64,000 bases of DNA, taken from assembly GCF_000711695.1 (NCBI RefSeq), contig NW_013546952.1, positions 34,190 to 98,189 on the forward strand. Reading direction: 5' to 3'. Positions 1-64,000 of the stretch are shown in pieces; the stretch's first letter is position 1; each line of letters begins with the position of its first letter. The stretch comes from Tilletiaria anomala UBC 951 (lineage: Eukaryota > Basidiomycota > Exobasidiomycetes > Georgefischeriales > Tilletiariaceae). The position numbers and the translations under genes are program-made. The notes under the pieces were generated by a model. The model had not been told where the DNA came from. It made no database searches and saw nothing but the letters and a program-made list of their open reading frames with translations.

Positions 1-1408
1 CACTGACATCGCCTTGCCATCGCTAGCGAGCGCTTGGAGCAGATTGGCGACGAGCACAGGCGCTTGAGAGGCAATCGCAGCTGTCGTCTTGGAAGTGGCC
101 AAGCTTGAAGAATCGCCGATGGACCAGATGTTCTTGTATTTCTTGTGCTGGGTGGTGGCTTGATCGACGTCGACGAAACCCCCTTCAGCAGCAGCCAGAG
201 GCGACGACTTGATCCACGGGAGCGGACCCATGGGCGGTGTAGCGTGCAGCAAGTCGTACTGCTTTTCGAGAGGCGACTGCCCGTCCGGACGGTTGAAAGT
301 TGCTACTTTGCGCTTCGGGTCAATCTTAACCAGGTCATGCTGGAACAGCCCTTCGACTTGGCGCTCCTGACGCATCTCATCTAAGACTTTGCTGTACTTA
401 GGTGCAGAGAACATCGTGGGCATACCGGTTGCGAATGTGATCTGTACGCCTTTCGAAGGATCTGATGGACTGAAGACACCGCGTTGCTTCCAGTGGTCCA
501 GAGCAAGCCACATGGCCTTTTGTGGCGCTCCGGCGCATTTGATGAACCCTGCTGGCTGTGTAAAGATTGCACGACCTCGGTCCAGCGAGGTGATCAGCGG
601 GAAGACGTCAGAGCACGTATCCTGTTAGTGCACCGGTGAATGTCAGCGTAATCCGCAAAGTTGCCGTTTGAGCCATACAGTAACTCACATAGCTGTAAAT
701 GCTGCTTACGCCTGAGCTTTTCGCATCTCTCAGTGCCTCTTCTAGACCTTCAATGCCGGCCCAGTTAATGTGAATGCCTGGGCAGACGACGAGCTGCTCA
801 TATTCGATCGTCCTTCCATCCCGCGTCTCGATGCGGTTCTTCTCAGGTTCAAAGCTCTCAACCGCATCTTGAAGATGATCGATCTTCGATTGTCCTTGTG
901 CGTCTTCCGAGGAAGTAGCGAACAACTCGCGCATCGGCTTCCTGAACTCTTCTTTGGGCTTAAGTCCAGCCCCAACGAGCGTCCATCCTGGCTGATAGTC
1001 ATGTGTTTCTGACGGATCGATGACGAGGATGTTCTGCGCGGAAGAGTCGCCAGCGTCGAAGAAGCCCGAAAGAGCGAGCTGATGCGAAACCGCCTGGCCG
1101 GCGGCACCTGCACCGACAACGACGACGCGGTACGAGTGGGTACGAGCAATGCCGATGGCGGCTGAAGCGTCCGCGACGGTGGCAATGGATCTACGTACTC
1201 CAGTCGGCGCATTCAGCGCCACAGGCGCAGGTGCACTTGCAGCGTTTGCTCTTTGAGAGGATGTTTTCACAGCAAAGGTGATGGACCTTGCCATTGAAGA
1301 AGCGCCGGTCACGCGAGCTGCAACGCGGGCGCTGGAGCGGCTGCCGCTCGCAAGCAGCTGCTTGCCGCAGCTGCTGGTTACTGTAGCCGTCGTGCCTCCC
1401 ACAACCAT
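1..1408 (-). CDS. Sulfide:quinone oxidoreductase, mitochondrial (3' end beyond window)
   Basis: Oxidises sulfide at the mitochondrial inner membrane and passes electrons through FAD to ubiquinone (Hmt2/SQOR family). Exon 1 is 689-1408 and exon 2 runs from 621 off the window; the 67 nt intron (622-688) has a GTGAG donor and a CTAACAG end, and the phase is preserved. The N terminus is rich in Arg, Ser and Ala with no early acidic residues, as a mitochondrial presequence should be, followed by the FAD dinucleotide motif GAGAAG at residues 99-104. Exon 2 carries the family motif KCAGAPQK with its redox cysteine. The second expected cysteine, in the family stretch GDC..LPTSKT, reads GDSSSLATSKT here. 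I chose the ATG at 1408 for its good context (ACA before ATG). In-frame ATGs also occur at 1777, 1738, 1648 and 1294, so the start is not certain. The C-terminal membrane-anchoring part lies outside the window. Confidence 0.9.
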
Positions 1409-2316
1409 TGTGGCTGTGCTCTGTCCTCGAGCAGATTGGGGGCTGCGCGGCGGTCTTGTTATGGAAAAAAGAATATCAAAAGTGGCCAAGAAGACCTTGG
1501 GTGGACCAGCCTCGACATCGGGCAGCGTCTCACCAATTTCTGTGGTTAACGATGAGCAGTTCGCCTCAGCTGCACATAATATGAGACGCTCTGTCAAAAT
1601 TTCGCCATTCAAGTCAGCTCCTGCTAGAACTATCCTCTGTCCGATCATGCTATCTCTGCGACCGCCGCCCTGAGCCCAACCTCTGTCACCCGTTGTGCGA
1701 GCACCAATGCCGTCGCGCCCGCCGCCGCGGTCGACCATCTCTTCAGTCTTCGCCCGTCGCCGTGTCTGCGTCAACATTCACGTCCGCTAGCTTCGTGCGC
1801 ACGAGGGATAGAGGTGGTGAACTGAGAAGCGATTCCGAACGTCAACGCTAAGCGACACATTGACGGCAACGAGTCCATGCATCCTTCATCAAGTGCTGTA
1901 GTCTGTACTAGCTACTAGTGCTGTGGGGCGTGTAAGCAGCCCGGCTCTCACCTCCCCTGAAGTATGCGAGACCCACGATGTCCTCTTAATCGGTCGTGCT
2001 GAGACCGCACCGCAGCTCGGATTGCGTTCCACCAGCGGCAGAGCATGGTGCTGCAGATAGGCGCACTACTCCATGGGTATCACTCGGCGTCGAGACGCTT
2101 TCGCGTTTGAACCTGAGTTCTTCTTTGCAAGGAGCCGGCGAACGCGACCGCCACGGCAGGTGCACTCAGGGGGTGATTGCTCTGGCGGTAGACTGCTGGC
2201 GACATATTCGATGGCTGCACGACAAGGCATGATATGAGACGCTTGCTTGCAGCGTATATGCTACAGCGTGTACAGTATAGTCTGAGGTACGGCTCGACTC
2301 GAGCATGGTGAACGAC
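1409..2316. other. Intergenic between SQR start and ETF-QO stop
   Basis: About 900 bp holding the promoter and 5' leader of the sulfide:quinone oxidoreductase and the 3' end of ETF-QO. In-frame ATGs from 1777 downwards extend the SQR reading frame into this stretch, so part may be translated or act as upstream starts. No other gene-like structure was seen. Confidence 0.6.
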
Positions 2317-4611
2317 CTATGTGAGCGAGTACTGTAGTGCCGAGCAAGTGCAATGCGAAGAAATCACCGAGAACGGTCAGCATGCTCCAATCAGCACATT
2401 CTTTGGCTGCCTCGTGCCACTCACCTTGGGTCCTCCACCACCCTCTGGAACAGTCCAAGTGATGCTTTGATCCGGCGTTTTGATCGAGCAAGTCTTGCAG
2501 CTGGCGAAAGGCGGCCAGGGCACAGAGTCAGAACGGACATTGCACTCGCACAAGTGCGCGCATATTGTTGCGCCGTGTGGCCGACGGTAACTCACTGGAT
2601 GCAGTTCTGACTGTTGATCACGAGTTTTTTGCCGAGCGCATCCTCACCACCCGCCTCCTCTGCATCGACGTACTCGTACACCGCCGCAGGGCACACGCGT
2701 CCAAGCAGGCCGTCGTACGTGCCGACGTTGCGCTCGACATGTCCCTTATAGTCGGCCTGCTTGACGACGAGGTGGACTGGCTGGTCGTCGGTGTGGTTCG
2801 TGCCAGTACGTGAGACGCTAGTGAGGATGTCGAACGACAGCTGCCCGTCCGGCTTAGGGTAATCGATCGGCCGGCACTGCGAAGCTGGCTTGGTTGCCTG
2901 GTAGTCTTCCTGCTTGTGGTGGAACGTCCATGGCGTCCGGCCTTTGAGGATGAGCGAGTCGAGTCCCGAGTACAGGATGCCGCCATACAGGCCGAGCGGG
3001 TTGTGGAAGCTTGGACGCAAGTTGCGGACCTCCTTTAACTCTTGCATGACGTATGTGTTGTCCAACTTGGTTTTGTAGTCCACCAGGTCGATGCCTGGTC
3101 TCTCTGTGCTGCTCTCACTCTCGCTTTCGCCGCTGGCAGCCCGTCGAGCCAGGATGGCGTCGACGGTAGCCTCTGCGGCAGTCATGCCGCTTTTCATGGC
3201 ATTGTGCGTCCCCTTAATCTTGGGCACGTTGACGAAGCCAGCTGCGCAGCCGATCAAAGCACCACCCGGGAAGTGCAGCTTGGGGATCGACTGATAGCCA
3301 CCTTCGTTGAGCACGCGCGCTCCGTACGCAAGGCACTCGCCGCCTTCGAGCACGTCCTTGAAGAATGGATGGTGCTTCATGCGTTGGAACTCCTTGAACG
3401 GGCTCATGTAAGGGTTCTCATAGTCGAGCGCGACGACGAGACCGACGGAGACCATGCCGTCTTCCATGTGGTACATCCACGAACCACCGTACGTGCGCAT
3501 GTCCATCGGCCAGCCGAGCGAGTGCGTGACGCATCCAGGCTGGTGCTTGTCCTCCTTGACCTTCCACACCTCCTTGATCCCGAGTGCGTACGTCTGCGGA
3601 TCCGCATTCACTGCCTCTCGCAGTCCGAGCTCGCGGATGAGCTGCTGTGTACACGAGCCGTGTGCACCTTCGGCGAAGAGCGTGATGGGTGCGCGGAACT
3701 CCATGCCTGGCTCAAAGGTGTCCTTGGGCTGTCTGGCCTTGTTGAGGCCAATCTCATTCGTGACGATGCCCTTGATCCCTTTCTTTTCCCCATTGGTGCC
3801 TTCGTCCCAGATGATCGACGAGCCTGCGAAGCCGGGGTAGATCTCGACGCCGGCCGCTTCGGCCTGCTCGCCGAGCCATGCAACGACTCTTGACAGCGAG
3901 ACAATGTAGTTGCCCTTGTTGGACATTTGTGGCGGGTGAGGGAGTGGGAACGAACCATTCTTCGTCAGGAAGCGCATATGGTCCTCTGTTGCAGGCTGGT
4001 TGAGCGGTGCCCCGAGCTCTTTCCAATTTGGGAGGAGCTCATCAAGAGCGTTTGTCTGAATGACTGCGCCAGAGAGGATATGGTTACCTATGAGAAGGAG
4101 GGTAGCAGAGCGACTCACGATGAGTGACAGGGTCGATCTAGCAGGTTGCTCCACAGCGCCTCCCAAACTCACCTACTTCGCCGCCTTTTTCGAGCAGTAC
4201 GACGCGAATGTCTTCGCCTTTTTCCTCTGCAAGCTGCTTGATGCGGATGGCTGCGGAGAGACCAGCGGGCCCACCACCGACGATGACGACGTCAGCTTCG
4301 TCTGAGACGCGCTCGATCTTGGCGAGGTCGAAGAGCGCGTCGACGTCGTCGTCTGGTACATCTCTCTTGGCAGCTGTGGAGGTGATGAAATGCCGCCTAG
4401 TGGCAAGAGCAGAGCGAACAGAAGCGACAGTGCGGCGCACCGAAGAGGAGGACGATGAATATGTCAAGCTGCTGTGTGCCGCTGCTGCTGGCCGGGTGCA
4501 AGACTGAAGGGCATTAGCGGTCCGCGATGCATGTGACGAGCTGGGAGACGATACGCTAGTGCGCGCTGCCGCGACGAGCGCGGCGCTGCGACGTGCTGTT
4601 GGGGAGAGCAT
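2317..4611 (-). CDS. ETFDH: Electron transfer flavoprotein-ubiquinone oxidoreductase
   Basis: Takes electrons from ETF (fatty-acid and amino-acid oxidation, dimethylglycine) and reduces ubiquinone in the mitochondrial inner membrane; yeast Cir2 is the counterpart. Four exons: 4173-4611, 2596-4087, 2425-2500 and 2317-2331, giving 673 residues. A Ser/Ala/Arg presequence precedes the FAD motif GGGPAG at residues 112-117. The end of the protein has the four 4Fe-4S ligands: one Cys in VCPAAVYEY, then CIHCKTC, whose central His codon is split by the third intron. The last exon is only 15 nt and encodes YSLT and the stop, completing the family ending GGGGPKY. Exon 2 uses the acceptor at 4088; a second AG further downstream would delete the conserved NHILSGA stretch. 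Its neighbour, SQR, also delivers electrons to ubiquinone. Confidence 0.95.
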
Positions 4612-7443
4612 GGTGATAGAGCAGCGAGTATGAGATACGAGGTGATTTCCCCCCTCTCCCCGTGTTTCTGTCTGCCTTTTTGTCTATGCACTGACCACGA
4701 AGAAGTGAGCATGCAGAAGTAGCATTGGAAAGCAGATGCAACTTGGAGCTCGTCTCTCAAGATGAGACCCCCGCGACCATCAGCTGGACCACGTATGACT
4801 GACTATAGGATGATCTCCCACCGCCCTGTCCGATTCACCCAGCGGCTTAACGGCGGAACTGTGAAAGACCACTGATCGACACGGAAGGGGACTCTGAATC
4901 TATCGTCTGCAAGCAGCGAGGAAGTGTATGCGGGGGAGTCCCGCATCAGCAGCCAATGGGAGAGCGCGCATTTCAGCCATCTTCCCATTCCCTGCGGCCT
5001 TATTCGAGTGGGTACATTTGAATGCGACACTTGTTCGAGGCCGTCGACAGCATAGTCGGTAGTGCGGAGAGACACGCAACCAAGGCTTGAATCGATGAAG
5101 AGCGGTGATGAGACCCGTGGCAAGAGGCGTGCGGCTGGCAGTGCGGACGGGCATCAGGGTATCCGGCACCAGGGATCAGACTCATCGGACTTGCTGAACA
5201 AGCGTCGCTCACTCCCCAGTTGGAAGAGGAGCGCCGATGGGACACTCTCTACCCTTTCACGCTCTACAGATGTATGACAGAACGACTCGAGTACGCTGGA
5301 CGAAGAGTGAGCATTCCTTACCAGCGGCGCTACAAAAATGCCTATGGTACGCCATTAAACCGCGCACCATTGCCTCCATACGAAGCCTTGAACTCCTTGG
5401 CATCCTGCGGCGCGTACAGATGTGCCTTGACGTCGGGCAGGCACTTTTCAAAGTCCGTTCAGACTGCCCGCTTTGAGGTCCGAGACGCTGTCGTCGTACT
5501 CGAGAGTCGAGCAGATCAGGCTGCCGGCGGTTCGGACCGGCGCCCTTGCCGCACGAATCGACGTACTGGGTCAAAATGGTCTCGCTGCTTCCAAGTCATC
5601 TTGGCCGTCTGGCAGACCAGGCTACGGAAGGCAGTCCGGGGCAAAGGGATTAAGGAGCGGATGTCAAAGGTATGTCAGTTCCCCGGACGCTACACAGGAA
5701 ACGGTGGTCCAACACCGCCTTCTATGTCTCATCGTTCACTAGAGTGAGCAGCTGTACCCGTGTACTTGCTACCTGGCCACGGCGAGAAAGGGCGAGCGAG
5801 GAGTGTGCAAGTGTTAGCACCCCGCCGTTGTCCGCGTACCCGACGGCCGAGCACGTCGGTGGAAGGATGGGGTGTGGCCCGAAGTGACTGCAGCGGAATG
5901 CGATGCCATCATATGTGTCGCTATTGTAGCTGTAACGGACCCAGCCGCAGAGGCAGCTTCCGTCGATCGCCATGATGGTTCTGGACGGATACGCTTAAAG
6001 ATTGCAGCTTTCAACTACGGCCTTGCAGGTCCTGTCGAGAAAATGAGAATCCGGGTGCGAACAGTTTATATTGCACTCCATCATGATACCACACTCCTTT
6101 TATAAACGCCGACTCGCATTAACTGTGTTCTGTCAATCACCAAGGCCCAGCTTCGAAAGCAAAGGAGTCGTCACGAGACCATTGCTTATCGTTGCCGTGG
6201 TGTACCGATCTTGAATTAGAACCTCATGTGAAGTGCGACACATCAATCCGTATGTAGGCGGTATGAGTCGAGGCAGTGCGAACGCTAGCAAGGCAGCACT
6301 TGCACCAGGTTGAAAGCCCTCACCGTTGCAGCAACCGATCCGAAATGATCAAAAGGAGGTAAAGACAAGCCGACGTTGTCCTGTCTATACCGTGTATGGA
6401 TTCAGAGTGGAATATACAGGTTGCGGGCAAAGGCGCCAAGCAAGGTCACAAGATGTCTTTTACTCTCCAATCCAGCGCCGCCGTGTGGGCCGATTCAAAT
6501 CCCCTCTATAAAAAGTCAAACACCTTTGCAGTGTGGAAGCAGGTTAAAAGCATTCACATCATGCAATGCATACTTGACCAGGCCCTCGTCTTCTCCAAAG
6601 AGGACACATGTATGTACATAGAGCCAACAGACCTGGGAATCATCGCATTCGCCCAATGTCCAGTCCACATGTCCCAGCCTCCATCGACCGTTGGAACGGT
6701 CTCGGGCTGGCGGCTGGCACGCGTCGCCCTGTTGCGTCACGCCCCACCCATCGGAAAGGCACTGCCTGCGCAGGCTGCCAAGCCGTGTGCAAATTCTTTC
6801 GTAACATGCTTCATTCGGAAATGGCAAAAGATTCGACCTCTCTCGCAGGCGCTGAAGCGTCGACGTCTGTAATCCTGCTGTAGGTTGTTGCGTATGGATG
6901 CGCTCAAGCTTGTCCCGATCCAAAATCCTTCCCCGGGACCGTCGTGACGAGACTGTTGTTGATCGGTGTTTCGATTTTCGGGGCTTCGGCATTTCCCCCG
7001 CCGGCCTGTCTGTTGGTCGAGTGCCTGGAGCACACAGCATTGCGCGACTCTTCCCGCTGCGCTACGCTGGCTGCGACCGCAACTTGGGTGGACCTTTGAT
7101 GCACTCATCACAACTCCCTGAAACTTCACCTCACAGTAACCTCCGCTTGCCGATGGCTATCAATAGCTCACGCTTCTATAGCACCTTCAAGGTTGGGAGA
7201 ACATCGGTGTACTTCAGAAAGGTTGTGGCACGTGGCTGTCAGCAAGCCGGTGTGCAGCAGAAGTATTAGCCTTTGCCCGGGGCAAGCTGCGCTCGGTCTC
7301 ATACAAGGAGCGAGTGAGAGGAGTAGACTCAGGACGTGTATCGTTTCGTGTCTCGTCGCCGGCTTTCTTCGAGCTCGATCGATAAGCTTGTCGACACCGG
7401 CTTCCAATAGAGGTCCGCCTAGGTGGACCAAGGCGTCTTCAAG
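4612..7443. other. Gene-poor 2.8 kb intergenic region
   Basis: It contains the ETF-QO promoter at its left end and the leader of the GT2 gene at its right end. Open frames here are short, lack family features and overlap each other on both strands. Apart from the possible GFA-domain relic at 5260-5973 I see no supported gene or RNA. Confidence 0.5.
5260..5973 (-). pseudogene. Possible relic of a GFA/CENP-V-like zinc-binding protein
   Basis: Reading from an ATG at 5973, the predicted protein begins MAIDGSCLCGWVRYSYN, which matches the N-terminal CxCG...Y signature of GFA (glutathione-dependent formaldehyde-activating-like) proteins. The downstream CHC..C and FC..CG zinc motifs of the family are not found in any frame nearby. 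Further on, around 5290-5560, two coding-like stretches occur in different frames (AGSLICSTLEYDDS, and DVKAHLYAPQDAKEF at about 5380-5430), separated by in-frame stops. I could not build a spliced model joining them. This is inference from one short motif; it may be an unrecognised spliced gene or chance. Confidence 0.25.
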
Positions 7444-9502
7444 ATGCTGTATCTCACCGCTGACAAGTTTCCGGTTTGTGAGTCTTAGCAAGCCCCTCCA
7501 ATGTCCTTTGTTGTCAGAGCAATGCCAGCAAAGCGTGCTTGCCTTACCATCCTCCCGTCCTGCTTTTTCCGTCACTAGTCGTGCCATTCGGCGTCATTGG
7601 CTTTTATAGATACTTTTGGTATCTCATCCGTCTGGCTGCTGCACTCGTCTACAGGCCCATCCCACCGCCGCTGAACCCGACCTACATTGCGTCTGAAGAT
7701 GTCACAATGTGAGTCGTCGCCTGAGTGGATGTCGTAGCGCACTAGCCCTAACGATGATCATTCCTGTTCGCTTGCTCAGCATCGTACCAACCATTGACGC
7801 TGGAGAAGAGTTCAAGGAGGCAGCCTACAGCTGGCTCGAGAGCAAACCGGCGCAAATCATCATCGTCACCGAGGCCAAGATGAAAGGACCGCTGCAGGAA
7901 CTCGCAAACCAAGTCGATCCAAGCAGAATCACAGTCCTGACGGTTCCCAAGGCCAACAAGCGTCTGCAAATGTCGCACGGCATCCGCAACACTATGACGG
8001 ATATCATCGTCTTTGCGGACGACGATGCCATCTGGCCACCGACGATGCTCGAATGGATCCTCGCATGCTTTGAGGACCAGCAGGTCGGAGGCGTGGGCAC
8101 TTCGCAGCGCGTCAAGCCGATCGGAAACCGCATGACGGTGTGGGAGACGCTCGCAGCTTTCCGTCTGTCTATCCGCAACTTTGAGATTGCTTCTAGCACT
8201 CACATCGATGGTGGCGTTCCGTGCCTTTCGGGTCGTACAGCAGCGTATCGAACTGTCATCCTCAAGGACCCAGCTTTTTTACATGTGAGCTGTCCTGTTC
8301 TCAGTCAGAAAGGCGCCCGCTGATTTCGTATTTATTGTGTCAGGGGTTCACGAACGACTACTGGCTGGGCGTGAGTAAATCTTTCCCGCCGCCTACGTGT
8401 TGACATAGAGCTGACGCACGGTTGTCCACCCATGCGTCCTCGTTAATCCACAGAAATATCTGTGAGTCTCCAACATGCAGGCTCAGAGTATCCTCCGCGT
8501 TCCTTTCGCTGACAATGAAAATATCTCTGGCGCTGCATAGACTCAACTCTGGTGACGACAAATTCCTCACAAGATGGCTCGTCAGCCATGGGTGGAACAC
8601 CTACATCCAGGTAAGAATGAGGGGTCGTGCTTCTGCCATGGACCTAGTCCTTTGGCTGAAAGGTCTCCCCTCCTGTGTTTGGCTCCTTCCAGGTCTGTCC
8701 TGAGGTCGAACTGCTCTCCACCATGAAGCCGGATGCGCGATTCTTGAAGCAGGTGCTGAGATGGACGCGCAACACATGGCGGTCAGACATCCGCTCCATA
8801 TTCAAGGAGCGTTATATTTGGACCCGGCACCCTTACGTGGCGTATTGCATGATCGACAAGTTTATCAACCCCCTGACACTCCTCGTCGGTCCATGCTTGG
8901 TCGGGTACCTGCTCTACAAGTCGACCAAGAGCGTCGAGGATGGAGGGTACCACTTGCCTGCGTGGCGCATCGTCGTCTCTTACCTCGTCTGGCTCACGGC
9001 GACGCGCACGCTCAAGCTCCTGCCCCACCTGTGGTTCCGGCCGCAAGACATCATCTACGTTCCAGCGTGTGAGCACACCCAAAGGATCAACTCCATCTGC
9101 TTGCTCGTTGCTGACTTTCTCCCACTGCGGTCACACATAGATATCGCCTTTGGCTACTTCTTTGCCCTGCTGAAGATTTATGCACTCTTCACACTACACG
9201 AGACTGGCTGGGGCACGCGCGTCGGTGTCGGACTACCCGAGGACGCCAATGCAGCAGACCAGGATGCGCAAAACGCGTATGGGTACGAAAGCAAGGAGAG
9301 TCCGTTCAACGACAAGCATGCTGCTGCTTATGGTGCTACTGTTGCGAGCGCTACGCCGAGCACACTGTCAACTCCTCTTCGCGCACCAGACGCCGTGTCG
9401 ATCTCGCAGCGAAGAACGTCGTACAGCTATGCGACGCCATCGCACGCTATCAACGAGCGGCGCCAAGCCGAGAATGTCGAGATGCACTCGCTGCCGAGGT
9501 GA
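7444..9502 (+). CDS. CPS1: GT2 polysaccharide synthase, Cps1/hyaluronan-synthase-like
   Basis: Processive family-2 glycosyltransferase of the fungal Cps1 type, an integral membrane enzyme that extends a surface polysaccharide. Eight exons: 7444-7477, 7579-7708, 7780-8284, 8344-8370, 8454-8461, 8541-8610, 8693-9068 and 9141-9502, giving 503 residues. One N-terminal membrane segment (GVIGFYRYFWYLIRLAAA) precedes the catalytic domain, which contains IIVPTIDAGEEF, the metal-binding FADDDAIWP and the acceptor/processivity motif QVLRW. Three or four hydrophobic segments follow (INPLTLLVGP..., IVVSYLVWL..., IAFGYFFALL...), then a hydrophilic Ser/Ala tail. Exon 1 (MLYLTADKFPVF) was chosen because its GTGAGT donor and the pyrimidine-rich CACTAG acceptor put the conserved VPFGVIGFYRY in frame. 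Exon 5 is only 8 nt. The last intron (72 nt) has no stop and would be translated if retained. Related proteins support hyphal growth and capsule in other fungi. Confidence 0.9.
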
Positions 9503-9806
9503 CGATAGTGCCGCTCACGCCGCCTACCCATAATTCCATCCTCCCTTCCCTGTTGGCTTCCATTGCGTCATGGCCGTCCCAGCATCACAAGGCGCTCAAC
9601 CACCTTTTTGTACGGATAGTCTTTATACGGACACTGTAAGATGTACCATAGAATTTTCCAGCACACATACTTCACGCTTTGTTGTGGTTATTTCACAAGA
9701 TGCGTTTCGACGAGAGCCAGATATAGGGTCAGGCTGCATGTGCCGTGATACAGTGATAAAAGGAAGAGACCCTGGTGCAGCGTGGCGGAGCCAAAGCCGG
9801 GTCATA
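9503..9806. other. Shared 3' region of convergent GT2 and Mam3-like genes
   Basis: About 300 bp between two stop codons on opposite strands. It holds both 3' UTRs and polyadenylation regions; no coding or structural signal beyond that. Confidence 0.6.
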
Positions 9807-12660
9807 TTATGGCGCCGCAGTGTCATTCTTGCTGCGACCTCCCGAGAGTATCTTGCCGATGCGGCCCATCAACGGGCGCCTTTCTCCGTCGAACTGCTCG
9901 TCATCATCATCCCCGTTGGCGTCCTCGCCGGCGCCTTGCGTCGCGCTCGACATGCCGATCCGACTCTGCGGACTTGCCGCCCCGGGCTTTGTAGCCGCTA
10001 CCGCCCTGGCCTCCGCTGAAGGGTTCTCCGAAATGAGCGCTGGCGCGCTGGCGCGGCTGCTCAAATCGGCATGCCCCCATATTTGCGGCCGGTCCTCGTG
10101 AAACTCGACGACATACGCGCCGTTGGCGAGCATGCGCGGACTCCCACCAAATTCTCTGTCGCTCTCCAGCCCGCCGCCTATCCCTAAAAAGCTCTCATTC
10201 GTGTTCTTGCGCGAGAGCTCTCGCTCGTACGCCTCCGAGCCTCGCCGTGACGTCTCTGAGGGCGTTTCTGGGTGTTTGATCGTGACCTCTGCACGCGTGG
10301 AAGTGGGAACACAATGTCGCAGAGCGAAACACGAATTGTGAGTGAGACCATCGTTCTTCAGGACGAAAAAAGGGGGGGCACTGCACTCACGGTTGATTCC
10401 TTTGGACTGGCCAAACGATCCGTATTTACCGGCTTCATTCGTCTTGGACGCCGAGCCAGCGCCTTGTATGCCGAAGTTTGACCAGAGAGGCGTGTTAATC
10501 GCGCCGCCGCCCCACTTGCGCCTTCGCTCGATGATGCCGCGAATAAGAGGCTGCCACTGGTCCTGGGTGGAGCTGGGCTTGTTGCGCACGACACGGATCT
10601 TGTTGTGCACGTCCTCAAAGATGTCCGACTCGTCGATAATCTCGCGCCCGATCATCTCCTCGATCACGTCCTCGAGGGTGACGACGCCAAGCGCGCCGCG
10701 CGGCTCTCCAGGATGCGCAGAGACAAGGATCATGTGTGAGCGGCCTTGCTGGAAGTAGTTGAGGCAGTCGAACAGCGTCAGATCCGGGCTGGCTTCTGGC
10801 AAGGCGTGGAGTTGGAAGGAAGAAACGGGTAGGCTGTCCTCCGGATCGTAGCTGATCAGACTCTTGACGCTGCGATCGCATGAATACAGTCGGATACGCA
10901 TCGAGGTCAGCAGCGGTAGGTGGATGGAGAAACAGCACGCGAACAAGCCACTTACAGCAGCATGCCGAGGATTGCATCACCCTTCTTGGACTCGTGGACG
11001 GGGATGCGCGAATAGCCATTGTTGACGAGCTAGGTGTTTATTTTATAGCGTGTCAGCAGTGGCATTCAGATTCGACAGAGCAAATATAATATCCAGGGTC
11101 TCTCAAATGGCCAACACTCACCTTTGCAATGCCAGCCTCGTCGAGAATTGAGTCGCTGGACAGCGTATAGACGTCTTCGATGGGCGTCATGACATCCTTG
11201 ACCGTTTTGCTGTTAGCAAAATTGGAACAGCTCGATGGCGCATCAGCAAGGAGCCCTCCCAGACGCGTGCAGCAGATATATCAGGCTCACTCGTTCAAAT
11301 CCAGGACCGCTCGAATGCTATCAGCGACAGTGTGCAGAAAAAGCACAAATCAGTCGCCAAAACTCGCGCAGCAGCGGTACGGAAATGTCCTATACCACAC
11401 TCACATTGTAACCTCATCCTCGCTCAAGCTATCCGCGCCAATCTGTTGGTGAAGCGAGACGAAAGTCTTGAGCTCGGCCTTGCTATATGCGACAGGAGAG
11501 ACAGAATGTCCGGGTGTCAGCGATGGACACCAAGTAAAATCAATGGGTGAGCAAGAGGGACCTTCGTGTCTCCGCTAGAGCACGGTCTCTAAACAGGAAT
11601 TAAGGCGCATATACCCACCGGTACGTCGTACCTTGCTCCTCGCCAAGGCACCAGTCGAGCAGCTTGGCTGTTGGCCATGCGATGGGGGCAAGGATGATCA
11701 TGACGGCGTGCACGAGCGGCGCGCAGAATGCGCCAATCGCAAGACCATGGCGCGCGCAGATGGACTGGGGAACGATCTCGCCAAAGATGACGATGAGCAG
11801 CGTCGAGGACAAGACAGCTGCGATTCCGCCGCCAAAGTCGGAAAGGAAGATGGGCTGCGCGTGTAAAATACAGGAAGAGGATGGGGCGCGGTCTCTCATG
11901 TGAGCATGCACAGTGGTGCGGTGTACGGAACTCGGGGCTGCTGTGTACTTACAAGCGTCTCGTTGACAATAACGTTTCCGAGCAGCAGCACGACAAGGAC
12001 CCAATGGCGACCCTTTTCGAGCAGATTGAGAACCTTACGTGCATGGTTCTGTTCGTCCGGCGTGCCACTCGTGCTAAGCACCTGAAGGTTGACCATATCA
12101 AGGCCCATGAGGCCGAGCGTCAGGCCAGCAAAGATGCCGCCAAGGATGACGAGGCCGGCGATGGAGAGCACGTCCAAGATCAGCTTCCCAGGCGTATCGG
12201 GCAGGTCGCCCCCGGGCGCCGACGGCAGCGGCTCCTTGTGCAACTGCATCAGGCCGGTCCCGCTTGCTCGCGCCCCTGCATCGTTGCCTGAGAACTGCGA
12301 AAAGGGCACGGCCAAGGCGGGTGTGATGATGTAGCGCGCGAGGGTAGTGGTCGCAAGAAGCGAGAGCTTGATGTAGGAGCTTGACGATGAGGATGCTGCT
12401 GCTGCTGTTGACGGTGCAACCGGAGGGCGACGCATTTTTGCTGCTGTGTCACGACCCGCCATCAGCAGCGCTGATGATGATGATGACGATGCCGAATCCA
12501 GCTCCTGCCCTTCCCGCCCGTCGGCTGGCAGCGTGGTGCATGATGGACCAACAGCTCCTTTGATTGTGGAGGCCAGACTCAGCCGGCGCCTGGCCTGCAG
12601 GACGACCTTGCGAAGCGCAGGAGCGGCGGCGGTGCGGCTCAACGGTTCTTGTGGCTCCAT
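9807..12660 (-). CDS. MAM3: Mam3/CNNM-type membrane protein with DUF21 and CBS pair
   Basis: Family of vacuolar or plasma-membrane proteins linked to divalent metal homeostasis (yeast Mam3, animal CNNM). Eight exons: 11953-12660, 11619-11854, 11405-11482, 11291-11317, 11122-11209, 10956-11029, 10391-10869 and 9807-10288, giving 723 residues. A Ser-rich N terminus with a signal-like stretch (IKLSLLATTTLARYI) is followed by the DUF21 transmembrane domain (GGIFAGLTLGLMGLD, NVIVNETLPIFLSDF, IVIFGEIVPQSIC), then the CBS pair beginning VKDVMTPIEDVYTL and including SRIPVHES and LGVVTLEDVIEEMIG. The tail is acidic and Ser-rich. Start: the ATG at 12660 has a good context (AGC before ATG, G after); a shorter start at 12462 is possible. 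Exon 4 is 27 nt. The 102 nt last intron is free of in-frame stops. It converges with the GT2 gene. Confidence 0.9.
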
Positions 12661-14356
12661 GCTTAGGATGGGTCGGCTGCTGTTCTCGGGCGAGGGCGAT
12701 AGGCATGCAACTACTCGGGGCACGATGAGGTGGCTGTCGATGAGGATGGAGCGAGGTGGACCTGCCTGCGCGGTGCAAAAATGATTCACCGAGCTTAGAG
12801 CGGAAGAAGCGGGAGACTGGTGCAGTGCCGTCCTAGCCCGATGACGGATGACAATGAGGCGCCCGCCAGCTCTGGTACAGTCACGGAGGGATGAGCGCAA
12901 CGAGCAATATCTGGGCCCATTTGACTCTAGAATGGGCCTCTTCACACGAAAAAATGGAGAAAGCCCCGAAGCCTTACTTCTCGCTGCACTCTCACTATTC
13001 TGGCAATGAACGCCCATACACAGGCTTTCGTCAGTCATCGGTGCGACCGGGTTCTGTATATACACACACCATGTGAGGTCAGGATAACCCAACATCAAAT
13101 CAACCACGTAAATATCAACGCCGTACCCCTCGATGGCCACTTCAAGCTACATCAAGAGGGGCAAATATACAATGCAGGGGCCCATCGAGATGTCACCCAG
13201 TGGCCGTGTCGATGCGCGACGTGCTGCTGAGTCCGAAAAATTAACCTTGAGGATCGACCTGGGCCCTGCGAAGGGTCAGAGGCGCGGAGCTGGAGGCCTC
13301 TTCGAGCATGCATCCCCATGGCTGCCTTTACCCATATCAGAAGCTGCACTTCTGGATCTACTTCGAGGAATGTACCTTTCTATCTCTAAGCAGCAGACTT
13401 GGAGCACGCTATCTCCACATTCTGGCGCGCCGGCCAGTCAGCTGCCGTACTCATCGCGCGGCACGAAAGCGCAGCACGTGTTGTCAGGAGTCTACCATGC
13501 AAAGAGGTTCTGCTGTGTCCTATTATGGAATGGTGAAAGGTCTGGCTATCGTCGGCAACTCTTTCGCACACGCGACAATCTGCACACCGCAGCACCGTCC
13601 ACTGGCGATGAGCTGGGTCCTGGGTGCAGTCCTGGAAGCTATTGGCAGGTGTATCCTATTATTGGAACTAGCTTTGGTTGAGACCTGAATTGACTATTTT
13701 AAGCTTGGACTGTAAGACGAGCGTTGAGGTCAGTTAGATGAATGATGGGAATTCCTGAAGCAAGTTTGCGCAGCTGCTCTCGACGTCAACTTAGTGTCTC
13801 TTGGACTCCCCCCCTGCGCCGCACTAAACTCTCACCGGCGCGGATACGCCGCACGTCCACCGCCACGGCATGACTCTGAGCTATGTAGAGCATAACCACT
13901 AGAGAAGGTATACTTTGGACTGACTGGCCAAATGTTTGCTCCAAAGGTGATGTTCCAAACGAGTAGGCTCGCCAAACATCCGCTCGGCTGAGATTGGTCC
14001 CTGCGACAGCAAAGTGTCGCGAACGAGACCCGCAGGCGTTTCCCCTCCCTCGTCAGCCATCCAGGCGCAGCTCCGCGCCGCGCCGCGTATACATATGTAT
14101 TACTCGGAAACACGACATTGAGCCCCCCCCCGCAGAAACGGGATTTCGGCCGAGCGCAAACAAGAAAGGGCGCAGCACTGGGGACCTTTAAGCACATATC
14201 TCTCTGGCATACAACGAGGCCTCTGGGCATGCACATCGGCATCCTCGCCTGAGCGCCGCGCGCGATCTGCAGCCGCAGCGACGTGCCCTTCCCGTGTCTG
14301 TCGCTTCCGCGTAACCCACGCACGACTTTGCTCCGCGCAAACAGCGCCGTGCCACG
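12661..14356. other. Divergent upstream region, Mam3-like and DUF1765 genes
   Basis: About 1.7 kb separating two divergent starts, so it should contain both promoters. An ATG-initiated 182-codon plus frame at 13133-13681 has no recognisable domain and biased composition; I treat it as probably non-coding. A run of nine or ten C lies near 14123-14131. No RNA gene was seen. Confidence 0.5.
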
Positions 14357-17300
14357 ATGCAGCCGCACCCGCGGGCAAACGCTGCGCACAATGCAGGAGC
14401 TGCGTCGTCTGGCACCATGCGCAACGCAAACGGCAGCAGCAGCGCTGTTGCCAATGGCTACCATGAGGACCACCCCGCAGGCCCTATCCTGCCGCCTGGA
14501 GCGCACGCAGCGCCGCTGATTGCACGTGGTCCGCTGCCGCCCTCGCTTCAATTCGGCCAGTCACGCATCCACGACCGGCCGCAGTCATCCGTATACGGGC
14601 CATCCACCTCGCAAGGGTTCGGGTTCAAGACCTCATTCGACTCGTCATACAGCGGCCGCAGCCCGTTGCCTAACGCGCTCGGGATATCGCCGACCTCAGC
14701 CAAAGGTGCCGCCGGTGCCGATGGTTCGTGGTCCGGTGGCTCCGGGCGCACGTCTGCCCTTGGTTCAGAAGTAGGGGGGATCGGAAGGAAGGGCTCGGTC
14801 GCAAGTCTCGAAAATGGTGTTAGCCCAGGTTCAGGCAGCAGCCCATCGTCGAGCAGGGCCGGTGGTGGCGGCAGCGCCATCCGCTCACCGGATGGACGCG
14901 TCCTCTTCCTCTCCACACCATCCCCTTCTTCCCGTTCACGCTTCTCGTCAAGTAGCAGCACAGGCTTCATGATGCCCATCAGCGGCACCGGTGCGAGGCA
15001 GAAGGTCTCCATCGTCAATCCCGGCCAGCGGAAGAAAGCGGCGATGGCTGCAGCCAACGGCACGGATTTCGCCCGGTGGCCAGAGGAGAAGAAGCGGGGA
15101 AACGACCAAGCACAGGAGAACGCGAACGCTGCTGGCGCAGCTACGGGTGCCCATGAAGGCGCGGATGCCAGCGGCACCGCGGGCCCCTCACCTGCAAACG
15201 GAGGAAGCATGGCGCAGGTCAAGATGGCAATGAGCGCAAGGACGTACTCTACCACTGCTCCTAGGCAGGGGCAATCGCTGCGCGCGTACAACGCGGCTAT
15301 GAAGAAAGCGCAAGCGGCCAATGGCAGCGCAAGCGGGACCGCGGCGCCCACCTCATTCGAGGCGGGGCCTCAGGATTTCATTCTTGGTAGCACGTCCGCT
15401 GGGCAAAACGCTTCACGCTCGAGCTCCATTGATGGCGGCTTCAGAGGCAGCCCAAACGGAGCAGCCGCACCATCCGCACATGCTGCGCCTGTGTCTGGCA
15501 CACTGGATGGAGAGTACAGGGGCCCGGTCAGCATCGCGAGCCTGCGTGCAGCGAAATCCAAGCGCGACGCGGCTGCTGCCGTCGCGTTCCCTGCTAGTGT
15601 GGACACGACTAGTGCCCCAGAATATTCAACATCGGGATCCACGTCGGGTCCTTCCGAGGCTTTGTCAGCTGCTGCGGTTGCTGCTACAACGAGCAGCGGC
15701 CTCACACATGAAACACATAGCAACCGCTTGAACACACGGCCGACCGAGCGCAACATGCCCACAAGCCTCACGCCTGGCTCACCATCGGCGACCAGCGACA
15801 GCACGAGTTCAGGCGGCTTGCTCGTAGGAAGGCTCGGTGAAGATGGTGCTGGCGGTGCCGCACCCATGATTGACTTCGAGCTGCCAAGCGAATCATTCTT
15901 CTCCATGGCTTCACCAAACGGGCGCTCGCTGCAGCCTTCTCAAGACGACACGCTCGACACTTCTCCCGAGACTGATGCCGATAAAGCTCTGCCTCCGACA
16001 CCAAAGACACCTGTATCCGGCCGGCAATCTCACCACCAACAGCAGCAGCAGCAGCAGTCCCCGAGCAAGGCTGCCGAAGAAGCCAGTTCGAGCCAAGAGA
16101 GCTTGAAGCTCAACCCGCTGTCGCATGGCGTGTCCGATACCGCATCTGACACCAGCCACGAGAGTGCAAAGGGTACACCGGACCGAGGACGCGCCCTGCC
16201 TCAGAAGCCGATGCGTTCGCCCGAACGACCTGCCGCTTCGGCGCTCACGCTCAAACCAGGTACGCTTGCGCGCCTGGAGAGCAGCGATTCGCGCGCGACG
16301 ACGACTAACGAGGCAGTCATGCTGCAACCCGCCTCTGCTGCAACTGCTGCAGCGAGCGTACCTCCCGGCGCCAATCTAGCGATGTATGTGCCTCCTGGTG
16401 CACTTTCGCGTACACGCAAGCGCAAAACCCATCCTGCGGATCAGCATGGAATCATACATAATGCATCTGCGGTGCGCAACAATAGTCGCTTCTCTGGCAG
16501 CACGACTGGGTCCTTCAGCACCCCTATCCGACCGGGGTTTGACATGCCGTCCAACATCGATGAGGAAGGTGAGGAAGAAGAGGAGGATGAGTATGAGGAC
16601 GAAGAGGAAGAGGAAGATGAGATTTGGGAGAACGACCATTCGGCTCTATCAATGCAAGGCTCTGTCCTACCCTCGAGCGCGTGGACGGAGGTGGAAGATG
16701 CGTTACTCCAATTCCAAGATAGTACGGCAGCGGGAATTGATAAGGGCACGCTTCTGCGCACCGTCCTGCTGCCATTCCTGCAGCTGGAGGTCGAGCGACC
16801 GTATGTTGCGCCAGATAGCGACAGCAGCTTCTCTGACGCGCGCAGCCGACGTGGCCTGTTCTTCGAATGGATTGGCCGGCTGCTCATCGAGCTGCAGCAC
16901 GTGCAGACGTCAGCAGATCGTGGAGCCATCCTCGAAAGCATCGCGTTCATACTTGAATCGCGCAACCTCTCGCCAAAATTCCTGCAGGAAGATCTTCAGG
17001 ACAGCCAGCGCTTCAACTCGGTCTTTGGACATATCCTCACCTACGCTATCGGCGAGCTCAATAAGAAGGGTGTATACCAGAACACGCTCATATTTTCGGG
17101 ACGTTTGCTGGGTGAGTGTCAGACGTGTACTCACGCTGCATCATTGCTCTGCTTCTGACATGATGTCTCCCTGCAGCCATCGCGTTCTTCCGCTTGGAGG
17201 GCGTCGCGAGCAAGCTTCTACGAGCGCTGCCTGTGAATCGGTTTGCCCTCGAGAGAATTGCGGCAGAGGCTTCGTGGGAAGAAATGCAGCCGCGCGACTT

Positions 17301-19488
17301 TGTCAAGTTCAAGTCCGTTTTCCCCAAGCACCTGAGAAGCCACTGCTTCCAAGATGTGCGCACGTATCTTGTGCAGCTCGACTCGCTCGGCACGGAGCGA
17401 GTTTCCGAAGACGACGACAGATACCTCGTGCGCCAGGACGAGGTCGAGGTTGAGATGTCCGGCAACTGGCTGCGTCGCTGGCAGTCAGATGATTCCGAGC
17501 TCTTCTTCAGCTTCTGTCGCAACTACCACCGCCAATTGGCAGCAATGATGTACAGCATGCGCTATAAGAACAAGTTCTTCGGCGCCCCAGGTTACGCTCA
17601 CCTGGCTACTTGCATCCACCAGAAATGTGTTTCGCTCGTCCATCGTGAAATTCTTTCCGTCACCACGCTCTCATCGCAGAAGAACTTGTGAGTTGCGTCT
17701 GTCCCCTTTCGAGCATTACCTGTTCTGACGTGACATCCTCCGTAGCAATCCTGGCGAGACCGCCAACGTGCTCTCAGGCAGCACAGCTGGCAAGCCACGT
17801 CACCTTGAGGCTGCCAATCGGCGATGCACAGCGATCGTGGTCGACGTGGTGCGCGCTCCAGGCATTAACAATAGCGTCTTTATGCCTATGATTCAAACAC
17901 ACATTAAGTGTTTGATCAAGCGCACTTCGCTGTACGATGTTCAGGGTGTGTTCTGTCTGCTCGATTGGCTGGATTCGGTCTTCACACAGGTCGAGGCAGC
18001 AGAGCTGCAAGTGGAGGACGTTCTGGACGTTTCCTTCATCATCGACATGGTCGCCTTACTCCTCGAAAATGCGGATCATGCACTTGCCCTGATGCGCACA
18101 ATCGCTGTGAGTGAGGGCCACACGCTGCGTTTCAGCACAGTGGTAGCTGATGGTGTCTATCAATTTTGCAGTTCTGTTATGCGAATTTTGGCCTTCTGAT
18201 TTCGAGCAAGCGAAATCGAAGCCGCTTCTGTGAAGAGATCCTGCTAAAGCCGACCGTGTTCCACAAGCTGTTCCTCTCGTGGTCGTTCACGATCAGGGCT
18301 TACTTCCTTCACCTTCTTGTCTGTGAGTCGCGTCATTCTGATCAACCCGTACGATGGCTGGAGATTGACGCTCCCCCTTCACACAGTCCGCCTTGGCCAT
18401 GTCACTGATTTTGCGCCGCCGAATGATGACATCAAGAACAGCACGGCCGTATCCATCGCTCGCTTGTTTTCTCAGCGCTTAGATGAGATCCGCAAGCGAC
18501 ATGACGAGCTTTCTCCATCCGACCGACAGAGCAGTTCGGATGATGAAGCAGACGACGAGAGAGGGCTTAGGCGACGCACATCGTTTGTTTCCACAATCCG
18601 GAGAACGCCCTCAATCCATCGCGCTGAGCTCAATCCGACTGCAAAAGCGGAGCGAGTCCTCGGAATTGGTCTTCCTGACCCTGCCATCACTGCTACTCGC
18701 GGCGAGAACAAAGCGTCGAGCCGTGCAGCCAAGTGGCTGCGTGCGCTTGGCGGCAAAGGCGGCAAGGGAAAGCCAACTCCCGTTAAGCCGAGCACGCCTG
18801 ATTCGCGATACAGCGTTTTGACAGTATCTCCTGGAGAACAGCGTAGTGGAAGCCTTTCTGCTATGCTGGAAGAGTCGGATGACAGCGGAGATGACAGTCC
18901 GGACGAAGTTACCCTCCCGCGAACCGCCAGCAGCCAGGATACGAGCAGTGAGACTCCCTCCGTTGCTTCACCAATTACAAGCGACCATATCGCCACGGAT
19001 GCTGCCTTCGACCTCCAGTCACCGACAGCGGCATCACCGCATCCGAGCACGCTGTCCTCGCGCCGCTCAGCATCACCACGGGTCTCGCGCGCGTTTTCCA
19101 AGCGATCATCCTTGGTGCCTGGTCCAGCATTGGAATTGGTCGTAGACGATGATCAGCCACCGGTACCCCGACTCCCTGAGCACCTGCGTCCGCGTGGTTA
19201 CGACAAGTCACGACATGTATACGCTGTCCAGAGTCTGCGCGAGTATGAGCAGACTGTCCAGGTGAGTTGTGGTGATCTTTCGCCGATTTCACGAACATGA
19301 TGCTAACCTGAAGATCGCATTTGTAGGAACACGACGACTTCATGAATTCCCAGCCCGAGGGAGAGCGAACTGCAGTGCCTCGCCTGCCCGTCAATGTGAG
19401 TGTCGTGCATGTTCCCACTGAAGATGTCACGCCATCTGACAAATGCCCATCTTCCTTGCAGTGGCCGGCAATGTGGCAAGGAGACTAA
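14357..19488 (+). CDS. Large fungal protein, probable DUF1765 (UPF0592) family
   Basis: Seven exons: 14357-17111, 17177-17687, 17746-18106, 18172-18322, 18387-19261, 19327-19395 and 19462-19488, giving 1582 residues. The first about 730 residues are disordered: Ser/Ala/Gly-rich, with a His/Gln run (CAG repeat near 16038) and an almost purely acidic block (residues about 735-757, from 16558) just before the folded part. From about residue 775 on the protein is helical and hydrophobic (ALLQFQDS..., LLFEWIGRLLIELQHVQ in spirit, then WSFTIRAYFLHLLVFRLGHV). It resembles the fungal DUF1765/UPF0592 proteins, whose molecular role is not established. A basic/Ser-rich linker follows and the protein ends WPAMWQGD. 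The last exon is 27 nt. The gene assignment is firm from splicing and codon structure; the family name is from memory of pattern and is less sure. Confidence 0.8.
16035..16058 (+). repeat. In-frame CAG/CAA (poly-Gln) microsatellite
   Basis: A short tract of CAC, CAA and CAG triplets within the disordered part of the DUF1765-like gene encodes two His followed by about seven Gln. It is translated and likely length-variable. Confidence 0.8.
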
Positions 19489-20217
19489 GGCTCATCGTAG
19501 CAGCTCGAGCACGCAAAGCTCAGGCGTCGGATCTGCTTTTCATGCATTTACTTTGCACCCGAACTCAATTGTTCTATGTATACAAACTCAACTGCTTTTA
19601 TGAACCCATAATGCCATAGTGCGAAATGAAACCCACTACCGCATTTGCAAGGATGACGCAGACGACGCTGGCGCCGCCCTTGCGGGCAGGACGTGCTTTT
19701 GCCCGAATGCCGGAGGGCGGCTCCCGGCTCGCTCTCTTGACGTCTCCGTTGATATCGGTCCAATGGGGGCTTCCGACTCAGTCTCTCCCCCTTTCCCTGC
19801 TGTCGATTTGTTGACAACCCCCGGGAAGCAGGGTAGGCGATACTCGACCCTCGACAGGTCCGCAGGCCTCAAAATCGACCTCATTCGACACGCATGCTAT
19901 TACCCTGTTGTGGACCGGGCCGCTAGGCGCCATGCCCTTGGCGGGAGGGCGTTTGCAAACTGCACCGATTGCGTGTTCTTCGTTTTCCTCCGTTGTGGCG
20001 CTCTGGCGTTTTCCGGCGATCTGGTTGCCGGTCCCGGTCCCGGTCCTACTCGACGCAGCTATCCTCTCCTCTCGTATCATCTTTCATCCTCTTCATAGCC
20101 CAAGAGTTTGTACACCGAAGCAACTGCAGATCAGTTCGTGGTCATCGCTGTGACATGATCAAAGAAGGGGACTACCATTGCCTTCGTTGCCAAAAACGAC
20201 AGGAATAAGCTGCCACG
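19489..20217. other. Intergenic, DUF1765-like 3' end and ADH promoter
   Basis: About 730 bp in tandem orientation. Pyrimidine-rich stretches near 20035-20100 (repeated GGTCCC units, then CTCTCCTCTC) lie upstream of the alcohol dehydrogenase start, as is common in fungal promoters and leaders. No gene seen. Confidence 0.5.
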
Positions 20218-21617
20218 ATGAGTGACACGGTCCATTTGGGCACAGTCTACACCGGGTCGTCCTCCGGACGCGTGACCAAGCGACAAGGCGGGTCGCGACC
20301 GGTTGGGCCACACACTGTCGTCATCAAGGTGACGCACTCGGGCATCTGCTGGAGCGACATGCACTTTCTGAAGGAAGATGACATGGTCCTCGGTCACGAG
20401 CCCGTTGGTGTCGTCGTGCAAGTCGGATCTAAAGTCCGCCGCTTCAAGAACGGCGACCGCGTCGGGTGGGGCTGCATCCACGACAGCTGCTTGAGCTGCA
20501 CCGATTGCGTCAATGGAAATGACCAGAATTGCAGATATAAAAAAGCTTACGGTTCTCATGACAGAGATCAAGGCGGATTCGGAGACACAGCCTGCATAGA
20601 AGAATCATTTGTGCATAAGGTGAGCAATTGCGAACCTGTGTGTCGAATGCGATCACAGACTAAATCGTTCTAGTAGATTCCTGATGGGCTACCCATGGAA
20701 AATGCAGCAGTCTTTCAATGTGCAGGTAAGTCACGTTAATTGAGGAAGTTCTTCGTGCAATACGTTCATCTTCAACTGCTTGAACTATGCAGGCGCTACG
20801 GTCGTTGGTGGTTTAGTTAACGCAGGCGTGCAGCCTTTCGACCGCGTTGCCATCCTCGGCGTCGGAGGTCTTGGCCATCTCGCCATCCAGTTTGCCGCCG
20901 CGATGGGATGTGCGGTTATTGCAGTCAGCGGAACCATGTCCAAGAAGGAGGAGGCTCTGTCGCTCGGCGCGCACGAGTTCGTTTCCATCAAAGACAATCC
21001 AAGGTTCCAAGGAGTCAAGCCGGTCAATCACCTTCTGTAGGTCACATATTAACGTTGATATTTTCTCCCGCTGCGCTAATCTTGCTAGTAACCACAGTGT
21101 CTGCAGCAGCGCACAACCTGACTGGAAGGCACTGTTTCGGTTCGTCAAGCCTCGGGGCACTGTGGTGCCGCTCTCGGTCGCCTTTGGAAATTTCAATGCA
21201 CCGTACAGCGGCTTCCTCAGCAAGGAGCTGCGCGTAATTGGCAGCCTCGTCTGTGGACGCGACGTGCATGAGAAGATGCTTGAGTTCGCATGCCGTCACG
21301 GGATCATTCCGATGATCGAGCAGGTAAGAGCGCTGTCTATGAAAACTGCGGTCAATGACATGAGAGGAAGGAAAGCTGACACTTTCCCATTCACGCTTGC
21401 ACTTGGTTTTGGATTCCAAGGTAAGCATGACGGAGGAAAACTTAAACACAGCGATGGACCGTCTCAAAAGGGGGGACGTACGGTGAGCACGCATATATAG
21501 CGCTCAGTAACTGATGTCTTCGGAAGTTACTGACACAACGGCGGCTTGCACGGTAGGTATCGTTTCGTCATGGTCAACCCAACCAACAAGGGTCTGCTCG
21601 CCGAAAGCAAGTTATGA
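20218..21617 (+). CDS. Zinc-dependent alcohol dehydrogenase, ADH6/CAD-like
   Basis: Medium-chain dehydrogenase, probably NADP-dependent, reducing aldehydes or oxidising alcohols in the cytosol. Six exons: 20218-20619, 20677-20725, 20793-21036, 21098-21323, 21421-21482 and 21557-21617, giving 347 residues. Catalytic zinc ligands are the Cys in SGICWSD and the His in GHEP; the structural zinc site is C-x2-C-x2-C-x7-C in SCLSCTDCVNGNDQNC. The nucleotide-binding loop is GVGGLG with a downstream S..KKEEA typical of the NADPH-preferring cinnamyl-alcohol branch. It ends RFVMVNPTNKGLLAESKL, the usual family ending. Two features stand out: the exon 2 acceptor is a TAGTAG tandem where only the second AG avoids an immediate stop, and exon 3 ends at a less common GTAGGT donor. 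The natural substrate cannot be told. Confidence 0.9.
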
Positions 21618-22515
21618 CGAGCACTGCTTTGCTTCATCATGGACGAGCGAGGCGGGCATGAGGTGCTTCACTTTCATTCGACGTCGGATGGTCGAACTAT
21701 CAGCGGCAGGGATCAAGCGCTGGCGTCTGGTGCTACACTTATCATATTTAAATGGAAATGAGAGAGCCAGTGGGAACGCGAAAGCGAAGGAGCAGGGCGT
21801 AGATCAAAACAAAGACGAATCAGGAAACCAGGGAAATGGAGATAGAAGCTAACATCCAGTATGAAAGGGCCAGAGACAAGGCGGCTGCTGTATTGCTCGT
21901 ATTGAGGGGGAGAAAGGTGTAAGATGCAGGGATCCTGACCTAGAATGAGACAGTGTAGCTGGGTTGAATACGCCTTCCCTGACGTAGCCAGATGCTGGTG
22001 CAAAGGGAAGCAATGAGTGTGATATTGATGTGCAGCCAAGAGCCAACGCAGGCCCTTCCACTCGCTGCTGAGGTCACTGCAATTGGATTGACATGCCGTT
22101 TACACGTTGCTCAGATTGAGAATTGAACTTCGGCGTTGCTGCTCCATATCGAGGAGGTGGAAGGGCTGAGTGGAGCCCCGGCCGATTCTCCTTGCAGCGT
22201 GGTCGTGACAGACAGGCTGGTTATGAGAATCATTTGCAAGAGCATGGAATGAGAAGTAGTCATACGCACCGTGAGGGGGCGAGCTATGCATAGCTTGCTG
22301 ATGCTGATATTGCCGCCGGAGATGCCGGTGTTGCTGTTGCTGTTGGTGATGCTGGTGCTGGTGCGAGCAATTAAGGTGGCCAGGAGGATGATTACCTGAA
22401 GGCAGGAGAAGGGACAGTTTTTTTCTGTCAATCGACACTGAAAAGCCGCTTCAAACAAGAAGCAAAGCTGTTCCTTTCGTGTCCGCGCACCGTTTTGCTG
22501 TACCTCTATGTTACC
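21618..22515. other. Intergenic, no supported gene
   Basis: About 900 bp after the alcohol dehydrogenase. It contains a GCTGTTGCTGTTG-type imperfect triplet tract around 22300-22370 and short overlapping frames without domains. Nothing else seen. Confidence 0.4.
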
Positions 22516-23456
22516 CTAAAAGTCCAGACCAGTCGGCTGCGTGCTGCCCGTTGCATCAACTCCTTCGCAAGGTCGATCCCGTGCGATATTGTCGGCTGCT
22601 GAGGCCTGCTCGTGACGAGCCTTCTTGCGAATGGTAGTCTTGCTGTTGTCCATTGCCTTGTGTGGCTTGTCGCCTTGCTTGGTCGTCCTCTTGGCCGGAA
22701 GCTTGCTACTGACTTTTTCGGTGCCAGCACTACCCTTGTGTGCCCTCAACTTGGGGGCGATGGAATTGATTTCCAACGTTTGTAGTGCGGTACCTTACGT
22801 CTTGGCAAATTGCTTGCTTGTAGGTGTAGCCCCTGTGGGTAATGTGGAAGCGAATACGCCATTCGTCAATGATGTGACCCGACTTGGTTGCCAAGATGAA
22901 CAGGACATCCTGCTGAGCTTCGGCAAAGCCGAGTCAGTATCACTGGCACTCGCTTTTCTCTTCCGTTTTGTTGATGGGAGATTTTGACATTCTTGTTTCC
23001 GTCTCTACATTTCCTCTTGCTTGCGTTGGAGCGGGCACAGGCGATGGTACGTTCTAAGAAGGCGCGGCCCTTCCTACTCGCCGAGCAAAGAAGAGGGAAA
23101 TGTTTGCGCTCGAGACTTTTGGCCGCGTCATTGATGGTCTTTCCGGGCTTTGTGATGGTCTTGTTGGCTGAACCGAAATTCTTTCTTGCAGCTGCAAGCT
23201 TGCAAATGGCCTTGGCTTCCTCTCGCTTCGTGCTTTGCCATACTTCGTCGTAGTTCCTCGGGGTCCAGCCCTTGGGCGGCCTCGAAGTCGAGAAGAACTT
23301 AATTTGCCTTCTGCCTCCGGTTCCAGCTGCATCTACGCTATGCACAGCCTTGTAGTTGTTGTAGGACCACAAAATGTGTTGCGTGAATGCGTGAGTGCGT
23401 GATCGCGTGGTTTGACCAGATGCCCGTGTCACCAGCCGGCCGTCGGTCGTCACCAG
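22516..23456 (-). other. Coding-like stretch for a basic protein, model unresolved
   Basis: On the minus strand several blocks look translated but lie in different frames without a good ATG. One, about 23030-23380, contains PPKGWTPRNYDEVWQSTK and a Lys-rich run; one near 22800-22950 reads KRKRKASASDTDSALPK; one at 22516-22776 is again Lys/Ser-rich (KLRAHKGSAGTEKVSSK). The shared basic, nuclear-localisation-like style suggests either one spliced gene whose junctions I could not fix or a decayed one. A GTAAGG sequence near 22800 could be a donor. No family recognised. Confidence 0.3.
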
Positions 23457-23709
23457 GAGCGGTTGTCAAAGCGTTCTACCGCAGGGGCAAGTGCAGGAAA
23501 CATAAGTTCGGGTTCATCGTCCATCAATCATCGTCCTTTTTGACGTGCGCAGCACACCTTGTGTGTGTGACACCTGTCTCGCATCGCATAAATAGTGGTC
23601 ACACGCATCTCGTCGCATTTCCTCAATGTATTTCATCCCCATAATTCACAGCAGCCTCTGTCCAGAAAGAGACTCGCACCTGATCCCTCTGTTTCCGGTA
23701 CTCTGTTCT

Positions 23710-24213
23710 CTAGAGGTCCCAACCTGCCTGCCCCAACTTGAGCCACGGTGACACTCTGAACTTGATTTGAATCTCTTCTGGCTCTTGAGAGGGAGCGCTT
23801 GCACGGTTGGCTATGTTCTTGGCAGACTGCGTGGAGGCGTTTAGCGGCTCTTCGAGCGCGGCGAGCCGGTGCTCCATTCTCTTCTTCCGTACGATGCTAT
23901 CGTGATCGATGCCCCGCATTGCCATTTTTTGTAAGTCGAGTGCTGTCTCACGCTGGCGGATGGGCAGGGACTTGAGCGTGGGACTGAGACTATCGGCCGG
24001 TTGAATCGATGAGGAGGGTGAGTTGCCTTCGTTCAGCACCGTTGAATAAGATTGGGGGCGAAATGTTGAGCCAGCTGACTGGCTATAGCGCTGTGACAGG
24101 GGGGCTTTGACGCCTGAGGGAAAGGATGAAACATCCGCGCTGAAGAGAAGATGGGCACCTGAATTCTTGAAGAGAGCCTCAGAAAAGTCAGCTGGTTTAG
24201 CAATTCGACGCAA
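23710..24213 (-). CDS. Hypothetical protein, 5' end unresolved
   Basis: A 168-codon minus-strand frame of ordinary protein composition, ending FRVSPWLKLGQAGWDL. It contains a basic, helix-prone middle (IRQRETALDLQKMAMRG, VRKKRMEHRLAALEEP). I do not recognise the family. There is no ATG at the upstream end of the frame. An ATG at 24280 followed by ATGKTR and a long T-tract ending TTACAG suggests a short first exon and an intron, but the distance is only about 34 nt to the acceptor that keeps frame (TGTAG), shorter than every other intron here. The Arg-rich beginning would fit an organelle protein; that is a guess. Confidence 0.4.
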   Translation of the reverse strand: MRRIAKPADFSEALFKNSGAHLLFSADVSSFPSGVKAPLSQRYSQSAGSTFRPQSYSTVLNEGNSPSSSIQPADSLSPTLKSLPIRQRETALDLQKMAMRGIDHDSIVRKKRMEHRLAALEEPLNASTQSAKNIANRASAPSQEPEEIQIKFRVSPWLKLGQAGWDL

Positions 24214-24293
24214 GGCTGGAAAGCGCTACAGGCTGCTGTAACAAAAAAAACACAATCACCCGCGTCTTGCCGGTCGCCATTCACGCCTCGCAT

Positions 24294-27257
24294 CTGAAGG
24301 ATCCATAACTCTAATCCACTGCTGCTCTGCTTCTGACCCTGCTACATGTTTCGCTTTGACGCTGACCAGTACGCGCGTCAAAGCCTGTCAAAAAAGTGCG
24401 CAATAACCAGGGGGAACTGGGACTATCAAGAGCTGGGATGTGGGATCAGATAAGACAGTTCAGTCCTCTTAAATAACCCCTACTTCCAACATAGCCTTCT
24501 TATCTACATATCTTAAGAGCGCAAAACGGCAAGGCTTAGAGATGAGAATACCGATAGCTAATGCGCATATGTCCCCCACGGAGGTAGATTCCAACAGATT
24601 GGAACAAGGTGAAGTAGGGTTCATGTGCGAAAGGAGGTAAATGCGGCTTGCGTGCGGCCTCCCTTTCTCCCAAGTCCCAGGCTCGAGAATGACGCAGCCC
24701 AGAGCAACCCTCCCCAATCTCCGCATCCTGGCCATGGCAGCCAACGCATTGGGTTCGCTGCATTCATGATTGCGGCGTTGAATGTGGGCGAATCTGTGGC
24801 AACCCGGGAGGTCAGCGCCACAAAAGATAATGATAAAAATCCGCAAGCGCATGTTCGGATATTGCCATGCTCTGACCGGCTTTAACAGGGACGACGACAG
24901 ACTTTGACCGTCTCTAACATGTTCGCTTTCAAAAACTGGTATGTATTCTTTTAAATATAGGAAAAGAGTTATTATTAGGTATTTGATTCCGCAATTCAGC
25001 GCTCGGCAACCCGACCGTTTTCATTGCGCCGGTCTCGTTATGTAGAGAGTTTGCCTTGGATCCCCAATAAAGAATGGATTGTACGCACGTGCACAAACCA
25101 AACCTATTGGAGCTTGGATGGAATGAATCATCTAATCATATCGGGCCAAGTGGCAGACAGCTCACTGCTCAGGCGCTTACACAACTGGTTCAGTGGTTTC
25201 GCATAGTCTGTCCAGCTCTGTTCAGTTGATCCAGTCTGCTTCGCTTTTCGATGCTTCGACTCTCGTTTAACAGCAGCAGGTCAGGGATGCGAAGGTCATG
25301 GCGAGGCGAGAGCTACCGAGCTCTAGGGCCACATGCCACCACAGGTAGGACGTACCGCCGCCGCAGTAATATTTATAGAGGTAGCGGAACGTGCTTTTGC
25401 AGGAGGAGTGAAGCTGCGGGAGTGGAGCGCGCTTGAAGAGTGAGCTAGTGAAGGAGATAACACCGAATCTGGACTCTGAACACTTGACATCGCAGGCCAC
25501 TCCGAGGGTCCAGAACTCCGGACAAACCCCTCCCCCCCCCCCAACGCTCCAGGCCGCAGGGATCAGGAGCCCACAAGAAGCCCTAGAGTAACAGCATATA
25601 CGTACATTGCTATCGGCTCATGTGTTCTACTACATTGATGCGCAATATATATATGTAGGTGCCTAAGACTTCGGAGAGAACCTCTCCAAGTCTCGAGATA
25701 ATTAATAAAAACGAGAAGCGGATAGCACCATGCGGTCGTGATGCCAAGCCACCAATGTATGGATGACATTGCTATCGGGCTTTGGAGGGAGTGCAGGCAG
25801 GAAAGCAGAAAGCAGCTAAGCTGTAGGAAGCCATGCAACAGTTACAGAGGGTGCGGTTTGAGTGCTTCCTGTAATCTTAAAGATTCTTTGGTTGATCACC
25901 AATTTACCACGTATCTGGACAAATACCAACGAAAATGACCTATGTACTGTGTACGATGGACAGGCCTTACCCGGATGTATCAGGATAGATGTGTACGTAC
26001 ATCTATATATCATCGAAAATAGCTAGGTCTACATGTATGTAGGCGCATCCTGTCCAAATTCTGAGCCGACGGTATGGGTTCGAGCTGACTTTTTGGCTTG
26101 CCCTTGCCGCGTTGTCCTCCGGCGGCGACGGGCCGCTCAAGGTGGACAGCACAAGGGCCAGCAGGCGAACCACGATGCTAGAGACTGGCAGGGGGCCCAA
26201 CAGCGCCCTGCAGACAAGCGAAGGTGCTATGCACCAGATCGTACCAGTGTTGTCACAAAGGGCGTGTCGTGCGTGTGATTCATCGTATCCTGTCGTACCC
26301 ACTACCTAGTTACCTACATTTCCGTATATACCCCGTTCAGAGGTTCAGACAGTTTCTGTCCTTGACTGTCCCAAGTAGTACCCAAGAGAGAGTAGAGTGG
26401 AACTCTAACGAATTGTCCAAAAGCAATTTAAAGCGTCCTGGCTCTAGAGTCCAGACAGACCCAGATTTTTGACCTTTCTTAACCGCCGTTGACGGTGTGA
26501 ATTCACTAATCGGAGACCGCGTGGCCCACCACGCACTTCATTTATCAGCGTTCGCATGGCATTACAAGCGTGGAAGTCAAAGACCGCCCTTGAGGCCTCT
26601 GGGGCCCAGAGTGTATGTAGGCTGCCGTAGAGCCGCAGGCTTTGTATATACTATATATGTAGGCAGATCCAGCCTCTATACAGCAGGTGCAGTAAGGTGC
26701 AGTGCTGGAGCTGAGCCTTTTTTGTGCTAAGGATCTCAACGTCCCAGGACTGTACAGCATTGCAGAAGCAGGTAGCTCGGGAGGGGCGGTAGTGAACGGT
26801 GAGGCAATGGTCAGGCACAGGCTGCACACCCATACATACACATGTAGATGTTGCAGCGGGTCAACCCTACAGTGCCGGGTGAGGCACCGCACTGCAACCA
26901 CTAGCCGCTCCGACAGTGAACCACAAGGTCACGCGGAAAAGGACTACGCCACTCCTCATGTGTTGTTGATTGCGTGACGCGTGTCTAGAGTTGCAGAGTG
27001 CCAGCGTGCCTGAAAGGAGCCGACGGCTGCCGCGTGGCTCCCCATTCCATACCAGTTGAATGTTCCAGGCGGCGCGTGGTGATTGCGTTGTGCCGGTGGG
27101 ACGAGACGTAATTAGGAGGGATTGCCTATTGCGGAACCACCAGACCGCGCATCCTGAATCTCATCCATTGCCCTTTTCGGCTGACACAGCGCAGCGATGA
27201 TGCAGGCAGTGTTCGTGCGATAAGGGAGGGGTTGGTCACTGGAAAGGGTACTCCGGC
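24294..27257. other. Long gene-free region upstream of the OPT transporter
   Basis: Nearly 3 kb with no supported coding frame on either strand. It is more AT-rich than its surroundings (for example 24930-25000 and 25640-25710), contains a run of about ten C near 25530, and carries the octamer TATGTAGG at 25652, 26036, 26614 and 26656. It may be a large regulatory region or the remains of inserted DNA; no transposase or terminal repeats were recognised. Confidence 0.5.
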
Positions 27258-27265
27258 ATAAATAG
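27257..27265 (+). promoter_or_regulatory. Candidate TATA element of the OPT gene
   Basis: CATAAATAG lies about 115 bp upstream of the OPT start codon, a plausible distance for a fungal TATA box with a short leader. Support is sequence match and position only. Confidence 0.4.
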
Positions 27266-27378
27266 CATGCAATGGAGGACGCCCTTCCACGACCATTAGG
27301 CGCCTTCCCTCACCGTCTCGCACGTCGCCGTTGGCACCCCACGTACAGAAGAACGGGCTCATCCAACCACCAGCCCCC

Positions 27379-29919
27379 ATGTCGGAAAAGTCATCCAGCA
27401 AGGAGGACAGCGCGGCCAGCGCCGCTGAGCTTGGGCATGTCGAGCTCAACCTCAAGAATGCCATCACCGACCACAAGCTCAACGACCCCAACATGGACCC
27501 GGAGCTGATTGCACAGGCGGAGCAGGCGCTCGCCGTCGGTGACGTCAAGGCCGAGCTCCGCCTGGAAGACGTGCTGGAGGACGACTCGATCTACCCGGAA
27601 GTCCGGGCCGCCGTCAGCAACGTCGACGACCCGGACATGCCGGTCAGCACGTTCCGTGCATGGTTCCTAGGCATCCTGGCATCCATCATCCTCTCGGGTG
27701 TTAACCAATTCTTCATCTTCCGGTGAGCGTTCTTCAATTCCACCAAGGCCTTTTACTAGTGCATTCCGTGCTTACCGGGACCACGTTCTTGGACTACCCA
27801 GATACCCATATGTTACCATCACACCACTCGTCGCACTCCTCCTTGCATTCCCCCTCGGCAAAGCCATGGCACTCCTGCCGAACCGCGGCGCCATCGGCCG
27901 CTTCTTGAACCCGGGCCCTTTCAATATTAAAGAGCACTCTCTAATCGTCATCATGGCTTCCGTCTCGTACGGCTCCGCTTACGCCACCGACGTCGTCACG
28001 ACCCAGCGATTCTTCTACGATCAGCAATGGAGCCTTGGCTACCAGCTCCTGCTCTTCCTCTCCACCCAGCTCATCGGTTTCTCATTCGCAGGCTTCTGTC
28101 GTCGCTGGCTCGTATGGCCCGCATCCATGATCTGGCCCTCGACGCTGCCGCAGACAGCGCTCATGAGCACACTGCACCACGTCCAGCAGTCCGAGTCTGG
28201 TCGCATGTCGCGTGAGCGCTTCTTCACTTATGCATTTGTTGGCGCCTTCTGCTATTACTTCCTCCCTGGCTACCTGGTGAGCGGTCATCTAGCATTCAAC
28301 TGTCTCTTGTTCAGAGCTAGATTATTCACTAATGCCCTTTACTTTATCTCCAGTTCACTGCGCTCTCCGCATTCAGCTGGCCTACCTGGATTGCTCCGAG
28401 CAATCACAAGGTCAACTTGCTCTTCGGTGGCCAGAGTGGTCTCGGTCTCTCCTTCATCTCGCTCGACTGGGCACAGATTACCTCTGCTCTGCTATCGCCG
28501 CTCACGACCCCCTTCTACGCAGAAGCCAATGTCATCGGTGGTTTCGCGGTCTTCTTCGTCTTCCTCGGCCCCATTCTTTACTACAACAACGTCAAGTACG
28601 CGTCATATCTGCCCTTTGCCTCGACACGCACTTTTGACCGCTTCGGACAAGTATATCAGCAGAAGCTTATCCTTAACGCCGACAAGCTGCTCGACATTGA
28701 CTTGTACAATAACTACTCGAAGCAGTACCTCCCCATCGGCTTTGCGATCTCCTACGGTCTCTCGTTTGCCTCGGTCACGTGCATTCTCGTCCATGTCGCC
28801 CTCTTCTATGGCAAGGACATCGTCAAGCAGTTTAAGAGCACGCTAAAGGACGAGCCCGACATCCACGCCCGCCTCATGTCGCGCTACAAGGAGGTTCCCA
28901 GCTGGTGGTATGGCATTCTCTTCCTCATCTCCTTCGGAATCTCGGTCGGCACGGTGCAGGGCTACCCGACTACGCTGCCAGTCTGGGCTCTGATCCTTGC
29001 TCTCCTCATCGCTGCCGTTTACATTCTGCCGATCGGTATCGTGCAGGCTATTACCAATCAGCAGGTCGGTCTCAACGTCATTACCGAGTTCATCGTCGGC
29101 TACATGCTTCCGGGCCGCCCGCTCGCCATGATGCTGTTCAAGGTCTATGGTTATATTGCCATGGTCCAGGGTCTTTCCTTCGTCAGCGATCTCAAGTTCG
29201 GCCACTACATGAAGATCCCGCCACGCCTGATGTTCTGGTCGCAGATCATCTCCACTATCATCGCCTGCTTCGTCCAGGTCGGCGTGAGCAACTTCGTCTA
29301 CACGAACATCAATGATGTATGCACGCCCAAGCAGCCGCAGGACTTCAAGTGCAGCGTCCAACTCACCTTCGCCACTGCCTCGGTCATTTGGGGTCTCATC
29401 GGTCCAGCGCGCAGCTTCTCTGTCGGACAGGAGTATGCTAGCTTCCTGCACTTCTTCTGGATCGGCGCCGTCGCTCCCATCCCCTTCTGGTACCTTGCCA
29501 AGAAGTTCCCACGCTCGTTCTTCCGCTATGTTAACACCCCCGTCATCAGCGTCGGTACTGGCCAGTTCCCGCCTGCGACGGGTATCAACTTCACCAGTTG
29601 GTTCCTCGTCGGCTTCATCTTCCAGTACTGGGTCCGCAGGCGCTCGTTCGGCTGGTGGGCAAGCTTCAACTACGTCCTCTCCGCCGCGCTCGACTCGGGT
29701 ACGGCCATCAGTGGAATCGTTATCTTCTTCGCGCTCAGCTACCCTTCCACGTACGCTCTGCAAGATGGCAACAAGGTCCTCCAGTGGTGGGGCAACGCCG
29801 GCACGCCGACCATCACGCTCGACGCGAACTCTACGTCTTACTTAACCGTGCCCGACCAAGGATTCGCGCCTGCGCCAAACGGACAATGGGGTACCTTGGG
29901 GGCACCTTCAGCGTCCTAG
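27379..29919 (+). CDS. OPT-family oligopeptide transporter
   Basis: Proton-coupled importer of small peptides or related compounds across the plasma membrane. Three exons: 27379-27722, 27802-28276 and 28354-29919, giving 794 residues, the usual length for fungal OPTs. An acidic cytosolic N terminus with VRAAVSNVDDPDMPVSTFR precedes the first membrane segment (GILASIILSGVNQFFIFR); about a dozen to sixteen hydrophobic segments follow. Family landmarks visible are NPGPFNIKEH, QQWSLGYQLL, SFISLDWAQI, LNVITEFIVGYMLPGRPLA, KVYGYIAMVQ, FSVGQEYASFLHFFW and the C-terminal NFTSWFLVGFIFQYWVRRR. I used the ATG at 27379 as the first in frame. The codon choice is strongly C-ending, suggesting good expression. 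Substrate (peptide, glutathione or metal-chelate) cannot be read from sequence. Confidence 0.95.
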
Positions 29920-30469
29920 TCGCCCGATAAGCGCTGCGCCCTCTTGTTTCGGTTTGTTGTATACCTTGGGCTTCAATGCCATGTATTCATGTCACGCGTG
30001 GACTTCTCTGTCTCTCTCTGTATATGTGTGTATGCGTGCCTTTTGAGTGTTGAGTTATGTGGTTTGCCAGGCTTGCTTTACACACTGTACTTCTCTTCTC
30101 GCTTGCACCATATGGACAGGTGTTGGTGGTCAGAAAGGCGAAGATGAGGTGATCAGTCCACCATAAGAGAAAGGGGGTGGGCTGGCCGTGCGGACTGCAG
30201 CATGATGTGCTCTTTGATTAGGCAACTGTTTAGGTCTTGCCCAGACTGAAGTCAGTCCTATGGTGGTCAGGCACACCCACTCATACACCGAAGGAAGGAA
30301 CTGAGGATATGAGCACCGCATAAAGAGACAAGAAAAACAGTACATATCGGTGCCGTCGCGGAGGCGTCTCAGACCACAAGCACTGCAAAGCATGAACAAA
30401 GTACGCACTTGGCCTCACACGCATGGAAGCGGTCGTCTATTGCATGCCGTTGCCGCTTCCCGACCCGTT
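29920..30469. other. 3' regions of convergent OPT and DUO1 genes
   Basis: About 550 bp between stop codons on opposite strands. T/GT-rich sequence just after the OPT stop (TGTATATGTGTGTATG near 30020) looks like a 3' UTR or polyadenylation region. No gene seen. Confidence 0.5.
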
Positions 30470-32222
30470 TCATCTAGGCCCATAACCTGAGCTGCGCACG
30501 CCCGCATAGCGCTCACTGGCCCCAGTGGACGAGGAGGCGGTGCGCGCATGCTGCGTCGCCGATGAGGATGGACGCTGTCCTGCAACTGCCGAAGAGGAAG
30601 ATGCCGAGGGCGACGAACGGCCAGCGGTGGTAGACGACGTGAGTCGGCCGCGTGCGATACCGCTTCCACGCGCCGGAGCTCCTGTCGCACGTGAAGGTCG
30701 ACCTGTAATTTGGAGGTTCGCGACGCATCGGTGGGAGAAAGACGGTATACACAAGATCAGCTCACATTTCAACACGGCACAAAGCTCAGCCGATCGTTCT
30801 CGCTGCCCCGCCTCCTCACCTCGTGCGATACTTGAACTCGCTGCGACTCCGCGCGTGACCCCTGCGCCTGCAGCTGAGGAGCTCGCTCCGCGTCGAGGAG
30901 CAGCGCCACGGCTGACGCCTCTTGAGGTGGCGCCGCCTCTGGTGCCGGTTCTGCCTGCAGCGGCGCCGCCTTCCTCCGCGCGCCTTCTCGCGTCGGCCTC
31001 AGCGGCAGCTTTCACGAGCGTAGCCTGCCGCAGTGCCTCAGCCTGACGTGCAGCCTCGGCGCTCTCCGCTTCGATGCGCGCCGTTTCGGCTGCAGTGGCT
31101 TGCAGCGCGGCGACGTGCGCGGCGGCATCGTCTGTCGCGCCTTTCCACTCCGGGTCGGTCAGTAGCGTCTGCGTCTTCTCCGACTGGCGCAAGAGATCGA
31201 TGTAGATGTCCAAGAGCTTGTTCGTGTCGTCTATCCGATCGGCAAATGTCTGAGGTGTGCCATGCCCGAAGTTGTCAGATACCTGCCTGCCAAAGGTACG
31301 GACGGAACAGAGAGAGAGAAGCGAACAATTGACTCACGTCGATCTGGTCCGTCGCGCCGAGAAGCATGCGCTCGTAGCTCTCAAATGTATCGTTCATCAC
31401 CTTAACCTCCGCCAGCTGCCTTGCGACCTGTTCTTTGCTTTCGCCTGCAGCGGCATCATGCCCATTGCTCCTCCCGAGCGCATCCTTCCCTGTCGCCGAT
31501 GCGTAGTTTTGGGTAGTGGATGACGCAGCGAAAACGTCGTCGCTATTACCCTTGCCTTTACCTTCCGTCAAGGCGGCTGCACGCGCCGCTGCTGCTGCGA
31601 CGGAAGATAATGATGATGATGGTGATGACACCGCCGCCGCTGCGGACTGCTGCTTGCCTGTTGAGTCGAATGATGGCGGTGCGTAGGCTGGCTTGGCGAA
31701 AAGCGAGTATCGCGGCTTGGCACCACGTCCGCTGCCGGCTTGCATACCGCCGAGTCCTCGGCGTGGGCCAGCGCCAGCTCCTGCCACAGGTGATTCGCCT
31801 ACAGCTGCCCCCGCTCCCCCGGCCGCCGCGGTGCCATCCCTTTCACCGCCATCGTGATTCACGTCCACGTCGGGCTCCTCTCCTCCTTTCGACAATGACC
31901 CACGTAAGCTGCCAGCCCAGTCATCTTCGAGGCCCTGCAGGAAGCGCATCTTGCCCTTTTCGCGTTTGGCCTGCGAGCCGAGCGCGCTGCTTGGCGGGCC
32001 CCACGATGGTCGAGGCGCGCCTCCAGCGACGCCTCCGCCCACGCTGGGCCTGCTGGTGCGGGTGCTGCGACGCGGCGCCGCCGCTACTACTGCTGCGCCG
32101 GGCTGTTTGGAGCGCGAGGTGTGAAAGGTCAGGTCGTCCAGTGTCAACGCGGCAGGGTCAAGATCGTGCGACACGTCGAGCAGGTCGGCCGACGTGTCGC
32201 CCAGCGGAGCGCGTCGCGACAT
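30470..32222 (-). CDS. DUO1: DASH/Dam1 complex subunit Duo1
   Basis: Outer-kinetochore protein of the DASH ring that couples chromosomes to spindle microtubules; specific to fungi. Three exons: 31338-32222, 30766-31249 and 30470-30702, giving 533 residues. The conserved Duo1 core starts at residues 276-295 (MNDTFESYERMLLGATDQID) and crosses the first intron into FADRIDDTNKLLDIYIDLLRQ, then SEKTQTLLTDPEWKGA. A long Ala/Glu/Arg-rich helix follows. Both ends are extended by disordered Ala/Gly/Ser/Arg-rich sequence, making it about twice the yeast length. The Arg/Gly/Ser tail could bind microtubules, an inference only. The 63 nt second intron lacks in-frame stops, so retention would insert 21 residues. 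Confidence 0.92.
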
Positions 32223-33552
32223 AGCTTGTGGTGTAGGATCGCGTTTCTAAAGTTCATCCGCGGGGGGTTTCTCGGGCTTGTTGTCACTCATGTGCATCTA
32301 ATGTCCGTCTCGCATCCAGCTGGTTGGCAGCAGGCGGGGGAGGAGCTGGTGCATGAACGAGACGGGGCTGATGGAAAGGAAAGATTGTGCGACGCGTCGG
32401 ACCAACGAGACGAGCCGAGACGAGAAGTCTCTCATAACAAAAAGCAACACACTCGTGACCCGCGCTCTCCGCTCTCACGAAATTGAATAGCCACAACAGC
32501 ACGCTCGATGTTGGTGCTCCGCCTCCTTCGACTCATTCGATTGCCATTTGTGACTTCTATCCTCACACAAAGCGATAAACTTGCTGCAGCACAGGTACGT
32601 CATTGCTTTCCTATAGAGTTTCCTGGACCTCTCCCCGGCGCTGAATAGACAGTACGAGGACGAACAAGTCGCTATGCGGAGACCAGGACCGAGACGGATT
32701 CTGTAAGCCGTGTTATTGTCTGCAACCTGGGTGCGTGTATGGAGAAGCGAGGCCACGTTCTTCTCGCAACGCACACGTTGCAGTACTTGTATGCATGGAC
32801 AAGGTCGGCTGTGTAAACTTGTACTTAAAACCCAGCGCAAAACAAGAGATACACCACGTGCCAAGTACTGCGGCGTGGGCAGGGAAAAGCGGGAAGCGGC
32901 ATGCCTCTCACTGACGTCGACGATCCCTGCCAAGCAGGGCTACCGGCTGCGCGGTTCGATATGTCTTCCAGAATCGCCCTCTTGCCCTGGACAGCGTAGC
33001 ACAAGCACAGCTTCGCAAGCCATTCAAATTGTCCACGCTTTCAACCAATGCGCACCGACCCTCCCCATGTCGCTCCGAGGGGTCAGATAGGTCTGCAAGG
33101 CGCTCGCAAACGCCATGGACGGGATGACCAGGCGGATGAAAAAGGGGATACGTGTAGTGCGGTGAGGATACCGAATGCATGCTTCTTTGTAGGACATGGT
33201 GGCCACCAACGTTTGTGCTACGCACGGTTTCCCGATAAATGACCGGCACGAGCTTGGTTTGCGCAACCAAGAACCAATTTTGGACAATCTCTCGGCCGAG
33301 AGGGGCTGTAAAGGTCACTCTCGCTGCAAAATTTATGGCTGTTCCGCCTCGTGTGCTTCAACTTTTATTTGATCGACCTTTGGATATTGCCGGCATTCCG
33401 TCTTGGTGTATAGCATGCATGTCAATGGAAGGTCGTGGGTCTGGTGCGCAGACCGGTCAGCCTCGACTATCCCCTTGAAGCAAGCTGTTCGCAACAGACG
33501 TCAGTCAGCTCACTGAAGCCTTAGTTGTGCGGGGAGACCCGAAGCAGTAACC
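32223..33552. other. Divergent upstream region of DUO1 and DBP10
   Basis: About 1.3 kb separating two divergent starts and expected to contain both promoters. Frames present are short and unlike known proteins. No RNA gene recognised. Confidence 0.5.
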
Positions 33553-36500
33553 ATGGCTCGCGCGCTGGACTTCCTGCTTGATGACGCTCCGGCATCGGCG
33601 GCGGCGGCAGGACCATCGAAGAAAGCTGCCCCGTCGACTTCTACGCCGAGCAACAAGCGCCGAAAGGTTGATCTTGAGATGACGAAGGATCAGGATCAAG
33701 GAGATTTCGATGTTGACATTACGAGGTCTCTCCTCGGTCCTGCCACCGCGAGTAAGCCCACGACGGGCAAAGGCAAAACCAAGGCGAAAGGGAAGGGCCT
33801 CCCAATCGGAGATGAAGCTGCCAAAGATGACGAGGATGATGGAGATGCTGAATTCATCGCCGGCGCTCAGCAAAGGCACAATGTCAAAGCTGGCACGGAA
33901 GTCGCCAAGCGTGCCGTCAAGGGCAAGGGCAAGGCGGATGCTATCATCACCGGCGGCGCCAAGGTGACAGGTGGAGGCTCATTCCAGAGTATGGGTGAGT
34001 GTTACTACAAAACCGTTTGTTTTATCCTACGAGATACACCGTCTTCTTACTTAACTTCGGCCCTTACCCTTTTTCGTTGTTGAAATGATAGGCCTGCACC
34101 CGTCTCTGCTGCGCTCTCTCCTCGTCCGTGGCTTCACGACCCCAACGCCGATCCAGCGGCAGGCAATTCCCTCAATTCTTTCCCAGCCGCCGCGAGATCT
34201 GGTCGGTATGGCACGCACAGGGTCAGGCAAGACCCTTGCCTACATCATTCCTCTGATCCAGCGCCTCAACGGGCGGCACTCGACTACGTTCGGCATCAAG
34301 TCCATCATCCTCTGCCCGAGCAGAGAGCTCGCGCTTCAGATCATGAAGGTCGGCAAGGAGATCGCGCGCGGCTGGAAGCCGGATTCTGCTTCCTCCTCGG
34401 CCGCCGCAGAGAGGGATGGGCAGGATGCCGCGCCGCGCGGAGAGGCAATCCGATGGGGCCTGGTCGTTGGTGGCGAGTCACTGGACGAAAATTTTGCGCT
34501 GATCGCATCCAACCCCGATGTCCTCATCGCCACACCGGGTCGTCTGCTCCATCTCATCGTCGAGATGAACCTCGACCTGTCGTCTGTCAACTATGTTGTC
34601 TTCGACGAGGCAGATCGCCTCTTCGAGATGGGGTTCGCCGCGCAATTGGAGGAGTTGCTGCTGCGTCTGCCGCCATCGCGTCAGACTCTGCTGTTCAGCG
34701 CGACGCTTCCCAAGAGCTTGGTCGAGTTTGCACGAGCGGGTCTGCAGGCGAACCCCAAGCTTGTCCGTTTGGATGCCGATGCAAAGATTAGCGCTGATCT
34801 CCGCATGGCCTTCTTCAGCGTCAAGCCGAGCGAGAAAGAGGCTGCGCTGCTCGTCCTGCTGCGAACCGTCATCGGGGTGCCTTTTGGCGAGCAGGCGGAG
34901 AAGGAAGATGAGAGCATTTACGAGGACGATCGTGACCAGCGACATCATGGCGGTCGGAGAAAGCCTTCCTTCTCCGCTCCGGCTAGCCGGGACAAAGGCT
35001 GGGGATCCAGGGCGTCCGGTGGAGACAAGAAACGCAAGCGCACTGCCAACGATGCGCTCGGTGGCGCAGCGAGGCTGCTGCCGCATCAGACGATCATCTT
35101 CTGTGCGACCAAGCACCACGTCGAGTACCTCACGCAGCTGCTCTCCACCTGCGGCTACGCATGCTCGCACATCTACTCTTCGCTTGACCAGACCGCGCGA
35201 ACGATCCAGATGGCACGCTTCCGCCGCGGTCAGACCAGCTTGCTCATCGTGACCGACGTCGCTGCCCGCGGTATCGATCTGCCCGTCCTCGAGCACGTTA
35301 TCAATTATGACTTTTGCTCTCAGCCGCGCGTCTTCGTTCATCGTGTAGGCAGGACGGCCAGGGCCGGCAGGAAGGGATGGGCGTACAGTTTCGTCACAAA
35401 CACAGAGCTACCGTACCTGTGCGACCTTCAGCTGTTCCTTGCAAGACCGCTCGTCCCGTCCGGTCGTGCAAGCAAAGCGCTGGTCGACAACGGTGCAGAC
35501 GCAGATGCTGGCACTGCTGACATGCACACCAACCTTGTCCTTGGCACCTTCTCACGGCACATGCTTGACCCAGAGGTCGACTTCTTGGAGCACTCGCTCA
35601 CATCTTCCTCGTCCGCCGCTGCGCAGGCACTGCCGGCGCTCAAGCAGGTCGCTGCTCGTGCGCAGGGCATGTACGAGCGCTCGAGGAGCAAGGCGAGTCA
35701 GGAGAGTCATCGGCGCGCGAAGGAGATGGTGAAGGCGGCTCAAGAGGCCCATCTGCATCTCACTGCTGCCAAGTCTCTCGAGCCGACGAGTCTCCTGCTT
35801 GCAGGGTGTGCGAGCGAGGAACTGGGCGTCCATGAGGTGTTGCGCAACCCTGCTGCCTTTGGCTTCAAGGGTATGCCAATACGGAGCGATAGCGCTCTCA
35901 GCTTAATAAAAGCTCAGCCTGACGGCGTGCAGAGCCCTGGCCCTGATGACGCAGACATGGATGCGGCCCGTGCAGCGATGCTCGCAAAGATCAACGGCTT
36001 CACACCCATGGAGACGATTTTCGAAGCCGGCAGGCAAGGCGCTAACCCGCTAGCGCAACTGATGAAGTCGCGCCGTCAGACCTTGCAGCAGGCCAAGAGC
36101 AAGGACGTCGCCGCAAGGGCAGCGGCAGCCGATGATGCTGGCAAGGCTGACGACGATGCTGAGACGAAGGCCGACAGCGGAGGACATCTCGACGGAAGTC
36201 TGAGCGAGGCTGACGAGGAGGACCTCAAGGTGAATTTTGTGAATTGCTAAGCACGTAGCACGCATTCATCCGCTGACACTCAATTTTTGGCACTCAGGAT
36301 GTCTTTGATCTTGGTGGTGTTGAGGAGGCTGGCTCGGAGGAAGAGCAAGAACAGGCACCAAATTTGTCAACCAGTGCACGCCCACTTGCCAAAGGCGCCT
36401 TTAGAGACCCCAACTTCTACATGTCGTACAAACAGGAAGGTGCCGACTCGGAGAAAGGCTACTCTTTCTCAGGAGGAGGCAGCTCCTTCAACGAGCAAGC

Positions 36501-37128
36501 TAGGCATGTGACCTTTGATCTCAATGGCGACGATGCGACGCTTGGCACTCAGACACAGCGACCCAACGCCGCACGCTGGGACACCAAGAAGAAGAAGTTC
36601 ATCAAGGGCGATGGCACCGGCTCCGACAACAAACGCCTTATTAGGACGGAATCGGGCCTGAAGCTTCCTGCCACCTTCCGCTCAGGTCGTTTCGACGAGT
36701 GGAAGCGCGAGCAGAGGCTCGACATGCCGAAAGTCGGCGAGCGCGAGGCAGATCTTCCTATCACGCTACGCTCGGAGCACATGCGCGATGGTCGCCGTCT
36801 GTTCAAGCACACGAAGACGTTCGAGGCAAAGCCGGTCGACAGGCTGTCTGACAAGTGGTCCAAGAACTCGAAGAATTTCACTGCGAAGGAGAAGGCACAG
36901 CATGAAGAGGCTAATGCCGCGGCGAAGGTACGGGACGCGAAAGGCACCAAAGGCAAGTATGGCAGTGGGAAGAAGGTCCACACTGCTGGTGCCAAGCGCA
37001 ACAGTGGCACCAAGGCCCGTAGCGAGCTCAGGTCGGCTCGGGACATCCAAAAGGAACGCGCTGTCAAACAAAAACGGCGCGAAAAGAATGCGAGACCGCC
37101 ATCGAAGAAAGGCAAAGGTGCGCGCTAG
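33553..37128 (+). CDS. DBP10: ATP-dependent RNA helicase Dbp10
   Basis: Nucleolar DEAD-box helicase for large-subunit (60S) ribosome assembly. Three exons: 33553-33994, 34092-36229 and 36298-37128, giving 1136 residues. A Lys-rich, acidic N terminus leads into the Q-motif region (TPTPIQRQAIP), motif I ARTGSGKT (GSGKT at residues 191-195), Ia PSRELA, TPGR, DEAD in VFDEADRLFEMGF (near 34600), SAT, and helicase-C with DVAARGIDLP and HRVGRTARAG. An insertion rich in Lys, Arg and Gly (from about 34910) sits between the two RecA-like lobes. The last exon encodes the Dbp10 C-terminal domain (FYMSYKQEG, then ARWDTKKKKFIKG and LPATFRSGRFDEWK) and a basic tail with nucleolar-signal character. Its stop codon is 55 bp from the convergent RRP9 stop. 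Confidence 0.95.
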
Positions 37129-37183
37129 TTTGGTTCCGATTACATATTGCTTGTTATTCCCATTGCGGACAGGATGTCACAGT

Positions 37184-39385
37184 TCAGTCCTTCAAGGGAA
37201 GCGAAATTATCAATGTGCCGTTGCGAACAGTTGCTGCCTCTGTCCCAAATTGCGTCTCCAATTTCTTCCATCGCCCGAGTCTGTGTTCCTTGCCGAGGCC
37301 AGCGATGAGCATCGGCGATGAGCGCTCCTTTGCGATGCGCACCTTGTGACTGACCACTTGATCGGTATCCTCCTCGTTGGCATCGTTGGCGTTTCCATCG
37401 AGGTTAGGCAAAGCCGTTTCAATCTGCTTCTTGGCGTCGTTGCTGCCCTGAATGTCGACGAGCCCGCCGCGTCGCCTCCACAGCTCGGGTCGAATGTATG
37501 CTCCCAGATCTTTCCTCGCAGGTGTCGGAGGACTAATGAGCTGCAGGGAGTTGACGAAACCGGCAGCTGGAATCGAGTACAGCTGCTTGAAACTGCGGAG
37601 CGACCTTTCGATACCCCAGATTTTGATTTCACCATCCCATGATCCGCTGGCAAAGATGTCGCCGTAAGGCAGACACGCAAGGGCGGTAATCCATCGCGGT
37701 TGAGGTAACTTCCTGTCCACATCGTCATCCTCATTGCGTCCGACGAATTCGTCATAGCCATGTGCAAGCAGGCGCGTGAAGATTGGCTTCTTCTTGCCGG
37801 TGTTCCAGAGCGAGATAGCACCGCTGTCTCCTCCGCTGAGGAAGTTCGTCTCGTCGATCATCGCAACGCAGTCGATGCTACCTTCGAAAAATTCCCTTCC
37901 GGTGATGTCAGGCTCCGCAGCACCACCCGGTCTCGGAGCGGTCTTAAACTTGGTGAGGCCCTTCGCATCAGGGTCGAACAGGTCACCACCTTCGAGCATG
38001 TCCCGGCTTCTTTTTGCTGCTGCACCCTTGCCGAGGCCGCCTGCGCGAAAGATGAGCTGGCTCTCGTTGCGAATCTTCCAGAATCGTACGGTGCGGTCCC
38101 GCCCGCCTGCGCTCACAGCCGTCTCGTCACGGAGTATGTTTAAGTCCAGCACGGGGTCTTGGTGTCCAAAGAGCGTTTCAATGTAGGAGAGCTGATCGAC
38201 GGCCCATAGCTTGATGCTGCGGTCGTATGAAGTGGAAAAGAGCTCGTACGGTGACGTGGTTGATTGGCGGAAGCGGAGTGCGGTGATGGCGTCCTTGTGC
38301 CCGCGTAAGCCGCGAAGCCACTTTTCCATTGGTTGTGATTTCTGAGGAGCTGTTGACGACGTGGGTGGCGGAATGGACCATACCCCCACTCGAGTGTCCC
38401 GGCCGCCAGAGGCGAGGTATTTTCCATCGGGGGACACAGCTAGCGTCAGAATCTCGTCTGTATGACCTTCGCCCTCTCCAAGCGAGACGAAAAGACGCAA
38501 TTCTTCTCCATCCACATCCATTGTTTGATCGCCATTCGTTGAGATCCCTTGTACTCTTGGGCCCCTCGCCTTTGCCTCACGCATCGCTCTCCGCCTGGCA
38601 GCACCGCTGCGCTTACTGAACTTAGTTTCTTCTTGTTTTTCTGTGCTGGTCATCAGAGCACTGACGCGCGGTCGCTTTCCCAATATGCGCACCAGGGTCC
38701 CATCCTTCAGGTCCCACTTGAAAATATGCCCCTCCTTGGATCCGGTGTAAAGGTAGTGGCAATCAGGTGTGACGGCCGTGGCTGTGATGCTGAGCTTGTG
38801 TCCCCTCACAGCCAGAACGTTTTCCACTGGCAAATGCCCTTGACTCGAGTCTCCGATTGCGTCTTTTGAGGTTGAAGGACGGGAGAGGTAGGAAGAGATG
38901 AAGATGTGCATTCGGCTCGATTGCTCCTCGACATCTCGCTGCAGCCGAGCAGCGATGTTTTGTCGATCGATCTCTGCTGCGTCAGCACCATACGCCAAGT
39001 CGTCTGTAATTTAGTCAAATTCATAATCAGTCCATGAGAAATGAAGGAAAGAGCCAAATGCAATCAGAACAGCCCGCTACTCACCTTGCTCTGCTTGCTG
39101 CTCTGATCTAATGCCCTCTAGGTATGCTTTCGCAAGGCGCACCCTGGCTTGCGCGTGTGTCTCGTTCTCCCGGCCCTCATCGTCGTCGTAATCATGCCGT
39201 AGATCTATATCTCCAATACCACCTGCATCGTCACCACCACCTTCGGATTCAGAAACCGAAGCATCTCGATCAATGCGTCTCGCCTTGCCCTTCTTTACCT
39301 TTGATGGGGAAGGGCCAGCTGCAGAGCTTCCACGGCCATTTGGCGCCGTTCTCTTGCGTTTCTTCTGAAAGAAAGCGTCAGGCAT
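37184..39385 (-). CDS. RRP9: U3 snoRNP protein Rrp9 (U3-55K), WD40 repeats
   Basis: Component of the U3 box C/D snoRNP, needed for early 18S rRNA processing in the nucleolus. Two exons: 39085-39385 and 37184-39003, giving 706 residues. It begins MPDAFFQKKRKR with a basic nucleolar signal, then an acidic Ser-rich stretch, then RVRLAKAYLEGIR, and a seven-bladed WD40 propeller. Repeat cores visible include TGSKEGHIFKWDL, SGGRDTRVGVWSI, STSYDRSIKLWAV, SAGGRDRTVRFWKI, SGGDSGAISLWN and SGSWDGEIKIWGI. A basic insertion (KRSGAARRRAMREAKARG) sits after blade one. The C-terminal strand ends RNGTLIISLPL. The start ATG at 39385 is the first in frame. Yeast Rrp9 is shorter (573 residues); the extra length is in linkers. 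Confidence 0.93.
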
Positions 39386-39835
39386 GATGCTCTGCACCTG
39401 AAAGACCTTTCCTGAGCTCCACCACAATCGCTCAATGCGAGATCGAAAGCATGGCCTTGAAGCAGCTTATACTGTTGCTATAGCAAGTGCCATGGCGAAG
39501 ACAACATCTCTCGAAAAGATGGAGAACTTTCTTCGGGGACAAGAGAGCCGTTCCGCCCTTCGCAATTACGTTTTTTTCTCGGCCGAAATGAGCCTGATCA
39601 TTGATCTTCTACGCATTGGAAACAACCAGATTTGCAGACGACAACGTTGATTTCAGCTTTTTGTTCGTTGCACTCAAGGTGCGGGAGTGCGAGAAAGTCG
39701 CCAAGTCGATCCAGCTGCTGTTCAAAGCATTCGTTTCGGAAGCTCTGTTGAATTTTTCGTGGCTGGTGCTTCCGCCGAAGTCATTGGCGAGGACAAGGAA
39801 ATACAAGACGCGAATGACTTTATCGCGTCGTCAAA
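39386..39835. promoter_or_regulatory. Shared bidirectional promoter of RRP9 and BCD1
   Basis: Only 450 bp separate the divergent start codons of two box C/D snoRNP factors. The segment contains GAATTTTTCG near 39748, an imperfect match to the A/T-rich rRNA-processing element of yeast ribosome-biogenesis promoters, and a T-run near 39568. These matches are weak; the arrangement is the main evidence. Confidence 0.5.
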
Positions 39836-42518
39836 ATGCCAGCGGCAACTTCCAGCGTCTGCGTGGAGTGCAAGGAAAAGGCTGGCCGATACAAGTGTCC
39901 AGTCTGCCACCAACAGGGCATCACATGCAGTCTCACATGTAGTAAGGCACACAAGGAGAATGCTCATGCAAGCTCCTCCAACCCGTCTGCGGGGCCGAAG
40001 CTCAGCAGGGGCAGCAGTACCACGGCCGTAGTTGCCTCCCAACCATCAACGAGCAAGCTTGGGAACGCGTCTGAGATATCCGAGCCTACCTTAGTCACAA
40101 AAGCAAACAGCGATAAGGGGCTCTATGAGCTCAATCAGGACTCGCTTTTATCCGACTACTTGTTCCTATCTCACATGTCACGCAATGTCAGCTCTATCGG
40201 CCGTGCGCTCGCCTCCGAACAGTGGGCCGATGGCGCAATCAAAGCGAGCAAGTTGCAGACACACGCAGGACCGGCAGCGGCAGCTGAGCTCGCACTCTCC
40301 CAAAAGGAAGCAGAAGAGCGTCTGCTGCAAATGCAACAGCAGCAAGATAGAAGGGGAGCGAAAGGCAAGAGAAAATTAGGTGACGGTGCAGGACTTAATG
40401 GAAAGAGGCTTACTCGAAATCAAGAGAGAAGAGAGCTATTAGCCAAGCAATGTCGATACCTTCGACTGCCAATACTTTTTCTTCCTGAGGGCATGGGACT
40501 TGCAAAGAGCAATAGAAGTACATGGCTGAGAAGGTGAGAGGCGGGTAGGTGATCATGCTCAAGGAATTTGAATTAACGTCGTCGGTTGGAATCATTTTCT
40601 GTCTTTCAGAGAGAGCCAGATGGAATATACCGTGGAGTTCCGAACGCGCGCATTTACTTCGTCTTCCAAGGAGAATGAATGGAAGGCTACACTTCACCGG
40701 CAGCCACCCGAAGCCAACCCGGTGGTATGTTTACTGGAACACTTGGAGAGTCACAGTAGCGGCAGAATAGCGAAACCATCGCATTGCGGTGGCGCGAGCA
40801 TCAATAGTGTCAAGAAGCGGATTCGCGGAAAGAGAGATAGCTCCTCAGCATCGAAACAGCATGATCAGATGCTCGAGTCCGGTGCTGACCCTGGTAAAGG
40901 AGAATCCGATGGCGATGGAGATGGAGATGGAAAGCAAGGAAATTCGGCACTGGAAGCCGTGAGAGGTGACAATCTTCGCCAAGATCGAGAATGGCAGATC
41001 GAGGATGACGCCTGGTTGCCAATATTGCGAGACCTGCATGGCTGGAGCGCTACTCTAAATATCAAGGACCAGCAAACACTCTGCGGATTCTTGGAATCCC
41101 TTCCCGCGCCGACACCAATATCTCCGCTGAACAACAAGCGCTTACGGTTAATCAAGCCAGAATCTCTTCGCGGACTCTTTTCGCTATGTGTACCGCTTAC
41201 GCGCGTAGCACTGCGCAACGAAAGCAGCCAGAAGCATTTGGAATGGTACGAGCGGCAGCGCGCAAAAGGTGCGATCGACAAGTACACGCCCTTTCTTGAC
41301 ACGGCTGCTGGTGGCTCTTCAGAAAAGCAGGCGGAAGTTCTTTCTGCTTTTTCAAGGAAAACGAAGCCAGAAGAGACGGAAGAACAACATCAGCGATGGC
41401 TGGCCACCGTACCATCTGGGCCAAGAAGCATGCGTGCTACCAATCAGGAGACCTCGGTCGCTGCATCTGACTCCAGCCTTGTCAATACGGGTCTCCTGCA
41501 AAAGCTGTCAGCTCAGATGAAGGCGCTTTCCCGGGACCAGTCCCTGCCACCTGCAGAAAATGGTTGCGACACATCTGACAAGGCCCATGTCGAATCCATT
41601 AACATTAGTCAGGCATGGCCACTCGAAGCTGACGCAAAGGATCCTGCGGCTGCAAGTTCTGCACCGGCGCCCAGCAAGTCGGCATCTAGTCGCACACTGC
41701 TGCGAGTACCCATTCTCGACACAAATGAGCCGAGCAAAGGGATTCAAGAACTGCTGCAACACTGCCCCTCAGGCTATGGTGTTGTGGAGTATCCCATCTT
41801 CGAAATCTGGCTGCAACACGATCTCGATGCGGCTGTTCACCAAGGCTTGATCAAATTGCTCAATTTCGAGAAAGGAAAGAAGGCAAGTGGCGAACGCCAG
41901 GACGGCAGCGAGTCTAGTAGCGATGGCAGCGGGAGCGAAAGCGAGGTCGATAGCGGCTCTTCATCCAGTGGCTCTTCGACTGTCAGCTCTAAATCGAGTG
42001 AGATTCAAATCACCTCAGAAAGGGTAACTGCCACGGCAAAAAAGAGAGCTCTCGAGCCTGCATCTGTTGCGCCGGAAAGCGCACGAAAGACAGCCAAATG
42101 GGCTTCAGGGCCGAGCGTTGCCTTGGGCTTGGGGCACTACGGATCAGACACCGACTCGGACTCGGAAGCTGGAGATAACGCAGCTGCATCCGCTTCAAAT
42201 GAGGCTAAAGGAGAGCATTCTAAGGTTGAAACGCCAAGAGCTGATCTGGTCCATCCAGCGACAAAATTGATTGGAGCGTATGCGGAAAGTACCGATGATG
42301 ATGAAGAAGACGACGCTCCGCCAGACGGAGAAACTCACACTACGGCGCACGCTGGCCTTGCTTCTCTCGCCCAGCAACTTGGCTTTGCTCCGCCAAAGCC
42401 CCCCTCACCCCCAAGGTCACCTTTGACGACGCCGACCGAACGCGAAGGGCAGGCTGAGCCCGGCGTCGAAGGAGGAGTCTTTGCAGAAGATAGCCTGATT
42501 TGGTCGGACGAAGAATAG
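39836..42518 (+). CDS. BCD1: Box C/D snoRNA protein 1, zf-HIT
   Basis: Assembly factor for box C/D snoRNPs (Bcd1/ZNHIT6). Two exons: 39836-40533 and 40610-42518, giving 868 residues. The N terminus has the HIT zinc finger: CVECKEKAGRYKCPVC, then TCSLTCSKAH. Next come LLSDYLFLSHM and the family stretch RNQERRELLAKQCRYLRLPILFLPEGM, continuing across the intron into the beta-rich MEYTVEFR segment, as in other Bcd1 proteins. The rest, from about residue 290, is much longer than in yeast (366 residues): a helical domain with ILDTNEPSKGIQELL and YPIFEIWL, then Ser-rich, acidic and basic tracts ending EDSLIWSDEE. The late segment LLQHCPSGYGVVEYPIFEIWL is also conserved in Bcd1 C termini. Divergent from RRP9. 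Confidence 0.9.
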
Positions 42519-43685
42519 GTCCTGGCGCTGCTGTCATGCCTTGAATGTGCGCAAACCTGGCTGTTGTAGACATATATAACAACAGCAACTCTAATCGGCG
42601 CGGCCGGCTCGTGCGGGTATGAGCTTCGCAGTGAGATTTGCTGAGTTTCATGTATGCTAGAATCATTGGGCAATTCAAGTGCAGCCAAGAGGCTTGCGCC
42701 GGCTTTCAGCAGAGCTTGAGGTGGCGGGAAAGTGTTGGCAACGTCTGTGTCTGCTAATCAGATTGCAACATAAGGGTTCGTGCCAGCGATCTGAGCGTCA
42801 TCATCGGCAAGGGTATGGCACTTTCCCCAGCTTGAGGAGAGCGCATACCTAAAGTGGCCATCGGCGTTGCAATGCGTTGGCATGTTGTGAACGGGGATGC
42901 TTCAAATAAAACTTGTTCATGTCCCCCAGAAAGGCTCTGCGTTGCCTCATCTCGAAGCGCAGTTAAGAGATATCATGACAAAACCTGACCGCGCTTGCTG
43001 CGTTGTCGGCGACTTCTCTCTCGGCAACTTCTCATGCAGGATCCTGCTTCTCCCTTGTTTTCGCTGGCCGCCGGCTCACAGCAGCAACAGCATCGGTCAC
43101 CATCCATGTTTGTTGGAACAAGATCCTCAATCAAGATTGGGAATTCGACGACCTCAACGGTGCCTTCCTCTGCAAACGACGGCTCCATCACAAGCGCGGC
43201 GGTTTTGAACCGATCCTCCATCAGGTTGGCGCGAGGACAGGCTCTGGCTCCGGCTCGCTTGCGGAGACCTTGGAGAGGTAATCGAACTCGTCAAACCGCG
43301 AATCGGTCGACCGCCCCGGCTGCAACCTCTGCACCAAACGGCTCGGACAAGGCCAGGGGTAGGGGAAAGAGCAGCGCTGTCCTCAACTCCTCAAGCACGT
43401 TCCAGTCAGGCACGTGCAAGGGTTCTACGACTCAAGAAAGTAAGCATAAAGGGCCAGCCGAGAAACGCTCATTCATCGACAGTGGACGATCAACGCGAGA
43501 GGATCTCTCTGAGAGATTGACGGTCAGCTAGAATACGCAAGGAGGACACACAGGCTCTGTCTCCACAATTCGGTTCGCAGAGGATAAGTTTATCCATTGT
43601 TCACAGTGCTGATCGGCCTTCGAATACTCGGAACATTTCCACTCATTTAGGAACGAGTGCCGTGAGTATTTGTGACCCATAGAAA
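42519..43685. other. Intergenic with Ser/Arg-rich open frame
   Basis: After BCD1 there is no firm gene. A plus frame at 42995-43531 is Ser/Thr/Arg-rich and opens with a methionine, in the same compositional style as the decayed stretch that follows. It may be the 5' part of that relic. Confidence 0.35.
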
Positions 43686-45140
43686 ATGACACAAGAATCT
43701 TTTCTGATACATCCCGCTTCAACCATAGAACTCTGGCCAGAGGGTTTTCCAACCTTGCAGCAAGTGCGACAGCGCTACTGCGAGCCGGTAGGCTCTGTCA
43801 TAAAAAGTGCTGACACCTCGTCCGCCGCGAGCAACAGGAGGAGCAGTGCGATCAAAAGTGCTCAGCCCTCCACTTCACATTCTCAGACAGCCACCGACAG
43901 CCAACACTTCGGCAACATAGTGTCCCTTCAGTTTCATTTACAAACAATCAACAGACTAGTACGGCGAAGTCGAAAGACAGCAGAAACCCTCAGCCTACCG
44001 TCAACTCCCAGGTTGGAAGGAGCGCGGCCTGTTCTCACTACCAGGACGATAGCACCATTTATTCGTGTACATAGTGAGGTGGCGAACGAGGGAATACGTC
44101 TCAGGCGTACACAAACGCCGGAAACTCATGGTAAAACTCTTCGAGACAGTTTCAATCAGAAAGTAGCAACAGAGGTGGTGCCAGCAGCTAGACTCAGTCT
44201 ACTGCTTCCCAGAGATTGAAACGGACTACTCACAGTGAACACGCAGGAGCCCGTATTGGCAGGGGGACCGGCCCATTCGACTTCGGCTCAAGGAACAAGT
44301 ATCGGTAGCATTGACCGCACAGGCTCTACCTCAGTAATTGCCAGCGGCGGTACCACTCTCAGTGTTGGCAGCAAGAACAACTAAGCAAACCGCTCGGGCA
44401 ATCTAGAATCGGTCATATTCCAAGCTCGGGAACGAACAACACACGAGCCAGCGGTCAATCCTCGCCCACACTAGCAACCCCAGCGGTGGCACCCAATAAA
44501 CGAACACTGCCAGCACCAGTAGTGGCTTTGCTGGCAGCAGCAAGGCCGACTCTTCCGGCATCTCCACCAAGGGCAGCGCTGTAGGCTGTGGCATCATTAC
44601 TACGAGCAGCGGTGCCAACCACTTCGGCAACTCAGCAGCAACACACAGCAGTGCCAACAGCAGCAGTGCTTGAGGTTCTAGGGATAGGGCGACTGGCACG
44701 ACAACTCAAGACACACCGAGATCAGCGGCCAGCAAAGCACTTGGAGCACAGGCAGCAGCAGCAGCACTACCGGTGCCCCTGGTGTGAGCAGCAACAGGCG
44801 TGCGGGCACCTAATCCGGAAACAGCCGCGTCAACTCTGGCTCCAGCACCAAAAAAACAGGACTGGCTTGGGCAGCGACAAGCAGAACGAGAGCCACAGTC
44901 GCTCGACGAGCGGTGTCAGTGGCGTCGCACGGGAGGCAACAAAGTCAACAAGACTAACGGTAGCGGACTCGGGTCCGATAGCGGAAAGGCCTAAGCGGTA
45001 TTGGCAACGCCAACAAGGCATCTTTCTCGCTTTCCTCGTCGTTTGGCGGCCCAGGAAGTTATGGCCCTTACCGAAGCACCAACCGAGCTCAGCAGGATGG
45101 GGGAAGCCTCGGAGCGAACCTTGGAGGATCTCCTCTATGA
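43686..45140 (+). pseudogene. Decayed Ser/Gly/Asn/Thr-rich coding region
   Basis: All three plus frames in turn carry long Ser/Gly/Asn/Thr-rich runs that are interrupted by stops and then continue in another frame. Examples are HFGNSAATHSSANSSSA ending in TGA near 44670, SSSSTTGAPGVSSN then TAA near 44815, NKTNGSGLGSDSG then TAA near 44993, and KASFSLSSSFGGPGSYG with a stop near 45135. Around 44060-44330 one frame has three in-frame stops within Ser/Asn/Gly-rich sequence. Splicing cannot explain this density of breaks, so I read it as a degenerating low-complexity (perhaps wall or secreted) protein gene. The end overlaps the first exon of the phosphatase gene. Compositional bias alone could mimic part of this. 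Confidence 0.45.
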
Positions 45141-46117
45141 GCTGGATGCATTGGATACGGAAAGATGCGGCGGCCTGCACCGTAAAGAGTTCGCGGTGGA
45201 TGCAGCGGTAAGCGAAGAAAATTCGCATCACAATAGATACGGTGACATCTGTTCCTGTGAGTGTCGTGGTGGCGCGGACAAGCAATGCCAGCTCTTTTCA
45301 CTTAATGAACCGTTGCACCTTGCCCGTTTTAGATGATCATGCACTACTTGACGGGGAGTACCTCAATGCAAGTCTCATCCCACCATGTCCTCGCAGCGAA
45401 TCTCTACAAGCATACATCGCGTCTCAAGCTCCACTTCCACATACCTTTGACCGATTCTATTCTGCATTATTTCAACAACGCGCGCCGCTCCTGATTAACT
45501 TAACACCACTGAGAGAAAAAGGCAGGCGCAAAGCAGATCAATACTGGCCAGACTGGGCTGCAACGGACGGCCAGCCAATTGAGGTTGGAGACGGCTGGAC
45601 CGTGGCGACAACATCGGAAGAGCCCATCGAAACGCCGTTCAAAGACGTTGACGGTGACGGCTGGGAGCTGGTAAAACGAACATTAGAACTCCGGCAGACG
45701 GATGCGGGCGGCGTAACGCGGAAAAGGCACGGCTTGACGCTGTTTCATCTCACCACATGGCCGGACCACGGGGCGTCATCGTTGGAAGGATACGAGCATC
45801 TCTTGCACTTGATACAACAAGAAACATGGCTTGCTGCCTCGAGAAACGCATCCTCTGGTGCCGAAGTCCCTCCCATCTGGATTCATTGCTCTGCAGGCGT
45901 CGGACGCACAGGAACAGTGATAGCAGGGCTGATGGCTCTGGAAATGCAAAATCGCAATCAGCTGGGCAGCAAGCCGCTCACACAGGCCGGGTGCGACCAT
46001 ATCACAGCAGAACTTATCGCGCATCTTCGACGCTACCGCCCGAGAATGGTTCAAGGCATCAAGCAGGCCGAAATGGTTTCGGCGCTCATTGCGAAGCTGA
46101 GTGCCGGCTCAGCATGA
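45061..46117 (+). CDS. Protein tyrosine phosphatase, classical type
   Basis: Removes phosphate from phosphotyrosine through a cysteinyl-phosphate intermediate; probably cytosolic, as no signal or membrane segment is seen. Two exons: 45061-45256 and 45333-46117, giving 326 residues. Motifs in order: NRYGDI then YDHALLDGEYLNASLI (the family ENxxxNRY and DYINAS equivalents), YIASQAPLPHTFDRFY, the WPD loop as TWPDHG, the active-site loop IHCSAGVGRTGT and the Q-loop region RPRMVQ. The intron splits the Tyr codon of the SYDHA stretch and its removal is required for the fold. The start at 45061 is the first ATG after an in-frame TAA; a later ATG at 45097 would also leave the complete domain. Compact single-domain form, close to yeast Ptp1 in length. 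Confidence 0.9.
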
Positions 46118-46196
46118 ACCCGGGAGATTCATTCTCACAATGCAACATACACAATCAGTGCCTCCGATAATACAAACGCGAAAATGCACATACGCC

Positions 46197-46618
46197 TCAT
46201 GCGAGCTCGGGATGCGATGAACCCCTCAGGAGAGCTCGCACACGTCCTTTCAGTGCAACATTACGCCGATTATTGTGATTGCGCCACAAGGGGTATTGAC
46301 TTGTCTGTGGCAACGGACGACGGGTTTGGACCTGTTCGAATTTCGAACGGGTTAGAAATTTAATGCGTAGATGATAGGCGTGGCGAGCATGGGAGCGGGT
46401 CATCTTCAATTGAACGGCCCCGTCGAGGGATTCGACGATGTCCTCCAAAATCCAGATGCTTCGTAGGGTGCTACAACAAAGACATCGTTGAAACTCTCGA
46501 TGCGTGCCTTCAATAGGGGAAGGCGAGGTGTTCCATTCAGACGCTTCGGTTTGAAGGAGACAGAGATTTGATGTGTCGATGTGGCGGCATGTTTCTTGGT
46601 GGGATACACCTTCACCAT
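46197..46618 (-). pseudogene. Unrecognised small protein gene broken by a frameshift
   Basis: From an ATG at 46618 in an ideal context (ACCATGG) a basic frame runs 70 codons and stops. Within its overlap near 46448, beside a TTTT run, a second minus frame continues with well-formed protein sequence (EDIVESLDGAVQLK ... HAYHLRIKFLTR) to a stop at 46197. The two halves together resemble a single basic protein of about 140 residues. A single-base indel, real or a sequencing error, would explain the break. No family recognised. Confidence 0.3.
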
Positions 46619-47356
46619 GGTTTCCGCGGCAATGCGGACAGCGTAGGGACAGCAGAGATGGTCATGACAATTCGCAAGATTGATCGTTGATCGACACCAA
46701 CTTCTTTATTGCTGTCGCTCTGTTCGAATTTATCTATACGTGTGCCATTCTGCATTCCGTCTCTACCCTGTCGAATTTGTCGAGCAGTCTGCTTCCAACC
46801 GTCTCGTCGTCATATCAGCTTCACACTTCGATATCGCCCAGCTTGGCGGATGTGCAAGATGACGAGAGCCTCGTTCAGATGTGCAAATGGACTAAGTGCC
46901 AGTTTTAAGCATGCCAGACGGTAAAAGTATCCGATCCTTATTGCAGAATTGTGCGTCCTTTTGCCTCACTTCGGTGCTCCTTTCATGCGTCAGCCCGTAA
47001 GCTTGTCTTGGAGAGCCGTTGTCAAAGCCGACCTGGCTGCGTCTCATTAGCTCAAGGGCGCTAGTGAAATACCACGCGGCTACAGTGACCTACGCGGGGA
47101 GCCGACCTGGAGTGCAAAAATGGCCCCCAAAGTTCGTGGTTAACTTTGAGCGCGGGAGAGAAGCATAACATGAGGATCAGACCACTGCCTTCTTCAGTAT
47201 TATCACGAAGCATCTCCACGTTGGAGCGGTCAAATTTTTTCGCACCTGATTTCGACTCCATTTTTGGGAACGCTGGAGTTCTTGCCGCGAAGCGAGGGCT
47301 GAGTACCGTGCCATAAGGCGAAGAGGTCATCCAAACGAGCGTGGAGATGGTTCATT

Positions 47357-47875
47357 ATGGACGCTTACCAGCAAAGATGTTGGATTTGGGATTTGAGCAG
47401 CCCATCCTCACCGATGCGACGAGCTCTTTTACCCACGGTGCGATTACGCCTGGACGTAGTCTTCAGTCACTATGCGACCAACGCCGCAGCAGCGAACGGC
47501 TTTACGATGCGCAAGGAGCTGGCTGCACAGCACAAGAATCTTTACCTTACCTTCATAAATGATGAGAAGAAGCCCAAAGCCGTCGAGAATGGGTTTGGGG
47601 TCTGGCTTGTCGAAGCGAAAAGGCTGGCTTGGCGGTGCTATTACGCTGAGAACCAAGGCGCATACATTATCCCTTCTTTGCGATTCCTTAAAGTACGGTT
47701 GTTGCGTTGGGCAACCGAGCCCGCGAGTAGGAAGCCTAATGACAATGCTTCATTTGCAGTCATTCGTCTGACGCAAGCACTAGATGCCAAGTTCGGTAGC
47801 GTGGTTGAATCCGATCATCTTCAAAGCATGGATCGTATTCCCTTCATTACAGATCGTGCTTTGAGACGCTGTTGA
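47357..47875 (+). CDS. Orphan 172-codon open frame
   Basis: ATG-initiated frame with mixed composition: HKNLYLTFINDEKKPK, VWLVEAKRLAWRCYY and TQALDAKFGSVVESD look like ordinary protein. I do not recognise a family, see no intron signals, and find no partner exons. It may be a lineage-specific gene or a chance frame. Confidence 0.3.
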   Translation: MDAYQQRCWIWDLSSPSSPMRRALLPTVRLRLDVVFSHYATNAAAANGFTMRKELAAQHKNLYLTFINDEKKPKAVENGFGVWLVEAKRLAWRCYYAENQGAYIIPSLRFLKVRLLRWATEPASRKPNDNASFAVIRLTQALDAKFGSVVESDHLQSMDRIPFITDRALRRC

Positions 47876-48479
47876 CGTTCACCCTATTTGGCCTGCTAGC
47901 CTACCGAGCCTGGGGCCGCCGATTCCTCCTCGCTCATCTGAACGTATGCTCGTTAGTTTTTGCATCCCATGCTGGTCCGACACTGGAACAATTCGTGATG
48001 TGCGGCTCTACAAGCACATGGTCCCCCTGAATCGATCATCAAGAAGAGCACTCGGCCTGGAAGAAGGATGGGGCCCGATTTGAACGTCACGGGCCACTGT
48101 AAGAGGCGAGGTCAGCTATATCACCACCCCAATTGTTTACAGTGCGGCAGCACGCGTAATGCTACAGCAACGGGATAGGGTGAGCGACACGCACTGCTCA
48201 CGCACCTGGTTCTCGGAGTGCTCATGTCCAAATTGGACGTGTATGTCCGCAGGGGCACGTTAATGCCGAGTGTTGCGCTCGTCGATATGAGCTTGATCGA
48301 CTATCTAAATACGGAGGGCAGGGCAGCAGTGAAGCGGACTGCCTAAATGATGAGCAGCTTCCATGCTGCAACTTCAATATTGTGGGAAATATCTGAAAAT
48401 GGATGGTTGTTAACAACATTGATTGCAGGACGTGCGGATTGACACACGTTTTTTTTTACTTTGTGGTCTCTTCTGTTAT

Positions 48480-49321
48480 TCAAGCAAGCACGCGGTTGAA
48501 GAATGTGACAGAGTTTTTAAAACTGTCCTCGTAAGCGTGCTTGATGTCAGGCTTGGTCAAGTCTGGCCTGCAAGCGTGGCCATGGACAGCACCAGAGTAT
48601 GTCTGGCTATTGGAATCAAGCAGACCAGCCTTATTAAGTGTGTCGGTCCAGTCGTTCTTGACATCCTCTGAGAATATAGGGTCCGTCTCAGATGTGATGA
48701 GCAGGATTGGCGTCTTGATCTTCGACGCCTCGCCTTTCTCCAGCATGGCCGGGTGATTGATAACGGCACCCTTAACAATAGCATCTTGCGCTGCAAAGCT
48801 GGAGAGCTTTCCGCCGTAGCAGTATCCGATCACAGCAACTGGACCTTCCTTCGCCTGCGCCTCCACCACCTTTTTGAAGGTGGGGTAAGTGTCTTCTACA
48901 CCATGGCCCCTCTCGAGCCACTTTCCAAAGTTGGCGAAGTTCTCCTCGGCGGGCTTGGGGTCCGAATCGTTGGTGTGCTTCTTCAGTTGAAAGTCGCTCG
49001 GCGAGATCGGGTCCTTTTTGAAAAGGTCTGGGACGATAGTCGTAAAGCCGGACTCCTTGGCATAGTTATCGGCGATGATCATCGGGTTGGGGATCTGTGA
49101 AGCACGATGAAGGTTCAGCCTGTTTGTTACATGTTCAGCCTCTTTCCACAACATATTCTCACACCAAGGCCAAAAATGTCAGTTGCGATGACAATCGTGC
49201 CCCTCTTGCTACCCTTAGCCACGTAAGAGCTGACCCCGACGACCTCAGTCTCATGGCCGGTCGGCTTGCCGGGGAGCTCGTTGAGCTCGATGCAGTGAGA
49301 GCAGAAGGCGCTCGAAGACAT
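48480..49321 (-). CDS. Dienelactone hydrolase family protein
   Basis: Alpha/beta-hydrolase with a cysteine nucleophile, related to carboxymethylenebutenolidase and to the yeast Aim2 group. Two exons: 49163-49321 and 48480-49094, giving 257 residues, typical for the family. The beginning CSHCIELNELPGKPTGHE matches the family N terminus. The nucleophile elbow is IGYCYGGK, the acid is in ITSETDPIF and the histidine in GAVHGHACRPD. No signal peptide, so cytosolic. It diverges from the SDR gene over a 635 bp spacer. True substrate unknown; many fungal members are only known as DLH-like. Confidence 0.92.
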
Positions 49322-49956
49322 TCTGTGTGACTAGATCCAAATGTGGACGATGGTGCGAGTGGCGTTGGCGGGAAAGGAGGCAACTTGAGCGTCCATATAT
49401 ATATATATACTTCACTGTATGCAAGACAACCTCGACAGCAACCAGCTTGCCGGATCGATACATGCTGCCTGCTGGGATCTTGTGGGTTGAATCTCTCTTC
49501 CCGCTCGATTGTGACGCGCAGTCAATCATTCCACAGCGCGGCGTTTGTCGCCCATGGCTCGTGCACACCGTATCTGTCGCTGATTACATCATCGACTGAT
49601 CAACTACTACAGACAGGTACATGGCATCTATTCGCGGCACTCGGAACTGAGGAGCTGTTCGTGGTCATATCTATTGCCGCGCGCACGAGCCAGCCAGAGG
49701 CGGAAGTAAGACACCACGATCGTCTGTGGCGCCAGGCCTGTTGCCCCTCCCCGCACCCTACCAACCAGGACGTCAATCAGTCCTGGCTCACTCCGATTGG
49801 CTGTGACCTGTGCGGCTGTGGTTTGCTACCAACGGCATGCAGAGCATCTTCTTATGAATGTGCTTCCATCTGTGAGGCTTCTTCTACCAGGTCTTCGCTT
49901 CCAACGTGGTGCCGATCACTGCCTTTCTTTCCCCATTCTTCCCAGTCGAAAACACA
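49322..49956. other. Divergent promoter region of DLH and SDR genes
   Basis: 635 bp between divergent start codons, so it should serve both genes. It contains an alternating TA tract near the DLH side; the SDR side has pyrimidine-rich sequence (CTTTCTTTCCCC near 49925) just before the start. Confidence 0.5.
49395..49409 (-). promoter_or_regulatory. TA-repeat, candidate TATA element of the DLH gene
   Basis: An uninterrupted alternating TA run of about 15 bp lies some 75-90 bp upstream of the DLH start codon. It may be the TATA box, a nucleosome-excluding tract or simply a microsatellite. Confidence 0.35.
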
Positions 49957-51283
49957 ATGATTCGCAACGCTCTCGCTTCGACCCTGCGTGCCGCTGCTCC
50001 GCACACCACCTTGCGGGCCGGCTCCGCCTCATTTTCGGCACTGCCACGCTCCGTGGCGGCTTCTTTCGCGAGCCAGCGTGCGTTCCACGTGTGGCAGCAC
50101 AAAGATAACACTGTCAAGCATGTGCCGGCAGAGGCGCTGCCCACCGGCCAGTACAACCCTGGTATTGCCCCGCCTGTAGAGACGCTGGGCGTTGACGCTG
50201 TGTGAGCACACTTTCTCTTCCTACCCCTTCTTGGCAGTCGGTGACGAAGTTGACCGGAGTACCTAATCTTTGCGCTTGCCACTTTGAAGCCTTTCCGGCA
50301 ACTTGTCTTCGGCGAAATCGCCGACACCAGCCATCTTTACCGAGTTCTCTCTGGCCGGAAAGACAGCCGTCATCACGGGCGGCAATGGCGGCCTTGGTCT
50401 CGAGATCGCACTCGGTTACGTGGAGGCAGGTGCCACCGTCTATGCCCTGGACATTCACGACGAGCCATCTGCTGAATTCAAGGCTGTGGCGCGCCACTGC
50501 CGTGACCTGCTCGGCCAGGAGCTTCACTACATCAGCATGGATGTCACGAACCAGGAGGACACATGGAAGACGATGGAATACATTTCCAAAGAAAGCGGCC
50601 GTCTTGACGTACTGGTCGCCGGTGCCGGTGTGCTTCAAACCCACGATGCCCTCGAGTACCCCAAGGAGGAGTGGGACAAGCTCTTCGCTGTCAATTCGAC
50701 TGGTGTCTTCCTGAGCGCACAGGGTGCCGCCCGCGAGATGATCAAGTCTCCGCATATTAAGGGATCCATCATCCTGATTGCCTCCATGTCCGGCTCGGTC
50801 GTCAACCACTCGCACCGCTGGGCAGCTTACAAGTGAGTGACCCAGTAATTCAGAATGATCGTAACGAGCCACTGAGGTTTTCTGAACCCTTTGCGCCTTC
50901 CTGTTGCCATCCAAAATAGCTCGTCCAAGTCTGCCGTCTTGCAGATGGCGCGCAACCTTGCTGCCGAGTGGGGTGAGCTGGGTATTCGTGTCAACTCGCT
51001 CAGCCCTGGCCACAGTGAGTCGATTAGTCCTACAGGAGGTTTCCGCAAGTCACTCCCTGACATTCAGCACACCATATTCGGGTTTCTAGTCCGCACCAAG
51101 ATGACGGCCAAGTACCTCGATGCTAACCCTGAGCTGCTCAACAAGTGGAGCAACAGCAACCCTCTCGGGCGCATCGGGCGCAGCGCTGAGATTCGTGGTG
51201 TGAGCATCTGGCTCGCCTCGCAGGCCAGCTCGTTTTGCACCGGTTCCGACATTATCGTCTCGGGCGGCCACCAGATCTGGTAA
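49957..51283 (+). CDS. Short-chain dehydrogenase, sorbose/mannitol-reductase-like, with presequence
   Basis: NAD(P)-dependent oxidoreductase of the classical SDR family, nearest in style to fungal sorbose reductase/mannitol dehydrogenase. Four exons: 49957-50201, 50290-50832, 50920-51014 and 51090-51283, giving 358 residues. The cofactor motif is TGGNGGLG, followed by LDVLVAGAG; the catalytic Ser is in IASMSGS and the Tyr and Lys are in YNSSKSA, whose Asn codon spans an intron. It ends SDIIVSGGHQIW. About 85 residues precede the domain: Arg, Ala and Ser-rich with no acidic residue in the first 45 or so, a typical mitochondrial presequence and unusual for this group. The exon 2 acceptor (TTTGAAG) is weak but is the only one that keeps frame. 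Substrate unproven. Confidence 0.88.
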
Positions 51284-53034
51284 TTTATTTGCCTCGTCGC
51301 AGCAATTTTGCAGAGGAGATCCGTCTAAAGACGTAAAGCGTGGTGCAGGCACTCATTGTCCGGGGCTCTTCCGCTCGGGTCCTGAGTCTGCTTGTCTCAT
51401 CTTCCTCAATCTCAAAGGAATCGCGGCTATCTTTATAGACGTTCGATGTAATCACTTTTGCAATAGATCCACTTCATGGAGACCGCTGATGACTCTCTTT
51501 CATTAACGCAGAGCTTGTCCGTGGCTGGTGACGTATACGCAAACCTACCCGACGTGCAGTCCCCGCAGTGATCGCCTGGTCGCGTTCAGATGTGCTCTCT
51601 ATGTAGTCACGTGCGCGCCTGGATGTACACAGACTACTTTGCAGACTCTGCGTGTGTGGCTGCTACTTCATAGAAAGCCCGCAAGTCTCGGCGGTATGAA
51701 TCCATCACCAATATGACCTGCTCGAGAGCTTTTAAGGCCTTCAAACCAGCGACGATCAATCTTCCCTTCGAACCTGGCGAAGGCGTATTGAATGTCCTTT
51801 TCGCTTGTTCGACAAAAGCTTGCTCCCTTTGTTTCTTTTAGAAAATCAATCATTCTTTTGCCAATGTTTAATTTTAGCGCGAAATGGTTAACAATTTGAT
51901 TGCGCCTTCAACGCGGGGAGCTCCCTCCTCCGCCCTATTCCCCGCGGTCACGCAGTTCCGGAGCTTGGCAAGCTGGATGAGCCGGAGGCGAACAGCACGA
52001 TGTTCAGGAAAAGAATGTCCATCGAATCAGCCGCGCAAATCAGAACAGTCTTGTCAAAGGGTTATGATAACTTCGTAAATGTGCTGGAGACGTAGACGAC
52101 TCGGCGATTAATGTATGTATCTGTCTTTGTATGTATGTGTATGTGTATTTGTATGCATGTATGTATGTATTTGTATTTATGGTTGAACTTATGTATGTAG
52201 AGTTTGAATGTATGTGTGGTTGTATGTACCCATGTGCCTTGTCAAGAGATTGAACGCCGTTGCAGAGACGATAAGCAACCCGGACGGGAACAGACACAAG
52301 TGTATTTACAGTACAACTACATATCTGCGAGCCACAACATCGCACTGCCAAGGACTTTCTGTGAGCTAATGTTTATCCCGCCGGCGGCCGGAGATCGCTG
52401 CTTTCGTTAATGGGCTGTTCTTACGCGGTCACTTCTCCATGTTATGCCTTACTCTCCGAATCTCCAGGGTAGAATTGGAGTTTGTATGGAGTGTGGTGCA
52501 CAAATCAAGGACCATGCGGCATGGTCTACGTTTTGTACAGGAACTACATCCGCAGTAGTATGTATATGTACATAACCCTTTCATCATCTTCCATCTTATT
52601 CTCCTCGACGTCGCCGACTTTGAACGTCATTTATTGCTCAGTCGGACATAAAGCTTTCTGGTCTGTAAATAATAATAAAACACCTTGGGCTCATCTTGAT
52701 ACATTGAATGCAGTCTGCTTCACCTAGTGCTTACCAAGCCGTCGAGGGTGCACTGAAACGTTCTCAGGCCCCTTCGATCGCTTACTTGCGGCAAGTTTGG
52801 GCACCGCCAACAAGCACGTCGACAACAAATCACGCCCGCTGAAGACGACTGTAGGCCGAGCAGGATTAGCTGTGATATATCTGAGGGCGTCGATTCCTGC
52901 AGCCCACATCGACTCACCCGCGGCTTGCATTCCCAAATCTCTCGCCTCTTCAATCCCCAAGGGTGGCGAATGTCTCGAGGAGGATCTTTGTGTTCGAGCT
53001 GACGTCTAGGATTGGAGTTAGGTGCAAGGTCGAG
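51284..53034. other. Intergenic with tetranucleotide microsatellite
   Basis: About 1.75 kb with no supported coding frame. Its main feature is the TATG-type repeat near 52110-52230. The right end is the promoter of the LURP-one-like gene. Confidence 0.5.
52110..52230. repeat. Imperfect (TATG)n microsatellite
   Basis: About 120 bp made largely of TATG/TGTA units interrupted by TTTG and GTGT variants. Such tracts are mutable; no gene lies across it. Confidence 0.8.
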
Positions 53035-54307
53035 ATGGGCAACAAACAAGCTCGGCTGCAAACGGCGCCGCCTTTCACAGAGCCTGTACCGCCGCAAAGG
53101 ATCGGCATCCTGAAGGAGTACACTCGGCACGCCTCGCCGGTCACAGTGATCATCAAGCAGAATCAAACGGGCCGGTTACCTCTGGTCGAGGTGCGGGATG
53201 TGCACACAAACGAGCTCTACTTCAAGGTAACACGCTTCAAGACGCAGAAGACACTCGGCTTCCCAACCGGTTGCTCGACGCTCCGCATGTCCAACGCCGA
53301 AGGAGAAGCATTGTTTTACCTGAAAAAGGTTCACGTTTTGCAATACGAAGTGCATCGCGTCCGGTACTACGTGGTCCCAGCCGAAGGCAGCTCAATCATC
53401 AAAGACGACGAGCGTTCCCCCGCTAGCAATACTTGCGCCAGCAGCCTTCCGTGGGAATCGCACAACATCACCTTGATGGAGCTCCTGGCAGACTGCAACC
53501 GGTTCGACCTGGACTACTACGGCACCGCTGTCCTTCGCAATTCGGCAGTAGCGGACGCGGGGCCTGGCGTGGGAGAGCCGGAGAAGCTCGAGTTTACGTA
53601 CGCGGTGGATAGAGAGGAGGGCGAAATTAGGAACGGGGTCACCAAGCAGCCGCTTGCGCGCTTGGCCAAGAGTCACAAGGACGTATATGGCAGGTCAATT
53701 TGTGAGCCCGACCCGTCGGTACGTTTCCTAGGCTGATCGACGCTGACGTCTTCTTGTGCATCGAAAGATCGCAAGGGGCATCATTGCTTGACTATTCAAC
53801 CAGGCATATGCTTAGCGACGATGGTAGCATTACATCTTTTGACTGATGGTAAGCTTTGGCCTTACTCCCGCACGTGCCTTGAGCTTGCTTCGCTGATGGG
53901 TTATTCTGCTTGATACCTGTCCACTCTCTTTTACAGAGTACCGGCGACGACTGATCAAATATCGAGAGACGCGTGGAGTTGTCACGAATCCGTATATCAC
54001 AGACGTGGGCCATTTCTACACCAAACAATGGCACCCGCTAGATTCACCGTCCCAACAAGGGAGTTCGATCGAGTATAACATCACACCAAGAGGCGAGGTA
54101 TTATTGAATTCACATCATCGGTCGGGAAATCATGCCGACCCCGTTTTGTTCGACGATCACGGTGTGGACATCCAGGGTGCTGAGAATCGAAACGATGGCG
54201 CAGACGATGCGACCGCGCGCATCAGTGTGCTTGAAGCCGTGGACGTTGCAACGACTGATACCGGCTCGAGTACGTTGCAATTGTCGCCGCGGACACAATC
54301 GCCTTGA
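53035..54307 (+). CDS. LURP-one-related/tubby-like beta-barrel protein
   Basis: Three exons: 53035-53718, 53776-53848 and 53937-54307, giving 375 residues. The folded part follows the LURP-one (LOR, tubby C-terminal-like) plan: strands such as VTVIIKQ and LPLVEVRDVHTNELYFKV, then GFPTGCSTLRMSNAEGEALFYL, and late in the fold the hydrophobic helix HHCLTIQPGICLATMVALHLLTDEY, equivalent to the buried C-terminal helix of tubby and scramblase-like barrels. That helix is encoded by the 73 nt second exon, which supports the splice model despite its weak AAG acceptor. The tail after LIKYRE is hydrophilic. No enzymatic motif is known for the family; some members may bind membranes. The assignment rests on pattern and is moderate. 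Confidence 0.7.
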
Positions 54308-54535
54308 CCATCTTGAGAGCTCGGCGTTTTACGCAGTGCTAGACTATACCTTTGTACTCCTTGTGTACCATATAATCTTCATATTTCAACTAGAACCATC
54401 CACTCAAAAGATTGTGCCTCATAATCCGATTCGGTCACTCTGGGGAGTGCTCACTAAACTTCAACCAGGTAGCTTTTGACAGGTGGCAGAATATATGAGA
54501 CTGCAACAGAGTAAGCGCATATGCTGGGGTGCAAC

Positions 54536-55595
54536 TTATAAAGGATATTGCAGCAAGTCCTCAAGAGCTTGGTTGAAGAACTTGGGGTCCTGCATGAACG
54601 CAAAATGGGACACGGCAGGCAGAATTATCGTACCGGCATCGGGCAGCCATGCACTCATATCGTAAAGCTGCGTGATCTTGACCGCCTCTTCGTGATCGGC
54701 GTCTACGACCCAGACTCTTCGAGCATCGGCCGAAGGAATAGACGTGAAGTCTTCCTTCGTCCCGTTGGGTTCACGGGCCCACATGTCGAAGATGCTGTTC
54801 TGCAGGCCTGTGTACTCGGCTGAGGGGTTGATACGGTTGTAAATGTTCTCTGTGCGCTTCAGGTATTCAGTGAAGACGGGTGACTTGGTCACATCCTGCG
54901 TACCTGCAATGTCGTAATTGGCAGCGAATGCAAAGCCTCGCTCCAAACGAGATGGATGGCGCTGCACGGTGTGTAGTTGGCAATGACACATCAGCGTTTG
55001 GGAGCCTAGCAATTACAGCTAGAACAGAGAGGACACATACCATAAGCATATCGAGGATTATGCTGGAGAGGACGGGGCAAGAGCAAGGTCAATATTGAGA
55101 TTGAACAGGTTGGCATAGTCGGAGAGCTCACATGGCGCCATCAGACCACCCAGCAAATGACGCATTCCGTTCGTTGAGATGATCGAGGACTGCGACGACG
55201 TCGTCGGTCATAAGATCATACGTGATGGTATCATTGAAGGTCGAGCGTCCTTGTCCACGCGAATCAATTGCGACGACGTTCCGGGTTTGCTTGAAATGCT
55301 CAATCTGGTGGCCCAGCCATGTCGAAGCGCCAAGACCGCCATGAAGGAAAACCAGCGGTGGGTGAGCAGCGGCTCGTTTCCTTCCGCGTGCACTGTCTTG
55401 CTGGGCAAACCACTTGCCGTACCAGATGGACGTCCCGTCGGGTCGCTTCACGCGACCCTCCTGGTAAGGCTGCGGCAGCTTAGGTGTCTTGGGTAGCGTC
55501 ATCCATCGAGGGACAGTTGCATTGGCATGGGTAGGCACCGAAGCCGAAGCCAGGGCCACCCATACCAGCGTGGAGAGGAGTAGGAGCAATCTCAT
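54536..55595 (-). CDS. Secreted alpha/beta hydrolase
   Basis: Serine hydrolase of the alpha/beta fold. Three exons: 55132-55595, 55041-55062 and 54536-54961, giving 303 residues. It begins with a signal peptide (MRLLLLLSTLVWVALASASV), so it is exported. Domain motifs: VFLHGGLGAS (oxyanion loop), VVAIDSRGQGRS, the nucleophile elbow GWSDGA, and the catalytic His in AVSHFAF. The middle exon is only 22 nt and encodes IILDMLM; joining it gives LDMLMRHPSRLERGFAF, the expected sequence after the elbow. Possible N-glycosylation sites (NATV, NDTI, NASF) fit secretion. The substrate is not evident. Confidence 0.88.
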
Positions 55596-56002
55596 CGATG
55601 GCAGGTCAGCGGCACGGGATTTGATCAATTTCGGATTGACGCCAGTGCAATGCTTTCCGAACAGGATTGGAATGGCAGTGGAAGGATCTGGACAGATCAA
55701 GATGGAGGTGGTGCCGTCGTCCTGCTATATGGTATGCTCTGTACGCCAATATATAGTGAACGCCACATTTCGAAATCGCAGCGAACCAAATGCCATTGGC
55801 CCCTTCGACTGATCACCGCCAAAATCTGGCAAATGGTAGCACAGGGTGAAATGCTGCTTCTCTTGGATATGCCATCACCTCACAACTCCTTCTCTGGTAG
55901 TCGGCATGCTTCTTCTGGACAAATTGCCAATAGACTTGTATGCTGTTGTGTATGCTACATCGGAGATTCAAGGCCAGATTGAGTTTGGGAGTGCTCGAGA
56001 AT
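55596..56002. other. Intergenic between ABH start and DUF3684-type stop
   Basis: About 400 bp on the same strand. It carries the hydrolase promoter, with TATATAT at about 55750-55756 (minus-strand sense), some 155 bp upstream of its start, and the 3' end of the sacsin-like gene. No other gene. Confidence 0.5.
55749..55757 (-). promoter_or_regulatory. Candidate TATA element of the secreted hydrolase
   Basis: CTATATATTG in minus-strand sense, about 155 bp upstream of the start codon. Based on match and position only. Confidence 0.35.
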
Positions 56003-59000
56003 CTATTGGGCAGCCACGCTGGCCATGTATTCCATGAGTGCTGTGAGGAACGTCTCCGAGATCGATGAAAAGTAGAATTCGTGCTCTGCATTGTGTGCGC
56101 TCACGACATTGTGCGCGATTTCATGCGCAACAGAAAAGTATGTCGAGATCAGTGGTTCGGAAAGCTTTCCTTCCTTGACGAGGTCATCGTGCCACTCCTT
56201 GTAGTATCGGAAATTGAGGAAGATTGTGCCGCCACGGTTGAAAGCAATGTTGGGGCCAGAAGTGTCTGCGAAGACATTCAAAGCACGCGGGTCAAGGCGG
56301 AAGATGCGGCCGATGGGTTTGTAGACCGTGTTGATAAGTCGTTGTAGCGCTTCGCCGTTCTCAGAGAGCATCTGAGCGGGCTCCAGATCAGGACTGAGGA
56401 AGAACCTCATTCCTTCGATCTCGCCCGCGAGCCGTAGATCTGTCGCCACACCAGTCACGTCGCAGTAACTGCTGCTTGCTTCTCGCACTTCTTGCACTTG
56501 CGCTTCGGACTGGATGCTCTCAGAAGCGTCCGGTCGCGAAGCCTGCACAGCCTTGATAACGTTGTTCTTGATATTCGCCATTGGCGTTACCACATCGCTC
56601 TGCGCCGGTAGTCGTGGCGGGCATGTCACGCCTTGCGATCGTCCAGCTGCAGCAACTGCATTCAAAGACCCTTCGCTTCCCCAACCTCCAGGTACAGAAC
56701 CACTGCGCTCGATGGAAGATGTACCAGCGGCAAGCGAAGAGTACGGCTCGTTGGGCTTTCGAGACTGCATAAAACGGCTGCGCCATGACGACAAAAAGCC
56801 TTGGTGGTCCGAATCCCGCTCGTGGGCCGTCGCTTGCGGCCCGGGCATCATTCCTTCCGGTTTCCGCGGGTAGGGTGTATTCAGCAATGTGTTTGTTGCG
56901 TTTTGCAGATGGCTGTCTTTCTGCGCGCGCAGGATCGCATCAAGATGCGCTGGCTCGGCATCAGGGAACATGGAGGTCAGCTCCCCTGTCCACTTGCGAT
57001 AATCCTTCTCTGTAGGCTCAGCTAGGCGGGCAAGCTCTTCATGTTGTTTCGCTTCTCGCATTTTGCCTTCCTCGGCCTCTCGATCGGCTTTTCGTTGCTG
57101 CAAGATCTTGTCCACATGAAAACTGGTGATTGAATAGAACAGAGACTATGTCAGTAATGATCTTAAACACAACGATCTTTCTCCACATACCCTCTCCTCT
57201 TCAGATTGCGCAGAGACGTCGACAGCAGTGTCATGTAAAGCAGCACCTCTTGCAGGTGTTGTCGGGCGACCAGGTGGCGAGTGAGGGAGAATGCGACCTC
57301 AAACCAGTCAATCTCTGTGTTGGAGGCTATGTGGAGTACCAGGCGATCGTTGTTAAGGGCCGTCATGGCTGATGCACGCTGTACATTCTGTTCTTGCAGC
57401 TGACCGAATCGAAGCGTTCGCGTATGACGCAGGCCCTCGCCATCGACTTCCACCACATCGAGGAATTTCTTGAGCCATTCGGAATCGTGTCTGATTTCAC
57501 TTCGGCCAATCGACTTTTGTTCGAAGAGGAATAGCGGTGTACGCTCAAGGACGAGCGTCTTCACCTCGGTCGCCAGGTTGGTGCCAGTCATTACTCGCCC
57601 CGCAGTGGCGAAACGCTCCTCGATCAGTCTGCTGAGACGGGGAGAGCCCAGTTGTCCGTAGACTGCAAATGTACAAGCAACAGGTTTCAGTTCTGGCGCT
57701 CGAGCAGAACTGTACTGCGCGCCACTCACGATTCTCCTCCAACAGGTCTTCATGCGGAGCAAAATAAAGACTGGATGCGAAGAGCATACGAGAGGTAGCG
57801 TCATCGTCGATGACGATTTCGTCCGGTCTCTTCAGGTCATAGACTAGTGTTCCTGTGTCCACGTCAGCGTCATCGTCCTCGTCGATGTCGATCAGACTTG
57901 TCGACTTTGTCGTTGACGCTGGCATAGCTTTGGCTCCAAGTAAGAATGGCGAGCGCTTCATTTGCGAGCGTAGAGGACTGCGGATGCGATTCCAGTTGGA
58001 AGCAATTTGTCGAAGGATGGTCTTGTACGCGTCTGGGCCGCCGAGGATAGTGTAGAACCTCTGGGGGTCAGCCACAAGCTTTTGCGCGACCTCTTCGATG
58101 CTGGGTTCCTTGCTGACACCACAGTTTCGCAGGAAGGCGCCAGCCTTCGTACCATAGTCGCAGTAGAGGAAGATGTCTTTGAACTGCGGGGTCTCGCTCT
58201 CTCCGCCAAAATAGCAACTCGTTGGAGCAGCCAGAATGACTTCATGCTCCTCTGCTCCTCGGATCCGCTGCTTGACAGGGATGAACTCGGCCTGACCGAG
58301 GACGCTGAAATCACTCAGGGTGAATTCGGTGCACGTCGAGAGGTACTCGAAGATCTTGCGTGCGAGGTCCGGTTCCTTGGTCGGCTGATTCACAAGCTTG
58401 GCCATGAGCAAAGCCGCAGGCGGATCTCTGCGGAGCTGCAGTTTCTCTGACCAAGCAGGAGGGAGGTCCTGTTTGACAACCGGGAAGCCTAGGATGGCTG
58501 CTCCCTCGTTCGTGTACGCGTTGATTGGGGTGCAAAGATGGGGGCTGGTCTTGAGCGTCAGCGTGTCGGTCACTGTGCATGGGACGAAGGAGAACACTGA
58601 GGCCACCTTCAAGCTATAAATGTTTCGATAGACAGAGTCGAAGCGCTCGAAGAGGTACTCGAGCGCCTTCTCCCTCCGCGGCTGGTCACTCTCATCAGCT
58701 GCGAGCTTGAGCAACTCGTCGAGCGGCGGATGCCGCTGCAGTCCAAGCTCGAAGACGAATTTGGCTTCGTCTGAGCCTGATCGCCATGGCTTGCCTGGCC
58801 AGTCGAGCAAAGGCAAGCCCAGGGCCTTGTGCGCCAGCGTGGGCTCGTAAAGCTGGGAAGCACAATAACGGACGATCTTTGGCTTGCCGTCTTTACCAGA
58901 TGGCCCCACCTCGCCTTCCTTCGGCAGCATAGCAGTCTTGATGAGCCGGTCTTTCTCCAGGGTTGCCAAGCTGCCTTTGTTGGTTGCGAGGTACGCGAGC

Positions 59001-62000
59001 AGATCGACATGCGACCAGTTGCCGGCGGAGATGAGACGGTCAAAGATCATCTGCAGCTCGACGTGCTTGCGCACCTGTAGAGCTGTCAAGAGCTTCTCCA
59101 GGTTGCCCTTGACTGTCGCGGCAGGGAATGCGACAATTGGGAGGTCCTCGAAAAGCGACACGTTGGCGAAGTACGCATCGCTCGGCAGCTTAATTCCTTG
59201 TTTGGTCGGCACGCAAGCGACGCGGGACAGCATGTCGGCGATGATCTTCTGCCGCTCTGCCGAGACGGAGCCCCAGGCACGCGCGAGGATGCTAAAGAAC
59301 TTTTCACAGAATGATGCATTCGTGCACACGTCCGTGTCCGGCGCGCTCCCACCGGCGCCTGAATGACTGCTGATGCTTATGATGTGCTGCACCCAAATGT
59401 CGACAGGCAGCTCTTGCCACCCAAAGACATGCAGCAGCTCGTTCGTGCTGAGATTGCTTGTTACGGCGTACGCAAGGCAGGTCTGAGGAAGCGGGACGTC
59501 GGAAGGGATGCGCGCAGGGTTGAGCCAGTATCGCACATTTATTAGCGGTTGGATCGTTTCTGTCATGCCCGCGGCATCGTTCGACGGTGGGATGCGGCAC
59601 ATAGCGCTCTGCACGAGCCGGGCACGTAGGCCGGCGTCATAGCTGGGATGTGCCGCGACGCTGATCCACCACTGCAAGCATGCAACCATCTCGAGCGGCG
59701 CAAGCGCGCGTTGCGTGAGCTCGGTGAAGACGTCGTCCATCATGATATCCTGCACGAGCGCGCGGCTGCGCACTTGCGCGACGAATCCTGCGGCCTGCTC
59801 GACGTGCTCGAACGGGAGCGTCGGGAGATCCTTAACGAACTGCGCGAGCACGGCGTTCGGGTAGCGCACAGCGGCCGAGTGTTTGGGGCCGACGGTGGAC
59901 ATGAGCGTGATGGTGCTCTGGCGCGCACAGGAGAAGAAGCACGCCTCGAGCGTTTTCTGGACGCGTGACGACGGTGATGAGGGGCGAAAGGTGAAGAAAC
60001 GCATGATGTGCAGCGCGCGCGCGAGCAGCCACTCAGCGCTCTTGTCGTCCTTTCCGTCCGCGGGGCTTGTGTCGGTGCCGATCCCCTCGGTCCACAGTTG
60101 CGCAATGTCTGCGAGCTCAGCCTCGTAGACGGCGCGGGCAACGTAGCCGCCGATGCTGAGCAGCTCGAGGTTCCACTTGGCGCAGTAGCGGTCGACAAAG
60201 TCCATCGACTCGCGCTCGACGGTCGGGATGAAGCGTGCGGCGATGTGGCCCGAGAAGGAGGTGGTCTGGTGCGTCCGGAAGCCGATGAAGACGTTTCCCA
60301 GCTCGTTCAGGCGCGGCATGAGGCCATCGAAGATCTGTCGCACCCCGCTAGCTTGTTTATTCAGACCACCCCCGGCGCCATCCACCTTGCCGTCAGGGGT
60401 ATCTTGGAATGACGCGTCGTACTCGTCTTTGCCGGTGAAGATCAGGCTCAGCTGTGTGCGTTTCGGCGGTGGCTTCTTGGTGCTGCGCTCAATCTCACGT
60501 TCGAAGGCGCGGTCCACCGAGACGATGACGGTCGCTGTGGCGATGCGCAGATGTACGGACGACTCGACGAGGTCGAAGGGCGAGGTGTGGGCCTTTTCCG
60601 AAGCGGAAGCGCTAGAGGCCGCTCTCCCCTCATTATGAACAGCAGCAGCAGCTACTTCTCCGTTGCCGTTGGGCAGAAGCTTCTGTTTGTCGCTTGTAGG
60701 TGCAGATGGTACTTTTGCCGCTGACGGCTTTTGTGATGATGACGAAGAGCTCTTGGTCCCTTGGGCAACTGCGCCACTACCGCTACCGTTACCGCTACCA
60801 AAGGCGCTCTTCAGGAACCCACTGATGCTGCTGCCACCGCTACTGCCGCTCCTCCCTCCGAGTGCGCTGCCCAGGAACCCGGCGGCAGCGGCAGCGGACG
60901 TGCTGGCCATGGCGGCGGCGGCAGCAGCGCCGCCGGGCCCGGCGCCGGTCAGCTTACTGGCGAGGCTAGCGAGGCGGCTCGCCTTGGCAGAGCGGCGCTC
61001 TTCGTCGTCTGCGAGCACGGCGCGAGCGACGCGCGCGTGCATATTGACGCAAGCGGCCCCGAGCGTGTCGACGCGCATCGTGCGCTCGGCACTCACAGCG
61101 CTGAGGTGCGGTGGCATGCGCATCGGCTGCGGCGGGGCGAGCGCCTTGCGGATTCGCAGCAACAAAGCGTCGTTCCAGTACAGCTCAACGTGGCGGACGC
61201 GCGCGGTGAACGTCAGCGACGTCGCAAGGAAGCGGCACAGAGCCATGGGTGTGTCCGGCAGCGGTGCCGGCTCGCGCAGGCGCATGTGGAACGTCGTCCA
61301 CGGCAGACCGTTGAAGGGGTTCGTGTCCGAGTCGGCCTGGTCGTCAGGCAGCGGTGAGTCAGCAGCATCCTGCCCTTGCTCGTGCCTCTGCCATTGCCCA
61401 TGTGACTGAGGCGCCGTTCTTGAACGGAAGGCGGGATTTTTGGCGCGCCGCGTGTAGAGTGCATCGCCCTTCCAAAAGAAGCCCATGAGGCTGTCGCCGG
61501 AAGAGACGATCGGCTCTTCACAGATGGAGAAAAGGCTGTAGAAGCCGACGCCAAACGCGCCAATACGGTCGGGGTCAGGATTACCTTCGGCGATGCGCTG
61601 GGAGAATTGGATCGATTCAGCATCGCGTCTCGCATTCATGCCTACATGCAGATGCGAGTCTTCATTTGCTTACCCTCAGTCTACTCCAGTCGTCCGCGCC
61701 GAAGACCTTGCCATCGTTCTTGAACGTCCAGTGATGTAACGGCGCCTTGAAGTCGGGCTGCTTGCGGTTGACACCGGTCGAGGAACGCTCAAGGTCCTCT
61801 GTTAGTCCGAGATCAGCGCGAGTGTCGAAGCGCAGCTGGCAGCACTCGGCGCCTGCGTCGTCAGCGTTCTGCAGCAGCTCGCGAAAGACGGTGAACTCGG
61901 CGGCGTAGCGGGCGAGAATCTTGTCGATGAGCGCGCGCTGGTTGACGGTGATCGCCTCCTCGATCACCTCGTCGCCTTGCGGGATGGCGTTTGCCTCCGC

Positions 62001-62123
62001 GCCTGCAGCCGACGAGGGCGACGACGATGCATCACCTGCGCTGTTGGCTTGTCTCGCGACCGCCGCGGGATCTGACTTAGGTGGCGCGAGGAGCGCGGCA
62101 GCGTTGAGTGCCGCTCTGGACAT
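56003..62123 (-). CDS. Sacsin-like GHKL ATPase protein (DUF3684-type) with CUE-like and HExxH segments
   Basis: Four exons: 61674-62123, 57730-61597, 57191-57662 and 56003-57122, giving 1969 residues. The N terminus is a histidine-kinase/Hsp90-type ATP-binding fold like that of sacsin: N-box RELLQNADDAGAE (81-93), FKNDGKVF then DW (134-146), and the lid glycines IGAFGVGFYS (162-171). An Ala/Ser/Gly-rich insertion near residues 360-480 interrupts the early part. The large middle (to about 1590) is helical and of unknown fold. Around 1640-1680, MFPDAEPAHLDAILR ... NTLL has the pattern of a CUE ubiquitin-binding domain. The C terminus has HEIAH at 1930-1934 followed by HNAEHEFYF, as in zinc metallopeptidases. 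The family is fungal and uncharacterised as far as I know. ATPase and family: confident; CUE and peptidase: inference. Confidence 0.9.
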
Positions 62124-62800
62124 TGCAAAGGATCACTCGTCTGCTACAGGCGGGAGCTGGCTGCAAAAGGGTCCAGGTCGGGGGATGTGCGGGGCGGTCT
62201 CTATCCGATCTACCGTAGCTTGCGTGTACCTATCTGTGTCAGCGGTGAGCGGGGGCAGTGGCTGACGCTGGGGGAGCGGGTGGGCACCAGCGGCAGGGAA
62301 TAGAGCGGCAGCCGAGGCAACCGTCGGGATCGATCGCCGAGCTGGGCTTCACAGTCAGGCTCGAGGTTTTCGGCGTCGTCCCAGGCTGTGAAGTGTCCCA
62401 GGGATCAGCATGCGCAGGAGATCTCCGTTGCCAAGAGGGCGAGCCAGCCAACAAGCCTGGGGGTCCGAACCCTACCCACTGATATAGCTGTTACACGCTA
62501 TTCAATTCCATTAGGATGGGTCTGAGGAAGAGAGAGGAGGGGGCCACGAAATCGATGCTTACGTAAGTATGTCCCAGAGTTAGGGTTACTGCCACACGCC
62601 ACACACGCGCGCGCACCATCAACAGCAGTCGACAACACGCAACACATATATAGAGACTTGCTTTCTTCCAGCACGACCCGCATTCATCCTCCTGTGTACA
62701 CCCCATACACGAGCAACACCGGCTCGCCCTGTCCGGTAACCTGGTCCAAAGCCATCATTCCTCCCTCCCTTCCCCCTCAGAGTGCCGTGTCACAACGACC
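62124..62800. other. Divergent upstream region
   Basis: About 680 bp between the divergent starts of the sacsin-like gene and the Ala/Ser/Thr-rich gene. CT-rich runs (CTCCCTCCCTTCCCCCTCAG at 62761-62780) lie just before the latter's start, a common fungal leader feature. No gene seen. Confidence 0.5.
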
Positions 62801-64000
62801 ATGGCTGACAACGAAGAACAGCCGCAGCCACAGACCTCCGCCTCTCCGCCTCCGCCCGCTGAGGGCGCAACCGAGCCAGAGCCGCAGCTAGAGGTGGAGG
62901 ACGACGGGGCGCAAGGACACGGTGGCGAGGGCGAAAGCACCAAGCAGCCCTCTTTCTCCTCTTCTCAGGTAGATGCAGAAGTTGACGCAAATAGCCAAGC
63001 GATCGAGGCGGCTGCAGGTGCCTCACCCACCGCAGAGCAGGTAGCGCACGCCGCGGCAGAGGCGCCCAGCTCGCCGCCTGTCAGCGCTGCTCCTGTTGCG
63101 GATTTGACTCCGAGTAGATCTGCTGCTGTTGCCACCGCTTCAAAGATCGCTGCTCCTGCCACCGCCAAGCCCAAGACAACTGCACCGACAGGCCGCAGCA
63201 GCACGGCCGCTCCTTCCTCCTCTCCAGTCGTCAGACCCCTCACAGGCACAGCCGCAGGCTCTGCTGCGCGCCCAAGCGTCGCAGGGACTAGGACCACCAC
63301 TGTGGGTGCCACTAGCACTGGCGCCGCCTCCGCTGCCCGCAAGCTCAGCACGGCCACCTCCACCAGCGCAGCGGCAGCGGCAGCAGCAGCCCGGAAGCCA
63401 GCTGCGTCCTCCCGTCCCTCGGTTGCCACCACGGGTGCTTCCCCTGCTACCACTGCCGCTGTCCGCAAGACGACTTCTGCTGCCCCTCCGCGGTCTAGCG
63501 TCGCGAGCAGCTCGATAGGCGCATCTGCCGCCGCTCGCAAACCCGCCACGGCGGCCACTACTACTGCTGCGCGTACCGCGACAGCTGCGAGCGCGAGGCC
63601 CAGCAGCACGACTGGTGCTGGAGCAGCAGCAGCAGCAACCAAGCGTCCGTTGGGGAGTGCCAGCGCCAGTGCCAACTCCGCCGCTGCCGCCAAGCCTGCC
63701 CCTTCTGCCGGCGGCAGCAGCACTGCGGCCAAGCGTCCCGGCGCATCGACGACAGCCACCATCGCAACCCGGCCAACGACAGGTACACGCTCATTAACGG
63801 CTACAGCGGCAGCGGCCACAGGAAGGACTGTGGCCGCCACGATTCCGCGCAGCAGCAGTGCGCTGTCGACCAACAGCCGCAGCAGCGCCAGCGCCAGACT
63901 AGCTGCTGAGACAGCCGTGGCAAGAGACCTGCAGAGTGAGCTGGACGCCGCACATGCGCAGGTTGAGGCACTCAAGGGTGAGGTTGCCGATCTGCGGGGT
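62801..64000 (+). CDS. Ala/Ser/Thr-rich protein leading into a coiled coil (3' end beyond window)
   Basis: An ATG in ideal context (ACCATGG) opens a frame of 400 codons with no stop before the window ends. Residues 1-60 are acidic and Pro/Glu-rich. About 60-360 are Ala/Ser/Thr-rich with single Arg-Lys or Lys-Arg pairs before Pro or Leu at fairly regular intervals (ARKLS, ARKPA, VRKTT, ARKPA, TKRPL, AKRPG). From about residue 365 a heptad pattern starts (LAAETAVARDLQSELDAAHA, then VEALKGEVADL), so the rest is probably a long coiled coil. Such a basic disordered arm plus coiled coil suits a microtubule- or chromatin-associated protein, but that is a guess. No family recognised. Confidence 0.75.
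   Translation, partial: MADNEEQPQPQTSASPPPPAEGATEPEPQLEVEDDGAQGHGGEGESTKQPSFSSSQVDAEVDANSQAIEAAAGASPTAEQVAHAAAEAPSSPPVSAAPVADLTPSRSAAVATASKIAAPATAKPKTTAPTGRSSTAAPSSSPVVRPLTGTAAGSAARPSVAGTRTTTVGATSTGAASAARKLSTATSTSAAAAAAAARKPAASSRPSVATTGASPATTAAVRKTTSAAPPRSSVASSSIGASAAARKPATAATTTAARTATAASARPSSTTGAGAAAAATKRPLGSASASANSAAAAKPAPSAGGSSTAAKRPGASTTATIATRPTTGTRSLTATAAAATGRTVAATIPRSSSALSTNSRSSASARLAAETAVARDLQSELDAAHAQVEALKGEVADLRG

What the first reader, a model, noticed from the sequence alone, without database searches (positions are those of the whole stretch)
56003..57122. Sacsin-like ATPase that also carries a zinc-peptidase motif
The protein joins an N-terminal Hsp90/sacsin-type ATP-binding fold (exon 1, 61674-62123) to a C-terminal HEIAH motif (56111-56125) with nearby downstream acidic residues (HNAEHE, SISE) that could give the third zinc ligand. 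Preceding sequence (NRGGTIFLNFRYY) could form the edge strand of a metzincin or gluzincin-like active site. If both are active this is a single-chain ATP-driven chaperone and protease, which I do not know to have been described for this fungal family.
Basis: partly seen in the sequence, partly recalled or inferred. Interest (0 to 1): 0.82.

Follow-up and report, generated by a model that had tools for sequence, protein, structure and literature searches.

The report
Sacsin-like ATPase with Wss1-like protease tail
A fungal protein joins a sacsin-type ATP-using chaperone module to a tail that looks like a zinc protease, and a similar pairing turns up in a Lokiarchaeon, which hints at a protein-quality-control machine I could not find described.

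Summary
The gene (minus strand, four exons, 1969 aa) carries a sacsin ATPase domain, DUF3684, and HEIAH at aa 1930-1934 as stated. The last 144 residues form a domain shared with two relatives: a fungal DUF3684-type gene (50 of 117 aligned residues identical) and a 1520-aa Lokiarchaeal ORF that also starts with a sacsin ATPase. Both were fetched by the HExAHNxxxxHxxxH motif, so its presence in them is by construction; the similarity outside it and the ATPase at the other end are not. With three rows AlphaFold2 gave pLDDT 81.6, and the five best PDB matches are Wss1 chains (probability 0.99-1.00, E 0.025-0.047). A CUE-like stretch before it is below cut-off. Likely role, inferred: a sacsin-type ATPase holds clients and the fused protease cuts them, comparable to Wss1 with Cdc48. 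Not shown: zinc, cleavage, ATP coupling, or how widely the motif is kept in DUF3684 proteins. The held library has no paper naming DUF3684.

The parts
61674..62123 (-). Exon 1: N-terminus and first part of the sacsin/Hsp90-type (GHKL) ATPase; E82, N86, D89 in FRELLQNADDAGA (aa 80-92); NDG at aa 136-138
   Evidence: Pfam SACS PF25794 1.3e-9 over exon aa 65-148; motif positions
61598..61673 (-). Intron 1 (76 nt, GT..AG)
57730..61597 (-). Exon 2: rest of the ATPase (GAFGVGFYS from aa 163) and DUF3684
   Evidence: Pfam DUF3684 PF12449 1060 bits, best stretch exon aa 287-1288; second SACS piece weak, E 0.013
57663..57729 (-). Intron 2 (67 nt, GT..AG)
57191..57662 (-). Exon 3: region after the DUF3684 match (not scanned against Pfam on its own)
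   Evidence: fungal relative 32.9% over aa 1412-1620
57123..57190 (-). Intron 3 (68 nt, GT..AG)
56003..57122 (-). Exon 4: linker, CUE-like stretch, peptidase-like domain, stop codon
56861..57013 (-). Possible CUE (ubiquitin-binding) stretch, SMFPDAEP...NATNTLL (aa 1634-1684)
   Evidence: Weak: Pfam CUE E 0.21, 11.7 bits against 21.1, for this 51-aa piece; longer pieces list Hera_DD and Tankyrase_bdg_C instead; Vps9 CUE 1mn3 is eighth of eight PDB sequence hits, E 0.7, below seven unrelated hexosaminidases
56462..56464 (-). Cys1817 in SYCDVTG before the domain (TYCDST in the fungal relative)
   Evidence: alignment; a cysteine-switch role is speculation
56003..56437 (-). Wss1-like zinc-peptidase domain (aa 1826-1969, with stop codon)
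   Evidence: AF2 pLDDT 81.6, pTM 0.74; Foldseek top five all Wss1
56213..56245 (-). AFNRGGTIFLN (aa 1890-1900), predicted strands before the active-site helix
   Evidence: A, F, N, G, I, N invariant in 3 of 3 sequences, not part of the search motif; strands 65-68 and 71-75 of the model
56111..56125 (-). HEIAH: H1930 and H1934 as zinc ligands, E1931 as catalytic base (inferred)
   Evidence: HE.AHN in 3 of 3, but the relatives were chosen by this motif
56093..56095 (-). H1940, probable third zinc ligand (+10)
   Evidence: in 3 of 3 (position fixed by the search motif); same spacing as Wss1 His115/119/125 (PMC5557861 passages)
56081..56083 (-). H1944, further His
   Evidence: in 3 of 3 (position fixed by the search motif)

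Best explanation
This is a fungal sacsin-family (DUF3684) protein whose C-terminus is a Wss1-like zinc metallopeptidase, probably able to cut. Shown by sequence or prediction: ATPase signature at the N-terminus and HExxHxxxxxH at the C-terminus of one chain; the same pairing in a second fungal gene and in a Lokiarchaeal ORF; a predicted fold whose best solved matches are Wss1. Inferred: H1930, H1934 and H1940 hold zinc and E1931 activates water; the sacsin-type ATPase binds or remodels damaged, perhaps ubiquitin-marked, clients and the tethered peptidase cleaves them. This would put in one chain what Wss1 does by recruiting the Cdc48 ATPase.
For: Gene model and domains. The C-terminal domain is the best conserved of five pieces against the fungal relative; 50 of 117 aligned residues identical, 43 of 110 without the motif positions. 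The fusion is not a splicing artefact: in L086 one uninterrupted frame (4052-2511) holds both the match to window aa 1412-1620 and the HELAHN domain, and in Loki one ORF of 1520 aa holds ATPase and HELAHN. Loki N-terminus: SACS 7.2e-7, 29.7 bits, just under the cut-off of 32.8, over it as 37.1 bits; blastp to the window ATPase 36/118, E 4e-10. Both loci were picked from 69 by the C-terminal motif and its flank; the ATPase at the other end was not selected for. Fungal profile against the Loki C-terminus: hhalign probability 92.9, E 3.6e-7. Fold. Same zinc spacing as Wss1. Wss1 is a Cdc48 cofactor (PMC4559962 abstract and passages).
Against: The two relatives were retrieved by the motif, so motif conservation is not tested independently. 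No Pfam or NCBIfam peptidase family is listed for the window domain. Foldseek E-values are 0.025-0.047, none of 207 matches below 0.001, and the model rests on three sequences. The Loki match is motif-heavy: with the 15-residue motif kept and the rest shuffled, 1 of 100 reached the observed hhalign score; window against Loki C-terminus by blastp is E 0.004. A PDB sequence search with the profile lists TAL-repeat and coiled-coil noise, then snake-venom metzincins at E 0.71-1.5, and no Wss1. Outside the ATPase the Loki middle does not match DUF3684 significantly. Loki GAMNLGALS departs from GAFGVGFYS, so its ATPase may be altered. No biochemical data.
Confidence: 0.66

Rival explanations
1. The domain is a zincin fold that no longer cuts, kept as a binding or structural module, for example a reader of ubiquitin or SUMO ends.
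For: [quoted passage not shown] no activity is known here; motif conservation was not tested without bias.
Against: The window itself, which was not chosen by the motif search, has the full HExxHxxxxxH, and two relatives with intact motifs exist.
Confidence: 0.18
2. A metzincin or gluzincin rather than a Wss1-like enzyme: metzincin-type His site, or E1953 as third ligand (+19 from the second His).
For: Snake-venom metzincins match the profile at E 0.71-1.5; they share the HExxHxxxxxH spacing; E1953 lies at a gluzincin-like distance (recalled).
Against: Foldseek ranks five Wss1 chains first, then a gap to E 0.66; HEIAHNVV lacks the metzincin Gly (recalled consensus); E1953 is not aligned with a Glu in Loki.
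Confidence: 0.1
3. ATPase and peptidase both work but independently: the fusion only brings them together.
For: Long linker: no tblastn piece covers aa 1621-1771 in L086 at E 1e-3.
Against: Nothing direct; both ends occur together in a second fungal gene and in a Lokiarchaeon.
Confidence: 0.3
4. Chance motif in an unconserved tail, or a gene-model error.
For: HExxH alone arises in 1066 of 20,000 shuffles.
Against: Domain-wide similarity and uninterrupted frames in relatives.
Confidence: 0.02

Closest known systems
Wss1 / WLM metalloproteases (MEROPS M80; PDB 5xbn, 5xbv, 5ln5, 5jig)
   Same: Predicted fold; HExxH with third His at +10; link to an ATPase and to ubiquitin-like modifiers (Wss1: Cdc48, SUMO)
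   Different: No Pfam match to WLM; the position after the third His that is Phe in the WLM consensus (recalled) is His1944; fused to a sacsin-type ATPase instead of recruiting Cdc48; DNA binding was not looked for
Sacsin (SACS, human, 4,579 aa)
   Same: Hsp90-like N-terminal ATPase of the SACS family; chaperone role inferred
   Different: Animal sacsin has three ATPase modules, then DnaJ and a C-terminal HEPN (PMC3710099 passages); here one ATPase, DUF3684 and a peptidase-like domain
DUF3684 (PF12449)
   Same: Pfam score 1060 bits
   Different: Unknown function; the match ends at model position 1052 of 1098 at the end of exon 2, so the remaining model cannot reach the domain at aa 1826 (inference)
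YgjP-like metallopeptidases (PF01863)
   Same: Only Pfam listing for the Loki C-terminal domain, E 0.17-0.18 over 22 residues at the motif
   Different: Far below cut-off (12.3 against 26 bits); not listed for the window domain

Membership tests
Sacsin/GHKL ATPase | SACS domain score above cut-off | tested here: met
   38.7 bits against 32.8
Sacsin/GHKL ATPase | Glu/Asn/Asp of the first helix, NDG and GxxGxGF motifs | tested here: met
   E82, N86, D89, aa 136-138, aa 163-169; meaning of the motifs recalled from Hsp90
Sacsin/GHKL ATPase | ATP binding and hydrolysis | not testable with these tools
   needs protein
DUF3684 | PF12449 score above cut-off | tested here: met
   1060 bits against 27
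WLM / Wss1 (M80) | Pfam family score above cut-off | tested here: not met
   no family listed for the window domain at E up to 10, filters on
WLM / Wss1 (M80) | HExxHxxxxxH zinc site | tested here: met
   H1930, H1934, H1940; Wss1 His115, 119, 125
WLM / Wss1 (M80) | Fold | tested here: inconclusive
   five Wss1 chains rank first, TM 0.45-0.60, E 0.025-0.047; predicted model from three sequences
WLM / Wss1 (M80) | Zinc binding and proteolysis | not testable with these tools
   needs protein
CUE domain | PF02845 score above cut-off | tested here: not met
   11.7 bits against 21.1

The most novel reading that the evidence does not exclude
A single-chain ATP-dependent protease built on an Hsp90/sacsin-type ATPase instead of an AAA+ unfoldase, with a Wss1-like peptidase, already present in an Asgard archaeon and so possibly older than eukaryotes.
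Probability: 0.28. Interest if true: 0.9.

Novelty: new variant of a known kind. Interest (0 to 1): 0.72.

Why it matters
ATP-dependent proteolysis is, as far as I recall, run by AAA+ unfoldases. A chaperone of the Hsp90/sacsin class fused to its own protease would be a second design, and it makes a domain of unknown function (DUF3684) directly testable. It would also give sacsin, whose loss causes the human ataxia ARSACS, a relative with a readable output. The same pairing in a Lokiarchaeon raises the question whether eukaryotes inherited it or the gene was transferred.

Tried and rejected
Single-sequence AlphaFold2 of aa 1776-1969: pLDDT 37.9, discarded. Viral-contig searches with the C-terminal domain, exon 2, alignment A1 and the Loki domain: no relative confirmed in any. 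Viral motif scan HExxHNxxxxHNxxH: 4 loci, rejected by eye as chance. tblastn in phages: five Aeromonas phage tail-tubular matches at E 0.2, rejected; plasmids none. Genome-contig scan with HExAHNxxxxHxxxH: 69 loci, 64 with a stop-free motif, 10 of these in frames of 500 aa or more. Two, L034 and L066, were judged relatives by eye and only these two were extended. L035, L052 and L059 look like metzincin-type enzymes by eye; the other 64 were not pursued. In the 69 loci as held, a pattern for the ATPase helix (EL..NA.DA) occurs in one, L019, an HtpG-like stretch not followed up; the ATPases of L034 and L066 lie outside the 8 kb first held.

More relatives: alignment A1 matched 1 of 10 genomes reached through loci, the source of L034; 1 of 227 in the Asgard phylum, the source genome itself; 0 of 339 (phylum of an Oscillatoriales MAG), 0 of 345 (of Hymenobacter), 0 of 216 (of Methanocorpusculum), 0 of 201 (of an Anaerolineae MAG), 0 of 174 (of an Opitutia MAG). 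The tool warns that empty answers show nothing without a known positive in the set. The Loki domain as single query matched 4 of 227 Asgard genomes at E 0.01: itself, one place with stops inside, a PAS-like frame and a membrane peptidase-like frame, the last three rejected by eye. SACS in that phylum: 8 of 227 genomes ring, 3 over cut-off; of the other over-cut-off frames neither L089 (310 aa held, partial) nor L098 (2498 aa) has an HExxH; L092, L094 and L096 look like HtpG; L091, L095 and L097 gave no row in my filter and were not looked at further.

PDB sequence searches: window domain, two unrelated hits at E 0.47 and 0.97; Loki protein, MraZ at 0.013-0.016 and HtpG at 0.11. Viral fold library: best match an unnamed protein at E 0.0029 (TM 0.46/0.36), SprT at 0.10, IrrE-like at 0.49, a WLM protein at 0.93.

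Papers: DUF3684, 0; sacsin with HEXXH, 0; sacsin with zincin, 1, unrelated passages; sacsin with Wss1, 2 infection-transcriptome papers, listing only; sacsin with Asgard, 0; sacsin with fungi and metalloprotease, 4, of which passages of two were seen, one naming a fungal 'Sacsin' transcript; two broader sacsin searches, 15 of 41 and 15 of 21 papers listed, passages seen in PMC3710099 and PMC9880540, and no occurrence of 'fungal', 'plants', 'archaea', 'protist' or 'peptidase' in PMC3629688. An Aspergillus niger peptidase survey lists two M80 proteins, passages only (PMC7804941); whether either is a DUF3684 protein was not checked. Of PMC3890501 one passage was seen.

Full report
Observation. 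The gene lies on the minus strand as four exons with GT..AG introns of 76, 67 and 68 nt, giving 1969 aa. Exon 1 starts a SACS-type ATPase (38.7 bits), exon 2 is DUF3684 (1060 bits), and exon 4 ends the protein with HEIAHNVVSAHNAEHEFYF at aa 1930-1948.

Is the motif meaningful? HExxH by itself is not: 1066 of 20,000 shuffles have it; with the third His at +10 the number is 23 of 20,000. So I looked for relatives. No whole genome is held for the window, and the viral, phage and plasmid searches gave none. One scan of the prokaryote genome collection with HExAHNxxxxHxxxH written as degenerate DNA returned 69 loci. Reading the flanks, two resembled the window upstream of the motif as well. This choice fixes seven residues of the motif in both relatives, so their presence is no independent evidence; the rest is.

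Relative 1, L034/L086, is filed under a 'Deltaproteobacteria' MAG but looks fungal: it carries a fungal rhodopsin-domain gene (7.6e-32) and an MMtag gene (6.7e-33), and the match to the window is split over two frames. It matches the window from aa 44 to 1947 in five pieces of 30.5-37.4% identity; the C-terminal piece (aa 1772-1947) is the best conserved. One uninterrupted frame holds the match to aa 1412-1620 and the HELAHN domain. Over the domain 50 of 117 aligned residues are identical, 43 of 110 without the motif positions.

Relative 2, L066/L079, lies on a 793-kb contig titled Candidatus Lokiarchaeota archaeon LW40_45, with EamA, homocysteine-biosynthesis/CBS, cysteine-rich-domain, HTH-CBS and DUF3604 neighbours, which speaks for a prokaryotic contig. 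Its frame of 1520 aa begins with a sacsin ATPase (SACS 7.2e-7; blastp to the window E 4e-10) and ends with a HELAHNICPNHDKLH domain. The profile of the two fungal domains matches this C-terminus at hhalign probability 92.9, E 3.6e-7. Of 100 full shuffles of the Loki tail the best scored 20.6 against 46.3, but with the motif left in place 1 of 100 reached the observed score. The match is thus motif-heavy; of the 20 residues invariant in all three sequences, 13 lie outside the motif positions, among them AFN..G.I..N. The stronger support is that the loci were chosen by the tail and both genes proved to carry the sacsin ATPase at the other end. The DUF3684 middle does not match the Loki protein significantly: hhalign aligned the ATPase only, and blastp pieces there are at E 0.013 or worse. 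In the Asgard phylum only this one of 227 genomes has the domain, so descent and transfer are both open.

Fold. Folding the region alone failed (pLDDT 37.9). With the two relatives as a three-row alignment the model reached pLDDT 81.6 and pTM 0.74, order b-b-a-b-b-b-a-a-a, with HEIAH at the end of the second-to-last helix and H1940 in the loop after it. Foldseek against 350,542 PDB chains places five Wss1 chains first (E 0.025-0.047, probability 0.99-1.00), then a gap to E 0.66; none of 207 matches is below 0.001. I had noted a metzincin/WLM/SprT/YgjP-like spacing before this search. In yeast Wss1 the zinc is held by His115, His119 and His125, with Glu116 near a water (passages of PMC5557861): spacing +4 and +10, as in H1930, H1934, H1940. 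In the viral library the best match is an unnamed protein at E 0.0029; SprT, IrrE-like and WLM proteins follow at 0.10 to 0.93.

Mechanism. Best reading: a sacsin-type ATPase that holds clients and a tethered Wss1-like zinc peptidase that cuts them. Shown by sequence or prediction: both modules in one chain, signature residues present, fold nearest to Wss1. Inferred: zinc, cleavage, client binding, ATP coupling. Wss1 acts with the Cdc48 ATPase and SUMO (abstract and passages of PMC4559962), which makes an ATPase partner natural. A stretch at aa 1634-1684 resembles a CUE ubiquitin-binding domain only weakly: E 0.21 in Pfam for that piece, other families listed for longer pieces, and the Vps9 CUE last of eight PDB hits at E 0.7. 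No tblastn piece covers it in L086, whose own linker was not scanned. Cys1817, in SYCDVTG before the domain, is kept in the fungal relative (TYCDST); since Wss1 is described as controlled by a cysteine switch, a switch here is a testable guess.

Comparison. It is a member of DUF3684 and of the SACS family by score. It works like Wss1 on predicted fold and site, but I do not file it as WLM: no Pfam peptidase family was listed. [quoted passage not shown] a protease in that position would be a parallel design. In the searches of the held library (the last two list 15 of 41 and 15 of 21 papers) I found no description of this fusion; sources outside the library were not available.

Limits. Three sequences, two of them chosen by motif; one predicted model; no assay. 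The organism of the window is not identified; a fungus is inferred from DUF3684 (phyletic range recalled) and the fungal relative.

Noticed in passing
L079:5047-9606 (minus strand), contig titled Candidatus Lokiarchaeota LW40_45: 1520-aa Lokiarchaeal sacsin-like ATPase with a C-terminal HELAHN domain; 1 of 227 genomes of its phylum has it.
   Followed up: partly
L034 / L086: A 294,724-base contig of a 'Deltaproteobacteria' MAG (CPC1) carries fungal-type genes (fungal rhodopsin, MMtag, a DUF3684-type gene): probably a mis-binned or contaminated public genome.
   Followed up: partly
L098:2510-10003 (minus strand): 2498-aa Asgard frame with a sacsin-type ATPase and no HExxH; what its long C-terminus does is unknown.
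   Followed up: no
56861-57013: Possible CUE ubiquitin-binding stretch in exon 4, below cut-off.
   Followed up: partly
62801-64000: Divergently arranged frame, Ala/Ser/Thr/Pro-rich by eye, with no Pfam match at E 0.001 in the part held.
   Followed up: no
14315-17155 and 40572-42515: Long open frames (947 and 648 aa) on the plus strand without a Pfam match at the thresholds used.
   Followed up: no
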